A stretch of 64,000 nt of DNA from Oceanithermus profundus DSM 14977 (GTDB lineage: Bacteria; Deinococcota; Deinococci; Deinococcales; Marinithermaceae). The stretch spans positions 868,001 through 932,000 of the forward strand of contig NC_014761.1 of assembly GCF_000183745.1 (NCBI RefSeq), in the 5' to 3' direction. Under the pieces are notes generated by a model. The model worked only from the letters and a program-made list of their open reading frames with translations. It did not search any database and was not told where the DNA came from. The translations under genes were made by a program, and so were the position numbers. Shown one piece after another: positions 1 through 64,000 of this stretch (positions are counted from its first letter, which is position 1; the number at the start of each line of letters is the position of its first letter).

Positions 1-570
1 GGCGGCCAGCGCGGCCTCGGCCTCGGGCTTGGGGCGGCGGCTGGTGTAGAGCACCTTCATCTCGAAGCCGCGGGCGCGGCGGGCGAAGGCCTGGCCGATG
101 CGGCCGAAGCCGACCACGCCCACGGTCGCGCCGTGCAGCTCGGGGCCCAGCAGCAGCTCGGGGTGCCAGGTCTTCCACTCGCCCCGGCGGACGTAGTCGT
201 GCCCCTCGACGACCCGGCGGGCGGCGGCCGCGAGCAGCGCGAAGGCCAGGTCGGCGGTGGCGTCGGTGAGTACGCCGGGGGTGTGGGTGACCACGATGCC
301 GCGCTCTCTGGCGGCTTCCAGGTCGACGTTGTCGAGGCCCACGGCGTACTGGGCGATCACCTTCAGGCCCGGGCCGGCGGCGTCCATCAGCTCGGCGTCC
401 ACGCGGTCCTCGAGCATCGTGATCAGTCCGGCGGCGCCGCGCACGCGCTCGAGCAGGACCGCGCGCGGCGGAGCCAGGAACTCGGGCCAGACGTCCACCT
501 GGTAGCCGGCCTGGCGCAGTTCGTCGAGTGCGGTTCCGGGAAGGCTGCGGGTGACGAAGACGCGCTCCAT
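1..570 (-). CDS. D-2-hydroxyacid dehydrogenase (glyoxylate/hydroxypyruvate reductase type), C-terminus beyond window
   Basis: NAD(P)-dependent D-2-hydroxyacid dehydrogenase, probably reducing glyoxylate or hydroxypyruvate in the cytoplasm. About 190 N-terminal residues are visible from the ATG at 570-568. The substrate-domain signature [19 protein letters not shown] leads into [18 protein letters not shown], and the Rossmann loop [12 protein letters not shown] starts near residue 147, followed by TSRR, where an Arg would favour NADP(H). The catalytic Arg/Glu/His lie in the missing half. It is the last of three closely spaced minus-strand genes, 4 nt after the HEXXH protein. Family is clear; exact substrate is inferred. 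Confidence 0.85.
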
Positions 571-574
571 GCCC

Positions 575-1339
575 TCAGGTTACCTTCTCGCCGAAGGTGC
601 GGAAGAAGGCCCGCAGGCCGGGTTCGGCCGCGAGCAGCTTGCGGTGCAGGTCGCGGCGGGCGAGGGGGGCGGCCTCGAGCAGGCGCCGCACGAAGCGGTC
701 CCCGCTCTCCTCGATCATGCGCGCGGCCTCGAGCGTGAAGACGCCCTGGAACCAAAGCTGCTCGCCCAGGGGGCGGCGCGGGTAGCGCTCGAAGCCCCCG
801 AGGCTGCGGCGCTGGGGCTCGAGCCGGCGCGCCAGCTCGGCCCAGGCGCGCGCCTGGGCGTAGAGGTCGCGGTCGCTGCGGTAGAGGGCGAGCATGTAGA
901 GGTAGTTGGCCAAGAACTCGTCCACCCAGCGCACCCGCGCCCTCAGCCCCCAGGCCACCGCCACCGCGTGGGCGTACTCGTGGGCGATCATCAGGTCCAG
1001 AAAGACCGCCAGCGGCCCGGGCAGCCGTCCGCCACGGCGGGCGGCCTCGGCGAAGACGTGGGTCAGGCGCTCGAGCAGCCGGTCGGGGTAGCGCAGCGGT
1101 GCGAAGACGCCGCTGTTCTCGCCCGGCTTGCTGCGCTGGAAGGGGTAACCGTAGGGGAGGCGGGTGAAACGCCGCCAGTCGTGTTCGTCGAGCACGTAGA
1201 GGGTGACCGGCGGCACCGGGCGTATCGGCTCGAGCGCGTCGTGGAGCCGCGCCAGGAAACGCTGCAGCTCCGCCGCACGCCGGCGGCTGCCGGGCGAGTA
1301 CTCGGCGGGCACGTGGGGGTGGGGCAGGCGCTTCAGCAC
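575..1339 (-). CDS. Putative zinc metallopeptidase with HEYAH motif, family not recognised
   Basis: 254-residue protein starting at a GTG (1339-1337), only 2 nt after the GNAT stop, so translationally coupled. The central helix carries HEYAH at residues 120-124, followed 17 residues later by an acidic pair (DEF, Glu141) in a Tyr/Leu-rich helix. This is the HEXXH plus downstream Glu arrangement of gluzincin peptidases. No signal peptide or membrane segment is seen. The rest is Arg-rich and matches no family I can name. Zinc binding and peptidase activity are inferred from the motif alone. Confidence 0.6.
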
Positions 1340-1341
1340 GG

Positions 1342-1797
1342 TCAGGGTTTGAACTCCAGGTAGCGGCCGTGGGGGCGAAAGCCCAACCGCTCGTACATCC
1401 AGCGGGCGTCGTCGGAGGTGAAGAGCCGCACCCTCCGGATGCCCTCGGCCTTCGCGTAGTCCAGGGCCGTGCGGGTCAGGCGGCCCGCCAGCCCGCGCAT
1501 GCGGCGGTCGGGCAGGACGTAGACGTTGTGCATGAAGGCCTCGACGAGCCGGGGGCGGCCGGGTTTGGGCGGCATGGGCTCGAGGGTCATCGCCAGCACC
1601 GCCACCGCCTCGCCCATGTCCTCGGCGATCCAGGCGACCTCACGCTCGGTGGAGAGCGCCCAGGCGAAGTAGTTTTCCGAGGCGTGGGCGAACTCGGCCT
1701 CGTCCCCCTCGAGCCGTCCCATCTCGCGGAAGAGTTGCACCCGGAACCGCGCCAGGACCGCGGCGTCGTCGGGGGTGGCGGGGCGGATCCGGAGCAC
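1342..1797 (-). CDS. GNAT-family N-acetyltransferase
   Basis: 151-residue single-domain GNAT acetyltransferase, transferring an acetyl group from acetyl-CoA to an unknown amine. The N-terminus IRPATPDDAAVLARFR is the usual first strand and helix. The acetyl-CoA loop is seen as VLPDRRMRGLAGRLTR near residues 95-110, and the C-terminus has the typical ARWMYERLGFRPHGRYLEF. The GTG start at 1797-1795 follows a TACAAT box by 6 nt, so the mRNA is probably leaderless. It opens a three-gene minus-strand operon with the HEXXH protein and the dehydrogenase. Confidence 0.85.
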   Translation of the reverse strand: MLRIRPATPDDAAVLARFRVQLFREMGRLEGDEAEFAHASENYFAWALSTEREVAWIAEDMGEAVAVLAMTLEPMPPKPGRPRLVEAFMHNVYVLPDRRMRGLAGRLTRTALDYAKAEGIRRVRLFTSDDARWMYERLGFRPHGRYLEFKP

Positions 1798-1803
1798 GGT
1801 TCC

Positions 1804-1809
1804 ATTGTA
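1804..1809 (-). promoter_or_regulatory. Leaderless -10 box TACAAT of the GNAT operon
   Basis: TACAAT on the minus strand, 6 nt before the GTG start, which places transcription start at or next to the start codon. No ribosome-binding site is present. Confidence 0.6.
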
Positions 1810-1814
1810 GGGGT

Positions 1815-1876
1815 ACGTAGTTCGTTGTGCGTGGTTTGTGGTGGCCGATGCCCCTAGCTAGTGGCTCGTAGCATGT
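1815..1876. repeat. Degenerate heptanucleotide repeats (NCGTNGT and RGCNNGT types)
   Basis: In register, 1815-1842 reads ACGTAGT, TCGTTGT, GCGTGGT, TTGTGGT. 1856-1876 reads AGCTAGT, GGCTCGT, AGCATGT. The same unit types recur at 12248-12275 and, on the opposite strand, at 12505-12546. Confidence 0.7.
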
Positions 1877-1937
1877 AGTGTTTTATCGGGACCCTTCGCG
1901 GCAGTTAAAACCCTCAGTTGGGTTGCGACGAAATAAG

Positions 1938-1993
1938 ACACCCTCCCCCTCGGGGAGGGTCGGGGTGGGGGTTGTTGGCGTTGTAGAAGCCCA
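1938..1993 (+). repeat. GC-rich palindromic repeat, copy 1
   Basis: A 9-bp inverted repeat (ACCCTCCCC at 1940-1948, GGGGAGGGT at 1952-1960) is followed by GGGGGTTGTTGGCG and a tail ending GAAGCCC. The same order of elements occurs at 2206-2254 and, inverted, at 2066-2109. Confidence 0.65.
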
Positions 1994-2015
1994 AAAGTTG
2001 GTCGCCGATGCATGA

Positions 2016-2057
2016 CCAACCCACATCCCAGGCCCTACACCCCGCATCCGATATCCC
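2016..2057. repeat. Pyrimidine-rich heptanucleotide repeats
   Basis: Six consecutive heptads in register: CCAACCC, ACATCCC, AGGCCCT, ACACCCC, GCATCCG, ATATCCC. C-rich positions recur every seven bases although no unit is perfectly conserved. Confidence 0.6.
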
Positions 2058-2065
2058 AGCAAACA

Positions 2066-2109
2066 ACCCCCCTCTGGCTGCTTCGCAGCCATCTCCCCCA
2101 AGGGGGAGG
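2066..2109 (-). repeat. GC-rich palindromic repeat, copy 2 (inverted)
   Basis: Read on the minus strand it begins with a 7-bp hairpin (CTCCCCC/GGGGGAG at 2093-2108) and ends GGGGGGTTGTT, like copy 1. It carries an extra perfect hairpin TGGCTGC-TTC-GCAGCCA at 2075-2091. Confidence 0.6.
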
Positions 2110-2205
2110 CTTGCGCCGACTCTCGGCGTCTCGCCGCTGGCTTTGCTTTTCAATCCGAAACCAATAAAGGTTCCTTCATCTGTTTTCGGTGGCCGGTGGA
2201 AGGCT

Positions 2206-2254
2206 TTCCCTCCCTCTCGGGAGGATGGGGGGTTGTTGGCGCTGATGAAGCCTA
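2206..2254 (+). repeat. GC-rich palindromic repeat, copy 3
   Basis: Same orientation as copy 1: a CCTCCC/GGGAGG hairpin, then GGGGGGTTGTTGGCG and a tail ending GAAGCC. It is a degenerate copy in which the hairpin arms are shorter. Confidence 0.6.
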
Positions 2255-2279
2255 GAGTTCACTTTTCCACTCGCAAGGG

Positions 2280-2321
2280 CCCCACTCCCCGCTTCCTACA
2301 CCCCACTCCCTACGCGAGCAC
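2280..2321. repeat. Heptanucleotide repeats abutting the recG stop codon
   Basis: Six heptads in register: CCCCACT, CCCCGCT, TCCTACA, CCCCACT, CCCTACG, CGAGCAC. The tract ends on the first base of the recG stop codon (complement of 2321-2323). Confidence 0.65.
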
Positions 2322-4651
2322 TAGATAATCTCCCTTAGCCCCACCGCCTCGCCGCGGAGCTGGAGCTCGCGTTTGAGGGCCTGGTGTTCGGGCTCGGTCA
2401 GGTAGGGGTCGGCCTCGAGGATGCGCTTGGCCGTGCTGCGGGCGCTTTCGATGATCTCCACGTCGCTGGTCAGGTCGCCCAGCTGCAGGTCGGGCAGGCC
2501 CGACTGGCGAGTGCCGCGGAGCTCTCCGGGCCCGCGCAGCTTCAGGTCCTGCTCGGCGACGTAGAAGCCGTCGGTCGATTTTTCGATCACCCGCAGGCGC
2601 TGCATCGTCTTGCGGCTGGTGTCGCCGGCGATCAGGATGCAGTAGGCCTGCTCGCCGCCGCGGCCCACGCGGCCGCGCAGCTGGTGCAGCTGGGCCAGGC
2701 CGAAGCGCTCGGCGTTTTCGATGATCATCAGGTTGGCCCCGGGGATGTCCACCCCCACCTCGATGACGGTGGTGCTCACCAGCACGTCGAAGTCGCGGTT
2801 TCGGAAGCGCTCCATCAGCGCGTCCTTCTCCTCGGCCTTCATGCGGCCGTGCAGCACCTCCACCCGTGCCTCGGGCAGCATCGCCGCCACCTCGCCGGCC
2901 AGCTCGGTGGCCGCGCGCACCTCGGCCATCACCTCGGCGTCGGACTCTTCGATCAGCGGGGCGACGACGAAGACCTGGTGCCCCTCGCCAATCAGTTTGC
3001 GGGCGAAGGCGTAGGCGTCCTTGCGGCTCCTCTGGGTGAGGAGCCGCGTCTTCACCGGCTTGCGGCCGGGCGGCATCTCGTCGATTACGCTTACCTCCAG
3101 GTCGCCGTAGAGGGTGAGCGCCAGCGAGCGGGGGATGGGGGTGGCCGTCATCACCAGCACGTCGGGCCGGCCCTGCAGCAGGGCGCGGCGCTGCATGACG
3201 CCGAAGCGGTGCTCCTCGTCGATCACCGCCAGGCCCAGCTCGCGGAACCGGACCTCTTTCTGGATCAGGGCGTGGGTGCCCACCACCACGTCCACCTCGC
3301 CGGATTCGATGCGCGCGTAGACCCGCTTCTTCTCGCCGGCCTTCATGCTGCCGGTCAGCAGCTCCACCCGCACCCCCAGCGGCCAGAGGTAGCGGGTCAG
3401 GTTGGCGAAGTGCTGCTTGGCCAGGATCTCGGTGGGGGCCATGAGCGCCCCCTGCTTTTGGTTCCTGGCGGCGACGTAGAGGGCGGCGGCGGCCACCGCG
3501 GTCTTGCCCGATCCCACGTCGCCCTGCAAGAGCCGCGCCATCTGGCGCTCGCTTCGCATGTCCGCCAGGATCTCGTCCAGCACCCGCCGCTGGGCGGCGG
3601 TGGGTTCGAAGGGGAGGGCATCGAGGAAGGTGCACAGGTCCTCCTCGCGCACCTCGAAGATCTGGCCCACCAGCGCCGAGGCGCCCGAGGTGAGCAGGAC
3701 CCGAAGCTCGAGGAAGAGGAACTCGTCGAACTTCAGCCGCTCGAGCGCCCGGGCCAGGTGCTGCTCGCTTTCGGGAAAGTGAATCTGGCGCAGGGCGAAG
3801 TCGAGGTCGGCCAGGCCCAGCTCTTGTCGCAGTTCTTCCGGCAGGGGATCGGGGACCTCTTTGATGGCCTCCAGCGCCCGCCAAACGCTACGGCGCAGCC
3901 AGGCCTGGCTCATCCGCTCGCCCAGGCTGTAGACGGGCACGATGCGGCCGGTGGAGAGCTGCTCGCCGCCCTCGGCCTCGAAGTACTCCACCGCCAGGTT
4001 GCGCACCCGGCCGCGGACGGTGTAGCGGCCGGTGACCACGATCTTCTCGCCTTCGCGCAGCTGCCCCATTACCCAGGGCTGGTTGAACCAGACGGCGGTG
4101 AGCTTGTGGCCGCGGTCGTCGGCGAGGCGCGCCTGGGTGATGAGCATCTTCTTGCGCGGCGTCTTGACCTGGCTCTTGGAGAGCACGGTGGCCACCACCG
4201 TGGCCTTGGCGCCCGGGGCCAGGGCGGCGAAGCCGGGGAGGGTGCGGCGGTCCTCGTGGCGGCGGGGATAGTAGAAGAGCAGGTCGCGCAGGGTGCGCAC
4301 GCCCAGCGAGCGCATCTTCTGCGGGCCGCCGGGGCCTAGGGGGATTGCGTCGACCGGGGCGTCCAGCTCCGTCGCCGGCGGCTCCTCCACGGGGGCTTGG
4401 GTTTTCGCAGGGGCCCGGGCGGGGGCGGCCGCGACGCCCAGCCGGGCGAGCGCTTCGCGCAGGCGGGCACAGCGCGCGTCAGGCTCGAGCGCGGCGTAAC
4501 CCTCGAGCAACTCGATCACCTCGGGAAAGGGCCGCGCCAGGTTGTGGACGAGCTTTTCCAGTCCCCCGGCCACGACCCGGTCCCGGCAGCCGGTGGCCAG
4601 CTCGCGCTCGAGCGGCCGCGCCAGCCGCTGGATGAGTTCCCGCCGCGTCAC
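2321..4651 (-). CDS. recG: ATP-dependent DNA helicase RecG
   Basis: Branch-migration helicase that remodels stalled forks and recombination intermediates. The 776 residues exceed the E. coli enzyme (about 690); the extra length is an Ala/Arg-rich N-terminal region of about 80 residues. The wedge/OB domain follows, with [15 protein letters not shown] near residue 125. Walker A is [16 protein letters not shown], and the Walker B motif is IDEEHRFGV, a DEEH variant of the usual DEQH. The C-terminal TRG-type region contains [14 protein letters not shown] and [14 protein letters not shown]. The GTG start at 4651-4649 follows TAGAAT by 6 nt. Transcribed alone, divergent from the M16 genes. Confidence 0.96.
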
Positions 4652-4657
4652 GCGGCC

Positions 4658-4663
4658 ATTCTA
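4658..4663 (-). promoter_or_regulatory. Leaderless -10 box TAGAAT of recG
   Basis: TAGAAT, 6 nt before the GTG start on the minus strand, with no Shine-Dalgarno between them. Confidence 0.6.
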
Positions 4664-4715
4664 CCCGCCGCACGGAAACGTCGGTTCCTGAACCCGATCA
4701 GGCAAAACCGGAAAG

Positions 4716-4721
4716 TATAAT
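4716..4721 (+). promoter_or_regulatory. Leaderless -10 box TATAAT of the M16 peptidase operon
   Basis: Perfect TATAAT 6 nt before the GTG start at 4728, placing the transcript 5' end at the start codon. No convincing -35 hexamer at 16-18 nt. Confidence 0.65.
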
Positions 4722-4727
4722 CTTCGG

Positions 4728-5954
4728 GTGGCGGCCCCTGTTGTGCATACCCTGGACAACGGGCTCCGGGTGGCGGTGGAACCGCAGCCCTGGAACCCGG
4801 GACTCAGTTTTACGATCTTGGTGCCCGTAGGGGCGACGAGCGACCCCGAGGAGCGGCTGGGCGCGGCCAGCATGCTGGAGACCTGGCTCTGGAAGGGGGC
4901 CGGGCCCCGAGGGGCCCGCGCCTTCGCCGACGCGCTCGACGCGCTGGGCGTGCGGCGGCAGTCGGGGGCGGGGGTGGAGTACACCACCTTCTCCGCCTCG
5001 TTGCTGCCCGAGGGCTTTTCGGCTGCCCTCGAGCTCTACGCCGACCTGTTGATGCGCCCGCACCTGCCGGACGACGCCTTCGAGTCGGTGCGCGCCCTGG
5101 CGTTGCAGGAGCTGGCCGCCCTGGAGGACCAGCCCCCGCGCAAGTTGCTGGGCCGGCTCAGGCGCGAAGCCTTCGCCAGCCCCCACGGGCAGCCCGTCGA
5201 GGGCGAGCGGGAGACGCTCGAGCGGATGACCCCGGACGCGCTGCGCGAGGAGTACCGCCGCCGTTACGGTGCCGGAGGCTCCGTCCTCGCGGTCTCGGGC
5301 GGGGTCGACCCCGACGAGGTCCTGCGGATCGCCGAGAAGCACCTCGGTGCCTGGAGCGGCGACGCCCCGGCCCCTCCGGCCGTCCGCCTAACCGTGCCGC
5401 ACCGTTTCCACATCGACCAGGAGACCGAGCAGGTGCAGATCGGCCTCTTCTACAAGGACGTGCCCCCGGGGCACTACGACTTCTACGCCTCGCGCCTTGC
5501 CGTCGCCGTGCTCTCGGGCGGCATGAGCAGCCGCCTCTTCACCGAGGTGCGCGAAAAGCGCGGCCTCGTCTACGCGGTGAGCGCCAGCCCCGGTTCGGTC
5601 AAGGGCTTCGGCTACCTGACCGCCTACGCCGGAACCATGCCGGAGCGGGCGCAGGCCACGCTGGAGGTCATGGAGGAGGAGATCGAGCGGCTGGCCGAGG
5701 GGGTGACCCGGGAGGAGCTGGACCGCGCCAAGGTGGGCGTGCGCGCCGACCTGGTGCTCTCGGGCGAGTCGAGCCGGGCCCGCGCCGGCGCGCTGGCGCG
5801 CGACCTCTTCATCCTCGACCGGGCGCGCAGCCTGGAAGAGGTGGAGGCCGAGGTGATGGACGTCACCCTCGAGCGCCTCAACGCCTTCCTCGCAGGGCGG
5901 CCCTACCGCGACCCCTGGATCGGCAGCCTGGGCACCGTGGAGGTGGGGGCATGA
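4728..5954 (+). CDS. M16B peptidase-like protein, non-catalytic partner subunit
   Basis: 408-residue M16-fold protein. The zinc motif HXXEH is absent: the equivalent helix reads AASMLETWLWKG, with neither His nor the catalytic Glu arrangement. The C-terminal half keeps the substrate-binding R/Y pair in VREKRGLVYAVS. This is the signature of the inactive subunit in heterodimeric M16B peptidases. It overlaps the next gene, which has the zinc site but lacks the R/Y pair, by 4 nt (ATGA), so the two are probably made in equal amounts and assemble into one enzyme. Leaderless GTG start. Confidence 0.88.
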   Translation: MAAPVVHTLDNGLRVAVEPQPWNPGLSFTILVPVGATSDPEERLGAASMLETWLWKGAGPRGARAFADALDALGVRRQSGAGVEYTTFSASLLPEGFSAALELYADLLMRPHLPDDAFESVRALALQELAALEDQPPRKLLGRLRREAFASPHGQPVEGERETLERMTPDALREEYRRRYGAGGSVLAVSGGVDPDEVLRIAEKHLGAWSGDAPAPPAVRLTVPHRFHIDQETEQVQIGLFYKDVPPGHYDFYASRLAVAVLSGGMSSRLFTEVREKRGLVYAVSASPGSVKGFGYLTAYAGTMPERAQATLEVMEEEIERLAEGVTREELDRAKVGVRADLVLSGESSRARAGALARDLFILDRARSLEEVEAEVMDVTLERLNAFLAGRPYRDPWIGSLGTVEVGA

Positions 5955-7186
5955 GCCTGTTGACGTTCCGGGAAGCCACGCTGCCCAACGGCCTGCGCGT
6001 GATCGCCGAGATCAACCCCGAGGCCAAGAGCACGGCCCTCGGCTACTTCGTGCGCACCGGGAGCCGCGACGAGCTGGCGGGCGAAGAGGGCGTGAGCCAC
6101 TTTCTCGAGCACATGGTCTTCAAGGGCACCGAGCGCCGCAGCGCTTGGGACGTCAACCGCGAGTTCGACGAGATGGGCGCCAAGTACAACGCCTTCACCA
6201 ACGAAGAGCTCACCGTCTTCTACGGAGCGGTGCTGCCCGAGTTCGCGCCCCGGTTGCTCGACCTTCTCAGCGACCTGATGCGCCCGGCGCTGCGCGAGGA
6301 AGAGTTCGAGACCGAGCGTAAGGTGATCCTCGAGGAGATCGCCCTCTACCGCGACCGCCCGCACTTCGTGCTCTACGAACGCGCCCAGGAGGCCTACTTC
6401 GGGCGCCACCCGCTGGCCAAGCCGGTGCTGGGTACGACCGAGAGCATCGAGGCGATGACCCGGGCGCAGATGGCGGCCTACCACGCGCGCCGCTACGTGC
6501 CGAACAACATGACGCTCGCCTTCGCGGGCAACCTGGACTGGGACGAGATGCTGGCGCTCGCCGAGCGGATGACCCGCGGCTGGACCCAGGGGCCCGCACC
6601 GCGCAACCACCCGGGCTTCGCCCCCGAGCCGCGCCGCCTGCGCACGCCTTACGACAAGGCCAGCCAGGCCTACGCCGCCTTTATGGCGCCGGGGCACGCG
6701 GCCGCCGCCGAAGAGCGCTATGCGGCGCGGGTGCTGGCCGACGTCCTGGGCGATCCCGACAACGGCCGGCTCTTCTGGCGCCTCGTCGACCCGGGGCTGG
6801 CCGAGACGGCGATGGCCTACCACCACGAGTTCGAGGAGCTCGGGGTCTACCTCGTCTACGCGCAGGGGGACCCCGCCCACGAGGAGGAGGTCTCGGAGCG
6901 GATCCGCGAGGAGCTCGTGCGCCTCGAGAAGGGCGGGGTCGACGGCGAGGAGCTGGAGCGCGCCAAGCTCAAGACGGCCACCTCGCTCGTCTTCGCCGGC
7001 GAGACCTCGCTCAGCCGGCTCTTCTACCTCGGGCTCGGGTACAGCTACACCGGGCGGTACGAGGCGCTGGACACGGTACGGCGCTGGGTGATGCACCTGG
7101 AGCCCTACCACCTTAACGAGCTCCTGGAGGCCCGCCCCTTCAGCCGCGCCCTCGAGTACTGGCTGGTGCCCGCAGACCATGGCTAG
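5951..7186 (+). CDS. M16B zinc peptidase, catalytic subunit
   Basis: 411-residue M16-family zinc peptidase. The inverted zinc motif HFLEH lies near residue 53 in VSHFLEHMVFKGT, and the third ligand region is NAFTNEELTVFYG about 75 residues downstream. The position that holds RGLVY in the upstream protein reads VDPGLAETA here, so the substrate-binding pair is missing and must come from the partner. Start ATG at 5951 overlaps the upstream stop. Substrates of bacterial M16B enzymes are mostly unknown; peptide clearance or precursor processing are possibilities. Confidence 0.9.
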   Translation: MSLLTFREATLPNGLRVIAEINPEAKSTALGYFVRTGSRDELAGEEGVSHFLEHMVFKGTERRSAWDVNREFDEMGAKYNAFTNEELTVFYGAVLPEFAPRLLDLLSDLMRPALREEEFETERKVILEEIALYRDRPHFVLYERAQEAYFGRHPLAKPVLGTTESIEAMTRAQMAAYHARRYVPNNMTLAFAGNLDWDEMLALAERMTRGWTQGPAPRNHPGFAPEPRRLRTPYDKASQAYAAFMAPGHAAAAEERYAARVLADVLGDPDNGRLFWRLVDPGLAETAMAYHHEFEELGVYLVYAQGDPAHEEEVSERIREELVRLEKGGVDGEELERAKLKTATSLVFAGETSLSRLFYLGLGYSYTGRYEALDTVRRWVMHLEPYHLNELLEARPFSRALEYWLVPADHG

Positions 7187-8138
7187 GTGGCTGGCGCTGC
7201 TGGTGCTGTTGGGAGCGGCGCTGGCGCAGACACCGCTCGAGCTCGAAGCCTTCCGGCTCACCAACGAGGCCCGCAAGGCGCACGGCCTCGGCGCGCTCGC
7301 CTGGGACGACGCCGCCTACCGCGCGGCCCGCGCGCACGCGCTCGACATGCTCGAGCGCGGCTTCTTCGACCACGTCAACCCCGACGGCCTGGGCCCCGCC
7401 GAGCGCATGTGGGCCGCGGGGGTGCTCGAGGTCACCGTCGGGGAGAACCTGGCCTACTACGAGGGCTACACCCCGGAGTACGCCGCAGGCGTGGTCGTGG
7501 ACGACTGGCTCCGCAGCCCGCCGCACCGCAAGAACCTGCTCAAACCCGAGTTCACCCACCTGGGGCTGGCCCTGGTTCAGAAGGGCGACCGCATCGCCGT
7601 GGTGCAGAACTTCGTCGCCCGCCCTTTCCGCGTCTGGGTCTGGCAGACCCCCTCGCAAAAACGCGAGGGGCGGCTCAGCTACCGCGGAAGCGCCCGGGCG
7701 ACCGTGGGGGTGTTCGTGGACGGCGCGTTCGTGACGGCGTTGCAACCGCCCCGCTGGAGCGGGGAGCTGGACGTGGATCCGCAGAGCGAGGTCAGCCTCG
7801 GCCTCTGGAACGGCGGACGCTACCTGCTGGCCTGCGCGTTCACCCTTCCCGCGACCGGGTGCCGCCACCCCCGCATCGAGTGGAGCGCCCGCTACACGGA
7901 GCGGACCGTCGCGAGCGTCAAGCTGCAGCTGGGGCTGCCGCCGGGCGAGCACTGGCTGGCCTACGGTCCTGAGCCACGGCTCTTCCGCCGCGTGCAGGGC
8001 GACGCGGTGGTCGAGGTGCCCTTGAGCTGGCGGGTCGTATGGGTGGGAACGCCCCAAAAAGATAAGATAGAATATACCCATAGGATTCCGCTTCTGGGAA
8101 GCACCGCGGAACCGCTGCAGAAAGGAGCTCGACCGTGA
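7179..8138 (+). CDS. Secreted CAP-domain (SCP/PR-1-like) protein
   Basis: 319 residues with a short signal peptide (MARWLALLVLLGAALAQ) and an N-terminal CAP domain at about 20-155. Hallmarks are FRLTNEARKAHGLGALAWDD, FFDHVNPDGLGPAERMWAAG, VGENLAYYEG and the final SPPHRKNLLKPEFTHLG, which supply the conserved His/Glu cavity. The last 160 residues (cell-surface side) match no domain I recognise. The start overlaps the M16 stop by 8 nt, so it is the third gene of that operon. The 3' end carries an unusual AT-rich patch (8058-8082) that probably serves the next gene. Confidence 0.85.
   Translation: MARWLALLVLLGAALAQTPLELEAFRLTNEARKAHGLGALAWDDAAYRAARAHALDMLERGFFDHVNPDGLGPAERMWAAGVLEVTVGENLAYYEGYTPEYAAGVVVDDWLRSPPHRKNLLKPEFTHLGLALVQKGDRIAVVQNFVARPFRVWVWQTPSQKREGRLSYRGSARATVGVFVDGAFVTALQPPRWSGELDVDPQSEVSLGLWNGGRYLLACAFTLPATGCRHPRIEWSARYTERTVASVKLQLGLPPGEHWLAYGPEPRLFRRVQGDAVVEVPLSWRVVWVGTPQKDKIEYTHRIPLLGSTAEPLQKGARP
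8068..8073 (+). promoter_or_regulatory. Candidate -10 box TAGAAT for the 8135 gene
   Basis: TAGAAT inside an AT-rich patch within the end of the CAP-protein gene, 61 nt before the next start, which has its own ribosome-binding site. No clear -35. Confidence 0.4.
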
Positions 8139-8833
8139 AGCTACACCGTTGGTTTCCCGCCCTGGGGTTTTCGCTGGTCTTCCTGTTCTTCGGCTGCGCC
8201 CCCGGAGCCATTACCCCTGCGCCGATCTACGACAGCGGCGGCATGGCCACGGGGCCCTACCCGCCCTCCACGCGCGCCGGCCACTTCGACGAGGACGGTT
8301 TCTACATCAGCGCCGGGCCCGTAGGGCTGGGGCTCGAGGTGGCGCAGGGCCCCTGGCGCGGCGTTCTCTACGGCGGCTACACCGGCGCCGCGGGCCGGCT
8401 CTCCTGGTCGCAGGGTTCGTTCGGGGCCTCGCTGGACATGGCCTACAACAGCTACACCACCTGGGACTACGTGGACACGAACAACGACGGCATCCCCGAC
8501 ACCGACGTGGAGGTGACCACGAGCACGATGGGCGCGGCCTTTGACGGCGCCTACTACTTCGCCGTTCCCACCGAGTTCGGTTCGGCCTACATGGGACCGC
8601 GCGGGCGGCTCTACTACGCTTGCACCAAGAGGAACGGCAACCCCTTCGTCTGCAACCGCTACGGAGTCCTTCCCGGGGGCACCCTGGGCATTAACGTACC
8701 GCTTACGGTGTTCAGCGACCGCCTGACCCTGGGGTTCGAGGGCAGCGTCTTCCTGGTGGCGCCGGTCGTGACCGACCGCAGCGACTTCTCGGTCTTCAGC
8801 CCCTTCTCGGTCAGCCTCTCCTACCGCTTCTAG
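8135..8833 (+). CDS. Predicted lipoprotein or outer-membrane barrel protein, unknown function
   Basis: 232 residues from a GTG preceded by AAGGAG. The N-terminus is a hydrophobic signal followed by FLFFGCAPG, a plausible but non-ideal lipobox. The mature part is rich in Gly, Tyr and alternating polar/aromatic residues and ends VSLSYRF, a typical C-terminal beta-signal of outer-membrane barrels. A loop DTNNDGIPDTD resembles a calcium-binding type-3 repeat. It overlaps the CAP gene by 4 nt. An outer-membrane role is inferred from composition and the terminal aromatic residue. Confidence 0.6.
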   Translation: MKLHRWFPALGFSLVFLFFGCAPGAITPAPIYDSGGMATGPYPPSTRAGHFDEDGFYISAGPVGLGLEVAQGPWRGVLYGGYTGAAGRLSWSQGSFGASLDMAYNSYTTWDYVDTNNDGIPDTDVEVTTSTMGAAFDGAYYFAVPTEFGSAYMGPRGRLYYACTKRNGNPFVCNRYGVLPGGTLGINVPLTVFSDRLTLGFEGSVFLVAPVVTDRSDFSVFSPFSVSLSYRF

Positions 8834-8853
8834 CGCGTCCCGTCGCGGAGGCC

Positions 8854-8859
8854 TAAACT
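8854..8859 (+). promoter_or_regulatory. Leaderless -10 box TAAACT of the EamA gene
   Basis: TAAACT, 8 nt before the ATG at 8868. Confidence 0.45.
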
Positions 8860-8867
8860 GGGCGGAG

Positions 8868-9749
8868 ATGGACCTCACCACCCTCTCCGCCCTTGCGTTC
8901 ACCCTGGTGCTGTGGGCCTCGGCCTTCGCGGGCATCCGCGCGGGGCTGGAAGGGTACGGTCCCGCGCACCTGGCGCTGCTCCGTTTCCTGGTCGCCTCGT
9001 CCACCCTGGTCGTCTACGCGGCGCTGGCGCGCGTCCGGCCGCCCCGGCGCGCTGACCTGGGCCGCATTGCCCTGCTGGGCTTCCTGGGGATCACCGTCTA
9101 CCACGTCGCCCTCAACTACGGCGAGCTCACCGTCAGCGCAGGCGCGGCGAGCCTGCTCATCGCCTCGGGCCCGATCTTCACCGCCCTGCTCGCCGTCTTC
9201 TTCCTCGGCGAGCGGCTCACGCCCCTGGGATGGGCGGGCATCGGGCTGGGCTTCGCCGGCGTGGCCCTGATCGCCTTGGGGGAGGGGGGCGGACTGCGCT
9301 TCAGTCCGGGCGCGTTCTGGATCGTCCTCGCCGCTTTCTCCACGAGCCTCTACTTCGTCTTCCAGAAGCCCCTGCACGGGCGCTACACGCCGCTCGAGGT
9401 GACCGCCTACACCCTCTGGGCGGGTACGCTCTGGATGCTGCCGCTGCTGCCCGGCCTGCCCGCCGAGCTGGCCGCGGCGCCCCCTGCGGCGACCTGGAGC
9501 GTCGTCTACCTGGGGGTGGGCCCCGGGGCGCTGGCCTACGTCGCCTGGACCTTCGCCCTCAGCCGCGCGCCGGCTTCGCGGGTGACCAGCTTCCTCTACC
9601 TCTCGCCTGCGCTGGCCATCGTCATCGCCTGGGTCTGGCTGGGCGAATGGCCCAGCCTGCTGGCCGTGGTCGGCGGTGCGGTGGCCATCGTGGGGGTGCT
9701 GGTGACGCAGTACGCAGGACGTGCGCCCGCTTCGCGCGGTATAAGCTGA
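8868..9749 (+). CDS. EamA/DMT-family transporter
   Basis: 293-residue polytopic membrane protein of the drug/metabolite transporter superfamily, with two EamA repeats of about five helices each (residues 5-135 and 150-285). Repeat hallmarks are FTLVLWASAFAGIRAG at the start and SAGAASLLIASGPIFTALL and RVTSFLYLSPALAIVIAW at the ends of the repeats. Such proteins usually export small metabolites or amino acids. It is immediately upstream of citramalate synthase, with the stop 4 nt before the next ATG, so a link to branched-chain metabolites is possible but unproven. Confidence 0.9.
   Translation: MDLTTLSALAFTLVLWASAFAGIRAGLEGYGPAHLALLRFLVASSTLVVYAALARVRPPRRADLGRIALLGFLGITVYHVALNYGELTVSAGAASLLIASGPIFTALLAVFFLGERLTPLGWAGIGLGFAGVALIALGEGGGLRFSPGAFWIVLAAFSTSLYFVFQKPLHGRYTPLEVTAYTLWAGTLWMLPLLPGLPAELAAAPPAATWSVVYLGVGPGALAYVAWTFALSRAPASRVTSFLYLSPALAIVIAWVWLGEWPSLLAVVGGAVAIVGVLVTQYAGRAPASRGIS
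9742..9747 (+). promoter_or_regulatory. Leaderless -10 box TAAGCT of cimA
   Basis: TAAGCT overlaps the last codons of the EamA gene and lies 6 nt before the ATG at 9754. A TATAAG reading offset by 2 nt is also possible. Confidence 0.5.
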
Positions 9750-9753
9750 GGGC

Positions 9754-11370
9754 ATGGGACGGGTCACGATTCTGGACACGCTGCTCCGCGACGGAGCCCT
9801 CTCCGAAGGGGTGAGCTTCACCCCTGAGGACAAGATCGAGATCCTGCAGCTCCTCGATCGGCTCGAGATCCCCTACCTGGAGGCCGGCTGGCCCTACCAG
9901 TGGCCCGAAGACCTGGAGGTCTTCGAGCGCGCCCGCGAACTGGACCTGAAGGGCCGGCTCGTGGCCTTCGGATCCACGCGCCGCCCCGAGACCGACCCCG
10001 ACCGTGACCCGAACCTGCGGGCGCTGCTCAAGGCCGAGACCGACACCGTGCACATCTACGGCAAGGCCTGGAGCCTGCACGTGGAGAAGGTACTGCGCAC
10101 CACGCTGGAGGAGAACCTGGCGATGGTGCGCGAGACCGTCGCCTACCTGAAGGAGCTGGGCAAAGAGGTCATCTTCACGGCCGAGCACTTCTACGACGGC
10201 TGCCGGCACGACCGCGGCTACTCGCTCGAGGTGGCCGCGGCGGCCGTGAAGGGCGGCGCCGACATCCTGGTGCTGGGCGATTCCGTAGGGGCTTCGCTGA
10301 TGCACGAGGTCGCCAAGGGGATCCGCTCGGTCAAGGAGGCCCACCCCGACGTGGTGGTGGGGTTCCACGGACACAACGACATGGGCCTCGCCGTCGCCAA
10401 CGCCATCGCCGCGGTGGAGGCGGGCGCCGAGCACGTGCAGGGCACGATCGGCGGCTACGGGGCGCGCACCGGCATGACCGACCTTTCCACGCTGATTCCC
10501 ATCCTCAAGCTCAAGATGGGGATCGACGTCGTCTCCGACGAAGCGCTTCGGAACCTGACGCCGGTCACCCGGGCGATCGTCAACAAGATCGGGGTGGGCG
10601 ACCTCGACTACCACCCCTTCGTGGGGTACAAGGTCTTCGCCCACCGCACCCACTCGCACATCGCCGCCGTGCTCAGCGACCCCGAGACCTACGAGCCGAT
10701 CCCGCCCGAGGCGGTGGGCAACGAGCGCCGGCTGCTGCTGCCCGGCATCGCCCGGGCCAGCTACCTCGAGTCGCTGGCGCAGCGCCTGGGGGTGGACCTG
10801 ACGGGCGACTCGGCCGCCAACCAGCGTATCCGCGAGGAGCTCTTGCGGCTCGAGGAGGCCGGCTACACCTACGAGGATGCCGAGGCCAGCCTCGAGCTGG
10901 TGCTGGGCAAGCTGACCGGGCGTTTCCACCCCGCGATGACGGTGGAGCGCCTGCGCCTCTTCGAGGTGATCCGGGGCAAGCACCAACCGGTCGTCGAGGC
11001 CAGCCTGCGCATCCAGCTGGGCTCGCACGACGAGTACGTGGCCGCCGAGGGCACCGGCCCGGTGACCACGCTCTTCGAAGTGCTGCTGGGGGCGTTGCGC
11101 GAGGTGCGCAGTGAGCTGGGCCCCCTCGAGGACTACGTCTGCGGCATCAAGCTCGCCGCCGTGCGGGTGCGCACCTTCTACCCGCGCGGCAAGCAGGAGC
11201 TGCGGGCGCGGGTCACGGTCACCTTCAGCGACGGCGCGCGCACCTGGAGCACGATCGGCATCAGCCGCGACCTGATCCAGGCGACCTGGCAGGCGCTCTT
11301 CGACGGCATCGAGTACGGCCTCTACACCAAGGCGGAAGCCGAGGGCATCGAACCGCCCTTGTTCAAGTAG
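9754..11370 (+). CDS. cimA: (R)-citramalate synthase (LeuA3/CimA family)
   Basis: 538-residue acyl transferase condensing acetyl-CoA with pyruvate to (R)-citramalate, the first step of the threonine-independent route to isoleucine. The DRE-TIM barrel begins [18 protein letters not shown]. The metal-binding motif is [14 protein letters not shown] (HGH) and the glycine-rich site is [15 protein letters not shown]. The C-terminal LeuA allosteric domain spans about residues 400-515. Length and motifs fit the LeuA3 group rather than isopropylmalate or homocitrate synthase; biochemical proof is lacking. The next gene follows 10 nt later. Confidence 0.87.
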
Positions 11371-11380
11371 GAGGAAAGCC

Positions 11381-12247
<867 letters not shown>

Positions 12248-12253
<6 letters not shown>

Positions 12254-12275
12254 TAGCTCGTGGCAAGTGGCTTGT
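12248..12275. repeat. Heptanucleotide repeats overlapping the hbd stop codon
   Basis: Four heptads in register: GGCTAGT, AGCTCGT, GGCAAGT, GGCTTGT. The first contains the hbd stop TAG (12251-12253). Same type as 1856-1876. Confidence 0.65.
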
Positions 12276-12279
12276 GGAA

Positions 12280-12315
12280 GCGGCCGGCTGCCTGCAGCCG
12301 GCCGCCGGCTTTTGC
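12280..12315 (+). terminator. Intrinsic terminator after hbd
   Basis: Perfect 11-bp stem (arms 12280-12290 and 12295-12305) with loop CCTG, followed by CGGCTTTT. Confidence 0.75.
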
Positions 12316-12323
12316 ATTATTTG

Positions 12324-12346
12324 CGGCGCAGCTTAGAGCTGCGCCG
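12324..12346. other. Second perfect hairpin in the hbd/mutase gap
   Basis: Ten-base arms CGGCGCAGCT and AGCTGCGCCG around a 3-nt loop TAG. No T-run follows on the plus strand; it may help terminate convergent transcripts. Confidence 0.6.
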
Positions 12347-12349
12347 GGA

Positions 12350-12384
12350 TGTGGGGTGTAGGGAGCAGGAAGCAGGGAAAGCAA
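12350..12384. repeat. Purine-rich heptanucleotide repeats
   Basis: Heptads TGTGGGG, TGTAGGG, AGCAGGA, AGCAGGG, AAAGCAA: the reverse-strand form of the pyrimidine heptads at 12440-12481. 12385-12439 between them shows nothing recognisable. Confidence 0.55.
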
Positions 12385-12439
12385 GCTCCATGTCTTATGT
12401 GCCGTACTCAAACCCGTTCGCGCGCTTTCAAAAACACAA

Positions 12440-12481
12440 CCTACTTCCCACACCCCACTTCCTACATCCTGCTTTCTGACT
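12440..12481. repeat. Pyrimidine-rich heptanucleotide repeats
   Basis: Six heptads in register: CCTACTT, CCCACAC, CCCACTT, CCTACAT, CCTGCTT, TCTGACT. Same type as 2280-2321. Confidence 0.65.
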
Positions 12482-12504
12482 GCAGTCCACAGGCCAGCCC
12501 CGCT

Positions 12505-12546
12505 ACCACGTACCACGTACTACGTACTACGCACCACGTACCACGT
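12505..12546. repeat. Tandem heptanucleotide array ACCACGT x6 abutting the mutase stop codon
   Basis: Units are ACCACGT, ACCACGT, ACTACGT, ACTACGC, ACCACGT, ACCACGT, then a partial unit running into the mutase stop (complement of 12552-12554). It is the best-conserved heptad array in the window. Confidence 0.85.
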
Positions 12547-12551
12547 ACCGA

Positions 12552-14201
12552 CTAGACCATCACCGGCTCCTCGTAGACCCCGTAGACCTCGCGCAGCACG
12601 TCCATCATCTCGCCCAGGGTGGCGTAGGCGAGGGCGGCCTCGACGAAGTGGGGCATGGTGTTCCGGCCACCTGCGGCGGCCTGGCGCAACCCCTCGAGCG
12701 CCTGTTCAACGCGTTCGGGGTCGCGTTCGCGGCGCACCCGAGCCAGCCGCTCGGCCTGGATGCGTTCGATCTCGGGGTCGATCTCCTGGATCGGCACCTC
12801 GATCTCCTTCTCGTCCTGGAAGGCGTTGACCCCCACGATGATGCGCTCGCCCGACTCGACCTCCTGCTGGAAGCGGTAGGAGGCGTCGCCGATCTCGCGC
12901 AGGAAGTAGCCCTGCTCGATGCCGCGGACCACCCCGCCCAAGCGCCGGATCTCCTCGATGTAGCGCATGGCCTCGGCCTCGATCTTGTCGGTCAGCCACT
13001 CCACGTAGTAGCTGCCGGCGAGCGGGTCGATGGTGTGGGTCACCCCCGACTCGTAGGCGATGATCTGCTGCTGCCGCAGCGCCAGCGTGGCCGCCTCTTC
13101 GGTGGGCAGGGCCAGGGCCTCGTCGTAGGCGTCGGTGTGGAGGCTGTTGGTGCCGCCAAGGACCGCCGCCAGCGCCTGGATGGCCACGCGGGTGAGGTTG
13201 TTGAGCGGCTGCTGGGCGGTGAGGCTGACCCCGGCGGTCTGGGCGTGGGTGCGCAGCATCCAGCTGCGCGGGTCCTTTGCGCCGTAGCGCTCGCGCATCT
13301 GGGTGGCCCAGATGCGACGGGCGGCGCGGAACTTGGCGATCTCCTCGAAGAAGTCGTTGTGGACGTCGAAGAAGAAGCTGATGCGGGGGGCGAAGGCGTC
13401 GACGTCCAGGCCGCGCTCGAGCGCCTTTTCCACGTACTCGAAGCCGTCGGCCAGGGTGAAGGCCAGCTCCTGGACCGCGGTCGCCCCGGCCTCCCGGATG
13501 TGATAGCCCGAGACCGAGATGAAGTTCCAGCGGGGTACGTTCTCGGGCCCCCACTCGAAGGTGTCGATCACCAGCTTGACGCTGGGCTCGGGCGGGAAGA
13601 TGAACTCCTTCTGGGCAATGAACTCCTTGAGGATGTCGTTCTGGATCGTGCCGCCGAGCTTCTTCCAGTCGTAGCCCTTCTTCTTGGCGAGCGCCAGGTA
13701 CATCGCCCAGATGGCGTTGGCGGGTGAGTTGATCGTCATCGAGGTGGTGACCTCTTCGAGGTTGATGCCGTCGAAGAGGATCTCCATGTCGGCGAGGCTG
13801 CTCACGGCCACGCCGCACTTGCCCACCTCGCCCGCCGAGAGCGGGTGATCGGAGTCGTAGCCCATCAGCGTGGGCAGGTCGAAGGCCGTGGAGAGGCCCA
13901 TCTGACCGGCGGCAAGGAGCTTCTTGAAGCGCTCGTTGGTCTGCTCGGCGGTGCCGAAGCCGGCGAACATGCGCATCGTCCACAGCTTGGAACGGTACAT
14001 CGAGCCGTAGACGCCGCGGGTGTAGGGGTACTCGCCGGGGTAGCCGAGCTTTTCGTCGTAGTCGAAACCCTGAACGTCTTCGGGGGTGTAGATGGGGTCG
14101 GGGGCGATGTTCGAGAGCGTGCGGTGCGCGACCGGGCGCTCGGGCACGCGTTCCGTGCTCTTTTGGTAGGTTTCGCGCATCCATGCGTGCTTTGGGCGCA
14201 T
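12552..14201 (-). CDS. Acyl-CoA mutase large subunit, likely isobutyryl-CoA mutase (IcmA-like)
   Basis: 549-residue TIM-barrel subunit of a coenzyme-B12-dependent acyl-CoA mutase; it lacks a B12-binding domain, which must be a separate small subunit outside this window. Core motifs include [20 protein letters not shown] and [18 protein letters not shown]. Two residues that set substrate choice differ from methylmalonyl-CoA mutase: Phe79 (RMFAGF) replaces Tyr89, and Gln197 ([10 protein letters not shown]) replaces Arg207. Phe/Gln is the pair known from isobutyryl-CoA mutase (n-butyryl-CoA/isobutyryl-CoA). Start ATG at 14201 follows AAGGAGG. Convergent with hbd. Confidence 0.85.
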
Positions 14202-14220
14202 CGGGGCCTCCTTGGGCCGT

Positions 14221-14243
14221 ATTATAACGGTTCACCGTGTGAC
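14221..14243 (-). promoter_or_regulatory. Mutase promoter with adjacent inverted repeat
   Basis: TATAAT (complement of 14221-14226) is the -10. The bases just upstream, 14229-14244, form an imperfect inverted repeat GGTTCAC-CGT-GTGACC in the spacer, a plausible operator. No strong -35. Confidence 0.5.
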
Positions 14244-14277
14244 CGGCGAAAAACCGTGAGACCCGAGGCCCGGGTGT

Positions 14278-14283
14278 TAGCAT
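14278..14283 (+). promoter_or_regulatory. Leaderless -10 box TAGCAT of the patatin gene
   Basis: TAGCAT, 7 nt before the ATG at 14291. This spacing favours that ATG over the in-frame GTG at 14285. Confidence 0.5.
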
Positions 14284-14290
14284 CGTGGAA

Positions 14291-16087
14291 ATGCGGACGC
14301 TGTGGCTTGGAATCGTGATCGCCTTTGGGCTCGGCTCGGCCGCGCTGGCCCAGCCCAAAGTGGCCCTCATCCTGGGCGGGGGCGCGGCGCGCGGCATGGC
14401 CCACATCGGGGTGCTGCGGGCCCTGAACGAGGCCGGCGTGCCCGTCGACCTGATCGTGGGCACCTCGATGGGCTCGGTGATCGGCGCCATGTACGCCGCC
14501 GGTTACTCGACCGAGGTGCTCGAGGAGCTGGCCGTGCGCATCGACCCCGGCATGGTCGTGCGCTTTCACTTCCCCTTAGGCGGGGGGCTCCTCGACGCCT
14601 CGCCCCTGGAAACGGCGCTGGACGTGCTCACGGAAGGGGCGCAGGTGGGTTCGACGCCCGTGCCCTACTACCTGGTGGCCTCCAACCTGCGGACCGGCGA
14701 AGCCCACCTCTTCACCTCGGGTTCGCTGGCGCGCGCGGTGCACGCCTCGATGGCCATGCCGGTGCTCATGGAGCCGGTGGAGTTGGACGGCGAGTGGTAC
14801 TACGACGGCGCCTACAAGGCGCCGGTGCCCGTGCGCATGGCGCGGGCGCTGGGCGCCGAGGTGGTTCTGGTCGTCAACGTCACCCGCGAGGTTCCCTTCC
14901 GGCCCGAGAGCCTGATCGACAACGTCACCCAGCTGGTCATCGACATCATCCGCCGCAACAGCGAAGCGGACCTGAAGCAGGCCGACGCCATCGTGGACCC
15001 GGGGCTGGCGCTCGAGTCGTACATGTCCTTCGACAAGGCGCGCGCCTTCATCGGTAAGGGCTACGCGGCGACGCGGGCCCGCCTGCCCGAGATCTACCGC
15101 GTCCTCGAGGCGCACGGCATCCCCCTCCGCCCGCCGGGCGACCCCAACGCGGACCGCGCCATCAACCGCGGCTGGCGGGAGCGGCTCGAGCGGGCCCGCG
15201 TCGCGGTGGAACGCATGCCGCCCCGCTTCAGCTTGCTGCCGGTCGTGGGGCTCGCGCCGTCCTCGTACCTCAGCGGGCGCCACCCCGACGCCACCCCGGC
15301 GCTCAGCCTCTTCAAGCTGGGCGCGCGCGCCAGCGGGGGGCCGCTGGGGCGCGGCCACGTCGAGGCCTGGTACGCCACCAACCTGGAGGGGGCCGGGGGC
15401 GCGGCGGGGGTTTCGGCCGCCTGGAACCCGCGCCCCGACTGGCTGCTCGGGATCGCGCTCGCGCGCGACGTCGGGGGGCGCTGGTCGGTGGAGCCTTCGC
15501 TGCGCTACGACGGCCTGCCGGAGACCGAGATCGGCCTGCGCCTGGATCCGATCCGCGGCCGGGTGCGGCTGGAGGCGGCGTGGCGCCGCCGCGGCGCCTA
15601 CGCGCTTTCGGGCGGGTACACCAGGGGGTGGGCGCCGTCCTTCGACGCCGTCGACCTCGACGCCCGCGCCCGCTGGCCGCTGGGGAGGGGCTGGGAGTTG
15701 CGCGGACGCGCCTACGCCGCCATGGCGGGGGCGGGCGCGCCTCGGGACGCCCTGTTCAGCCTGGGGTCGCGCAGCCTGCTGCGCGGCTACCCCTCCGACG
15801 CCTGGACCGCGCCGGCGGTGGGGGTGCTCAACCTGGAACTGGCCTGGACGCCGCCGCACGGTTCGCCGGTGCTCGAGACGGCGCTGGTCAAGCCCAGCTT
15901 CTGGGGCTTCGTGGACGCGGGGGCCGCGCCCGCGCGCTTCGCGGGCGCGGCCGTGGGGCTGGGCGTCGGCGCCGGCGTGGAGGCCCAGCTCTTCGGTTTC
16001 CTGCCCGTGCAGGGGGGCCTCGACCTCGCCTACGGCCTGCGCGGCGGGCGTTGGGGGCTGGGGTTCCGGGGCCGCATCTGGCCCTAG
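14291..16087 (+). CDS. Patatin-like phospholipase fused to an Omp85-type barrel (type Vd-like)
   Basis: 598 residues. A signal peptide (MRTLWLGIVIAFGLGSAALA) precedes a patatin lipase domain at about 22-290. The oxyanion loop is GGGAARG, the nucleophile Ser59 lies in GTSMG and the catalytic Asp172 in DGA. A linker region of about 290-330 leads to a C-terminal part rich in alternating aromatic and charged strands, with LRGY near residue 500, the conserved loop motif of Omp85/TpsB barrels, and an aromatic C-terminus. This is the architecture of PlpD-like secreted phospholipases. Overlaps the 3' end of recO by 4 bp. Confidence 0.8.
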   Translation: MRTLWLGIVIAFGLGSAALAQPKVALILGGGAARGMAHIGVLRALNEAGVPVDLIVGTSMGSVIGAMYAAGYSTEVLEELAVRIDPGMVVRFHFPLGGGLLDASPLETALDVLTEGAQVGSTPVPYYLVASNLRTGEAHLFTSGSLARAVHASMAMPVLMEPVELDGEWYYDGAYKAPVPVRMARALGAEVVLVVNVTREVPFRPESLIDNVTQLVIDIIRRNSEADLKQADAIVDPGLALESYMSFDKARAFIGKGYAATRARLPEIYRVLEAHGIPLRPPGDPNADRAINRGWRERLERARVAVERMPPRFSLLPVVGLAPSSYLSGRHPDATPALSLFKLGARASGGPLGRGHVEAWYATNLEGAGGAAGVSAAWNPRPDWLLGIALARDVGGRWSVEPSLRYDGLPETEIGLRLDPIRGRVRLEAAWRRRGAYALSGGYTRGWAPSFDAVDLDARARWPLGRGWELRGRAYAAMAGAGAPRDALFSLGSRSLLRGYPSDAWTAPAVGVLNLELAWTPPHGSPVLETALVKPSFWGFVDAGAAPARFAGAAVGLGVGAGVEAQLFGFLPVQGGLDLAYGLRGGRWGLGFRGRIWP

Positions 16088-16803
16088 GCGCCGTTCAGGA
16101 AGGCCTGGCGCACCGCGGCTTCGGAGCGCAGGGGCTCGAGCTGGTAAGCGACGTAGCCCAGCAGCGCAGCGAGCAACGGCCGCCAGGCCGCGGTTTCCAG
16201 CCGGGTCATGGCCTCGCGTCCGGGGCGGCGCAGCAGCACGGCGAGGACCTCCGCGCCGCCCGCGCCCAGCGGCAGCGCCGGGCTTCGGGCGCAGGCGGAA
16301 CAGGCGAGCGCGCCCTCGAGCTCCAGCCGGGCGGGCGGGTGGCCGCAGCGGCTTTCGAGCCCGGGTTCCAGGCCGCCTGCGGCGAGCATGCGCCAGCCGG
16401 CCCAGACGAGCGGCAGCGCGGGTTCGCCGTGGCGGGCGACGCCCCGGAGGCCGCTGGTGAAGACGGGCCAGAGGGCCGGGGCCACCTCGGGGGCGGCGAG
16501 CCGGTAGGCGAGCTCGCCCAGGTAGGCGGCCGCGGCGTAGCGGCCGGGTTCGCTCAGGCGCTCGAGCCGCCCCACCAGCTCGGCCTGGGTGAGGGTGGCC
16601 AGGTCGCGGTCGGGTTTGTGGTAGGCCTGGAAGCGCACGTGGTGGAAGAGCATCAGGCGGCCGCTGCGGCCGCCGGGGCGCTGGGCCTTGCGCGCCACCG
16701 CGTCGAGCGCCCCTTCGGGGCCGACGAAGCGCAGCAGCACGTCGCCGCCGGGCAGCGGTCGGCGGCCGACGATGACGCCCTCGTGGGTGCGGTAGCGCTC
16801 CAC
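16084..16803 (-). CDS. recO: DNA repair protein RecO
   Basis: 239-residue mediator that loads RecA with RecR on SSB-coated DNA. The N-terminal OB domain reads RYRTHEGVIVGRRPLPGGDV and the middle is the typical Leu-rich helical domain with LTQAELVG. The zinc site is degenerate: the first Cys pair is reduced to a single Cys (SRCGH) while the second is intact (CSAC). Length is usual. The GTG start lies only 21 bp from the divergent hutH start. Confidence 0.85.
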   Translation of the reverse strand: MERYRTHEGVIVGRRPLPGGDVLLRFVGPEGALDAVARKAQRPGGRSGRLMLFHHVRFQAYHKPDRDLATLTQAELVGRLERLSEPGRYAAAAYLGELAYRLAAPEVAPALWPVFTSGLRGVARHGEPALPLVWAGWRMLAAGGLEPGLESRCGHPPARLELEGALACSACARSPALPLGAGGAEVLAVLLRRPGREAMTRLETAAWRPLLAALLGYVAYQLEPLRSEAAVRQAFLNGA

Positions 16804-16809
16804 CCCTCC

Positions 16810-16819
16810 ATGTTAGGTT
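16810..16819. promoter_or_regulatory. Back-to-back leaderless promoters of recO and hutH
   Basis: On the minus strand TAACAT (16810-16815) is 6 nt before the recO GTG. On the plus strand TAGGTT (16814-16819) is 5 nt before the hutH GTG. The two -10 boxes overlap by 2 bp inside a 21-bp divergent gap. Confidence 0.55.
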
Positions 16820-16824
16820 AAGGC

Positions 16825-18345
16825 GTGCCCGAACTGGACGCCGCGCCCACCCTCGATCAGGTCGTGACCACGGCGCGCGGGGACCTTGCCTGGACCCTCT
16901 CCGAAGCCGCCCGCGCGCGCATGCAGCAGGGCCGCGAGGTGGTGGAGCGGGCGCTGGCCTCGGGGGCGGTCGTCTACGGGGTGACGACCGGCTTCGGCAA
17001 GTTCGCGCGGGTGCGCATCGAGCCCGATGCGGTGCGCGAGCTGCAGCGCAACCTGCTGCTCTCGCACGCGATCGGGGTGGGGCCGCCCTTTGCGACCGAG
17101 GTGGTGCGGGCGATGATGCTGCTGCGCGCCGCCTCGCTGGCCCGCGGCTACTCGGGGGTGCGCCCGCTCGTGGTCGAGCGTCTGCTCGCGCTGCTGGCCG
17201 CGGGGGCCCACCCGGTCGTGCCCTCGCAGGGGTCGGTGGGCGCCTCGGGCGACCTGGCGCCGCTGGCGCACATGGCGCTGCCGCTGATCGGCGAGGGCGA
17301 GGTCGAGCTCGCGGGCGAGGTGCTTTCCGGGGCCGAGGCGCTGGCCCGGCTCGGGCTCGAGCCGCTCGTCCTCGAGGCCAAGGAAGGCCTGGCGCTCGTC
17401 AACGGCACCCAGGCGATGAGCGCGGTGCTGGTGCTGCTCTCGCACGATGCCCGGATCCTGGCGCGCACCGCCGACGTGGCCGCGGCGATGAGCGTCGAGG
17501 CGCTGAAGGCCAGCCACCGTCCCTATGGCGTCTGGGTCACCCGGCTCCGGCCCCACCCGGGCGCCGAGGCCGTGGCCGCGAACCTGCGGCGGCTGCTCGC
17601 GGGCTCCGAGATCGCCGCCTCGCACGCCGACTGCGACAAGGTGCAGGACGCCTACTCGCTGCGGGCGGTGCCCCAGGTGCACGGGGCCAGCCGCGACGCG
17701 CTGGCTTACCTGGAGCGGGCGCTCGAGGTGGAGGTGGCGAGCGTGACCGACAACCCGCTCGTCGTCCCCGAGACCGGCGAGGTGATCAGCGCCGGCAACT
17801 TCCACGGCCAGCCGCTGGCGCTGCCGGCCGACGCGGTCGCCGTGGCCCTGGCGGAGCTCGCCAACATCGCCGAGCGGCGGGTGGAGCAGATGCTCAACCC
17901 CGCGCTCTCGGGGCTGCCGGCGTTCCTGGCCGAACGTGGCGGCCTCCACTCGGGGTTGATGATCAGCCAGTACACCGCCGCCAGCCTGGTGAGCGAGAAC
18001 AAGGTGCTGGCCCACCCGGCCTCGGTGGACTCGATCCCCACCAGCGCCAATCAGGAGGACCACGTCTCCATGGGCACGACGGCCGCCCGGCAGGCGCGGC
18101 AGATCTACGAGAACGCGCTCTGGGTGCTGGCCATCGAGCTGGCCTCGGCGGCGCAGGCGCTCGACTTCCACCGCCCGCTCGAGCCCGGCCGGGGGGTGCG
18201 CGCCGCCTACGCGCGCATCCGGGCCGAGGTGCCCCATCTGGACCGCGACCGCTACCTGAAGCCGGAGCTTTCGCGGCTGCGCGAGCTGATCCGGAGCGGC
18301 GAGCTGCTGCGCGTCGTCGAGGCCGAGGTGGGGCCGCTCGAATAG
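16825..18345 (+). CDS. hutH: Histidine ammonia-lyase
   Basis: 506-residue lyase converting L-histidine to urocanate and ammonia. The electrophilic MIO cofactor forms from Ala-Ser-Gly at residues 140-142 in [15 protein letters not shown]. Other signatures are [20 protein letters not shown] and [12 protein letters not shown]. No urocanase or other hut gene is nearby, so the pathway is split or the lyase works alone; MIO aminomutases or other ammonia-lyases of the family are alternatives. GTG start with no ribosome-binding site. Confidence 0.9.
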
Positions 18346-18363
18346 CCGTGCCCCTGAGTGTGC

Positions 18364-18369
18364 TAGACT
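18364..18369 (+). promoter_or_regulatory. Leaderless -10 box TAGACT
   Basis: TAGACT, 8 nt before the ATG at 18378. Confidence 0.5.
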
Positions 18370-18377
18370 AAACGTGG

Positions 18378-18626
18378 ATGAACGCCTTGGACCGCTACAC
18401 CCTGGAGGACCTGCTCGAGTGGATCGTGATCGGGCTGCTGATCGTCGTGGGCGTCCTGGTGGCGCTCTGGCTCGCGGGCTGGGTCATGGTCTTCTTGGGC
18501 AAGCTGTTCCTGGCCGTCGCCGCGCTGATCGTCGCCTTGCTGAAGTTCCTGATCCCCGCGCTGCTCATCGCAGGGGTGCTCTACCTGATCCTGCGGGCCC
18601 TCTCCAAACCCCAAACCGCTGCGTGA
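18378..18626 (+). CDS. Small two-helix membrane protein, unknown function
   Basis: 82 residues. A short acidic N-terminus (YTLEDLLEW) is followed by two hydrophobic segments, about 16-45 (IVIGLLIVVGVLVALWLAG) and 50-74 (FLAVAALIVALLKFLIPALL). No family recognised. It has its own leaderless-type promoter and is followed by a terminator, so it is probably a single-gene transcript. Confidence 0.65.
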   Translation: MNALDRYTLEDLLEWIVIGLLIVVGVLVALWLAGWVMVFLGKLFLAVAALIVALLKFLIPALLIAGVLYLILRALSKPQTAA

Positions 18627-18654
18627 CCGACGCCCCGACGCTCCCGCCCCAGCG

Positions 18655-18681
18655 GCCGCGCCTGCGCGGCGGGCTTTTTCT
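18655..18681 (+). terminator. Intrinsic terminator directly in front of the radical SAM start codon
   Basis: Stem GCCGCG/CGCGGC (18655-18660, 18665-18670) with loop CCTG, then GGGCTTTTTCT. The last T is the base before the ATG at 18682. Confidence 0.7.
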
Positions 18682-20178
18682 ATGAACGACGCACTGCGCA
18701 AACGCATCCAGCACCGGCTCGCCGGCGAACGGGGGACGATCTTCAAGGACGCCCCCTTCCGCGTCACCGTGGCCTACCCCAACACCTACGCGGTGGCCAT
18801 GGCCTCGCTGGGCTTCCAGACCGTCTACCGCCTCTTCAACGCCGAGCCCGACTTCGCCGCCGAGCGCGCCTTCCTGGAGGACGCCGAGCTCGCCCCGCCG
18901 GGGCGGCTCGTCACCTACGAGTCGGGCCGCTACGCCGGCGACGCCCACGTCTTCGGCATCTCCGTGGCCTTCGAGCTCGACCTGGTCAACGTCGTGCGCC
19001 TGCTGCGGGCGGCGGGGCTCGAGCCGCTGCGCGAGGAACGCGACGCCCGCGACCCCGTCGTCCTCGTCGGGGGTCCCCTCACCAGCTCCAACCCCTGGCC
19101 GCTCGCCCCCTTCGCCGACGCGATCCTGATCGGCGACGGCGAACAGACCGTCCCCCTTCTGGCCGAGGCCTACCGCCAGGCGGCGAGCAAGGCCGAGTTC
19201 CTGGACCTGATCGAGGGGATGCCGGGGGTCTTCCTCCCGGACCGCGACGCCCGCGAACCCCACTGGGCCACCGCGCCCCTCGACGAGCTGCCCGTCTATT
19301 CCCAGATCGTCGCCGAGGAGTCCGAGTTTCCCGGCGTCTTCCTGGTCGAGGCCGAGCGCGGCTGTCCGCGGCCCTGCACCTTCTGCCTGGCGCGGACGAT
19401 GTACGGCCCCACGCGCAACGTCCCCGCCGAGCGGGTGCTCGAGGTCGTGCCCGAGGGCGTGGCCAAGGTGGGGCTGGTGGGCGCGGCGCTCTCCGACTAC
19501 CCCCACATCAAGCGCGTGGGGCGGGCGCTGCTCGAGCGCGGCGTCAAGCTTTCGGTCTCGAGCATCCGCGCCGACCGGGTGGACGCCGAACTCGCCGCCA
19601 TCCTCAAGGAAGGCGGCCTGCGCACCTTCACCATCGCCTCCGACGGCCCCAGCCAGCGTCTGCGCGACCTCCTCAAGAAGCAGATCACCGAGGACCACCT
19701 GCTCAGGGCCGCCGAGATCGCCCGCGACCTGGGCTTCAAGGGATACAAGCTCTACCAGATGATCGGCCTGCCTACCGAGACCGACGACGACATTAGCGAG
19801 ATGATCGCGTTCACCCGCCGGGTCGCCGAGATCACCCCGGTGGCGCTGGGCATCTCGCCCTTCGTGCCCAAGCGCCACACCCCCCACTGGGGGGACCGCT
19901 TCGCCGGGATCAAGACGATCGAAGCCCGGCTCAAGCGCATCCAGAAGGAGCTGCGCAAGCTGCGGCCGCGCGTCGAGGTGCGCTCCACCAGCGCCAAGTG
20001 GGCCTGGATCGAGGCGGTGATCGCCCGCGGCGGGCCCGAGGTGGGGCTGGCGGCGCTGCGACTGGAAGAGGGCGAGTCCTTCGCCGGCTGGAAGCGCGCC
20101 CTCGCCGAGGTGGGCTGGCGCGACCCGCTCACCCTGCCCGAGCCCGAGGGCGCGGCCCTGCCGCTGGTGCTGGGGTAG
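18682..20178 (+). CDS. B12-binding-domain radical SAM protein
   Basis: 498 residues. The N-terminal half (about 20-205) resembles a cobalamin-binding Rossmann domain, with VFGISVAFELDLVNVVRLLR and VLVGGPLTSSNPWPLAPFAD. The radical SAM barrel begins at VEAERGCPRPCTFCLART, where Cys228, Cys232 and Cys235 form the CxxxCxxC [4Fe-4S] ligands. Substrate unknown; related proteins include methyltransferases. The start codon abuts the T-run of a terminator and has no ribosome-binding site. folC follows after 3 nt and is probably co-transcribed. Confidence 0.85.
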   Translation: MNDALRKRIQHRLAGERGTIFKDAPFRVTVAYPNTYAVAMASLGFQTVYRLFNAEPDFAAERAFLEDAELAPPGRLVTYESGRYAGDAHVFGISVAFELDLVNVVRLLRAAGLEPLREERDARDPVVLVGGPLTSSNPWPLAPFADAILIGDGEQTVPLLAEAYRQAASKAEFLDLIEGMPGVFLPDRDAREPHWATAPLDELPVYSQIVAEESEFPGVFLVEAERGCPRPCTFCLARTMYGPTRNVPAERVLEVVPEGVAKVGLVGAALSDYPHIKRVGRALLERGVKLSVSSIRADRVDAELAAILKEGGLRTFTIASDGPSQRLRDLLKKQITEDHLLRAAEIARDLGFKGYKLYQMIGLPTETDDDISEMIAFTRRVAEITPVALGISPFVPKRHTPHWGDRFAGIKTIEARLKRIQKELRKLRPRVEVRSTSAKWAWIEAVIARGGPEVGLAALRLEEGESFAGWKRALAEVGWRDPLTLPEPEGAALPLVLG

Positions 20179-20181
20179 GCG

Positions 20182-21327
20182 GTGTACGCCGAGGCGGTTC
20201 GCTGGCTCGAGGCGCAGCGGCGCGCCGGCCGCGAGCGCGGCGCCCGCCGATTGCGCGCCGCCTGGGCGCGCCTGGGCGGCGCGCTGCCGCGGACCCGCTT
20301 CGTGCACGTCGTGGGGACGAACGGCAAGGGCAGCGTGGCCGCCTACCTGGAGCAGGGTTTCCTCGCCGCCGGGGTGCGCGCCGGGGCGTTCACCAGCCCC
20401 CACCTCGTCGATCCGCGCGAGCGCGTACGGGTGGATGGCGCACCCGCAAGCCGCGAGGCGCTCATCGAATTCGCGGCGCGCGCCCGCGCGCTCGACCTGG
20501 ACGACCCCCCGGCCTTCTTCGAGTGGATGCTCGCCTTCGCCCTCGAGCGCTTCGCGGTCGAGAGAGTGGCCTGGGCGGCGCTCGAGGCCGGGGTGGGGGG
20601 TGCGAGCGACGCCACGTCCTTCGTCCGCGAGCAGGTGGCCCTGACCGTGCTCACCAACGTGGGCGAGGACCACCTGGCAAGCTTCGGTTCGCTCGAGGCG
20701 CTGGCGCGGGACAAGGCGGAGGCGGTGCGGCCGGGAACGCCCGTGGTGAGCGCGGCCCGCGGCCGGGCGCTCGACGTCCTGCGCGAGGTCGCCCGTGCGC
20801 GGAGCGCGCCCCTCCACGTCTACGACCCCGAGGACCCGCTCTTCGCGCTTCCGGCGCCGCCGGCGCTCGCGGGGGCCTTCCAGCGGGAGAACGCGGCGCT
20901 GGCGGGGGCGGCGCTGCGGCTCCTGGGCTTCGGCGAGGCGGTGGTGCGGGCGGCCCTCGCAAACGCCCGCCTGCCCGGCCGCCTCGACCGGCGCCGCTTC
21001 CGCGGCCGGCCCGTCCTGCTCGACGGCGCCCACAACCCGCCCGCCGCCCGGGCGCTGGCCGCCGAGCTGCCCCGGCGCTACCGCCTCGTCTTCGGCGCCC
21101 ACCCGCACAAGCGCGTCGGCCCGATGCTCGAGCTCCTGGCGGCGCGCGCCGGCGGCACCGTGCTCACCTGGCCCCTGCCCGGATCGCAGGGGGGGTATGC
21201 CTACGAACCCGACCCCCTCGCGGCCCTGGCGCTCGCTGCGGAGTCGGCGCGCGAAGACGAGCCCGTGGTGGTCACGGGCTCGCTCTACCTGGTCGGTCGG
21301 CTACTCGGCTCGGGCTTCCTTGAGTAG
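20182..21327 (+). CDS. folC: Folylpolyglutamate synthase / dihydrofolate synthase
   Basis: 381-residue Mur-ligase-family enzyme adding glutamate to dihydropteroate or folates. The P-loop is VVGTNGKGSVAAYLE near residue 40. FTSPHLVDPRERVRVDG and LEAGVGGASDATSFV are FolC hallmarks, and the C-terminal domain has LLDGAHNPPAARALA. Slightly short for the family (about 410-430). GTG start 3 nt after the radical SAM stop. Its 3' end overlaps the convergent lipoprotein gene by 27 bp. Confidence 0.92.
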   Translation: MYAEAVRWLEAQRRAGRERGARRLRAAWARLGGALPRTRFVHVVGTNGKGSVAAYLEQGFLAAGVRAGAFTSPHLVDPRERVRVDGAPASREALIEFAARARALDLDDPPAFFEWMLAFALERFAVERVAWAALEAGVGGASDATSFVREQVALTVLTNVGEDHLASFGSLEALARDKAEAVRPGTPVVSAARGRALDVLREVARARSAPLHVYDPEDPLFALPAPPALAGAFQRENAALAGAALRLLGFGEAVVRAALANARLPGRLDRRRFRGRPVLLDGAHNPPAARALAAELPRRYRLVFGAHPHKRVGPMLELLAARAGGTVLTWPLPGSQGGYAYEPDPLAALALAAESAREDEPVVVTGSLYLVGRLLGSGFLE

Positions 21328-22377
21328 GTTCCCCTTTTCGTCGAGGAACCGCACCTTGGTCGGTTTCCCCTGAACGCGCAAGAGCAGGTAGGGGCTCGTG
21401 ATCGCCTGGGTGACCAGGCTGCCCGGCTTGGGCTGGATCAGCTGCAGCTGCACGACGAGCACGTCGTCCTTCAAGAGGACGCGGAGCACCTTGAGGGCGT
21501 AGCCGCCGGTCGGTTTGGTGCCCCAGAAGAAGGCGACCACGCTGTCGCGCCGGAAGTCGATCGCGGGGGGCGCCGGTTGGGGAACCCGGCGGCCCGCGGC
21601 CAACGGCCAGACCTTTTGCAGGAAGGTTTTCTCGGTGACGGCCAGGACCGCGTAGGGTTGGGTGTCCGCGTAGGCGCTGAAGGGGCCCTTGTCCAGGACC
21701 TCCCAGGCGGGCGCCGGCGGGGTGACGGGACCCAAGACGAACTCCTTTGGAACGCCGTACTGCACGGCGAGGCTGACCTTGCGGTAGGTCCGGGGCTTGG
21801 GGTCGAAGCGGTAGTCGGGGTAAACGGCGTCGCTGAGCTGGTAGACGACGAGCGGACGGTTGCCCGAGCGGGCCAGGGCCTCGTTGAGGACCACCTTGGT
21901 TTCTGCGCGTTCCAAGCCCTGCAGCACGGGGTAGGCGGGGACGCCGTCGCTGCGGATGCGGCTGCCGGCCTTCAACTTCCCGGCGAGGCGGAACCAGGTG
22001 CCGTCGTAGAGCCAGACCCCCTCCAGGTCCACCCGTGTCTCGACGACGTAGTCGAACCCGGGCAGGGCCTCGACGGTCTGCGCAGGAAGGCGCAGCGGTG
22101 GGAGGACCTCGCGCAGGTTGGGTTGGCCGTCCACCCACAGGGCTCCGGGAACCGACCAGATGTGCTCGCGGGCGGGGGCGGGCTCGAGAACGAGCGGTCG
22201 CCCGTCGAGGTAGACCGTCTGCGGATCGCCGAAGAAGTAGGTCCAGCGTTCCGAGGCCTCGGGGGTGAGCCACTCGATCTCGGTCACGCTGTAGCGCGGG
22301 CCGGTTTCCACCAGTACGGGCACGCAGGCGCTCAGCCCCAGGGCGAGCAGTCCCAGCGACAGTTTCCAGAGCTTCAT
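21301..22377 (-). CDS. Lipoprotein with C-terminal PrcB-type domain
   Basis: 358 residues from the ATG at 22377-22375; this start is chosen over a GTG 6 nt upstream because TAGACT ends exactly 6 nt before the ATG. Lipobox LGLSAC gives a lipidated Cys near residue 19. Residues 255-345 resemble the PrcB_C domain: DSVVAFFWGTKPTGGYAL and later QPKPGSLVTQAITSPYLLL. In spirochetes PrcB partners a protease, but no protease is adjacent here. The first 230 residues are unassigned. Anchored outside the inner membrane. Confidence 0.75.
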   Translation of the reverse strand: MKLWKLSLGLLALGLSACVPVLVETGPRYSVTEIEWLTPEASERWTYFFGDPQTVYLDGRPLVLEPAPAREHIWSVPGALWVDGQPNLREVLPPLRLPAQTVEALPGFDYVVETRVDLEGVWLYDGTWFRLAGKLKAGSRIRSDGVPAYPVLQGLERAETKVVLNEALARSGNRPLVVYQLSDAVYPDYRFDPKPRTYRKVSLAVQYGVPKEFVLGPVTPPAPAWEVLDKGPFSAYADTQPYAVLAVTEKTFLQKVWPLAAGRRVPQPAPPAIDFRRDSVVAFFWGTKPTGGYALKVLRVLLKDDVLVVQLQLIQPKPGSLVTQAITSPYLLLRVQGKPTKVRFLDEKGNLLKEARAE

Positions 22378-22383
22378 ACGCAC

Positions 22384-22389
22384 AGTCTA
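22384..22389 (-). promoter_or_regulatory. Leaderless -10 box TAGACT of the PrcB-domain lipoprotein gene
   Basis: TAGACT on the minus strand, 6 nt before the ATG at 22377; it decides the start. Confidence 0.6.
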
Positions 22390-22432
22390 AAGTACCTTTC
22401 TTATTTCCGCATTAGGTCGCATGAACGCGGCC

Positions 22433-23299
22433 TTAACGTGAGGTCCGCGGGTCGAGGGCGTCGCGCAGGCCGTCGCCCAGGAGGTTGAACCCCAGCACCG
22501 CGATCATGATGGCCACGCCGGGGAAGAGGCTGATCCAGGGGGCCCGGGTGAAGTAGAGGAAACCCTTGGAGATCATCAAACCCCATTCGGGCTGCGGCGG
22601 CTGCGCGCCCAGCCCCAGGAAGCCCAGGCCCGCCGCATCCAGGATCGCCGTCGCGATCGAGAGGGTGGCCTGAACGATCAGCGGTGAGAGCCCGTTGGGG
22701 AGGATGTGGCGGAAGATGATGCGCGCCCGCCCCGCCCCGAGCCCTTCCGCGGCGGCGACGAAGTCCTGCTCCTTGAGCGAGAGCACCACGCTGCGGGTAA
22801 GACGGGCGTAGATGGGAATCTGGACGATCCCCACCGCGATCATCGCGTTGGATATTCCCGGACCGATGACGGCCACGATGGCGATTGCGAGCAGGATCGA
22901 CGGGAAGGAGAGCATGATGTCGACGAGCCAGCTGATGAGCATGTCGGTGCGGCCGCCAAAGTAGCCGGCGAGCAGCCCCAGGAAGGTGCCGGCGACGACG
23001 GCGATGCCCACGGCGAAGACCCCCACCCGGAGCGAGATGCGGGAACCGTGGACGACGCGGGTGAAGATGTCGCGCCCCAGCTCGTCGGTGCCCATGATGT
23101 GCTCCGCGGAGGGAGGCTTGAGGCGTTCGCGCAGGTTGCGGTCCTTGGTCGCGTCGTAGGGCATGATCAGGGGGGCGAGCAGGGCGAGCAGGACGAAGAA
23201 CCCCACGATCAAGAGGCCGGCCTTGCCGGAGCTCGAGCGCATGAAGCGTCGCCAGGCCTGCTGGGTCGGCGTGCGCATGTAGGCTTCGGAGGTTGCCAT
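22433..23299 (-). CDS. Peptide/nickel-type ABC transporter permease (DppC/OppC family)
   Basis: 288-residue inner-membrane permease. The ATG at 23299 is preceded by AGGAG and starts MATSEAYMRTPTQQAWRR. Upstream frames are shadows of the neighbouring permease. The N-terminal OppC helix is GLLIVGFFVLLALLAPLI. The periplasmic stretch EHIMGTDELGRDIFTRVVHG and the EAA loop VAAAEGLGAGRARIIFRHILP are diagnostic. Last gene of the binding protein-permease-permease set, 8 nt after the DppB-like gene. Confidence 0.93.
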   Translation of the reverse strand: MATSEAYMRTPTQQAWRRFMRSSSGKAGLLIVGFFVLLALLAPLIMPYDATKDRNLRERLKPPSAEHIMGTDELGRDIFTRVVHGSRISLRVGVFAVGIAVVAGTFLGLLAGYFGGRTDMLISWLVDIMLSFPSILLAIAIVAVIGPGISNAMIAVGIVQIPIYARLTRSVVLSLKEQDFVAAAEGLGAGRARIIFRHILPNGLSPLIVQATLSIATAILDAAGLGFLGLGAQPPQPEWGLMISKGFLYFTRAPWISLFPGVAIMIAVLGFNLLGDGLRDALDPRTSR

Positions 23300-23307
23300 G
23301 GCGTCTC

Positions 23308-24363
23308 CTATTGGTACTGGATCCGCGGGTCGAAGAACCCGTAGGAAAGGTCCACGAGGGCGTTGATGATGACGTAGACGGTGGCGATGAAGAGCGTGCC
23401 GCCCTGCACGATCGGGTAGTCGCGCGCGCCGATGCCGTCGTAGAGCCACTTGCCGATGCCGGGCCAGTTGAAGATCGTCTCGGTCAGGATCGCACCGGTG
23501 AGCAGCGTCCCGAACATCAGCCCGATCACCGTGATGACCGGGAGCATGGCGTTGCGCAGGGCGTGCTTCCAGATGACGACGCGTTCCGAGAGCCCCTTGG
23601 AACGGGCGGTGCGGATGTAGTCCTGGCTGAGCACCTCGAGCATCGCCCCGCGCATCATCCGGGCGATGACCGCGGTGGGGATGCTGCCGAGCGCCAGCGC
23701 CGGCAGGATCAGGTGGCGCAGTGCGTTGCGGGTGGCCGCGAAGTTTCCGGTGATCAGCCCGTCGATTACGTAAAAACCAGTGACCGGGGTGAGTTGCACG
23801 CCCACGTCGAGCCGCCCGGAGGGCGGCAGCCAGTGCAGGTTCACGGCGAAGAGGTAGATGAGCAGCAGGCCGAGCCAGAAGATCGGCATCGAGATGCCCA
23901 CCAGCGCCGCGGTCATCACGCTCAAGTCGAGCCAGCTGTTCTTGCGCACCGCGGCCATGATGCCGGCCGGGATCGCCAGCATCAGCGCGATCAGCATCGC
24001 GCCCACCGAAAGCTCGAACGTCGCGGGGAAGCGGGCCCGCAGCTCGGTGGCCACGTCCACCTTGGTGAAGATCGACTGGCCCAGGTCGCCGTGCAGGATG
24101 CGCGTGACGAAGGTAAAGTACTGGCTTTCAAAAAGTGCGGCGGGGGATTTCTTTTCCACGGCCGCATCGAAGTTGAAAAAGAGGGGTTTGTCGAGGTTGA
24201 GTTGTTTTCTGAGTTTTTCGAGCGATTCGGGCGTCGCACGTTCGCCCAGCATGACGACCGCGGGATCGCCGGGGATCATGTGGATGAAGGTGAAGACGAG
24301 CAGGCTGACGCCGAAGAGAACGGGGATAAGGCTCAAAAAACGGCGGATGGCGTAGGCGGTCAC
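23308..24363 (-). CDS. Peptide/nickel-type ABC transporter permease (DppB/OppB family)
   Basis: 351-residue permease with six or so helices. N-terminus YAIRRFLSLIPVLFGVSLLVF and IHMIPGDPAV are family signatures. The EAA motif is IRTARSKGLSERVVIWKHALRN, contacting the ATPase. A periplasmic insert of about 40 residues follows helix 1. It lies 54 nt downstream of the binding-protein gene across a strong hairpin, and pairs with the DppC-like permease. Confidence 0.94.
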   Translation of the reverse strand: MTAYAIRRFLSLIPVLFGVSLLVFTFIHMIPGDPAVVMLGERATPESLEKLRKQLNLDKPLFFNFDAAVEKKSPAALFESQYFTFVTRILHGDLGQSIFTKVDVATELRARFPATFELSVGAMLIALMLAIPAGIMAAVRKNSWLDLSVMTAALVGISMPIFWLGLLLIYLFAVNLHWLPPSGRLDVGVQLTPVTGFYVIDGLITGNFAATRNALRHLILPALALGSIPTAVIARMMRGAMLEVLSQDYIRTARSKGLSERVVIWKHALRNAMLPVITVIGLMFGTLLTGAILTETIFNWPGIGKWLYDGIGARDYPIVQGGTLFIATVYVIINALVDLSYGFFDPRIQYQ

Positions 24364-24381
24364 GGAGCCTCCAAAGGGAAG

Positions 24382-24405
24382 GGGGCGCGGCCGCGGCCGC
24401 GCCCC
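24382..24405 (-). terminator. 24-bp perfect palindrome between binding-protein and permease genes
   Basis: GGGGCGCGGCCG and its exact complement with no spacer, 12 bp upstream of the binding-protein stop on the map. Without a clean T-run it more likely stabilises or attenuates the mRNA than terminates fully, giving more binding protein than permease. Confidence 0.6.
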
Positions 24406-24417
24406 GGTGAGGTTGCG

Positions 24418-25986
24418 TTACTTGACGGTGACCAGGTTGAGGTTCTCGGAGCTGCCCAGGGGGCTCGGCACCCAGCCCGACACGCCCTTGCGCACCGCGT
24501 GCAGCGGGTTGTTGTGGGCCACGGGGATCGAGAGCGTCAGCTCGTGCACCATCCGCTGCACCTTGGCGTAGAGCTCCTTGCGGGTCGCCATGTCGGGAGC
24601 GGTGCGCGCTTCGACGAGCATCTGTCCGATCTCTTCGCAGGCGGCGCTTTCACAACCGAGGTTGGTCTTGATCGAGGTGGGGCCGAAGAAGGTGAAGAGG
24701 TAGTTGTCGGGGTCGGGGTAGTCGGGGCTCCAGCCCAGCATGTACATGGGGAACTTGCCCTGGTCGTAGTCCGACAGGTAGGTGCCCCAGTCCTCGGTCT
24801 TGAGGGTGGCCTTGATGCCCACGTCCGCCAGGTAGGTGGCGATCGTCTCGGCGATCGGCTGCGGGGCGGGGAAGTAGGGGCGGCTCACCGGCATGTACCA
24901 GATCTCGGTCTCGAAGCCGTTCGGGTAGCCCGCCTCGGCCAGCAGCTTCTTGGCCAGGTCGGGGTTGTAGGTGTAGGCGGGGATGTTGCCGTCGCGGCCC
25001 CACATGGCCGGCGGCACGAACTCGGTCGCCCGCTCGCCCAAACCGGCGTAGAAGGCGTCGACGATCGCGTCCCAGTCCACCGCAGCGGCGATGGCCTTGC
25101 GCACGCGGATATCGTCGAGCGGCTTGTTCTTCTGGTGGAAGGCCAGGTAGCCGATGTTCAGGCCCTTCTGGACCACGGCCTCGAGGTTGGGATCGGCGTC
25201 GATGGTGACCTTGTCCTCGGGCGAGAGGTTGTTGGCGATGTGGATGGCGCCCGCCTTCAGCTCGGCGAGGCGCGAGGCCGGCTCGGGGATGCCGCGGAAG
25301 ACGAGGGTGTCCACCTTGGCCTTTTCACCCCAGTAGGCGTCGTTGCGCTTCAGCACGACCTTGTCACCGATCACCCACTTGTCGAACTTGAAGGGGCCGG
25401 TCCCCACCGCGCCCACCTCGGGGGTGCCGTACTTCTCGGGGTTGGCCATCACGGCCTTGGGCGAGTCGATGCCGAAGTAGCTGGCCCCGAGCATGTTGGG
25501 GAAGAAGCCCACCGAGTCGGTGAGGTAGAACTTGACGGTGTACTCGTCGACGACCTCCACGCGGTCGATGATCGAGCCGTCGCCCTTGAAGCCGCCGAAG
25601 ACCCAGGTGAAGGGGACGAACTGCTTGTTCCCGCGGTACTTGTTGTTCGGGTCGTTCCAGCGGTCGATGTTGAACTTCACGGCCTCCGCGTTGAAGGGGG
25701 TGCCGTCGTGGAACTTGACGCCCTGGCGCAGCTTGAAGGTCCACTCCTTGGCGTTGTTGCTGGCTTCCCAGGAAAGCGCCAGACCGGGGATCGGGTCGAC
25801 CGTGCCCGGTTTGAAGGCCACCAGCGTCTCGGTGATCTGGTAGGCCACCCGGAGCGAGTTCCCGTCCTGCGCGTCGGAAGAATCCAGGGTCTTGGGCAGG
25901 TCGCTCTGCCCGTAAATGAGGGTCTGCGCCGAAGCCACACCGAACGCAAGGCTAAGGGCCAAGAGTCCTATGATCCATCGCTTCAT
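24418..25986 (-). CDS. Extracellular solute-binding protein, family 5 (peptide/nickel type)
   Basis: 522 residues with a Sec signal peptide (MKRWIIGLLALSLAFGVASAQ; no lipobox Cys). SBP_bac_5 features include SDLPKTLDSSDAQDGNSLRV, WTFKLRQGVKFHDGTPFNAE and LGWSPDYPDPDNYL. It captures peptides or similar solutes in the periplasm. First gene of the operon; AAGGAG precedes the ATG. No ATPase genes follow. Confidence 0.93.
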   Translation of the reverse strand: MKRWIIGLLALSLAFGVASAQTLIYGQSDLPKTLDSSDAQDGNSLRVAYQITETLVAFKPGTVDPIPGLALSWEASNNAKEWTFKLRQGVKFHDGTPFNAEAVKFNIDRWNDPNNKYRGNKQFVPFTWVFGGFKGDGSIIDRVEVVDEYTVKFYLTDSVGFFPNMLGASYFGIDSPKAVMANPEKYGTPEVGAVGTGPFKFDKWVIGDKVVLKRNDAYWGEKAKVDTLVFRGIPEPASRLAELKAGAIHIANNLSPEDKVTIDADPNLEAVVQKGLNIGYLAFHQKNKPLDDIRVRKAIAAAVDWDAIVDAFYAGLGERATEFVPPAMWGRDGNIPAYTYNPDLAKKLLAEAGYPNGFETEIWYMPVSRPYFPAPQPIAETIATYLADVGIKATLKTEDWGTYLSDYDQGKFPMYMLGWSPDYPDPDNYLFTFFGPTSIKTNLGCESAACEEIGQMLVEARTAPDMATRKELYAKVQRMVHELTLSIPVAHNNPLHAVRKGVSGWVPSPLGSSENLNLVTVK

Positions 25987-26017
25987 ATGCTGCTCCTTTC
26001 GTCCGCGGCGTGCGCGG

Positions 26018-26067
26018 CTGTAAATTCGCTACAGTGCAAGTATACTCAACTTTCTCACCTGGATAAA
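26018..26067 (-). promoter_or_regulatory. Promoter of the peptide-type ABC operon
   Basis: TTTATC (complement of 26062-26067), 17-nt spacer, TATACT (complement of 26039-26044). A short inverted repeat CTGTA-7-TACAG at 26018-26034 overlaps the predicted start point and could be an operator. Confidence 0.5.
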
Positions 26068-26105
26068 GCGCGCAAGGGGCTCCGGCGGCGGCCCGTCGCA
26101 TAAAG

Positions 26106-26131
26106 GACCGCCGCCCCGAGGGGCGGCGGTC
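26106..26131 (-). terminator. Intrinsic terminator of the liv operon
   Basis: Twelve-base perfect arms GACCGCCGCCCC/GGGGCGGCGGTC around a 2-nt gap, followed on the minus strand by CTTTAT, 16 bp after the livF stop. Confidence 0.8.
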
Positions 26132-26147
26132 GCGGGGCGCGGCCGGG

Positions 26148-26870
26148 TCAGACCTCGCCCAGGTAGGCGCGGCGCATGGCCTCGTTGTGCAGGAGTTCCT
26201 GCGCCGGGCCCTCCAAGACCACCTCGCCGGTCTGCAGCACGTAGCCGCGGTCGGCGATCGAAAGCGCGATGTTGGCGTTCTGTTCGACGACGAAGACGGT
26301 GATGCCGCGTTCGTTGACGGTCTTGATGATCTTGAAGATCGTCTCCACCAGCTTGGGGGCGAGGCCCATCGACGGTTCGTCCATGAGGATGAGTTTCGGA
26401 CGGCTCATCAGCGCCCGCCCCATGGCGAGCATCTGCTGTTCGCCGCCCGACATCGTGCCCGCCATCTGGCCGAGGCGTTCCTCCAGCCGCGGGAAGAGCG
26501 AGAAGACGTAGTCCAGATCTTCCTTGATTCCCTTGGCGTCGTTGCGCAGGTACGCCCCCATCTCCAGGTTTTCGCGCACCGTCATCTTGGGGAAGACGCG
26601 GCGGTTCTCGGGCACCACGGCCATCCCCTTCTCGATGCGGTACGAGGTGGGCTTGGGGTCGATGCGCTCGCCGCGGAAGTAGACCTCGCCCTCGCCCACC
26701 TGCACCAAGCCGAGGATGGTCTTGAGGGTCGTGCTCTTGCCCGAGGCGTTGCCACCGAGCAGGCAGACCATCTCCCCGGGGTAAAGGACCATGTTGACCT
26801 GGTTCAAGGCGCGGATGGGGCCGTAGTAGGCGCTGACGTTCTTGAGTTCGAGAAGAGGTTCCGGCATCAC
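26148..26870 (-). CDS. livF: Branched-chain amino-acid ABC transporter ATPase LivF
   Basis: 240-residue cytoplasmic ATPase. Walker A GGNASGKSTT, signature TMSGGEQQMLAMGRAL, Walker B LILMDEPSMGL and the H-loop region VFVVEQNANIAL (Gln-Asn, as usual in LivF) are all present. Last of the five-gene liv operon; its ATG overlaps the livG stop by 4 nt. Confidence 0.95.
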   Translation of the reverse strand: MMPEPLLELKNVSAYYGPIRALNQVNMVLYPGEMVCLLGGNASGKSTTLKTILGLVQVGEGEVYFRGERIDPKPTSYRIEKGMAVVPENRRVFPKMTVRENLEMGAYLRNDAKGIKEDLDYVFSLFPRLEERLGQMAGTMSGGEQQMLAMGRALMSRPKLILMDEPSMGLAPKLVETIFKIIKTVNERGITVFVVEQNANIALSIADRGYVLQTGEVVLEGPAQELLHNEAMRRAYLGEV

Positions 26871-27643
26871 TCCTCCCTCCGGCCCAGGTAGGCCTCGATC
26901 ACCTTGGGATCGTTCACCACGTCCTTGTAGTCGCCTTCCGCGATCTTTTCGCCGTAGTCGAGCACCACGACCCGGTCGGAGATCTCGCCCACGAGGTTCA
27001 TCTTGTGTTCCACGAGCACGATGGTGTAGCCCCCCTCGTCGCGAAAACGGCGGATGATCTGGGTGATCTCCTTGGTCTCCTTGGGGTTCATCCCGGCGCT
27101 GGGCTCGTCGAGGAGGAGCAGCTTCGCGCCCGTCGCCATGGCGCGCGCCATCTCGGTGCGGCGGCGGTTGGCGTAGGAGAGGACGTAAACGGGCTGGTGC
27201 AAGCGGAAGCTCATCAGGCGGGGCCCGAAGAACGAGAGCTTCTCGAGCGCCACCTTGCGCATCTCTTCTTCTTCCTTGAGGTAGGCGGGGGTGCGCAGGA
27301 CGGCCGCCAGCCAGCCCGACTTGAGGCGGTGGTGCTGCGGAATCAATACGTTTTCCAGCACGGTCAGGTGGGTGAACAGCCGCAGGTTCTGGAAGGTGCG
27401 GGCGATGCCCTTGCGCGTCACCTTGTCCGGGGTCAGCCCGTTGATCCGCTCCCCTTCGAAGATGATGTCGCCGCGGTCGGGTTGGTACACCCCGGTGATC
27501 AGGTTGAAGAGGGTGGACTTGCCCGCGCCGTTGGGCCCGATGATGCTGACGATCTCGCCCTCGTTGACGGTGAGGCTGACGTTGCTGATGGCCTGGAGGC
27601 CGCCGAAGGCCTTGTAGAGGTTGCGCAGCTCAAGCAGAGGCAT
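26867..27643 (-). CDS. livG: Branched-chain amino-acid ABC transporter ATPase LivG
   Basis: 258-residue ATPase pairing with LivF. Walker A IGPNGAGKSTLFNLITG, Walker B KLLLLDEPSAGMNPKET and switch His in VLVEHKMNLV. The ABC signature is degenerate: VLSYANRRRTEMARAM (SYANR in place of SGGQQ), as is common in LivG. Overlaps livM by 14 nt. Confidence 0.95.
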   Translation of the reverse strand: MPLLELRNLYKAFGGLQAISNVSLTVNEGEIVSIIGPNGAGKSTLFNLITGVYQPDRGDIIFEGERINGLTPDKVTRKGIARTFQNLRLFTHLTVLENVLIPQHHRLKSGWLAAVLRTPAYLKEEEEMRKVALEKLSFFGPRLMSFRLHQPVYVLSYANRRRTEMARAMATGAKLLLLDEPSAGMNPKETKEITQIIRRFRDEGGYTIVLVEHKMNLVGEISDRVVVLDYGEKIAEGDYKDVVNDPKVIEAYLGRREE

Positions 27644-28982
27644 CGTCGTCCTCCTTCTTGGCGGCGTCGGGGTTCAGGTCGGGGTTGGAGAGCCAGGCGT
27701 CCTGCTTGCGTTGCTCTTCCGTGGGGATGTCTTCGCGCGGGCCGAAGATGAGCTTCCAGGAGAACTCGGCGCGGCCCATGATGCCCTCGCGGCGGTAGAT
27801 CATGATCAGGATCAGGATGACCGCGAGCAGGATCTTGCGCAACCCGAAGAACTGCACGGTCTGCGTCATCCAGGGTTCGTTGCGGAAGAGCACGGTGACG
27901 AACAACAGGGCCACCCCCAGGGCGCCGAAGATCAGGTGCTTGGTCTCGACGACCGGCCGCAGGCGGCGCGCCTTGCGGATGTACGCCGAGAAGGCGAAGG
28001 CGCTGAGCATCACCACCGCGCCGCCCAGGTAGCCGACGTAGGCGGGGTAGGGCTGCTCCAGGAAACCGCCGTAGATGCGCACGAGCACCACGATGGCGGT
28101 CCCCAGCACCGCGCCGGTGATCGAGCCGAGCCCGCCCAGGCTGATGGCCACGAGCAGGAAGAAGGTCACGAAGAAGTTGAAGGTCTGGGTGTCCACGGAC
28201 TGCAGGTAGCTGGCGTAGAGGCCGCCGGCCACCCCCGCGAAGAAGGCGCTGATGGTGAAGGCCAGCACCTTGTGGTAGGCCAGGTTCACGCCCATGGCCT
28301 CGGCGGCGATCTCGTCCTCGCGGATGCCCTCGAAGGCGCGCCCGTACGAGGAGAACTTGAGCCGCGAGAGGAACCAGAGCACGAAGAGGAAGGCGAAGAA
28401 GGTCCACCAGACCGTGCCGGCGTCGCCGGGGATGCCCTTGATGCCCAGGGGGCCGTTGGTCAGGGCGGCGACCTCGGGGGCGTTGGGGAGCAGGCGGATG
28501 ATCTCGCCGAAGCCGAAGGTGACGATGGCCAGGTAGTCGCCCTTGAGCCGGAGCGAGGGCGCGCCCACGATCACGCCCACCACCGCCGCGGCCAGCCCCG
28601 CGAGGAAGAGGGCGACGACGAACTTGAGGTCGATCGAGTTGGCGATGAAGTCGAGGCCGGCGCCGCGCAGCCACTTGTCGAGGTCCAGGTGGTTGCGGGC
28701 CCAGTCGGAGAGCAGGCGGGTGCGGAACGGCGCGCGCTCCTTCTCGGGGAGCATCAGCAGCGCGGTGACGTACCCCCCGATGAGCATGAAGCCGTGGTGA
28801 CCGAGGGAGAGGATGCCGAGCTGACCGTTGATCAGGTTGAGGCTGACGGCGGCGATGCCCCAGATGAAGATGAGGGTGAGGGCGGAGAGGAGGCCGCTGC
28901 TGCCCTCGGCCTGGGTCAGCAGGTACAGGCCCAGGATCGCCAGCCCGACGGTCGCAAGGGTGAGCAGAGTGTTGCGCATCAT
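27630..28982 (-). CDS. livM: Branched-chain amino-acid ABC transporter permease LivM
   Basis: 450-residue permease. Signature segments are SLNLINGQLGILSLGHHGFM near the N-terminus, RLKGDYLAIVTFGFGEIIRL and EDEIAAEAMGVNLAYHKVLAF (EAA-like loop). Longer than typical LivM (about 300-420): an insert of roughly 40 residues follows the first helices, and the C-terminus extends about 45 charged residues past the last helix. Starts in an ATGA overlap with livH. Confidence 0.93.
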   Translation of the reverse strand: MMRNTLLTLATVGLAILGLYLLTQAEGSSGLLSALTLIFIWGIAAVSLNLINGQLGILSLGHHGFMLIGGYVTALLMLPEKERAPFRTRLLSDWARNHLDLDKWLRGAGLDFIANSIDLKFVVALFLAGLAAAVVGVIVGAPSLRLKGDYLAIVTFGFGEIIRLLPNAPEVAALTNGPLGIKGIPGDAGTVWWTFFAFLFVLWFLSRLKFSSYGRAFEGIREDEIAAEAMGVNLAYHKVLAFTISAFFAGVAGGLYASYLQSVDTQTFNFFVTFFLLVAISLGGLGSITGAVLGTAIVVLVRIYGGFLEQPYPAYVGYLGGAVVMLSAFAFSAYIRKARRLRPVVETKHLIFGALGVALLFVTVLFRNEPWMTQTVQFFGLRKILLAVILILIMIYRREGIMGRAEFSWKLIFGPREDIPTEEQRKQDAWLSNPDLNPDAAKKEDDDASA

Positions 28983-30142
28983 ACCTTCTCCGTGAGGTCT
29001 TCCCCGACCAGCCCGGAGGGGCGGAAGAGGAGGATCAGGATGAGGAGCACGAAGGCGAAGACGTCCTTATAGGCCGACAGCGTGGGGAACAGGCTCACCA
29101 CATAGATTTCGATAAAGCCGAGCAAGAGACCGCCGAGCACGGCGCCGGGCAGGCTCCCGATGCCGCCGATGACCGCGGCGGTGAACGCCTTGATGCCCGG
29201 GATCAGGCCCATGAGCGGGTGGATCTGCCCGAAGCGGATGGCGTACATGACGCCCGCAGCGGCCGCCAGGATCGAGCCGATGAAGAAGGTCAGGGCGATG
29301 ACCTGGTTGACGTTGACCCCCATCATCTGGGCCACCTCGGCGTCCTGGGCGGTCGCTCGCATCGCCTTGCCCAGCTTCGTGCGGGAAACGAAGAGGTTCA
29401 ACACGAAGAGCAGCACCGCGGTGACGGTGGGGACGACGATGAGGATGCCCGTGTAGTAGACGGTTTCCTCGCCGATGGTGAAGTTGAGCGGACGGTTGAG
29501 GATCGTTTCGGCGTTGAACCCCTGCACGCGCGGGCCGAAGAGCAGCTGGCCCATGTTCTGCAGGAAGAAGCTGGCCGCGATGGCGGTGATCAGCATGCTC
29601 TCGCGGGGGGCGCCGCGCAGCGGGCGGTAGGCCACGGCCTCGAGCAGCACCCCGGCCACGCCGGTGGCGAGCATGCTGAGCAGCAGCGCCTCGATCCAGC
29701 CCATGTTCCTGAAGGCCAGCAAGAAGAAGGTTCCGGCAAAGATCAGCAGCGCCAGGGCCGCCGTTCGTTTTGGTTCTTCGAGATTAAAAAGGCTGCGCAA
29801 GACGAGCAAAACGGTGCCGCCAAGCAGGACGGTGATGAGCAGGGCCAGGCCCCAGTGCATGGGGGTCAGGGTCATGGCGTAGAAGGCGAAGTACGACCCC
29901 AGCATGAAGATCTCGCCGTGGGCAAAGTTGATCAGGCGGATGATGCCGTAGACCATGGTGTAGCCCAGGGCGATGAGCGCGTACAGGCTTCCCAGCGTGA
30001 GCGCGTTGAGGAAGTCCTGCACGATGCGCGCGAAGGTGTAATCGCCCAGCATGGCGATGCGCCATCCGATCAGGACGACGAGCAGCAGGCCTGCGAGCAG
30101 GGTGAACAACGTTGAACGCGAGGCGAGTTTGGATGCGGTCAC
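28979..30142 (-). CDS. livH: Branched-chain amino-acid ABC transporter permease LivH
   Basis: 387-residue permease. Core motifs are LGSLYALIALGYTMVYGIIR, INFAHGEIFMLGSYFAFY, AVAYRPLRGAPRESMLITAI and GKAMRATAQDAEVAQMMGVN. Longer than most LivH (about 300) because of an N-terminal helix and an extra hydrophobic pair around residues 105-150. GTG start with GGAGG. Separated from livK by a hairpin. Confidence 0.94.
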   Translation of the reverse strand: MTASKLASRSTLFTLLAGLLLVVLIGWRIAMLGDYTFARIVQDFLNALTLGSLYALIALGYTMVYGIIRLINFAHGEIFMLGSYFAFYAMTLTPMHWGLALLITVLLGGTVLLVLRSLFNLEEPKRTAALALLIFAGTFFLLAFRNMGWIEALLLSMLATGVAGVLLEAVAYRPLRGAPRESMLITAIAASFFLQNMGQLLFGPRVQGFNAETILNRPLNFTIGEETVYYTGILIVVPTVTAVLLFVLNLFVSRTKLGKAMRATAQDAEVAQMMGVNVNQVIALTFFIGSILAAAAGVMYAIRFGQIHPLMGLIPGIKAFTAAVIGGIGSLPGAVLGGLLLGFIEIYVVSLFPTLSAYKDVFAFVLLILILLFRPSGLVGEDLTEKV

Positions 30143-30169
30143 AGGGTTCCTCCGAAGTTCCGGCGTTAA

Positions 30170-30198
30170 CTGGGGCGAGCCGCGTAGGCCCGCCCCAG
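30170..30198 (-). terminator. Intercistronic hairpin between livK and livH
   Basis: Perfect 8-bp arms CTGGGGCG/CGCCCCAG with a 13-nt loop. Same position in its operon as the palindrome after the peptide-binding protein gene; likely 3' protection of the livK message or partial termination. Confidence 0.6.
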
Positions 30199-30218
30199 GT
30201 CCGGAATGCGACGAGCGA

Positions 30219-31376
30219 CTACTGCACTTCGGCGGTCGACTTACCGAAGAGCTCGATCTTCTTCCAGTCGCTGGCGCTCTTCACCTCGTACTTGTAGAAG
30301 CCGATGGTGCGGTCCTTCGGGGTGCCGTCGGTGCCCTTGTAGGTGATGTCGCCGGAGACGCCGGGGTAGTGCTCCATGTTGGCGAGGGCGTCGCGCACGG
30401 CCTTGACGTCGGTGGTGCCGGCGGCCTTGATGGCGGCGACGAGGACGTTGTAGCTGTCCGCACCGGCGAGCACGAAGCCGTTGAAGTCACCGGGCTTGGC
30501 GTTCTTGATGACCTCGAAGTACTTCTGCTTGAAGGCCTCGGCGCGCTTCTTGGCGGCGGGGTCGGCGATCAGGTTGGGGGTGGCGAAGCCGGTGAAGATG
30601 TAGCCGTCGAACGCCGCGCCGGCGCCCTCGGGGCACTGCGGGTCGTCGGAGGCGTCGGCGCCGATGACCTGCTGCGTGAAGCCCTGCTCACGGAGCTGCT
30701 TCATGAAGGGCGCGCCCTCGGCGCAGAAGCCCGAGTAGTAGATGGCGTCGGGCTTGAAGCTGCGGATGTTGTTGAGCTGGGCGGTGAAGTCGACGGTGTT
30801 GGCCACGAAGTCCTGGATCAGGGTCTTCGCGCCCAGCTTCTTGGCGGTTTCGTCGAAGAAGCCGGCCAGGCCGTAGGAGTAGTCGTCGTCGATCTGGCGG
30901 AAGACCGCGACCTTCTTGGCGCCCAGGTCCTTGACCACGTAGGCGGCGGCGAGCTTGCCCTGGAAGTCGTCGGTGTAGGCCATGCGGAAGATGAAGTCAC
31001 CGATCTGCGTGGTCTGCGGGTTGGTGGAGGAGGTGGAGATCATGATGATGCCCGCGTCCTGCAGAACCTCCGCGGCGGGGATCGACATCGAGCTGGAGAT
31101 CGCGCCCAGGACGCCGATCACGCCTTCGTTGACGAAGCGCTGCGCACAGGCGATCGAGCCCTCGCGGGTGGTCTCGTTGTCGCAGATGACCAGTTCGACC
31201 TTCTGCCCGAGCACCTCGGGGGTCTGCAGGTTGGCCACCTTGATCCCGTTCAGGGTCTGGTTGCCGATGGCGGCGAAGCGGCCCGAGAGCTCGAGGTTGA
31301 TCCCGATCTTGACCTGGGCCAGGCCGAGGCTGCCGGCGATAAGCAGTAACGCGGCTACTAAAAGGCTTTTCCTCAT
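30219..31376 (-). CDS. livK: Branched-chain amino-acid-binding protein LivK/LivJ
   Basis: 385-residue periplasmic-binding-fold type I protein. The ATG at 31376, preceded by GGGAGG, starts a clear signal peptide (MRKSLLVAALLLIAGSLGLA); a longer open frame upstream runs through the promoter and is rejected. Mature start VKIGINLELSGRFAAIGNQT and AISSSMSIPAAEVLQDAG are typical. It delivers Leu/Ile/Val or related amino acids to LivHMGF. Confidence 0.94.
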   Translation of the reverse strand: MRKSLLVAALLLIAGSLGLAQVKIGINLELSGRFAAIGNQTLNGIKVANLQTPEVLGQKVELVICDNETTREGSIACAQRFVNEGVIGVLGAISSSMSIPAAEVLQDAGIIMISTSSTNPQTTQIGDFIFRMAYTDDFQGKLAAAYVVKDLGAKKVAVFRQIDDDYSYGLAGFFDETAKKLGAKTLIQDFVANTVDFTAQLNNIRSFKPDAIYYSGFCAEGAPFMKQLREQGFTQQVIGADASDDPQCPEGAGAAFDGYIFTGFATPNLIADPAAKKRAEAFKQKYFEVIKNAKPGDFNGFVLAGADSYNVLVAAIKAAGTTDVKAVRDALANMEHYPGVSGDITYKGTDGTPKDRTIGFYKYEVKSASDWKKIELFGKSTAEVQ

Positions 31377-31446
31377 ATACGTCCTCCCTTTCCTGCGTGT
31401 CCAATCGTCTTGCGCGAGCGTTGGTGTTTTATACTCGCACCCGTAT

Positions 31447-31475
31447 TTTATATGCAAATTGCGCGCGGGTGTCAA
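31447..31475 (-). promoter_or_regulatory. Consensus sigma-A promoter of the liv operon
   Basis: TTGACA (complement of 31470-31475), exactly 17 nt, TATAAA (complement of 31447-31452). One of the strongest promoters in the window, about 70 nt upstream of the livK ATG. A second TATAAA lies near 31425. The remaining bases 31476-31616 show nothing else. Confidence 0.8.
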
Positions 31476-31616
31476 CTTGCCGCGTGCAGAAAAAACCGCG
31501 AGCGGACGCAGCGGCCGGGAAAGTTTTAACGGGCAACGGGGCGGCGAACCCACTGAATGTTCAAGCAAACGTGGCGTTGCGTAGCGAAAAACGTGCACGC
31601 GGGGTGCGTTAACGGG

Positions 31617-31650
31617 AAATCCCCCACGGGGTTAACCCTGTGGGGGATTT
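31617..31650 (-). terminator. Intrinsic terminator of glnA
   Basis: Nearly perfect stem built on AAATCCCCCAC...GTGGGGGATTT with an inner GGGTTAACCC, 20 bp after the glnA stop on the minus strand. Confidence 0.75.
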
Positions 31651-31669
31651 GCAAGGGCGGATCTGCGGT

Positions 31670-33010
31670 TCAGTACTCGCTCAGGTAGTGGTCCAGCTCC
31701 CAGTCGTGGACGGTGATGCGGTAGTCCTCCCACTCCAGCCGCTTGGCCTGGACGAAGTGGTGGTAGATGTGATCGCCGAGCGCTTCCTTGATCACCTCGT
31801 CCTTTTCCAGGGCCACGATGGCTTCGCGCAGGGTCCCGGGGAGCTCCTTGATCTTGTGACGGCGGCGTTCGCGCACGGTCATCGAGAAGATGTTGCGCTG
31901 GATCGAGGGCGGGGGCAGCAGGTCCTTCTCGATGCCGTCGAGGCCGGCCGCGAGCATCACGGCGAGCGCTAGGTAGGGGTTGGTGCTGGGGTCGGGCATG
32001 CGCAGCTCGGCCCGCGTGCCCACGCCGCGGCGCGCGGGGATGCGGATCATGGCGCTGCGGTTGGAGGCCGACCAGGCGATGTTGGTGGGCGCCTCGTAAC
32101 CGGGCGTGAGGCGTTTGTAGGAGTTGACCAGCGGGTTGGTGATGGCCACCATCCCCGGGGCGTGCGCCAGCAGGCCGGCGATGAAGTTGAGCGCGGTGCG
32201 CGAGAGCTGGTACTCGGCCTCGGGGTCGTAGAAGGCGTTCTCGCCGTTCTTGAAGATCGAGAGGTGGGTGTGCATCCCCGAGCCGTTGATGCCGGCGATC
32301 GGCTTGGGCATGAAGGTGGCGTGCAGTCCGTGCAGGAGCGCCACCCGCTTGACCACGAACTTGAAGGTGGCGATGTTGTCGGCGGTCTTGAGCGCGTCGG
32401 CGTACTTGAAGTCGATCTCGTGCTGGCCCGGGGCGACCTCGTGGTGCGCGGCCTCGATTTCGAAGCCCATCTCCACCAGGACGTTGACCATGTCGCGCCG
32501 GGCCTCTTCGCCCTTGTCGATGGGGGCGAGGTCGAAGTAGCCCGCCTGGTCGTGGGTCTCGATCGTGGGCAGCCCTTCCTCGTCGCGCAGGAAGAGGAAG
32601 AACTCGGGCTCGGGGCCGGCCGACATGCTGTCGAAGCCCAGCTTCTGGAGCCGCTCGATCTGGCGCTTGAGGACGCCGCGGGGGTCGCCCTCGAACGGGG
32701 TACCGTCGGGGTAGGTGACGTCGCAGATCAAGCGGGCGACGCGGCCGCGGCTGGCGTCCTCGATCTCGTCGGGAAAGATGACGAAGGTGTCGTAGTCGGG
32801 CTTGAGGAGCATGTCCGACTCCTCGATGCGGGTGAACCCCTCGATCGAGGAACCGTCGAACATCATCTCGCCGTCCAGGGCCTTTTCAAACTGCGACGCC
32901 GGCACCTCGACGTTCTTGTTCTTGCCCAGGATGTCGGTGAACTGGAGCCGGAGGAACCGAACGTCGTGTTCGGCCATCGCTTGGAGGATATCCTTCTTCG
33001 TCCGTCCCAT
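31670..33010 (-). CDS. glnA: Type I glutamine synthetase
   Basis: 446-residue enzyme making glutamine from glutamate, ammonia and ATP; the main ammonia-assimilation step. The N-terminal beta-grasp contains [17 protein letters not shown]. The catalytic core contains [34 protein letters not shown] and [18 protein letters not shown]. The length and the region after [18 protein letters not shown] fit the GSI-alpha group, and I see no adenylylation Tyr motif NLYDLP. ATG at 33010 lies 8 nt after TATAAT, so a leaderless or very short leader mRNA is likely. Confidence 0.95.
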
Positions 33011-33018
33011 ACGGCAAC

Positions 33019-33024
33019 ATTATA
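33019..33024 (-). promoter_or_regulatory. -10 box TATAAT of glnA
   Basis: Perfect TATAAT, 8 nt before the glnA ATG; only a weak -35 (TTCCCC) at 18 nt. Confidence 0.6.
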
Positions 33025-33059
33025 AACACAAGTGGCGCGAATGGGGAAGGGGCGGGAAC

Positions 33060-33221
33060 CTTACAACATGGCGGCAATGCAGGGTATATTGCATCGAAAC
33101 ATCACCGGACGGTGCTCGATGTACGAATAAACCCGGCGTGCTGGCAGGAAAATACGGTACAGCCCGCAAGAAGGAAATTGCATGAAGAATGAATAAAAAT
33201 AAATCTTCTACCGCATGAAAA
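33060..33221. other. AT-rich glnA upstream region with nested hairpin
   Basis: Base composition drops sharply against the neighbours. At 33092-33121 nested inverted repeats CATCGA/TCGATG enclose CACC/GGTG. No gene, consensus promoter or known RNA family recognised. It could hold glnA upstream control sites or a small RNA. Confidence 0.45.
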
Positions 33222-33247
33222 CGAGGGCGGCCACCCGGCCGCCCTCG
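33222..33247 (-). terminator. Intrinsic terminator of the 5'-nucleotidase gene
   Basis: Ten-base perfect arms CGAGGGCGGC/GCCGCCCTCG with a 6-nt loop, followed on the minus strand by TTTTC. Confidence 0.8.
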
Positions 33248-33265
33248 CGGGGTGTGCCGCCGGGG

Positions 33266-34747
33266 TTACTTGACCGTCTTGATGCGGCCTTCCACCTTGG
33301 GGGCGACGGGCGAGTGCGCCTCGATGTAGTTCATGACGACGTTGGCGAGCAGCAGGCCGGAGCGCTCGTCGATGACGCGGGGCGCGTCCTTGAACATGCT
33401 GTAACCGTCGCCGCCGCGGCCCATGTAGTCGTTGATGGCGACCACGTAGGTCTTGTTGGGGTCGAGCGGCTGGCCGTTCACGTAGACTTCCTTGACCCGC
33501 TGGCCGGGTTCGGCGGCGGGGTCGTAGGTGAAGGTGATGCCGGAAACCTGCGGGAAGCGGCCCTTGACGCGCTCGACCTGGCTCACGCCGTTCTCGAGCG
33601 CCGCCTTGAGGTCGGCGCCGCTGACCTTGACGCTGATCACCACGTTGCCGAAAGGCAGGATGGCGAGGATGTCCTTGCGGGTCAGCGGACCGGGGCCGTA
33701 GATGCTGTCGGTGCGGATGCCGCCGCCGTTGGCGATGGCCACGTCGGCCTGGGCGAAGTCGCGCATGGCGTCGGCGATCAGGTTGCCGATGTTCGACTCC
33801 ATGGTGCGCACGGTCTTGCGCCGGGCGTCGAGCGGCACCTTGGTTTCCCCGATGGTGACGTTGAGCTTCTCGTCGAGGATCTTCACGTACCCGTCCACGA
33901 CCTTGGCCATCGCCGGATCCTCGGGGATCTTGTTGGTCACCGGAATGACCTCGAGGAAGACGACGGGCTTGAGGCCGGGGATGTTGTAGACCTTGAGGTA
34001 ACCGACGTCGCGCCAGTCGGACTTGGCCTTGAAGATCAGGGTGCCGTTCACGACCTTGAACATGCCGCCGTGGTCGTGGCCGCCGAGGATGAGGTCGATC
34101 TCGGGCACCTTGGCCGCCAGCTCTTCGTCGTGGACCATGTCCATGTGGGTGAGGGCGACGACGACGTCGGCGCCTTCGGCCTTCAGCTTGCGGGCGAGGT
34201 CGCGCCCGACGGTGACGAAGTCGAGGTACTGCGCGTTGTCGCCGGGGCTGGTGAGCTCGAGCCAGTCGTCGATCAGGCCGATGAAGCCGACCTTGACGCC
34301 GTTCACCTCGGTGATGGCGAAGCGCACCCCTCCGGCCAGCGGCTCACCCGTGCGCTTGTCGAGCAGGTTCGAGCTGAGCCAGGGGAAGTTGGACTCCTTC
34401 ACGCGTTGCTCGGCGACCGCGGGCCCGAAGTCGAACTCGTGGTTGCCGTAGACGGCGAAGTCGAAGCCCAGCTTGTTGAAGACGTCGACCATCTGCTTGC
34501 CCTTGAGCAGGCTCGACATGATCGAGGGGCTGAAGGCGTCGCCCCCGAACGTGACGATCAGGCTGCCGTCGTCGAGCTGCTTGATCAGGGTGGCCACCCG
34601 GGCGGCTCCGCCTAGCTTGCCCCGTTTGACGGGCTGGATCTCGTAGACGTCGTTCGAGTGGAAGAGCGTGAAATCGGGTTTCGCGGCGAAAGCCAGACCC
34701 ATGGCCAGCGCCGCGAGCAACAGTATTCCTTTGCGCAACAGCTTCAT
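33266..34747 (-). CDS. Secreted 5'-nucleotidase / metallophosphatase (UshA family)
   Basis: 493 residues with a signal peptide (MKLLRKGILLLAALAMGLAFA). The N-terminal metallophosphatase domain has FHSNDVYEI, TFGGDAFSPS, VYGNHEFDFG and LGGHDHGG. The first motif reads DVY where most relatives have D-x-His, a variant also seen in some eukaryotic members. The C-terminal 5_nucleotid_C domain has SNIGNLIADAMR and NGGGIRTDSIYG. It hydrolyses extracellular nucleotides to recover phosphate and nucleosides. GGAGGTGATG precedes the ATG; TAGAAT (34767-34772) is the likely -10. Monocistronic, ended by a terminator. Confidence 0.9.
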   Translation of the reverse strand: MKLLRKGILLLAALAMGLAFAAKPDFTLFHSNDVYEIQPVKRGKLGGAARVATLIKQLDDGSLIVTFGGDAFSPSIMSSLLKGKQMVDVFNKLGFDFAVYGNHEFDFGPAVAEQRVKESNFPWLSSNLLDKRTGEPLAGGVRFAITEVNGVKVGFIGLIDDWLELTSPGDNAQYLDFVTVGRDLARKLKAEGADVVVALTHMDMVHDEELAAKVPEIDLILGGHDHGGMFKVVNGTLIFKAKSDWRDVGYLKVYNIPGLKPVVFLEVIPVTNKIPEDPAMAKVVDGYVKILDEKLNVTIGETKVPLDARRKTVRTMESNIGNLIADAMRDFAQADVAIANGGGIRTDSIYGPGPLTRKDILAILPFGNVVISVKVSGADLKAALENGVSQVERVKGRFPQVSGITFTYDPAAEPGQRVKEVYVNGQPLDPNKTYVVAINDYMGRGGDGYSMFKDAPRVIDERSGLLLANVVMNYIEAHSPVAPKVEGRIKTVK

Positions 34748-34766
34748 AGCATCACCTCCACCGTTG

Positions 34767-34772
34767 ATTCTA
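34767..34772 (-). promoter_or_regulatory. -10 box TAGAAT of the 5'-nucleotidase gene
   Basis: TAGAAT 19 nt before the ATG, leaving room for the Shine-Dalgarno; no -35 found. Confidence 0.45.
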
Positions 34773-34807
34773 TCCTCAAACCGCCCGCGGCACGCCAGAC
34801 CGGCGGT

Positions 34808-35842
34808 TCAGTCGTCGAGGCTCGAGCGCGCCACCGAAGGCCGGCCTTCGGGCGGGTGGTCGGAGGAGTGCCCGGGATCGACGCGCAGGCGCGGGTGGGC
34901 GAAGGCCGCGGCGTGGTTGGCGGCGGTGGCCGCCTCCCCGAAGCCCACGGCGATCAGCCGGATCTTGCCCGGGTAGGTGGTGATGTCCCCGGCGGCGAAG
35001 ACCCCGGGGATGTTCGTCTCCATGCGGGTGTCGACCTTGATGCGGTTCTTCTCGAGCTCGAGGCCCCAGTGCGCGATCGGGCCCAGCTTGGAGACGTAGC
35101 CTGTGAGGACGAGGACCGCGTCCACGTCGAGATTGCGTACCCTGCCGGTCTTCTTGTCGACGATGACCGCCTCGCGCACCCGTTCCTCGCCCAGCACCGC
35201 CTGGAGTTCGTAGGGGGTCAGGATCGTAAGCTCGCCCGCCTCGGCGGCGGCGATCAAGCGGTTGACCGTGGCGCCGTGGGCGCGGAAGGTCTCGCGCCGG
35301 TGGATCAGCGTGACCTGGTCCGCCAGGTCCTTCAGCGTCAACGCCCAATCCACGGCGGAGTCGCCTCCGCCGATGATGAGCAGGCGCTGGCCCGCGTAAG
35401 CGCGGGCGTCGCGCACGGCGTACTCCAGCCCCTTGTGCTCGAGCCGCGCCACCCCTTCGGCCTCGATGCGCCGCGGTTCGAACGCCCCCACCCCGGCGGT
35501 GATGATCACCGCGCGGCTCAGGTAGGTGCGCCCGCTCGAGGTGGTCACCGCGAACCCGTCCTCGTCCAGCGGCTCGAGCCGCTCGGCGCGCTCCTCCAGG
35601 GTGTAGATGGGGTCGAAGGGCTTCACCTGTTCGACCAGGTTGCGCACCAGCTCCTTGGCGCGGATCTTGGGGAAGCCGGCGATGTCGTAGATGAACTTGT
35701 CCGGGTAGAGCGCCGAGAGCTGCCCGCCGACCTCGGCCATCGGATCGATGATGCGGGCGGTGAGGTCGCGCATTCCCACGTAGAAGGCCGCGAACAGACC
35801 GCTCGGCCCCGCTCCGATGATGATGACGTCGGTCTTGGGCAC
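34808..35842 (-). CDS. Ferredoxin-NADP reductase, thioredoxin-reductase-like type
   Basis: 344-residue FAD enzyme moving electrons between ferredoxin and NADPH. FAD-binding [20 protein letters not shown] at the N-terminus, [23 protein letters not shown]-binding [15 protein letters not shown] and the final [13 protein letters not shown] are present. The redox CxxC of thioredoxin reductases is missing, which separates this class. GTG start 12 nt after the SdrP-like regulator, probably co-transcribed; this suggests NADPH/ferredoxin balance under that regulator. Confidence 0.9.
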
Positions 35843-35854
35843 CGGGCCCCCCGC

Positions 35855-36466
35855 TCAGCCGTTCTGGCGCGCAAGCTCGCCGAGGGCCTCGATGTCGAGC
35901 AGCATCACCCGGCCGTAGCCGGACTTGATGAGGCCGTCGCGGGCCAGCTCGCCGACCACCTTGGTGACGGTCTCGCGCACCGAACCCACGGCCGAGGCGA
36001 TCTCGTCGTGGGTAACGTGGATCATCACGCGGCCCTTGGTGTCGTGGACGGCCAGCGGCGTGTCCATGAACTCGAGCAGCGCCGCCGCGATCCGGTTCTT
36101 GAGGCGCTGGGAAACCAGCCGCTGGATGGCGTCGTAGGTCTGCCCCAGGGCGAGGGCGAGCCGGACCGCGAGGTTGAGCGTCTCCTGCGGATCCATGCGC
36201 TCGGGGTGGATCTGGGCAATGCGGGTGTCCGCCGCCGCTTCCGCGTGGTAGCGCCGCTCGCCGCCCGAGAGCGCCTCCTCGCCGAAGTACTCGCCGGGAC
36301 GCACGAAGCGCAGGGTCAGGGCGTTGCCGTCGTCGTCGACGCTCTGGATGCGGACCAGGCCGGACTCGACGCGGTAGATGCGGTCCCGCGGGCCGGGGCT
36401 GCCGGGATAGAGGATGATCTCCCCGGCGCGGAACGCCAGCGTATCGATGATGCTGCCTTGCGTCAC
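35855..36466 (-). CDS. Crp/Fnr-family transcriptional activator, SdrP-like
   Basis: 203 residues. The N-terminal cyclic-nucleotide-fold domain has FRAGEIILYPGSPGPRDRIY and LRFVRPGEYFGEEALSGGER but lacks the cAMP-binding Arg/Ser set. The C-terminal winged helix is THDEIASAVGSVRETVTKVV. Length and both halves resemble Thermus SdrP, a ligand-independent activator of stress and stationary-phase genes. No Fnr-type Cys cluster. GTG start with GGGAGG. It heads an operon with ferredoxin-NADP reductase. Confidence 0.85.
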   Translation of the reverse strand: MTQGSIIDTLAFRAGEIILYPGSPGPRDRIYRVESGLVRIQSVDDDGNALTLRFVRPGEYFGEEALSGGERRYHAEAAADTRIAQIHPERMDPQETLNLAVRLALALGQTYDAIQRLVSQRLKNRIAAALLEFMDTPLAVHDTKGRVMIHVTHDEIASAVGSVRETVTKVVGELARDGLIKSGYGRVMLLDIEALGELARQNG

Positions 36467-36482
36467 ATTTCCCTCCCCCTTC

Positions 36483-36511
36483 AGGGTAGCACGTGCGCAC
36501 GACTAAGTAAA
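36483..36511 (-). promoter_or_regulatory. Promoter of the SdrP-like regulator with palindrome in the spacer
   Basis: TTTACT (complement of 36506-36511), 17 nt, TACCCT (complement of 36483-36488). The spacer contains the perfect palindrome CGTGCGCACG (36492-36501), a possible operator. Upstream lies an AT-only inverted repeat at 36508-36531. Confidence 0.5.
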
Positions 36512-36531
36512 TAAAGATATTAATTTATTTA
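36508..36531. repeat. AT-rich inverted repeat between cutA and the SdrP-like gene
   Basis: TAAATAAA and TTTATTTA arms around an 8-nt AT-rich loop, spanning the cutA stop codon. It may act as an UP-type element or a weak terminator. Confidence 0.5.
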
Positions 36532-36836
36532 ACGTTTTCTTTCACCCAGGACAAATAGCGATCCAGGCCACTTTCTACCGCGAAGGCGAGCAGCTCTGGC
36601 ACGCTGTAGGGGTGCAGCGCCCGCACCCGCGCTTCCAGCTCGGGCAGCGCGGCGGCGGTCGTCTTGACCAGGAGCAGCAGCTCCGCGTCCTCGTGGACCT
36701 CGCCTTCCCAGCGGTAGATCGAGGTCAGGCCACCGACGACGTTCACGCAGGCGGCCAGACGCTCTTCGACCAGGCTGCGCGCGAGCTTTCGCGCCGTGGC
36801 CTCGTCGGGCACCGTGATCAGGACCAGACGCACCAT
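36525..36836 (-). CDS. cutA: CutA1 divalent-cation tolerance protein
   Basis: 103-residue trimeric CutA1 fold, cytoplasmic, associated with copper tolerance though its true role is unclear. Signatures are LITVPDEATARKLARSLVEE, RLAACVNVV, IYRWEGEVHEDAELLLLVKT and the C-terminal HPYSVPELLAFAVESG. Leaderless ATG: TAGACT lies 6 nt upstream. Confidence 0.95.
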   Translation of the reverse strand: MVRLVLITVPDEATARKLARSLVEERLAACVNVVGGLTSIYRWEGEVHEDAELLLLVKTTAAALPELEARVRALHPYSVPELLAFAVESGLDRYLSWVKENVK

Positions 36837-36842
36837 GCCTGC

Positions 36843-36848
36843 AGTCTA
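36843..36848 (-). promoter_or_regulatory. Leaderless -10 box TAGACT of cutA
   Basis: TAGACT, 6 nt before the cutA ATG. Confidence 0.55.
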
Positions 36849-36892
36849 ACGCGCCCGCCGGACGGGCGGGCGCGCGGGGAGGCGGACCGGGG

Positions 36893-39307
<2,415 letters not shown>

Positions 39308-39338
39308 GCTCCTCCTTACGGGTGGGTTTCAAGAAGAG

Positions 39339-39360
39339 GGCTGCACCCCGTGGCGCAGCC
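39339..39360 (-). promoter_or_regulatory. Hairpin in the gyrA leader
   Basis: GGCTGC/GCAGCC arms with a 10-nt loop in the untranslated leader, between the -10 box and the ribosome-binding site. Possible control of gyrA translation or mRNA stability; function inferred only. Confidence 0.4.
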
Positions 39361-39390
39361 GCTCGGAATCAGGCCTTCGCTCACCTATTC

Positions 39391-39396
39391 ATTATA
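39391..39396 (-). promoter_or_regulatory. -10 box TATAAT of gyrA
   Basis: Perfect TATAAT 83 nt before the gyrA ATG, in the short gap after the EVE-domain gene; -35 weak. Confidence 0.5.
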
Positions 39397-39415
39397 ACAA
39401 ACCGAAGGGATGGCT

Positions 39416-39877
39416 TCACGTCCGGTTTTTCGCGAGCTCGAGCAGATTCTCCGCCACCGCCGCGTCCACCGGCATCACGCTGAGGCGGAAGCCGCGTTTG
39501 AGGAGCGGCAGCTCCTCGGCGGTGAAGCGCTCGCGCAGCTCGGCGAGCGGCACCATGCGCGGGAACTTCTCCACGAATTCGACCTCCACCGTCTGCCAGC
39601 GCGGGTTTTCCGGGGTGCTCTTCGGGTCGTAGTAGCAGCTTTCGGGGTCGAACTGGGTGGGGTCGACCACGCCGCTCTTCACGATGCGCATCAGCCCCAC
39701 CACGCCCGGGGGCTTGGCGTTGGAGTGGTAGAAGAAGGCCAGGTCGCCCTCTTTCATCTCGCGCAGGTAGTTGCGCGCCTGGTAGTTGCGCACGCCGTCC
39801 CAGATCTCGCGCCCGTCTCGCTCGAGGTCGTCGATCGAATAGGCCTCGGGCTCGGATTTCATCAGCCAGTAGCGCAT
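39416..39877 (-). CDS. EVE-domain protein (modified-base reader fold)
   Basis: 153 residues from the ATG at 39877, chosen because TATACT ends 6 nt before it. EVE/PUA-like hallmarks are YWLMKSEPEAYSIDDLER, WDGVRNYQARNYLREMK and GDLAFFYHSNAKPPGVVGLM. EVE proteins bind modified bases in DNA or RNA. No restriction or modification genes are adjacent, so this is probably the widespread housekeeping version. Divergent from the glcD-like gene. Confidence 0.9.
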   Translation of the reverse strand: MRYWLMKSEPEAYSIDDLERDGREIWDGVRNYQARNYLREMKEGDLAFFYHSNAKPPGVVGLMRIVKSGVVDPTQFDPESCYYDPKSTPENPRWQTVEVEFVEKFPRMVPLAELRERFTAEELPLLKRGFRLSVMPVDAAVAENLLELAKNRT

Positions 39878-39883
39878 GGCCCG

Positions 39884-39905
39884 AGTATACCGGGCGCGGT
39901 AGACT
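39884..39905. promoter_or_regulatory. Divergent leaderless promoters of the EVE and glcD-like genes
   Basis: Minus: TATACT (39884-39889) 6 nt before the ATG at 39877. Plus: TAGACT (39900-39905) 6 nt before the ATG at 39912. Confidence 0.6.
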
Positions 39906-39911
39906 GGCGGT

Positions 39912-41255
39912 ATGCCGCAGCTTGGGCGACTCGTCTCCGACCTGGGGCCCGACAAGGTCCTGCTCGATCGGCCCGACCGGGTGCTCTACCGTTACGACGC
40001 CATCGCCGAGGGGGCGGTGCCGCTCGCGGTGGTCCTGCCGCAGACGGCGGAGGACGTGGCGCGGGTGGTGCGCTGGTCGAACGAAGAGGGGGTGCCGCTC
40101 TTCCCCCGCGGGGCCGCGAGCGGCCTTTCCGGAGGCGCGGTGCCCACGGAGCCCGGGGTGGTGGTGGCGTTCACGCGGATGCGGCGGCTGCGCATCGAGG
40201 CCGCCCGCCGCCTCGCCGAGGTCGAGCCGGGCGTCGTCACCCACGAGATCAGCGAGGCGGCCCGGCCCCACGGCCTCTACTACCCGCCCGATCCCGCGAG
40301 CTACAAGCAGAGCACGATCGGGGGCAACCTGGCCGAGAACGCCGGCGGGCCCCAGTGCTTCAAGAAGGGGGTGACCGGGGACTACGTGGCCGGGCTCGAG
40401 TGGGTGGACGCCGAGGGGGCGGTGCACCGCTCTTGGCGCGAGGCCTACGACGCCGCGGGGCTGCTCGTGGGCTCCGAAGGCACCCTGGCGCTGATCACCC
40501 GCGCCTGGCTGCGCCTCGAGCCCCGACCGCGCCACACCCGCACCCTGATGGCCCACTTCCCCGAGGTGGGCGCGGCGGCCGAGGCGGTCAGCCGGGCCAT
40601 CGCCGACGGCGTGGTGGCCGCGAAGCTCGAGTTCATGGACGCGGCCTGCATCCGTGCGGTGGAGGACGCCTTCCACCTGGGCCTGCCCACCGAGGCCGCG
40701 GCGCTGTTGCTCGTCGACACCGACGGCGACGACCTCGAGGTGGTCGAGGAGGAGCTGGAGCGGGTGGCCGCAGCCTGCCGCGAAGCCGGCGGCGCGGTGC
40801 ACCGCGCCGCGGATGCCGTCGAGGCCGAACGGCTGTGGCAGGCGCGGCGGGCGGTCAGCCCGGCGCTGGGGCGGATCCACCCCCACCGCATGAACGAGGA
40901 CATCGTCGTGCCGCGCAGCCGCCTGCCCGCGGTGGTGCGGCGCATCCAGGAGCTGGGGAAGGCCTACGGGCTGCCGCTGGCGCAGTTCGGACACATCGGC
41001 GACGGCAACCTCCACCCCAACATCCTCTTCGACCCGAAGACGACCCCGGAGGAGCGGGTGCACGAACTCGCCCACGCGATCGCGCGGGTGGCGCTCGAGC
41101 ACGGCGGGGTGCTCTCCGGCGAGCACGGCATCGGCCTGACCAAACGCGCCTTCCTCGCCGAGGCCTTGGACGGGGCGACCCTCGCGGCGCTGCACCGCAT
41201 CAAACGCGCCTTCGACCCCGGGGGGCGCTTCAACCCGGGCAAGGTGCTTCCCTAA
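39912..41255 (+). CDS. FAD-linked oxidase (glycolate oxidase GlcD / D-lactate dehydrogenase type)
   Basis: 447-residue flavoprotein oxidising a 2-hydroxyacid such as glycolate or D-lactate. The PCMH FAD domain contains [17 protein letters not shown] and [20 protein letters not shown]. The C-terminal cap has [18 protein letters not shown] and the final [16 protein letters not shown]. No GlcE/GlcF partners are adjacent. The truncated 2-hydroxyacid dehydrogenase at the window start handles related substrates but is 39 kb away. Leaderless. Confidence 0.9.
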
Positions 41256-41285
41256 AGCCGGTTATACTTCGTTTAGGAGGAAGGC

Positions 41286-41621
41286 TTGAACCTGGAACGT
41301 CCCCACAACGACGAGGAGCTCCAGATCTGGCGCCTGTACGCGCCGCTGGAAACCCGTGCCGGGATCCTCTTCGTCGAGTGGCGCTGGGAGCCGCGGCGTT
41401 ACCGCCTGGGCGGTTCCGAGGGGGTGGTCCTCAAGACCGCGGGCGTCGAGCGGCTCATCCAGGCGCTGGCGCGCAACGAACCCTGGGCCCCGGGGCCGAT
41501 CACCTGGAACCCCCCGGTCCTCCTCATCGGGGACCAGGCCTACCACCTGGGCAAGCGCGGCCACCTGATCCTGGCGCGGGTGCTCAACCAGATGCTGCGC
41601 GAGATCGAGCCCCTACCCTGA
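41286..41621 (+). CDS. Conserved-looking small protein, unknown function
   Basis: 111 residues from a TTG start preceded by AGGAGG at the right distance, with TATACT about 20 nt further upstream. The sequence is Trp/Leu/Arg-rich with alternating strands (ILFVEWRWEPRRYRLGG) and a C-terminal helix. No signal peptide, helix bundle or recognised domain. Its 3' end overlaps the convergent phosphatase gene by 9 bp. Confidence 0.65.
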   Translation: MNLERPHNDEELQIWRLYAPLETRAGILFVEWRWEPRRYRLGGSEGVVLKTAGVERLIQALARNEPWAPGPITWNPPVLLIGDQAYHLGKRGHLILARVLNQMLREIEPLP

Positions 41622-42392
41622 CGCTTCCGTGAACAACGCTTCGATCATCTCCGCGTGGATGCGGCCGTTGCTGGCGACGATGTAGCGGTTGCCGAGCGCG
41701 TAGGGTTCGCCGGCGAGCCCGGTGACGCGGCCGCCGGCCTCCTCGACGATGACCACCGCCGCGGCCACGTCCCAGGGCTTGAGCTTGACCTCCCAGAAGC
41801 CGTCGAGCCGGCCCGCGGCCACGTAGCAGAGGTCGAGCGCCGCCGCGCCCGGTCGGCGCACGGTGAGGCCGTGCTCGAGCGCCCGTTCGAAGTAGACCAG
41901 GTTCTCACGGTCCTTGCTCACGTCGTAGGGAAAGCCGGTGGCGAGCAGGCTGCCGATCAGCCGGTCGGTGGCGCTGACGCGCAGGGGGCGGCCGTTGAGG
42001 TAAGCCCCCCGGCCGCGCACCGCCCAGAAGAGTTCGTCGCGGGTGCTGTCGAGCACCACCCCCAGCTCGAGCCGTCCCCGCACCTCCAGCCCGATGGAGA
42101 CGGCGAAGAAGGGGAAGCGGTGGGCGAAGTTGACCGTGCCGTCGAGCGGGTCTACGATCCAGCGGTACGCGGCTTCGTGGTCCTGTCCCCCCTCCTCGCC
42201 CAGGAAGGCGTGGTCGGGGTAGCGCTCGAGGAGGAAGGCCTTGACGGCCGCCTCGGCCTCGCGGTCGGCCTGGGTGACCAGGTCGGTGGGGCCGGTCTTG
42301 GTGTCCACGGCGAACCCCTTTTCCTGGTAGTAGAGGTGGATGCCGCGGGCCAGGCGGGCGGCGGCGATGGCGCTAGCGAGCAGGTCGTCCAT
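41613..42392 (-). CDS. Inositol monophosphatase family protein (SuhB-like)
   Basis: 259-residue Mg-dependent, Li-sensitive phosphatase fold. Metal-binding motifs: EEGG near residue 64, DPLDGTVNFAHRFPFF near residue 85 and the C-terminal KPWDVAAAVVIVEEAGG. Likely substrates are inositol phosphates, fructose-1,6-bisphosphate or nucleotide phosphates. The ATG lies 6 nt after TAAGGT, which overlaps the prmC stop codon. Confidence 0.92.
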   Translation of the reverse strand: MDDLLASAIAAARLARGIHLYYQEKGFAVDTKTGPTDLVTQADREAEAAVKAFLLERYPDHAFLGEEGGQDHEAAYRWIVDPLDGTVNFAHRFPFFAVSIGLEVRGRLELGVVLDSTRDELFWAVRGRGAYLNGRPLRVSATDRLIGSLLATGFPYDVSKDRENLVYFERALEHGLTVRRPGAAALDLCYVAAGRLDGFWEVKLKPWDVAAAVVIVEEAGGRVTGLAGEPYALGNRYIVASNGRIHAEMIEALFTEASG

Positions 42393-42398
42393 ACGCCT

Positions 42399-42404
42399 AC
42401 CTTA
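42399..42404 (-). promoter_or_regulatory. Leaderless -10 box TAAGGT of the inositol phosphatase gene
   Basis: TAAGGT shares its TAA with the prmC stop codon and lies 6 nt before the ATG. Confidence 0.5.
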
Positions 42405-43235
42405 ACGCCGCGCGCGCAGGAAACGCGCCCTTCCGGCGAGGTCGGGCAGCACGGCCACCTCGCCGTAGCCCGCCCGTTCCGCCTCGCGGGCGAGCACGTG
42501 CACGTTCGTCGGGTCCAGCTCGAGCAGCAGCCAGCCCCCCGCGGCGAGCGCCCCCGCGGCTTCCGCCAGCAGCGGACGGGCCACCGCCAGGCCGTCGGCG
42601 CCGGCGTAGAGCGCGGTTTCCGCCTCCCAGGCCAGCTCGGGGGGCGCCGCTTCGCGGTAGGCCTCGGGCAGGTAGGGGGGGTTGCTCACGATCAGGTCCA
42701 GGTCCCAAAGCCCCGCGGTCAGCGGGGCATGCAGGAAGGTCACCGCCAGCCCCAGCCGTCGGGCGTTGGCGCGTGCGAGTTCGAGGGCGGCTTCGCTCAC
42801 CTCGCTGGCGTAGACGTCGAGTTCCGGGCGCGCCTGCTTGAGGGCCAGGGCGATCGCGCCGCCGCCGGTGCCCACGTCGAGCACCCGGGCCGGGCCGCTT
42901 TCGGGCAGCCGCTCGAGCGCCAGCTCGACCAGGCGTTCGGTCTCGGGCCGCGGCACCAGCACCCCGGGCCGCACCTCCAGCTCGAGGCCGCAGAAGACGG
43001 CCGTGCCCAGGATCAGCTGCAGCGGTTCCCCCGCCGCCCGCCGAGCCAGCGCTTCCTCCAGTAGCCGCTCCTGTGCGGGCTCGAGCGCGGCCCGGGCTTC
43101 CCGCCAGAAGCGCGCCCCCTGCGCCCCGGTCGCGTGCTCGAGCAGCTGCCGCGCCTCGGCCTCGGCCTGCCGCGAGGGAAAACCCGCCTCCTCGAGGCGG
43201 GCGCGGGCGTAACGCAGGGCCTGGGCCCGGGTCAT
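42402..43235 (-). CDS. prmC: Peptide chain release factor N5-glutamine methyltransferase
   Basis: 277-residue SAM methyltransferase modifying the GGQ glutamine of release factors. ATG at 43235 overlaps the jag stop (ATGA). The N-terminal helical domain precedes LVPRPETERLVELAL and the SAM-binding VLDVGTGGGAIALALK; the catalytic NPPY occurs in LIVSNPPYLPEAY. Last gene of the rpmH-rnpA-yidD-yidC-jag-prmC run. Confidence 0.93.
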   Translation of the reverse strand: MTRAQALRYARARLEEAGFPSRQAEAEARQLLEHATGAQGARFWREARAALEPAQERLLEEALARRAAGEPLQLILGTAVFCGLELEVRPGVLVPRPETERLVELALERLPESGPARVLDVGTGGGAIALALKQARPELDVYASEVSEAALELARANARRLGLAVTFLHAPLTAGLWDLDLIVSNPPYLPEAYREAAPPELAWEAETALYAGADGLAVARPLLAEAAGALAAGGWLLLELDPTNVHVLAREAERAGYGEVAVLPDLAGRARFLRARR

Positions 43236-43855
43236 GCTTCGGTCGGGGCCTCCCCCTCGTCCGCGGCCGGCTCCTCGCCCGTCACCTCGTCGGTGCGGGG
43301 CAGCACGACGACGTGGCGTTCCTCCCCCTGCCCCACCGAGTGGGTGGTGACGTGGGGGTGGTCCTTGAGGGTCATGTGGATGATGCGGCGCTCGGCCGGG
43401 CGCATGGGCGGAAGCTCGAGCGGCTCCCCGGTCGCGGCCACCACGTCGGCGGCCTCGAGGGCGCGCTTGCGCGCCCGGTCCTCCTGGCGCTTGCGGTACC
43501 CGGCGGCGTCCAGGTTGACCCGATAGCTGGAGCCGAAGTGCTTCGCGACCACCGCGTTGGTGATCGTCTCCAGGGCCTTGAGGGTGCGCCCTTCGCGGCC
43601 GATGATGCGGCCGCCGTCGCCCCCGAGGATCTCCACGTGGATGCGCTCCCCCTCCTGCCGCAGGTCGAGGGAGTAGCTCGGGTCGAGGTAGAGGAGGAGG
43701 CCCACCAGAAAGTGCTCCACCACCTCGCTGGGGCTCTGGGGGGCGCTCGCCGTCTCTTCGGCGCCCTTTTCCTCGAGCACCGGCGCGGGCGGGGCTTCTT
43801 CCTCGTGGATGCCCAGCCCGTCGAGCAGGTCGTCCAGATTCTTTTTCTCTTCCAT
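43232..43855 (-). CDS. jag: Jag/KhpB family RNA-binding protein (KH-R3H)
   Basis: 207 residues. A disordered acidic N-terminus (about 1-55) is followed by a Jag-type KH domain with GGDGGRIIGREGRTLKALET and an R3H domain with MRPAERRIIHMTLKDHPHV. It binds RNA and is commonly encoded beside yidC. The classic Jag_N domain appears absent or reduced. ATG preceded by AGGAG, 3 nt after the yidC stop. Confidence 0.92.
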   Translation of the reverse strand: MEEKKNLDDLLDGLGIHEEEAPPAPVLEEKGAEETASAPQSPSEVVEHFLVGLLLYLDPSYSLDLRQEGERIHVEILGGDGGRIIGREGRTLKALETITNAVVAKHFGSSYRVNLDAAGYRKRQEDRARKRALEAADVVAATGEPLELPPMRPAERRIIHMTLKDHPHVTTHSVGQGEERHVVVLPRTDEVTGEEPAADEGEAPTEA

Positions 43856-43858
43856 GGC

Positions 43859-45244
43859 TCAGCTCCTGGCAGCCGTCGCGATCCCCAGCTGCTTGTTGAT
43901 CATCCATTGTTGCACGAGCCCGATCAGGGTGGAGAAGACCCAGTACAGGGTCACCCCGGCGGGGAACTTGAGCACCAGGAAGATGAAGATCAGGTTCATC
44001 ATGATGCCCTGGCGCATCGCGTCCTTGTTGCCGTGCGACATCAGCATCGTCTGGGCGAGCATGACCAGGACGTAGAGGGCCGGGAGGACGTAGAAGGGGT
44101 CGGGCAGCGAGAGGTCCGGAATCCAGAGGAAGCCCTGGTCGAACTCGTAGTTGGCGATGACGCGCCACATCATGAAGAGAATCGGCATCTGGATGAACAT
44201 GGGCAGGCAGCCCGCGGCCGGGTTGATCTTGTGTTCCCGGTAGAGGTTCATCAGCGCCTCGTTCTTCTTCTCGGGGTCGTCCTTGTACTTCTTGTTGATC
44301 TCGTCCATCAGCGGCTTGATCTTGTTCATCTCCGCCATGGACTTGAACTGCTGGTGCATCAACGGCCAGAGCAGCAGGCGCACGAAGACGGTGAGCAGCA
44401 GGATGGCCAGCCCCCAGTTGGTGGTGTACTTGTAGGCCAGCTCCATTACGTAGAGGAGGCCCAGCGAGAGCTGCCCCCAGATGTTGGGTTTGAAGAGGCC
44501 GGGCAGCTCGTAGAACCCCTCGACGTAGAGGCGCACGAGCTCGTTGAGGCCGCCGTAGACGCTCAGCTCGGTGGTGCCCGCGGGCAGGGCGACCTGGACC
44601 GTCGCGCCGCCCCCGCCCACCTCCAGCTGCGTCTCCAGCGGGTCCTTGCCGCGCAGCACGAAGGCGTAGCCCTTGTTCGCCTTGGTCTGCACCGCGGCGT
44701 AGAGCGCGGTTCCCGAGCCCGAAGGCACCGGCTGGTCGCTGCCCGCGAGCAGCAGCTTGGTGATGGGGTTGTCGGTGCGGTTGATCCCCGTCCAGATCAG
44801 CGTCGTGGGCCGGTCCAGCTCCACCTCGAGCTTCAGGGAGTAGAGGCGGGGGTTGATCCGGTAACGCATCACCGCGCCCGGCGCCCGGAACTCGGCCACC
44901 AGCTCGCCGGCGTCCTCGAAGAAGCGGGCGTTGTCGCCGTTGAAGCCGGAGCCGGCGGCCGCGCCCTCCGTGGCGGCGTAACCGACGAGGGTGCCCGGGA
45001 GCGGCAGGCCCTGCTTGACCAGGTTCGGGGCCTTGGCGTAGTTGCCCTTGAAGTTCTGGCCCTTGATCTGCTTGACGTACCAGCCGACGATCTGGCCCTG
45101 GTCGTTGAAGGCGATGTCGGCGAGGTTGGTGATCGCGAGGTGCTCGGGCTTGCCGTCGCCGTTCGTGTCGAGCGACTGCCACTCGGCGGTCAGGGCGAAA
45201 GCGGGGGAAAGCAGGACGACGAAGAGCAGGAGCAGGCGTTTCAT
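43859..45244 (-). CDS. yidC: Membrane protein insertase YidC
   Basis: 461-residue insertase with the large N-terminal periplasmic P1 domain (about 25-235) typical of diderm bacteria. The conserved core covers about 245-455, with [20 protein letters not shown], the coiled region [19 protein letters not shown], and helices [20 protein letters not shown] and [21 protein letters not shown] cleavable-looking N-terminal signal ([17 protein letters not shown]) is present. ATGA overlap with yidD. Confidence 0.96.
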
Positions 45245-45513
45245 GATTCCTCCGTTGCGGGCGCGGACAGCTCGACGTCCAGGCGCAGGCGGGGTTTCTT
45301 GGGCGGCACCGGGTCGTACCCCCCGGGGTGCAGCGGGTGACAGCGCAGGATCCTCCGGGTGGCCAGGTAGCTGCCGTAGAGGACGCCGTGCGTCTCGAGC
45401 GCTTCGGCGGCGTAGTGCGAGCAGGTGGGGTAGAAGCGGCAGGTTCTGGGCTTGAACGGGGAGATCCAGCGTTGGTAAATACGAATGAGACCGATGAGGA
45501 GCCGTGACATCAC
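45241..45513 (-). CDS. yidD: Membrane protein insertion efficiency factor YidD
   Basis: 90 residues counted from a GTG, or 89 from the ATG next to it at 45510. Family hallmarks are [20 protein letters not shown], the Cys-containing [14 protein letters not shown], and [13 protein letters not shown]. It sits between rnpA and yidC as usual. A TAGAAT box overlapping the rnpA stop lies 8 nt before the ATG, so an internal leaderless promoter is possible. Confidence 0.95.
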
Positions 45514-45518
45514 GCTTG

Positions 45519-45524
45519 ATTCTA
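45519..45524 (-). promoter_or_regulatory. Candidate internal leaderless promoter for yidD
   Basis: TAGAAT begins with the TAG stop codon of rnpA and lies 8 nt before the yidD ATG (5 nt before the GTG). Confidence 0.45.
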
Positions 45525-46031
45525 CATGCTACGCCCCGCCGCGCGTCCCTTCGCGGGGCGGTGGCGGAGCAGTCCGCTCTTGTCGAGGGCGCGCATCAGG
45601 TCCCGCGCCAGCTCGTGGAAGTCGGCCTCGGCCGCTTCGGGGCGGGCGACGACCATCAGGTCGGCCGAGGGCAGGTGCATGCGCCTGAGGATCTCGCGCA
45701 GGCGCCGCCGCACCCGGTTGCGCACCACGGCGTTGCCGACCTTCTTGGAAACGACGATGCCCACCCGGACTTCTCCCCTCCGGGTAGGCAGCCAGCGCAC
45801 GCTCAGCGTGCGCGCCCTTCCCGTGCGGCCCTTGCGCAGACGGCGAAAGGCCGCATCGGTCTTGAGCGAAGTTATACGGTGAGCCGTTTGCGGCCTTTGC
45901 GGCGGCGCCGAGCCAGGACCTTGCGGCCGCCCGGCGTGGCCATGCGGGCGCGGAACCCGTGGGTCTTGGCGCGTTTGCGACGGTTGGGTTGCCAGGTGCG
46001 CTTCATGGGTGCCCTCCTCTTCTCGTTTCAC
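45522..46031 (-). CDS. rnpA: RNase P protein component with N-terminal extension, rpmH nested inside
   Basis: 169 residues from the GTG at 46031. The RnpA core starts near residue 54 ([14 protein letters not shown]) and contains the RNR motif [16 protein letters not shown]. No ATG, GTG or TTG lies in frame near the usual start, and only the distant GTG can open the frame. The extension of about 50 residues is therefore probably translated, while rpmH (45872-46006) is read from the same bases in another frame. This matches the arrangement described for Thermus strains. The extension is Arg/Pro/His-rich. The exact start codon is inferred. Confidence 0.85.
45872..46006 (-). CDS. rpmH: 50S ribosomal protein L34
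   Basis: 44-residue very basic protein beginning [20 protein letters not shown] and ending KGRKRLTV, the universal L34 pattern. ATG at 46006-46004 preceded by GAGGAGGG. The whole gene lies within the rnpA frame but is read in a different phase. Confidence 0.97.
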
Positions 46032-46154
46032 GACCGATCCCCCATCAGGGGCCGAAACAGCATATCACAACGAAGGGTCCGGCGGGAAGAGCGGCAGCTG
46101 CTCGAAGGCTAGAAGGGGGATCGCGGATGAACCGATTAGTGCAAGGTTCTTGGC

Positions 46155-46196
46155 GCGTGGAAAAGGCTTGCAGCCCGCGGCCCGAGGCCCGTGGTA
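46155..46196. repeat. Short degenerate heptad tract
   Basis: Heptads GCGTGGA, AAAGGCT, TGCAGCC, CGCGGCC, CGAGGCC, CGTGGTA. Weaker than the arrays near 2300 and 12500. Confidence 0.4.
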
Positions 46197-46232
46197 GGGC
46201 GGTCAACCACAATGAAATCTCGACGTTGCGTT

Positions 46233-46291
46233 CGGCATGGACCCCAGCTTTCGCAAGGGCCCGCCCTGAGCTTGATTCAGGGCCCATGCCG
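46233..46291. repeat. REP-like nested hairpin element
   Basis: Outer arms CGGCATGGACCC and GGGCCCATGCCG pair at 11 of 12 positions. Inside, GCCCTGA-7-TCAGGGC forms a second stem (46263-46283). A related motif CGGCGTGGACCC starts another, weaker hairpin at 46384-46418. Confidence 0.6.
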
Positions 46292-46608
46292 CGCCGTTGC
46301 ACCGCGGTTGGGTTTGCGGCTCCGGCGCCCGTCCTCTGTCGCCTCGTTGCTTCGTGAGCGGCCGCCGAATCTCGGCCTTTCCTCGGCGTGGACCCGGATT
46401 CTCCCGGGCCGTGCGCCGCGATCGTCCGGGGATACGGGAAGAGCGAAAGGCGGGGGTTTGAGAAAGCCTGTCGGTAGCTTCTGGATTTGCTGCTTCCAGT
46501 GTTAAACGCCAGCGTCCTGGATTGCTTGCTACGCACCCCACGCCCGGCACCGGCATTGGGGGCTTGCGGTGCTTGCTGCGGTTTGCGGCGGCGGGCGCGC
46601 CGTTTCCC

Positions 46609-46637
46609 TTGACAGTCCGGAGGGAGGCGGATACCAT
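46609..46637 (+). promoter_or_regulatory. Sigma-A promoter of tRNA-Leu
   Basis: TTGACA (46609-46614), exactly 17 nt, TACCAT (46632-46637); transcription would start about 10 nt before the tRNA. Confidence 0.75.
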
Positions 46638-46652
46638 GATTCTTGCGCGTGC

Positions 46653-46739
46653 GCCGGGATGGCGGAATTGGTAGACGCGCATGATTCAGGGTCATGTGCC
46701 CGCGAGGGCGTGGGGGTTCAAGTCCCCCTCCCGGCACCA
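46653..46739 (+). tRNA. tRNA-Leu (anticodon CAG)
   Basis: 87 nt with encoded CCA. Acceptor stem GCCGGGA/TCCCGGC, D-arm with GGTAGACGC, anticodon loop TTCAGGG (CAG, reads CTG codons), long variable arm GCCCGCGAGGGC typical of class II tRNAs, and T-loop GGGGGTTCAAGTCCCCC. Confidence 0.96.
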
Positions 46740-46742
46740 GAA

Positions 46743-46772
46743 GGGCCCCGCTCCGGCGGGGCCGGTTTCGTT
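46743..46772 (+). terminator. Hairpin after tRNA-Leu
   Basis: GGGCCCCGC-TCC-GCGGGGCC-type stem followed by GGTTTCGTT, between the tRNA and the trpS -10 box. A modest T-run suggests at least partial termination. Confidence 0.6.
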
Positions 46773-46794
46773 GGGCGGCGCGCGGCGGGCGGGT

Positions 46795-46800
46795 TAGAAT
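46795..46800 (+). promoter_or_regulatory. Leaderless -10 box TAGAAT of trpS
   Basis: TAGAAT, 7 nt before the ATG at 46808; it fixes the start against upstream in-frame methionines that lie in the tRNA. Confidence 0.6.
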
Positions 46801-46807
46801 GCGGGCC

Positions 46808-47803
46808 ATGAAGCGCGTGCTCTCGGGCATTCAACCTACCGGCGCCATCCACATCGGCAACTACCTGGGCGCGATCAAGCAGTGGGTCGAGATCGGCGAG
46901 CGGCTGGGCAAGGACGCCCTCTTCTGCATCGTCGACTACCACGCCCTCACCAACCCCGACGCCTACGACCCCGAGCGGCTGCCGCAGCGCACCTTCGAAG
47001 CGGCGCTGGCCAACATGGCCGCGGGCCTCGACCCCGAGAAGATCACCCTCTTCGTGCAGTCGCACGTACCCGAGCACACCGAACTCTCGTGGATCTTCAC
47101 CACCCAGACCCCGGTGGGCGACCTGACGCGCATGACCCAGTACAAGGACAAGTCGGCCAAGCTCAAGTCGGTGCCCGCGGGCCTGCTCATGTACCCGGTG
47201 CTGCAGGCGGCGGACATCCTGATCTACAAGGCCGACACCGTGCCCGTGGGCGAGGACCAGCTGCAGCACCTCGAGCTCACCCGCGAGATCGCCCGCCGCT
47301 TCAACCACGCCTTCGGCGACACCTTCCCCGAGCCGAAGGCGCTGCTCAACCCCAAGGCGCCGCGGGTGCCGGGCATCGACGGCGCGGCGAAGATGAGCAA
47401 GTCGGTGGGGAACACCATCGAGCTGCTGGAAGAGCCCAAGTCGATCTGGGAGAAGCTGCGCGCCGCCCCCACCGACCCGGCGCGGGTGCGCCGCAACGAC
47501 CCGGGCGACCCGAGCCGCTGCCTGATCTTCAAGTACCACACCTACTTCTCGCCGCCCGAGGTGCAAGAGGCCGTGGCCGAGGGTTGCCGCACCGCGGGCA
47601 TCGGCTGCGTGGACTGCAAGAAGCTGCTCTTCGACCGCATGATGGAGGTGCTTGGCCCCATCCAGGAGCGGGCCGCCGAGCTGCGCCAGAACCCCGAGGT
47701 GGTGGAGGCGGCGCTCGAGGACGGCGCGCGGCGGGCGCGCGCCATCGCCCAGGAGACGATGCACGAGGTGCGCGTCAAGATCGGGCTCTACAAACCCTAC
47801 TAG
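46808..47803 (+). CDS. trpS: Tryptophanyl-tRNA synthetase with predicted [4Fe-4S] site
   Basis: 331-residue class Ic synthetase charging tRNA-Trp. HIGN at residues 15-18 in TGAIHIGNYLGAIKQW and KMSKS at 195-199. Four cysteines, 238, 260, 267 and 270, are spaced C-x21-C-x6-C-x2-C. This closely matches the C-x22-C-x6-C-x2-C cluster motif of Thermotoga TrpRS, which binds a [4Fe-4S] cluster near the anticodon-binding region. scpA starts 2 nt after the stop. Confidence 0.95.
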   Translation: MKRVLSGIQPTGAIHIGNYLGAIKQWVEIGERLGKDALFCIVDYHALTNPDAYDPERLPQRTFEAALANMAAGLDPEKITLFVQSHVPEHTELSWIFTTQTPVGDLTRMTQYKDKSAKLKSVPAGLLMYPVLQAADILIYKADTVPVGEDQLQHLELTREIARRFNHAFGDTFPEPKALLNPKAPRVPGIDGAAKMSKSVGNTIELLEEPKSIWEKLRAAPTDPARVRRNDPGDPSRCLIFKYHTYFSPPEVQEAVAEGCRTAGIGCVDCKKLLFDRMMEVLGPIQERAAELRQNPEVVEAALEDGARRARAIAQETMHEVRVKIGLYKPY

Positions 47804-47805
47804 CT

Positions 47806-48489
47806 ATGGCCATCCACCTGAGCTTCGAGGGCTTCGCCGGCACGCCGGAGGAGCTGCAACGGGCGTTGCGGTCGGGACGGGTGGCGCCGCGCGCCCTGCC
47901 GCTGCTCGACCTGATCGAGCAGGCCCTCGCCCAGGTGGCGGCGTTGGAGCTGCAAGAGCGCGGCGCGCTGCTTCCGCTCCTGGCGGAGCTGCTGGAGCGA
48001 AAGCTGCGCGCCCTGCTGCGGGTGGAGGCGGAGGCGGATGACGAGGAGGCGGAAAGCGACGGGGAGGCGCTCGTCGGCCTCCTCGTGGAGCTGGACGAGG
48101 CCGTGCGGTTCCTGATGGAGCGGGCGCAGGCGCGCAGCTACGTCTGGCCCGTTCCCGCGGCCCCGCTGCCGCGCGACCGGCGCGTCGCGCCCATCGCCGT
48201 GGCCTCGCTCTACCGCTACGCCCGCCGTTTCGTGCGTCCGGCGGCGTTGCTGCCCGCGGTCGAACGGTTCGGGGTCGCCGAGGCCTGGGCCTGGCTGCAG
48301 CGGCGGCTGGCCAAGGCGGGGCGCGCCTGGTTCTCGCACCTCGGGCTCGAGGCCTGGAGCGAGCGCACCGTGACCTTCGCCGCGCTCTTGGAGGCGGTGC
48401 GGCGCGGCCGGGTGCGCCTCGTCCAGAAGCGGCCCTACGCCGACCTCTGGATCGAACTCGAACCCGAACGCGAGGAGCGCTCGGCCTAG
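47806..48489 (+). CDS. scpA: Segregation and condensation protein A (kleisin)
   Basis: 227 residues. The N-terminal SMC-neck helix region resembles ScpA: IHLSFEGFAGTPEELQRALR, then PRALPLLDLIEQALAQ. An acidic linker (about 75-90) separates it from the C-terminal winged helix, TVTFAALLEAVRRGRVRLVQ and KRPYADLWIEL, the part that contacts the SMC head. Divergent from textbook ScpA but both ends match. Cotranscribed with trpS. scpB and smc are not in the window. Confidence 0.8.
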   Translation: MAIHLSFEGFAGTPEELQRALRSGRVAPRALPLLDLIEQALAQVAALELQERGALLPLLAELLERKLRALLRVEAEADDEEAESDGEALVGLLVELDEAVRFLMERAQARSYVWPVPAAPLPRDRRVAPIAVASLYRYARRFVRPAALLPAVERFGVAEAWAWLQRRLAKAGRAWFSHLGLEAWSERTVTFAALLEAVRRGRVRLVQKRPYADLWIELEPEREERSA

Positions 48490-49208
48490 CGGACGTTGCC
48501 CGTCTCGATCTTGGCCTCGTGCAGGTCGACGACGGTGAAATCGCCCTCGGCCAGCGACCCGGGGGCGACGACCAGGCTCTTGCCCAGCCATTCGTGCTTG
48601 AGCACGCTGCCCGTGAAGCCGGGGTCGTAGGCGACGACCAGCCGCGGGTTGTGCGTCTTGACGAGCTCGGCCAGCTCTTCGCTGCCGGCTTCGTGGAGCC
48701 CCTTGTGGGCAGGCATGCGCGCAAAGAGGAAGACCTTCTGGTAGTCCTTGAGCTCGCGCAGCACCTTGAGGCGGTACTCGACCTCCCAGGCGGGGTAGGC
48801 GAGCCGGGTCACCTCCTCGCGCCCCTGGTCGCGGTCCACGATCTCGCCGCCCATGCCCGCGATCACCACGTGGCCCGGGGCGAAGGCAAAGCTGCCGTGG
48901 ACTCCGTGCAGGTAGGGGAAGACGATCTCGATGTTGTAGGCCTCGCGCAGGTACTCCTCCACGGGGGCGTCGCGCGGCCCGGGTACGTAGAAGCTGGGCA
49001 CCGGGGCCTGCCCCAGGATCTTGAAGGCTTTGCGGTAGTCGTCCGCCTTCGCCCCGGGGCCGGCGAGATCGCCCACGAGGACGAGGGCGTCCACGTCCAG
49101 GTCGGGGATCAGTTTGACCGTGCGCTCGAGGTAGTCGTGCTGGCCTTCGAGGCGGGCCAGCGCCAGGACCTTGCGGGTGAACTTCCGTGCCGTGGCCGAC
49201 ATTTTCAT
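48486..49208 (-). CDS. TT1561-like phosphoesterase-fold protein
   Basis: 240 residues resembling Thermus protein TT1561, a calcineurin-like phosphoesterase fold. Shared segments include LVGDLAGPGAKADDYRKAFK, FYVPGPRDAPVEEYLREA, the GMGGEI stretch, ELKDYQKVFLF and the C-terminal KIETGNVR. The catalytic metal motifs are eroded: the opening D-x-H is absent, GDLAGPG replaces GDxxD, and PGPRDAP replaces GNHE. A hydrolase activity is therefore doubtful. Convergent with scpA (4-bp overlap). Confidence 0.8.
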   Translation of the reverse strand: MKMSATARKFTRKVLALARLEGQHDYLERTVKLIPDLDVDALVLVGDLAGPGAKADDYRKAFKILGQAPVPSFYVPGPRDAPVEEYLREAYNIEIVFPYLHGVHGSFAFAPGHVVIAGMGGEIVDRDQGREEVTRLAYPAWEVEYRLKVLRELKDYQKVFLFARMPAHKGLHEAGSEELAELVKTHNPRLVVAYDPGFTGSVLKHEWLGKSLVVAPGSLAEGDFTVVDLHEAKIETGNVR

Positions 49209-49214
49209 CCCCCC

Positions 49215-49243
49215 TTTAACAATCCTGCGTCGTCTCTTGTCAA
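49215..49243 (-). promoter_or_regulatory. Promoter of the TT1561-like gene
   Basis: TTGACA (complement of 49238-49243), 17 nt, GTTAAA (complement of 49215-49220), then GGGGGG before the ATG. Confidence 0.6.
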
Positions 49244-49280
49244 TTTAATTATATCCGCGCCCGGGGGCCAGGCCAAGGGG

Positions 49281-51737
49281 TCAGCCGCGGCGGAGCGGAC
49301 GGTGCAACTGTAGGAAACGGTCGACGATGACCGGATCCAGGTGGCGGCCCGAAAGCTCGCGCAGCTCGCGCGCGACCTCGCGGGGGCTCCAGCGCTTCTT
49401 GTAAGGACGGTCGTTGGCGAGCGCGTCGAAGACGTCGACCACGGCGAAGAGGCGCGCCTCCAGGGGAATCTCGGTGCCTGAGAGGCCCCGGGGGTAGCCG
49501 CTGCCGTCCCAGCGCTCGTGGTGGTAGCGGACGATGTTGCGTGTGGAATCGGGGAGGAAGGGGATCGGCTCGAGCATCTGGAACCCGATCTCGGTGTGCT
49601 CGCGCATCAGCGCCCACTCGTCCTCGCTTAGGGGCCCTTCCTTGAGCAGGATGCGGTCGGGGATGGCCAGCTTGCCGATGTCGTGGAGGTAGGCGCCCCA
49701 GCGGACGGCCTCGAGCTCGCCGCCCCGAAGCCCCAACGCCCGGGCCAGCCGGGTCGAGAGCTGCGCCACCCGCTCGGTGTGGCCCCGGGTTTCGTAGTCG
49801 CGCCGCTCCAGCGCCACGCCGAAGGCGCGAAACATGGCCTCGCGCGCCTCCTTGAGCGTGGTCAGGTGGCCGATGCGCTCGAAGGCGCGTTCGATGCGCC
49901 GGGCGGTCAACTGCACCAGGTAGCGCGCTTCGGGGGGCGGCGCGGCGGGGTGGCCGAAGGTGAGGACCGCGAGCCCGCCGTAGGGCACGCCCTTGACCCA
50001 GAGGGGCTCGACGAGGATGCTGCGGGTGCCGATCTCGACGAAGGGCTCGAGCGCGCCGGGGTAGTCGCGGTAGTCGTGGACGGCGCCGCCCTTGCGGCCG
50101 GCGATCGCGCTGCCCACCAGCCCTTCGCCCAGGCGGACGGCGTGGTCCTCGTAGATGCGCGGGAAGCGGGAGGGGTAGTCGCCGACCAGCACGTCGGGCT
50201 CGAGCCGCTCGCCGTCCCTGAGGGTGTAGAAGACCCCGGCCTCGAAGGGGGTGAGCTCGAGGATGGTGCGCAGGGCGCGCTCGGCGATCTCGGCGGGGTT
50301 CTCGAGGACCTCGATCTCGGTGGAGAGCACGATCAACTTGCGGTAGGCCTCGGCGCGGCGGGTGGCCTCGCCCAGGGCCTTGAGCCGCTCCGTCGCCATG
50401 CCGATGGCCTCGGCGGAGGCCTCGAAGAAGGCGAGCTCGCCCTCCCCGAACCCCTGGTGGGGACGGCTGTTGGCGCTGATCACCCCCACCACCTCGCCCG
50501 AGCCGTCGATCAGGGGCGCGGCGAGCAGGGCCACCGGGCCCTGGCGGCGCTCGCCGAAGTGGAAGACGCGCGGGTCCTTGTAGATGTCGGGGATGTGCAC
50601 CGCGCGCCGCTCCTCGACCGCGATCCAGCTCGCCCCGCGGTCGCGGGGGATGCGCATGCCGGCGGTCAGGTCGGGCGTGGTGGAGGCGACGACGCGCAGC
50701 ACCTGGCCGTCTTCTTCGAGCAGAAAGACGGTGACGTGGCTGGAGCCGATGTAGCGCCGCAGCGCGGTGAGGGTCTCCAGGTAGAGCTGGCCCTGGCTGC
50801 GGGCGCGGCGAGCGATGCGGTTGATCTCGACGATGCGCTCGAGCAGGGCCAGCCGTCCGCGCAGCCGTTGTTCGCGGCGTTCGGTCTCCAGGAAGCCCAG
50901 GATTTCCTCGGCGAAGAGCCGGCCCGCCTCGATCGACTCGATGGTGAAAGCGTTTTCGCTGCGGACGCTGTCGAGGTTGAAGGTGCCGTAGACCTCGCCC
51001 CCGCGCACGATGGGGATGAGCAGGTTGGCCTGCAGGGGCCTTTCGCTGTTCAGCAAGGCGATCTCCGTCTCGCTGTTGATCGCCTCGATCGTGCGTCGGG
51101 TAATGATCCGGGGCGTGCCCTGGCGCATCGCGGCCTCGCCCTGACCGTACCAGCGCAGCTCGGTTTCGAAAGATACGGAGAAGTCGATCAGCTCCGGGGT
51201 GTGCCCCACCTGGGCGGTGCAAACGAAGCGGTCGCCCTGGAGGATCCAGAGGCTGCCGGCGTCGGCGCCGGGGACGGACTCGAGCGCCGATGTCAGCACC
51301 GCGGCGTAGAACTCGGCGGGCGTGCGGTCCAGCGCCTCCTTGACCCGCTCGAGCGAGCGGAAGACCTGCACCATCTGCTGCTCCGGGGCCAGCTCCCGCA
51401 ACAGGCCCGCGTAGTAGGGCGGTTTCAGGGGAAAGAAGACGCTGTGGACCGTGCGCGGCCGCCCCTCCAGGGTCAGGGGCAGCCGCAGCTGGCAGCGTTT
51501 CCCCGAGCGCAGGCGCGCCACGATGGCGCTGCGGTGGTCCGGGTCGGCGTAGACCCGTCCGCCCGGCAGCGGCCGGTCGAAGCGGGGCTCGAAGCCGGTG
51601 CGCTGGACGAAGGCCCGGTTCGCGTGAACGAGCTCGAAGTCGTCGTCGTGCATCTTGAGGACGACGAAAGCCTCCTCCGCATCATGCAGCGCGGCCACCA
51701 TGGAATGGAACGGTTGCAAATCAGGGGGAAGCTCCAT
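49281..51737 (-). CDS. PAS/GAF sensor with C-terminal HD-GYP domain
   Basis: 818 residues, cytoplasmic, no membrane segments. A PAS-like N-terminus (about 15-110) is followed by three GAF-type modules (about 145-290, 310-455 and 475-620). The HD-GYP domain occupies about 640-810: GHTERVAQLSTRLARAL, YLHDIGKLAIPDRILLKEGP, REHTEIGFQMLE, HHERWDGSGYPRGLSG and VFDALANDRPYK. HD-GYP enzymes degrade cyclic di-GMP. The multi-GAF front end suggests ligand or redox sensing. No cognate cyclase is nearby. Confidence 0.92.
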   Translation of the reverse strand: MELPPDLQPFHSMVAALHDAEEAFVVLKMHDDDFELVHANRAFVQRTGFEPRFDRPLPGGRVYADPDHRSAIVARLRSGKRCQLRLPLTLEGRPRTVHSVFFPLKPPYYAGLLRELAPEQQMVQVFRSLERVKEALDRTPAEFYAAVLTSALESVPGADAGSLWILQGDRFVCTAQVGHTPELIDFSVSFETELRWYGQGEAAMRQGTPRIITRRTIEAINSETEIALLNSERPLQANLLIPIVRGGEVYGTFNLDSVRSENAFTIESIEAGRLFAEEILGFLETERREQRLRGRLALLERIVEINRIARRARSQGQLYLETLTALRRYIGSSHVTVFLLEEDGQVLRVVASTTPDLTAGMRIPRDRGASWIAVEERRAVHIPDIYKDPRVFHFGERRQGPVALLAAPLIDGSGEVVGVISANSRPHQGFGEGELAFFEASAEAIGMATERLKALGEATRRAEAYRKLIVLSTEIEVLENPAEIAERALRTILELTPFEAGVFYTLRDGERLEPDVLVGDYPSRFPRIYEDHAVRLGEGLVGSAIAGRKGGAVHDYRDYPGALEPFVEIGTRSILVEPLWVKGVPYGGLAVLTFGHPAAPPPEARYLVQLTARRIERAFERIGHLTTLKEAREAMFRAFGVALERRDYETRGHTERVAQLSTRLARALGLRGGELEAVRWGAYLHDIGKLAIPDRILLKEGPLSEDEWALMREHTEIGFQMLEPIPFLPDSTRNIVRYHHERWDGSGYPRGLSGTEIPLEARLFAVVDVFDALANDRPYKKRWSPREVARELRELSGRHLDPVIVDRFLQLHRPLRRG

Positions 51738-51811
51738 GACCTAGGCCACAGGCTACCACAGGGGTGCGTAGGGGAGGGTGGGCGGGTTTAGGATGGGGTT
51801 CGGAGGTGCAC

Positions 51812-53005
51812 ATGAGTCAAGACGTGTACATCGCATCCTGGGCGCGGACCCCGATCGGCCGCTTCGGCGGCGCGTTCAAGGACACGCCCCCCACGCAGCT
51901 GGGGGCCCACGCCATGAAAGCGGCGCTCGAACGCGCCGGGGTTTCGGGGGCCGACCTCGACCTCTACGTCTTCGGCAACGTCCTGCGTGCCGGACACGGC
52001 CAGTTGCTGCCGCGTCAGGCGGCCCTGGCCGCGGGCATTCCCGAGCAGGTCGACGGTTACGCGGTGGACATGGTCTGCTCGAGCGGCATGATGGCGGTGA
52101 TGAACGCGGCCATGGCGATCCGCGCGGGCGAGGCCGACCTGGTCCTCGCCGGCGGGATGGAGTCGATGTCGCAGGCGGCCTTCGCGCTTTCGGCGCGGGC
52201 CCGCTGGGGGTACAAGTTCCTGCTCGGCCACCCCGAGGAGGTCAAGGACCTGCTCCTCTACGACGGGCTCACCGATCCGGTGACCGGCGAGGCCATGGGC
52301 GAGGAGACCGAGCGCCTCATCGCCGAGCACGGGATCACCCGCGGCGAGCTCGACGAGGTGGCCTACCAGTCGCACAAGCGCGCGGCCGAGGCCACCGAGG
52401 CGGGCGTCTTCAAGCAGGAGATCGCCCCCTTCGAGCTCAAGACCCGAAAGGGCACGCTCACCCTCGAGGCCGACGAGGGCATTCGCCCGGAGACGACCCT
52501 CGACTCGCTCGCGGCCCTGCGCCCTGCCTTCGCCAAGGACGGCGTCCTCACCGCCGGCAACTCCAGCCAGATCTCCGACGGCGCGGCGGCCCTGCTCGTC
52601 GCCAGCGCCGACGCGGTCGAAAAGCACGGGCTGAAACCCGTAGCCCGCATCCTCGGCGGTAGCTGGGCGGCCGGCCCCACCTGGCGCTTCCCCGAAGCGC
52701 CGGTCCCGGCGGTGAAGAAGCTGCTGGACAAGCTGGGCATGAGCCTGGACGACTTCGACCTGATCGAGAACAACGAGGCCTTCGCGGTCAACAGCGTCCT
52801 CTTCCACCGCATGCTCGGCCTTCCCTACGAGAAAATGAACGTGTTGGGGGGCGCCATCGCCCTGGGCCACCCCATCGGCGCGAGCGGCGCGCGCATCGTC
52901 GGCACCTTGATCACCGCGCTGAAGGCCAAGGGCGGTCGGCGCGGCCTCGCCGCCCTCTGCCACGGCACCGGCGGGGCCACCGCGGTGGCCGTCGAGCTGG
53001 TCTAG
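51812..53005 (+). CDS. Acetyl-CoA acetyltransferase (thiolase)
   Basis: 397 residues from the ATG at 51812, with GGAGGT 4 nt upstream; upstream in-frame starts are rejected. The nucleophile Cys lies in VDMVCSSGMMAVMNAAMAIR, the catalytic His in GHPIGASGARIVGTLI. The second Cys motif reads CHGTGGATAV rather than CIGGGMG, a variant seen in some thiolase subfamilies. It makes acetoacetyl-CoA or cleaves 3-ketoacyl-CoA and may work with 3-hydroxybutyryl-CoA dehydrogenase at 11381. Confidence 0.92.
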   Translation: MSQDVYIASWARTPIGRFGGAFKDTPPTQLGAHAMKAALERAGVSGADLDLYVFGNVLRAGHGQLLPRQAALAAGIPEQVDGYAVDMVCSSGMMAVMNAAMAIRAGEADLVLAGGMESMSQAAFALSARARWGYKFLLGHPEEVKDLLLYDGLTDPVTGEAMGEETERLIAEHGITRGELDEVAYQSHKRAAEATEAGVFKQEIAPFELKTRKGTLTLEADEGIRPETTLDSLAALRPAFAKDGVLTAGNSSQISDGAAALLVASADAVEKHGLKPVARILGGSWAAGPTWRFPEAPVPAVKKLLDKLGMSLDDFDLIENNEAFAVNSVLFHRMLGLPYEKMNVLGGAIALGHPIGASGARIVGTLITALKAKGGRRGLAALCHGTGGATAVAVELV

Positions 53006-53028
53006 GGGTTGGGTTTTCGCCAAGCAAA

Positions 53029-53054
53029 GCGCGGGCCCCGATCGGGGCCCGCGC
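53029..53054. terminator. 26-bp perfect palindrome between convergent genes
   Basis: GCGCGGGCCCCGA and its exact complement, between the thiolase and flavin-reductase genes. Probably a shared bidirectional terminator, though neither side has a strong T-run. Confidence 0.6.
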
Positions 53055-53060
53055 CGCCGT

Positions 53061-53555
53061 TCAGCCGCCGTAGCTCCAGGGGGTGTCGCGCATGCACAGC
53101 GGCTCTTCTTCGGCCTCGGGTACGTCGTTCGCGCCCACGCCCGTGACCCGGGCGATCCAGACCGCGTGGTCGCCGCCGGGGTGCCAGCCCTCGGTCTCGA
53201 GGACGAAGTACCAGGGCAGCGGCTCCAGCACCGGCAGGCCGTCCTCGATCCGGAAGGGCAGGCCGTTGAGCCGACCGTCCTCCACCCGGGTGGCCTTGAA
53301 GAACGCCGGAGCCAGGTCCTGCTGGCTCTTCGCCAGCGGATGCAGGACGGCGCGGCCGCTTAGCTGCAGGATCTCGTACAGCCCCGAGTCCTTGCGCACC
53401 CCCACCGCGTAGAGCGGGGGTTCGATCGAGACCTGGGTCACGAAGGTCACCAGCGCGGCGCTGTAGCGCTCGTCCTGGCGCGTCGTCATCACGAAGACGC
53501 CGTTGAGAACCTTGCGGAGCACCCGTTTGCGCAGTTCGGGATCCAGATTCGCCAT
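53061..53555 (-). CDS. Flavin reductase-like FMN-binding split-barrel protein
   Basis: 164 residues with the flavin-reductase split barrel. Motifs are VLRKVLNGVFVMTTRQDERY and ALVTFVTQVSIEPPLYAVG, then ILQLSGRAVLHPLAKSQQ. Such proteins reduce or carry FMN for partner oxygenases, but no partner is adjacent. Leaderless ATG: TAAGCT 7 nt upstream. Confidence 0.88.
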   Translation of the reverse strand: MANLDPELRKRVLRKVLNGVFVMTTRQDERYSAALVTFVTQVSIEPPLYAVGVRKDSGLYEILQLSGRAVLHPLAKSQQDLAPAFFKATRVEDGRLNGLPFRIEDGLPVLEPLPWYFVLETEGWHPGGDHAVWIARVTGVGANDVPEAEEEPLCMRDTPWSYGG

Positions 53556-53562
53556 GCCTTCA

Positions 53563-53568
53563 AGCTTA
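53563..53568 (-). promoter_or_regulatory. Leaderless -10 box TAAGCT of the flavin-reductase gene
   Basis: TAAGCT, 7 nt before the ATG; it overlaps the stop codon of the DUF503 gene. Confidence 0.5.
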
Positions 53569-53889
53569 CCGTTCGGCGCCGGGGGTCATGGTGCCGTCGA
53601 ACACCAAGACCTCGCGCGCGAGCACGACCACGCGGTACTCGCCGGCGGCGTAGAGGAAGCGCTCGACGGCGTCGAGCACCCCGTCCACCCACTCCGCGTC
53701 CCCGCCGACGACGCTGAAGCCCACCTGTTCCCAGCCGTGTTCGTCCAGACCGGCGACGCGCGCCGCCGAGACCGGGAAGCGCGCCTTGATGCGCTCCATC
53801 ACCGGCCGGATGACCGCGCGCTTCTCCTTCAGGCTCGTGACCCAGGGGGTCTCGAGCCGCGCCGTGAAGACGCCGACGTAGGTCTTCAT
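53566..53889 (-). CDS. DUF503 family protein (YlxP-like)
   Basis: 107-residue ferredoxin-like fold protein of unknown role. Signature: YVGVFTARLETPWVTSLKEK, then RAVIRPVMERIKARFPVSAA and the VSAARVAGLDEHG stretch. YlxP homologues often sit with translation genes such as rbfA; here the gene follows guanine deaminase with a 4-nt ATGA overlap. Confidence 0.9.
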   Translation of the reverse strand: MKTYVGVFTARLETPWVTSLKEKRAVIRPVMERIKARFPVSAARVAGLDEHGWEQVGFSVVGGDAEWVDGVLDAVERFLYAAGEYRVVVLAREVLVFDGTMTPGAER

Positions 53890-55187
53890 TTCGCCTGCAG
53901 CATACCGCGCGCGAAGACGAGCCGCCCGCGGATCCAGACCGCGGCCACGGCGTCCTCGCGGGCGAGGGCAAAGGCCGCGCCCAGGGCGTGCTCGGCGCTC
54001 TCGGCGTGGGCCAGCACCGCTTCGAACGTCGAGCCCGGCGGCGGCCGCAACCAGACCAGGTCGGCGCTCATGCCCGCTTCCAGGCCGCCGGCCTCGTCCG
54101 CCTGCCCCAGCGCCGCCACGCCCGCACGGGTGGCCAGCCACAGGAGCGCCGCCGCCGGCAGGTGCACGCCGTCCTCGCGCAGCCGCTGGGTCTTGTAGGC
54201 GTCCATGGCCTCGCCGAGGAGCGAAAAGCGCGTCCCGGCTCCCACGTCGCTGCCCAGGGCGAAGCGCACGCCGGCCTCCAGGTGGGCGCGCATGGGGAAG
54301 AGGCCCGAGCCCAGGAAGGCGTTGGAGCTGGGGCAGTGGGCCACCCAAGCGGCGGCCGCGGCCAGGCGCTCGAGCTCGCGCGGGTTCGGGTGCACGTCGT
54401 GGGCGAAGACCGCCCGCGGCCCCACCAGCCCGAAGCGGTCGTAGACGTCAAGGTAGTCGCGCGCCGCGGGGAAGAGCCGGGCCACCGCCGCGATCTCGCG
54501 GGGGTTCTCGTTCAGGTGGGTCTGGAAGTGCAGGTCGGGCCGCTCCCGCAGCAGCGCCCCGCTCACCTCCAACAGCGCCTCGCCGGCGGCGAGGGCGAAG
54601 CGGGGCGTCACCGCGTAACGCAGGCCGTTCTTTCCATGGAAGCGTTCGATGAGCGCCCGGTTTTCCTCGTAGGCGCGCTCGGGAGTGGTGTGCAGCTCGG
54701 CGCGCAGGTTGCGGTCGCCGGTGGCGAGGCCGCTGGTGAGCGGAAAGCCCAGCGCCGCCGCTTCCTCGAAGAGCGCGGCCTGTGCCGGGGCGAAGTGGCT
54801 GCCGAAGACGAGGGCGCGGGTGGTGCCGCTGCGCACGAGCGCCTGCAGGAAGGTCCGCGCCTCGCGGCGGGCGTGGGCGACGTCGGCGAAACGCGCCTCG
54901 GCGGGCAGGGTCACCCGCTCGAGCCAGTCGAGTAGGTCGAGCCCCAGCGCCCCGATGACGCCGGTCTGGGGGTAGTGGACGTGGGCGTCCACGAAGCCGG
55001 GCAGCAGCAGCCCCCCTTCGAGCCGCCGCACGGGGGCCTCGGGGTGGCGCGCGCGCACCTCCGCGAAGGGGCCCGCGTCGGCGATGCGGCCGCCTTCCAG
55101 GTAGAGGCCGCCGTCGTCGAGGGCCTCGAGCCGGGCCGCGAGCGGCCCCTCGCCGACCGCGTGCAGCATGGACGCGCGCAGGATCAC
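53886..55187 (-). CDS. guaD: Guanine deaminase
   Basis: 433-residue amidohydrolase converting guanine to xanthine and ammonia. Zinc ligands: LLPGFVDAHVHYPQTGVIG (HxH), HLNENPREI (His), VFAHDVHPN (His) and ALGSDVGAGT (Asp). AHCPSSNAFLGSGLF is typical of GuaD. GTG start with TAAGCT 7 nt upstream, so leaderless. Other amidohydrolases with similar motifs exist, but the overall pattern favours guanine. Confidence 0.9.
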   Translation of the reverse strand: MILRASMLHAVGEGPLAARLEALDDGGLYLEGGRIADAGPFAEVRARHPEAPVRRLEGGLLLPGFVDAHVHYPQTGVIGALGLDLLDWLERVTLPAEARFADVAHARREARTFLQALVRSGTTRALVFGSHFAPAQAALFEEAAALGFPLTSGLATGDRNLRAELHTTPERAYEENRALIERFHGKNGLRYAVTPRFALAAGEALLEVSGALLRERPDLHFQTHLNENPREIAAVARLFPAARDYLDVYDRFGLVGPRAVFAHDVHPNPRELERLAAAAAWVAHCPSSNAFLGSGLFPMRAHLEAGVRFALGSDVGAGTRFSLLGEAMDAYKTQRLREDGVHLPAAALLWLATRAGVAALGQADEAGGLEAGMSADLVWLRPPPGSTFEAVLAHAESAEHALGAAFALAREDAVAAVWIRGRLVFARGMLQAK

Positions 55188-55194
55188 GTTCCCC

Positions 55195-55200
55195 AGCTTA
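55195..55200 (-). promoter_or_regulatory. Leaderless -10 box TAAGCT of guaD
   Basis: TAAGCT, 7 nt before the GTG start, next to the T-run of the acnA terminator. Confidence 0.5.
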
Positions 55201-55232
55201 CAAAAGAAAGCCGGCGGCCCGAGGGCCGCCGG
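55201..55232 (-). terminator. Intrinsic terminator of acnA
   Basis: Ten-base perfect arms CCGGCGGCCC/GGGCCGCCGG (55211-55232) followed on the minus strand by CTTTCTTTTG. Confidence 0.88.
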
Positions 55233-55248
55233 GCGGGCCGGGGGCGGG

Positions 55249-57954
<2,706 letters not shown>

Positions 57955-57967
57955 GTGCGCTCCTTTC

Positions 57968-57984
57968 CCGCGTGCAACACGCGG
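57968..57984 (-). promoter_or_regulatory. Hairpin in the acnA leader
   Basis: CCGCGTG-3-CACGCGG, a perfect 7-bp stem ending a few bases before the acnA ribosome-binding site. It could be an operator or a translation-control hairpin. TATAGT at 58050-58055 is a possible -10. Confidence 0.5.
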
Positions 57985-58051
57985 TCTTCGGGTGGTTCGT
58001 TTGTGGGGTGGTGTTGTACCGAACCGGGTGCGCCCCGCTCAGCAACCCTTA

Positions 58052-58264
58052 CTATAGCATGCCGGCCAGGAAGCCCTCTTCGCGCACGGCGCGGATCAGG
58101 TCCATGACGGTGAGGCGGTGGGGGTCGTACTCGACCGTGACCTGGCCCAGCTGCTGCACCTCGGTCTTGAGCACGCCCTTCTGGCGCGCAAGCGCGGCCA
58201 CCACCTTCTCCATCTGGTCGTCGCTCTGCACCCCTTGAATGCCCAGCATGATCCGGTTCATCAT
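58052..58264 (-). CDS. HMA-fold protein without metal-binding cysteines
   Basis: 70 residues with the heavy-metal-associated fold of copper chaperones: the pattern GIQGVQSDDQMEKVVAALAR, then GQVTVEYDPHRLTVMDLIRA and a C-terminal EEGFLAG. The metal loop normally GMTCxxC reads GVQSDDQ, so it cannot bind copper the usual way. Leaderless ATG with TAGAAT 6 nt upstream. It lies next to acnA but is transcribed from its own promoter. Confidence 0.85.
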   Translation of the reverse strand: MMNRIMLGIQGVQSDDQMEKVVAALARQKGVLKTEVQQLGQVTVEYDPHRLTVMDLIRAVREEGFLAGML

Positions 58265-58270
58265 AGGTTC

Positions 58271-58276
58271 ATTCTA
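58271..58276 (-). promoter_or_regulatory. Leaderless -10 box TAGAAT of the HMA-fold gene
   Basis: TAGAAT, 6 nt before the ATG at 58264. Confidence 0.6.
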
Positions 58277-58284
58277 CGCGAAGC

Positions 58285-58740
58285 CTACTCCAGGACGCCC
58301 CCGGTCTCCCCCCGGGCTCCGCGGCCGCCCAGCACCCGGGTATGCAGGCGGCGGCCGCTGTCGGCGAGCTGCGCGTCCGCGAGCGCGCGGTCGAGCTCGG
58401 GGCGGTCGCCGGGCTCGGCCAGGAGGGCCACCTCGTAGGCGTTCGCGTCGTAGGCCGACTTGATCAGCGCCCGCAGGAGGCCGGCGTAGACCTCGGCGCT
58501 TTCGGCGGCGATGCGGGTGACCAGCACGGTGGCGCGGTCGCCCTGCCAGACCGCCTGGGCGAGCACGAAGCCCAGGAGGCGTTCCCCATCGACGGCCGCG
58601 AAGCTGTGCCCGCTGCGCGCGTAGTAGCGCAGCGCCGCAGGGGCGGTTCGGTAGAAGGCCTCGGGGCGGCCCGGGAAGATGCGGCGCTCCAGCGCCTGCA
58701 GCTCGGCGAAGTCGGGTTCTTCGAGGAAGCGGAAGTGCAT
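58285..58740 (-). CDS. DUF1999 protein (GNAT-like fold)
   Basis: 151 residues matching the Thermus DUF1999 group, which has an acetyltransferase-like fold. Segments: FRFLEEPDFAELQALERRIF, RYYARSGHSFAAVDGE, RLLGFVLAQAVWQG and the helix LLRALIKSAYDANAYEVAL. No classical acetyl-CoA loop is evident. ATG 6 nt after TAGGCT, which overlaps the upstream stop codon. Confidence 0.75.
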   Translation of the reverse strand: MHFRFLEEPDFAELQALERRIFPGRPEAFYRTAPAALRYYARSGHSFAAVDGERLLGFVLAQAVWQGDRATVLVTRIAAESAEVYAGLLRALIKSAYDANAYEVALLAEPGDRPELDRALADAQLADSGRRLHTRVLGGRGARGETGGVLE

Positions 58741-58744
58741 GCCC

Positions 58745-60205
58745 CTAGCCTACCGCCTCTGGCCTTCGCCGCGGTGCCTGCAGAACCAGCAGCAGCGCCG
58801 CCAGCAGCGCCAGCCAGGCGGCGACGGGGCGCCGCCGGTCGACCGGGGCCAGCCGGTCCCCCGAGGGACGCGGCAGCCGGGTCTCCGCGTAGTCGAGGAG
58901 GTTGACGGCGAAACCGTCCCGGATCCCCGGTTCCAGGACGCCGTTCCACCCCAGGGGTCGGTAGGAGGCGCCGACGGGCTCGAGCCAGTTGTACAGCAGC
59001 ACGACGAAGGCGGGCAGGTCGCGCAACGCCTCGGGGCGCGGAAGGTAGAGCTCGCCGCCGCGGGCGTAGACCACCCCCAGCCCGTCGGAGCGCGTGGCCA
59101 GGATGCGCCAGCCGCCGCCCGGAGGCGGCGGGGGTGCGGGCAGGTGGTAGCCCACCAGCTCGACCCCGCGCGTGAAGGGGTGCGTGGGGTCGACGTCGTA
59201 GACGACGTCGGGCGCGGCCGCATCGGCGGAGGCCAGGTAGAGGGTGGGCCGTTGCGCGGGGTTTTCCGGGGGCGGCCCCGGCCGCACCTCGGCCTCGGCG
59301 TCGGCGACGCCGGCCCGCCGTGCGCCCAGGGCGGCCAGTGCGCGCGCCACGCTGGGCGCATCGACCTGCAGGCGGACCCGGGGAGGGCGCTCGAGCAGGT
59401 AGGCCTTCTGGTCCAGCCCCATCGCGTCGTCGGGGCGCAGCACGGCGCTTCGTCGCGGCTCCGTGGTCTCGAGGTCGAGGGCCGCGAACCGCCCCGGCGG
59501 CAGGTGCAGCTCCCAGCTGCGCCCGGAGCTGCTGAGGCGGCCGTTCCAGGTGCCGGGTCCGGCGTTGTAGACCGCGGCGAAGCGCGCCCCCAGCGCGGTC
59601 AGGCCCGCGTTGGGCTCGTTTGCGGCCACGTCCAGGAAGGCGGCGCGCAGCTCCGCGGGGGGCGGCGTGTCGCCGATCACCAGCACCGCGGCGCCCGGCA
59701 GCAGGCCGCGCCCCAGCGCCACCGCCCGCCCCAGGTCGGCCCCGGCGTCGCCCGCGCGCAGCGTCTCCAGCGCAGCCAGCAGCCCGTCCCCGCGGGCGGG
59801 ACCGAAGCCTTGCGGCTGCCGTCCGGCGCGCACCAGCACCGCCTTGGATGCGCCCTCGAGCCAGACGGCGGCGCGCTGGCGGGCGCGGTCGAAACGCGTA
59901 CGCTCGTCCACACCGGTGGCGGTCATCGAAGCGCTGGCGTCGAGGACGACGACGAGCCGTTCCGGTTTTCCCGTACGCCACGTCGGCGCGGCCAGGGCGA
60001 GCAGCATCGCCGCTCCCGCCAGGAGCAGCAACACGAGCCGCAGGTCCAGCCGGCGCCGCGCCCGCCCCTGCGCCGATGCGCGCTGCAGCAGCCAGACCCC
60101 CGCCGCCGGAACCACGAAGGGCCGGCGGCGGGCGTAGGTCCAGTAGATCCAGCCCAGGACCAGGGGCAGGAGGATCAGCAGGTAGGGGTGGCCGAAGCCT
60201 ACCAA
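58745..60205 (-). CDS. BatA-like membrane protein with VWA domain
   Basis: 486 residues from a TTG start with GGAGGTGG. It overlaps the DUF3352-like stop by 7 nt. N-terminal helices (YLLILLPLVLGWIYWTYAR and LVLLLLAGAAMLLALAAP) precede a VWA domain with the MIDAS motif DASAS near residue 90. A large periplasmic part follows, and a C-terminal helix (AAWLALLAALLLVLQ) anchors the end. Resembles the BatA/Aer-type family, but no MoxR ATPase, DUF58 or BatB gene is adjacent. Confidence 0.8.
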   Translation of the reverse strand: MVGFGHPYLLILLPLVLGWIYWTYARRRPFVVPAAGVWLLQRASAQGRARRRLDLRLVLLLLAGAAMLLALAAPTWRTGKPERLVVVLDASASMTATGVDERTRFDRARQRAAVWLEGASKAVLVRAGRQPQGFGPARGDGLLAALETLRAGDAGADLGRAVALGRGLLPGAAVLVIGDTPPPAELRAAFLDVAANEPNAGLTALGARFAAVYNAGPGTWNGRLSSSGRSWELHLPPGRFAALDLETTEPRRSAVLRPDDAMGLDQKAYLLERPPRVRLQVDAPSVARALAALGARRAGVADAEAEVRPGPPPENPAQRPTLYLASADAAAPDVVYDVDPTHPFTRGVELVGYHLPAPPPPPGGGWRILATRSDGLGVVYARGGELYLPRPEALRDLPAFVVLLYNWLEPVGASYRPLGWNGVLEPGIRDGFAVNLLDYAETRLPRPSGDRLAPVDRRRPVAAWLALLAALLLVLQAPRRRPEAVG

Positions 60206-61716
60206 GCCACCTCCGTGAAGCCGAACCCGACCAGGTCGTTGTCCTGCACCTGCTGGTAGCTGATGCTCGAGCCGATCCGCTCCGCCAGGAAGTTGAGGAA
60301 CTGCGCGTACTTGTCCGTGAGCTCGAAGACCAGCGCCTGAGCTTCGGGGTCGTCGATCGTCTGCATCATCATCATCGGCAGCATCTGCGCCATCTGCTCG
60401 AGCGACCGGCGGTTGTTGGTGTAGCTCACGCCGTGGAAGTCGTCGGGCAGGTAGGTTTCGGCGAGCTGGCGGTAAGCGGCGTCGTCGGCGATCCGATCCG
60501 GGCTTTCGAGCAGGCGCGCGGCGCGTTCGGAGGTGGCCAGGTAGAGGCGGTCCTCGCCGGTGACCAGGTAGAGCGTTCCCAACATGCCCACGCCGATCTT
60601 CTTGGCCGGCATCCCCGCGATCTCCAGGGCCTCGACCGTGAAGCCGCCGGTGCCCTCGGGCGTCGAGAAGCCCGCGAGCATCTGAATCCAGCTCAGGAGC
60701 GTCACCTCGGCGGTGAGGGTGTCCCTGGTTTCGAGGACGATCAGCAGGTTCCCCATCGGGTTCTGCAGCATTTCCTGAGGATCGGTGCTTCCGGCGTCGA
60801 CCATGGCGAGGTGGTTGCCGAAGGCGGAGAAGTCGAGCTGAAGGTCCTGACCGAACTGCTGAGCGTAGCCGGTGAGGTAGTCGCCCAGCGCCGCCAGGTC
60901 GAGCACGAAGCTGCTGGCCCCGACCCCGCGCGGCAGCTCGTCGAGCGCCCAGGCCGGGTCGGCGGGCATCAGAATGCGGGCCAGTTCCGCGTCCTGGTCG
61001 GGGTTGAGGGGAAGCCGCGAGCGCGTGAAGACCCCGCCGTCCTGGATCTCCAGGGACCAGGAGAAGCCGCCGAAGGTCTTGAGGGTGCGGATCACCTGCG
61101 GCGGCAGACCCAGATCCGGGGTTTCGAGCAAGGGCCAGAGCGGTTCGGCGTCGACCCAGAAGGCGAGGTCGCCCTCCACCGGGAGCTTCAGGCCGCGCTC
61201 ACCGGCCAGGAAGCGCTCCACCGCGCCTTCGGAGCCGATCAGGATCAGCTCGCCGTTGTGGCCCGCATAGACCGCGGTGCCGCCTTCTTCGGTGCGGTCC
61301 AGCTTCCAGCCGTTTCGGGTTTCGGGGTTTTCCATCGACTTGTTGAGCAGCGCGATCAGGGTGTCCACCCGGTTGGCCGAGGGGCGCGCCAGGGCGAAGA
61401 AGTCGCCGCTGGGGTAGACGACGAGGAGGCCCTCGCGACCCACCAGGTCGACGTTGAGGATCTCGCTGAGGAGCTGCAGGTCGTCGGCGTTCACCTCGCC
61501 GTCCTGGGCGGCCAGGTCCTTGATCGAATCGAAGAAGCCGAGGCGGTTCCACTCGGTTTGAAAGTCGATGAAGAACGCCTTCTTGATGGCGAGGTTGCGG
61601 GTATAGAAGCCGGCCGTCGCGCCGGGGGGCGTGAGCGCCGGCAGGCTCTGCGCGGTCGCGGGCAGCAGGGCGAAGACGAGCGCCAATAGGAAAAGGTAGG
61701 GTTTCTTATACAGCAT
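60199..61716 (-). CDS. DUF3352-like secreted protein, unknown function
   Basis: 505 residues with a signal peptide (MLYKKPYLFLLALVFALLPA). Internal pattern of repeated alpha/beta modules: LVVYPSGDFFALARPSANRV, VDTLIALLNKS and GKE-like strands, similar to DUF3352 proteins. Asp/Leu-rich, no catalytic motif seen. ATG 6 nt after TAACCT. Coupled to the BatA-like gene, so both may serve the cell envelope. Confidence 0.7.
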   Translation of the reverse strand: MLYKKPYLFLLALVFALLPATAQSLPALTPPGATAGFYTRNLAIKKAFFIDFQTEWNRLGFFDSIKDLAAQDGEVNADDLQLLSEILNVDLVGREGLLVVYPSGDFFALARPSANRVDTLIALLNKSMENPETRNGWKLDRTEEGGTAVYAGHNGELILIGSEGAVERFLAGERGLKLPVEGDLAFWVDAEPLWPLLETPDLGLPPQVIRTLKTFGGFSWSLEIQDGGVFTRSRLPLNPDQDAELARILMPADPAWALDELPRGVGASSFVLDLAALGDYLTGYAQQFGQDLQLDFSAFGNHLAMVDAGSTDPQEMLQNPMGNLLIVLETRDTLTAEVTLLSWIQMLAGFSTPEGTGGFTVEALEIAGMPAKKIGVGMLGTLYLVTGEDRLYLATSERAARLLESPDRIADDAAYRQLAETYLPDDFHGVSYTNNRRSLEQMAQMLPMMMMQTIDDPEAQALVFELTDKYAQFLNFLAERIGSSISYQQVQDNDLVGFGFTEVAW

Positions 61717-61722
61717 GGCCCT

Positions 61723-61728
61723 AGGTTA
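61723..61728 (-). promoter_or_regulatory. Leaderless -10 box TAACCT of the DUF3352/BatA operon
   Basis: TAACCT, 6 nt before the ATG at 61716. Confidence 0.5.
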
Positions 61729-61772
61729 CCAGCTCCCTGGATTAGAAAACGTACCGCAGCATAGTTTTCGTC

Positions 61773-62303
61773 TCAAAGGTAGACGGGCACGAGGCGCGCG
61801 TCCCCGCGGTTCCAGCGGGCGAGCCCCAGCCGGGCGAGCGCGCGCCCCGAGGGCGGCGCGTTCCAGAGCAGGCAGGCGTCGCCTCGGGGCAGTGCCCCGG
61901 CCGCGAGCCTGGCCGGCGGTTCCTGCTCCGCGGGAAGGTCCTCGACGCGGTACGCGGCGGTGTAAACCTGGCGGTTGCGGGCTTCGAAGGCCGCTCGCAC
62001 CCGGCCGCGCGCGCGCGCCGCGGCGGCGGCGAGGGAGGACGCGCCCACGACCGGCACGTCCAGACCGCGCGCCAGGCCCATCGCCGTCGCGACGGCGACG
62101 CGGATGCCGGTGTAGGAACCCGGCCCCTCGCCGACCACGATCAGGTCGAGCCGCGCCGGCTCGAGCCCGATCCCGGAGAGGAACGCCTCCAGGTCGGCGA
62201 TCAGCGTCTCGGCGTGGCGGCGGCCGCGCCGCAGCGTGCGTTCGGCGTCGAGGGTGCCGAGGACCAGGTAAGGGGTGGCGGTGTCGATGGCCAGGACGTT
62301 CAC
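61773..62303 (-). CDS. tsaB: tRNA threonylcarbamoyladenosine biosynthesis protein TsaB
   Basis: 176-residue ASKHA-fold partner of TsaD in making t6A37 on ANN-reading tRNAs. Signature: NVLAIDTATPYLVLGTLD, RRHAETLIADLEAFL, and GEGPGSYTGIRVAVATAMGL near residue 65. Shorter than E. coli TsaB (about 230) because the C-terminal part is reduced, as in thermophiles. GTG start 8 nt after TAAACT. Divergent from the ligase gene. Confidence 0.93.
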   Translation of the reverse strand: MNVLAIDTATPYLVLGTLDAERTLRRGRRHAETLIADLEAFLSGIGLEPARLDLIVVGEGPGSYTGIRVAVATAMGLARGLDVPVVGASSLAAAAARARGRVRAAFEARNRQVYTAAYRVEDLPAEQEPPARLAAGALPRGDACLLWNAPPSGRALARLGLARWNRGDARLVPVYL

Positions 62304-62311
62304 AGGACTTC

Positions 62312-62335
62312 AGTTTAGTACCCCCGCGCTAGACT
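62312..62335. promoter_or_regulatory. Divergent promoters of tsaB and the DNA ligase
   Basis: Minus: TAAACT (62312-62317) 8 nt before the tsaB GTG. Plus: TAGACT (62330-62335), 19 nt before the ligase ATG, leaving room for AGGAGG at 62343-62348. Confidence 0.55.
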
Positions 62336-62354
62336 GAGGGTAAGGAGGCGCAAG

Positions 62355-64000
62355 ATGACCTTCCAGCGGTTCGTCGCGACGCTGCTCGAGGTGGAACGGG
62401 CGAGCTCGCGGATCGCCATGGTGAAGATGCTGGCCGAAGCCTTCCGCGAGCTTCCGCCCGAGGAGGTGCCGCTTGCGGTGCTGCTCCTTCAAGGTCGGGT
62501 GGCCCCCGAATTCGAGGGGCTCGAGTTCGGCGTGGCTGAGAAGGAGGCGGCCAAGGCGTTGGCGCTGGCGCTGGGGCGGGACGAAGCGGAGACCGTCCAG
62601 GCCGTCAAGGAGAAGGGCGACATCGGCGCCTATGCGCTCGAGGTGCTGCCCCGCAGGGCCGGAGGTTTGTCCTTGCGGCACGTCTACGGCGAGCTGCGCG
62701 CCATCGCCGAGGACGCCGGTCCCGGTTCCCAGGCGCGCAAGCGCGAGCGCCTGTCGCGCCTCGTCGCCGAGGCCAGCCCCGAGGAGGCGGCGGTGATCCT
62801 GCGCACCGTGACCGGGCGGCTGCGCCTGGGGGTGGGCGACGCCACGGTGCTGGAGGCCCTGGCGCTGGCCTTCCTGGGCGACCGCGCCAAGAAGCCGCTC
62901 TTGGAGCGGGCCTACAACCTGACCTCCGACCTGGCCTACGTGGCGCGGCTGGCCCTGGAGGGTGAAGAGGCATTGCGGCAGGTGAAGCTCGAGGTGGGCA
63001 AGCCGGTGCGGATGATGCTGGCCGAACGGCTGCCGGGCCCCGAGCAGATCATGGAGAAGCTGGGCCCCCACTTCGCCGAGCACAAGTACGACGGCGAGCG
63101 GGTGCAGGTGCACTTCGACGGCGAGCGCTTCTGGGTCTACTCGCGCCGGCTCGAGAACATTACCCACCAGTACCCCGACCTGCTGGAGGCGCTGCGCGAG
63201 GTGCAGCACGGACCCTTCATCCTCGAGGCCGAGGCGGTGGTCACCGACCCGGTGACCGGCGAGATGCGCCCATTCCAGAACGTGCTCAACCGCAAGGTTA
63301 AGCACCTGACGCCCGAGCTTCTGGAGAAGTACCCCATCAAGGGCTTCGTCTTCGAGCTGCTCTACGCGGACGGCGAGGTCTTGATCGAGCGCCCCTACAG
63401 CGAACGGCGCGAGCGGCTCGAGCGCTGGTTCCGCCCCCACGAGCGGCTCGAGCTTTCCACCAAGCGCTTCGTCGAGACGACCGAGGAGCTGGTCCAGTTC
63501 TTCGACGCCTCCATCGAGGCCGGTTGCGAGGGGCTGGTCTGCAAGAAGCCCGACGGCGACTACGAAGCCGGCAAGCGCGGCTTCAAGTGGGTCAAGTACA
63601 AGCGCGGCATCGCCGGCAAGCTCTCCGACACCCTCGACCTGGTCATCGTCGGCGCCTGGTTGGGGCGGGGGCGGCGCGCCGGCACCTACGGCTCGCTGCT
63701 GGCCGCGGCCTACAACCCCGATGAAGACCGCTTCGAGACCCTCACCAAGGTGGGTTCGGGGTTCAGCGACGAGGACCTGAACGAGGTGCTGCCCCGGCGG
63801 CTCGACCCCTACCGCCGCGGGGAGCGGCACCCGCGCGTCTGGTCGCTGCTCGAGCCCGACGTCTGGTTCGAGCCCGTCCAGGTCATCGAGGTCGAGGCCC
63901 AGGAGATCACGCTCAGCCCCAACCACACCTGCGCCTTCGGTGCGGTCCAGGAAGGCCGCGGCCTGGCCCTGCGGTTCCCCCGCTTCGTCCGTTACCGCGA
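62355..64000 (+). CDS. Archaeal-type ATP-dependent DNA ligase, C-terminus beyond window
   Basis: 548 residues visible of about 560-590. The three-domain archaeal/eukaryotic LigI layout is present: an N-terminal DNA-binding helical domain (about 1-205), the adenylation domain with Lys244 in HKYDGERVQVHF, ESR-like VYSRRLENIT, LEAEAVV, FELLYADG, CEGLVCKKPDGDYEAG and WVKYKRG, then the OB domain ending RFPRFVRYR. Bacteria replicate with NAD-dependent LigA, so this is an extra ligase and probably acquired from archaea. The compact LigD-associated type lacks the N-terminal domain. AGGAGG 6 nt before the ATG. Confidence 0.93.
   Translation, partial: MTFQRFVATLLEVERASSRIAMVKMLAEAFRELPPEEVPLAVLLLQGRVAPEFEGLEFGVAEKEAAKALALALGRDEAETVQAVKEKGDIGAYALEVLPRRAGGLSLRHVYGELRAIAEDAGPGSQARKRERLSRLVAEASPEEAAVILRTVTGRLRLGVGDATVLEALALAFLGDRAKKPLLERAYNLTSDLAYVARLALEGEEALRQVKLEVGKPVRMMLAERLPGPEQIMEKLGPHFAEHKYDGERVQVHFDGERFWVYSRRLENITHQYPDLLEALREVQHGPFILEAEAVVTDPVTGEMRPFQNVLNRKVKHLTPELLEKYPIKGFVFELLYADGEVLIERPYSERRERLERWFRPHERLELSTKRFVETTEELVQFFDASIEAGCEGLVCKKPDGDYEAGKRGFKWVKYKRGIAGKLSDTLDLVIVGAWLGRGRRAGTYGSLLAAAYNPDEDRFETLTKVGSGFSDEDLNEVLPRRLDPYRRGERHPRVWSLLEPDVWFEPVQVIEVEAQEITLSPNHTCAFGAVQEGRGLALRFPRFVRYR

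Follow-up and report, generated by a model that had tools for sequence, protein, structure and literature searches.

An archaeal-type ATP-dependent DNA ligase in Oceanithermus profundus and probable displacement of LigA in an uncultured sister genus

The NAD-dependent DNA ligase LigA is regarded as essential and present in all bacteria, and for that reason it has been put forward as a target for antibacterials. The chromosome of Oceanithermus profundus also carries a gene whose product resembles the ATP-dependent ligases of archaea, which raises the questions of what type of enzyme it encodes, how it reached this genome, and what it does alongside LigA. The gene is at the right end of the window, the 64,000-nucleotide stretch of DNA that was analysed (bases 868001-932000 of a 2,303,940-bp contig; the genome is 2,439,291 bp in two contigs). 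The published genome of O. profundus 506T consists of a chromosome and a 135,351-bp plasmid, and the paper describing it does not mention a ligase (PMC3111992). The reading frame starts with an ATG at 62355, is open up to the window edge, and extends for a further 70 nt beyond it. The gene and its parts are as follows.

62330..62335, + strand: weak candidate for a ligase -10 element, TAGACT (identified by eye)
62342..62348, + strand: Shine-Dalgarno-like AAGGAGG, 6 nt ahead of the ligase ATG
62355..64000, + strand: LigI-type ATP-dependent DNA ligase, 571 aa, with its stop at window-equivalent position 64070 (L001 1501-3216)
62361..62864, + strand: N-terminal DNA-binding domain PF04675 (DNA_ligase_A_N), residues 3-170 (Pfam)
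62646..62669, + strand: shortened loop LPRRAGGL at the position of the archaeal PIP motif (alignment)
63015..63602, + strand: adenylation (nucleotidyltransferase) domain PF01068 (DNA_ligase_A_M), residues 221-416 (Pfam)
63084..63101, + strand: motif I KYDGER, with Lys244 as predicted AMP acceptor (alignment)
63675..63998, + strand: OB-fold domain PF04679 (DNA_ligase_A_C), residues 441-548 (Pfam)

The predicted protein matches TIGR00574 with 428.9 bits (cutoff 217.8) and contains the three Pfam ligase domains together. The KxDG motif and the remaining nucleotidyltransferase motifs are present, and K244, D246, G247 and R249 are invariant in an alignment of 21 sequences. Its AlphaFold model (mean pLDDT 89.9) has as its top PDB match by fold the Saccharolobus solfataricus ligase 2hiv (E 2.3e-59, 42% identity), and S. 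solfataricus DNA ligase 1 (PDB 2hiv, 7rpx) is also the best PDB match by sequence (436 bits); the two are alike in three-domain architecture, motifs and fold, and differ in that the O. profundus enzyme has a bacterial host and is missing the PIP loop (see below). A C-terminal 'DDKSPEEATT' tail is held in common with other archaeal-type ligases, and in the ligase tree the Thermaceae sequences are on the archaeal-type side, split from bacterial LigB by a 100/100 branch. By these measures the protein is an archaeal/eukaryotic LigI-type ATP-dependent DNA ligase (TIGR00574 superfamily), and the first-pass annotation was right in giving it the full three-domain LigI architecture, in placing the KYDGER lysine at residue 244, and in calling it archaeal-type rather than one of the short bacterial LigC/LigD enzymes. 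Catalysis is predicted to follow the standard three steps: Lys244 is adenylated at the expense of ATP, the AMP passes to the nick's 5'-phosphate, and the nick is sealed while the three domains enclose the DNA. Low dN/dS values in close pairs (0.06-0.18) indicate purifying selection, which maintains the gene in Oceanithermus as well as in the sister genus described below.

Other ligase classes fit poorly. Bacterial LigB (NF002868 / PRK03180 type) is ATP-dependent and has the same three Pfam domains, but it is ruled out by its position in the tree and by a score of 273 bits where 641 would be needed; the cisplatin-response ligase (TIGR04120) is ruled out at 164 versus 400 bits. Weak cross-matches to models of non-homologous end-joining ligases do occur, and could be taken to reflect a LigC/LigD-like function. 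However, the match to TIGR02779 (126, cutoff 228) is far below threshold, the polymerase and phosphoesterase domains are absent, the O. profundus genome is without Ku, and the conserved neighbourhood is free of repair genes; we regard an end-joining role as very improbable, and membership of the LigC/LigD class as ruled out.

One departure from the archaeal enzymes is in the loop that contacts the sliding clamp. In Pyrococcus furiosus Lig the PIP motif is 103-QKSFF-107, located in a loop of the DNA-binding domain (PMC6212441), and the archaeal ligases in our alignment have QKSFF, KQMTLF or QTTFL as PIP motifs. All archaeal-type sequences examined from Thermaceae and from the HR32 phylum have a shortened loop without the motif, and with the deletion in nine of nine Thermaceae sequences these proteins are not assigned to the PCNA-coupled subgroup of archaeal replicative ligases. 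The deletion is as expected for a host presumed to be without PCNA, and the Thermaceae ligase would act without the PCNA contact used by its archaeal relatives. A pattern scan of the Thermaceae ligases gave no convincing substitute in the form of a bacterial clamp-binding motif. One candidate, QEITL at residue 516, was rejected because it sits in a conserved OB-domain strand common to archaeal-type ligases.

We searched a set of 111 Deinococcota genomes, and full-length copies of the ligase are confined to Oceanithermus and an uncultured sister genus, g3, both in one family; the remaining matches are short or LigD-like. The gene is present in all six Oceanithermus genomes, although in one merely as a 146-residue fragment, and in six of the seven g3 genomes, all of which are MAGs (64-92% complete), the genus being known from MAGs alone. 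It was not found in G009, a complete genome in a single 2,269,167-bp contig, which we take to be a Marinithermus-like genus and the third of the family. To the left of the ligase the three genera share a gene array, which in O. profundus comprises the following.

55249..57954, - strand: aconitase (as read from the sequence), the end of the array common to the three genera
58285..58740, - strand: DUF1999 protein
58745..60205, - strand: BatA-like / vWA protein
60199..61716, - strand: 505-aa protein without a Pfam match
61773..62303, - strand: tsaB (TsaD-family PF00814), divergent to the ligase and marking its insertion site

In both Oceanithermus and g3 the ligase is divergent from tsaB, and in Oceanithermus the DUF58-MoxR genes are directly past it. 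In G009 the array is kept, but DUF58 and MoxR come 21 nt past tsaB and the ligase is missing. The simplest reading is that the common ancestor of Oceanithermus and g3 acquired the gene horizontally, in a single event, and that it was inserted between tsaB and DUF58. A tree of seven rpoB-region proteins joins these two genera with support of 95/97; rpoB alone leaves the three genera unresolved, and a competing grouping that unites Oceanithermus with G009 also survives the AU test (p-AU 0.119). If that grouping is correct, G009 could have lost the ligase gene, and the polarity of gain is to this extent an interpretation. The first-pass annotation had named a long vertical history inside a bacterial ligase clade as a result that would refute it; what it missed is a vertical history across these two genera, together with the loss of LigA in one of them (see below).

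GC3 of the ligase is 0.935, compared with 0.92-0.95 in neighbouring genes, which agrees with the earlier suggestion of an old acquisition with host-like composition. As also described previously, the ligase is divergent to tsaB and has a strong Shine-Dalgarno sequence, the two start codons being separated by 51 bp on opposite strands within a divergent promoter region at 62300-62360. A consensus scan returned no promoter. The proposed contrast with leaderless neighbours fares less well: a -10-like TATA near the tsaB GTG is consistent with a leaderless tsaB, but in g3 (L006-L009, L038) the tsaB/ligase gap is only ~25 bp, a TATA-like -10 almost touches the ligase start codon (by eye), and the ligase itself looks leaderless. 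The contrast is thus not a trait of the gene family. Elsewhere in the window, a tRNA gene at 46653-46736 is the sole Rfam match.

The second question is whether this ligase acts in addition to LigA or in place of it. In O. profundus the NAD-dependent ligA is intact (796 bits; the KIDG motif and every domain are present), and its presence is one of the checks that the first-pass annotation had proposed. LigA is also matched in G009 and in five of the six Oceanithermus genomes, the exception (G013) being an 85%-complete MAG. Its dN/dS in Oceanithermus is 0.15-0.20, and across those pairs the ATP ligase has 0.07-0.14; strong relaxation of LigA is not seen. LigA thus remains under purifying selection, and the ATP ligase does not fully replace it there; in O. 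profundus the two enzymes probably have overlapping roles.

The situation in g3 is different. LigA was found in none of the seven MAGs, whether searched by HMM or with the LigA protein of O. profundus, whereas it is present in 95 of the 104 Deinococcota genomes outside g3; by our own arithmetic, the hypergeometric chance that all seven g3 genomes fall among the 16 that are LigA-less is ~3e-7. Control genes were found in the same MAGs (rpoB 7/7, metX 6/7, and the ABC gene 7/7). The strongest evidence comes from the ligA locus, which in O. profundus and G009 has the order metX, a 166-aa gene, SCO1/SenC, ligA, BMP, ABC; in g3 the order is the same with ligA gone. The closed SCO1-BMP junction is on single contigs in six of the seven MAGs (G016, G017, G018, G019, G020, and G021), and in the seventh (G015) the position coincides with a contig break. 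As judged from these assemblies, ligA was lost at its ancestral site. A search with PF01068 showed the ATP ligase to be the sole such protein in six g3 MAGs; in G017, the 64%-complete assembly, neither LigA nor a PF01068 ATP ligase was found. Beside the ligA locus of G009 there are spurious ORFs with the repeated peptides GPSPRAWGL and SIPTCVGTT (L064 107-3101), probably the conceptual translation of a CRISPR array.

Caution is warranted in that absence from a search is by itself no proof, since nine of the 104 genomes outside g3 are also without a LigA match, including the single-contig G092 (2.9 Mb). Five of these (G003, G081, G088, G091, and G092) are at least 90% complete and gave no LigA by HMM or protein search; among them only G081 has a short ATP ligase match, and no ATP ligase was found in G092 either. 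LigA is present in G089, G090, G093 and G094, genus-mates of G091 and G092, and the five absences may represent missing sequence or further losses. These genomes, the MAG status of g3, and the description of known bacterial ATP ligases as non-essential and additional to LigA (PMC5052709) are all compatible with the enzyme being an auxiliary repair ligase in both genera, with LigA of g3 either missed as a MAG artefact or encoded on an unbinned element. We consider this unlikely, given the recovery of rpoB from all seven MAGs, the junction closed in six independent assemblies, and a product of missing fractions of 5e-6 if the losses are independent.

A two-step replacement accounts for these observations better. 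We think it likely that an active archaeal-type ATP ligase was gained once in the Oceanithermus/g3 ancestor, overlaps with LigA in O. profundus, and is the sole ligase in g3; that g3 is a free-living, LigA-less lineage, its replicative ligase swapped for an archaeal-type ATP ligase without PCNA contact, and that Oceanithermus represents a two-ligase intermediate, we think likely as well. In g3 the ATP ligase would have taken over all ligation, ligA having been deleted, and we infer that this includes joining of Okazaki fragments, as it is the only ligase found there. The earlier proposition that absence of LigA would make this the replicative enzyme applies in g3, where from MAG data it is the only DNA ligase, and not in O. 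profundus, where ligA is present.

The family, which is from hot vents, thus includes genomes with LigA only, with both ligases, and with the ATP ligase only, and presents a ligase swap that occurred in nature and passed through a stage with two ligases, with empty-site evidence both for gain and for loss. According to a 2016 review, ATP ligases in bacteria invariably supplement the NAD enzyme and never replace it (PMC5052709). The g3 data are at odds with that statement, with the proviso that they come from MAGs. A two-ligase organism created by cross-domain transfer has been described in Haloferax volcanii, in which an essential function is common to LigN and the second enzyme (PMC1684257). 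There the direction is opposite, a bacterial NAD ligase having entered an archaeon, and both ligases are retained. A cross-domain swap of a core replication enzyme should be directly testable, including the operation of an archaeal ligase at a bacterial fork without PCNA contact. Our literature searches, in one of which a phrase was swamped by 'ligand', found no report of the Oceanithermus ligase or of LigA-less Thermaceae.

Where the gene came from is less clear. The nine Thermaceae ligases form one clade (100/100) lying among archaeal ligases, although the best sister group in a mixture-model tree is bacterial: a second and separate, well-supported clade composed of the HR32 phylum with Streptosporangiales nested within it, to which the Thermaceae are weakly joined (42/37). 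The members of that clade, including those of Streptosporangiales/Trebonia, are also archaeal-type LigI enzymes in bacteria without a PIP loop (45-52% identity). Acquisition from another bacterium related to these groups, rather than directly from an archaeon, is a plausible reading to which we give somewhat less than an even chance. Outside the family, the closest sequences by identity belong to the HR32 phylum (50-52%), and the PIP loop is absent in both clades, although hosts without PCNA could have lost it independently, and joining the Thermaceae to Thermoplasmatota, TACK/Asgard or Nitrososphaerota is equally allowed (p-AU 0.28-0.38), with no alternative sister rejected. The donor could have been an archaeon or another bacterial lineage with such ligases; with all four alternative sister groups allowed, no direct archaeal donor can be named. 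A phage origin was rejected (best matches 25-26% identical, and partial), as was a plasmid origin (matches of at most 34%), and IMG/VR yielded no relative.

Other bacteria with archaeal-type ligases provide several further observations. Within the HR32 phylum, 16 of 43 genomes have a full-length copy, usually beside a second, LigB-type ligase (L128-L143, L011). LigA was not found in HR32 itself (G111) by HMM or protein query, and the phylum is a possible second case of LigA displacement. In a second member, G160, the 1.36 of ~2.5 Mb that was read gave no match to LigA and none to rpoB. The nesting of the Trebonia and Streptosporangiaceae ligases (L022, L028, L036, and L043) in the HR32-phylum clade suggests bacterium-to-bacterium transfer. 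Three of these four genomes also have LigA, and the Streptosporangiales tested that gave a full-length LigA match (G113, G114, and G116) have retained it, unlike g3. Finally, a ligase on a Patescibacteria MAG contig (L021 5832-7481) groups with Woesearchaeota ligases (97/86), in a genome where LigA-like matches are only weak, and represents either a transfer or misbinning.
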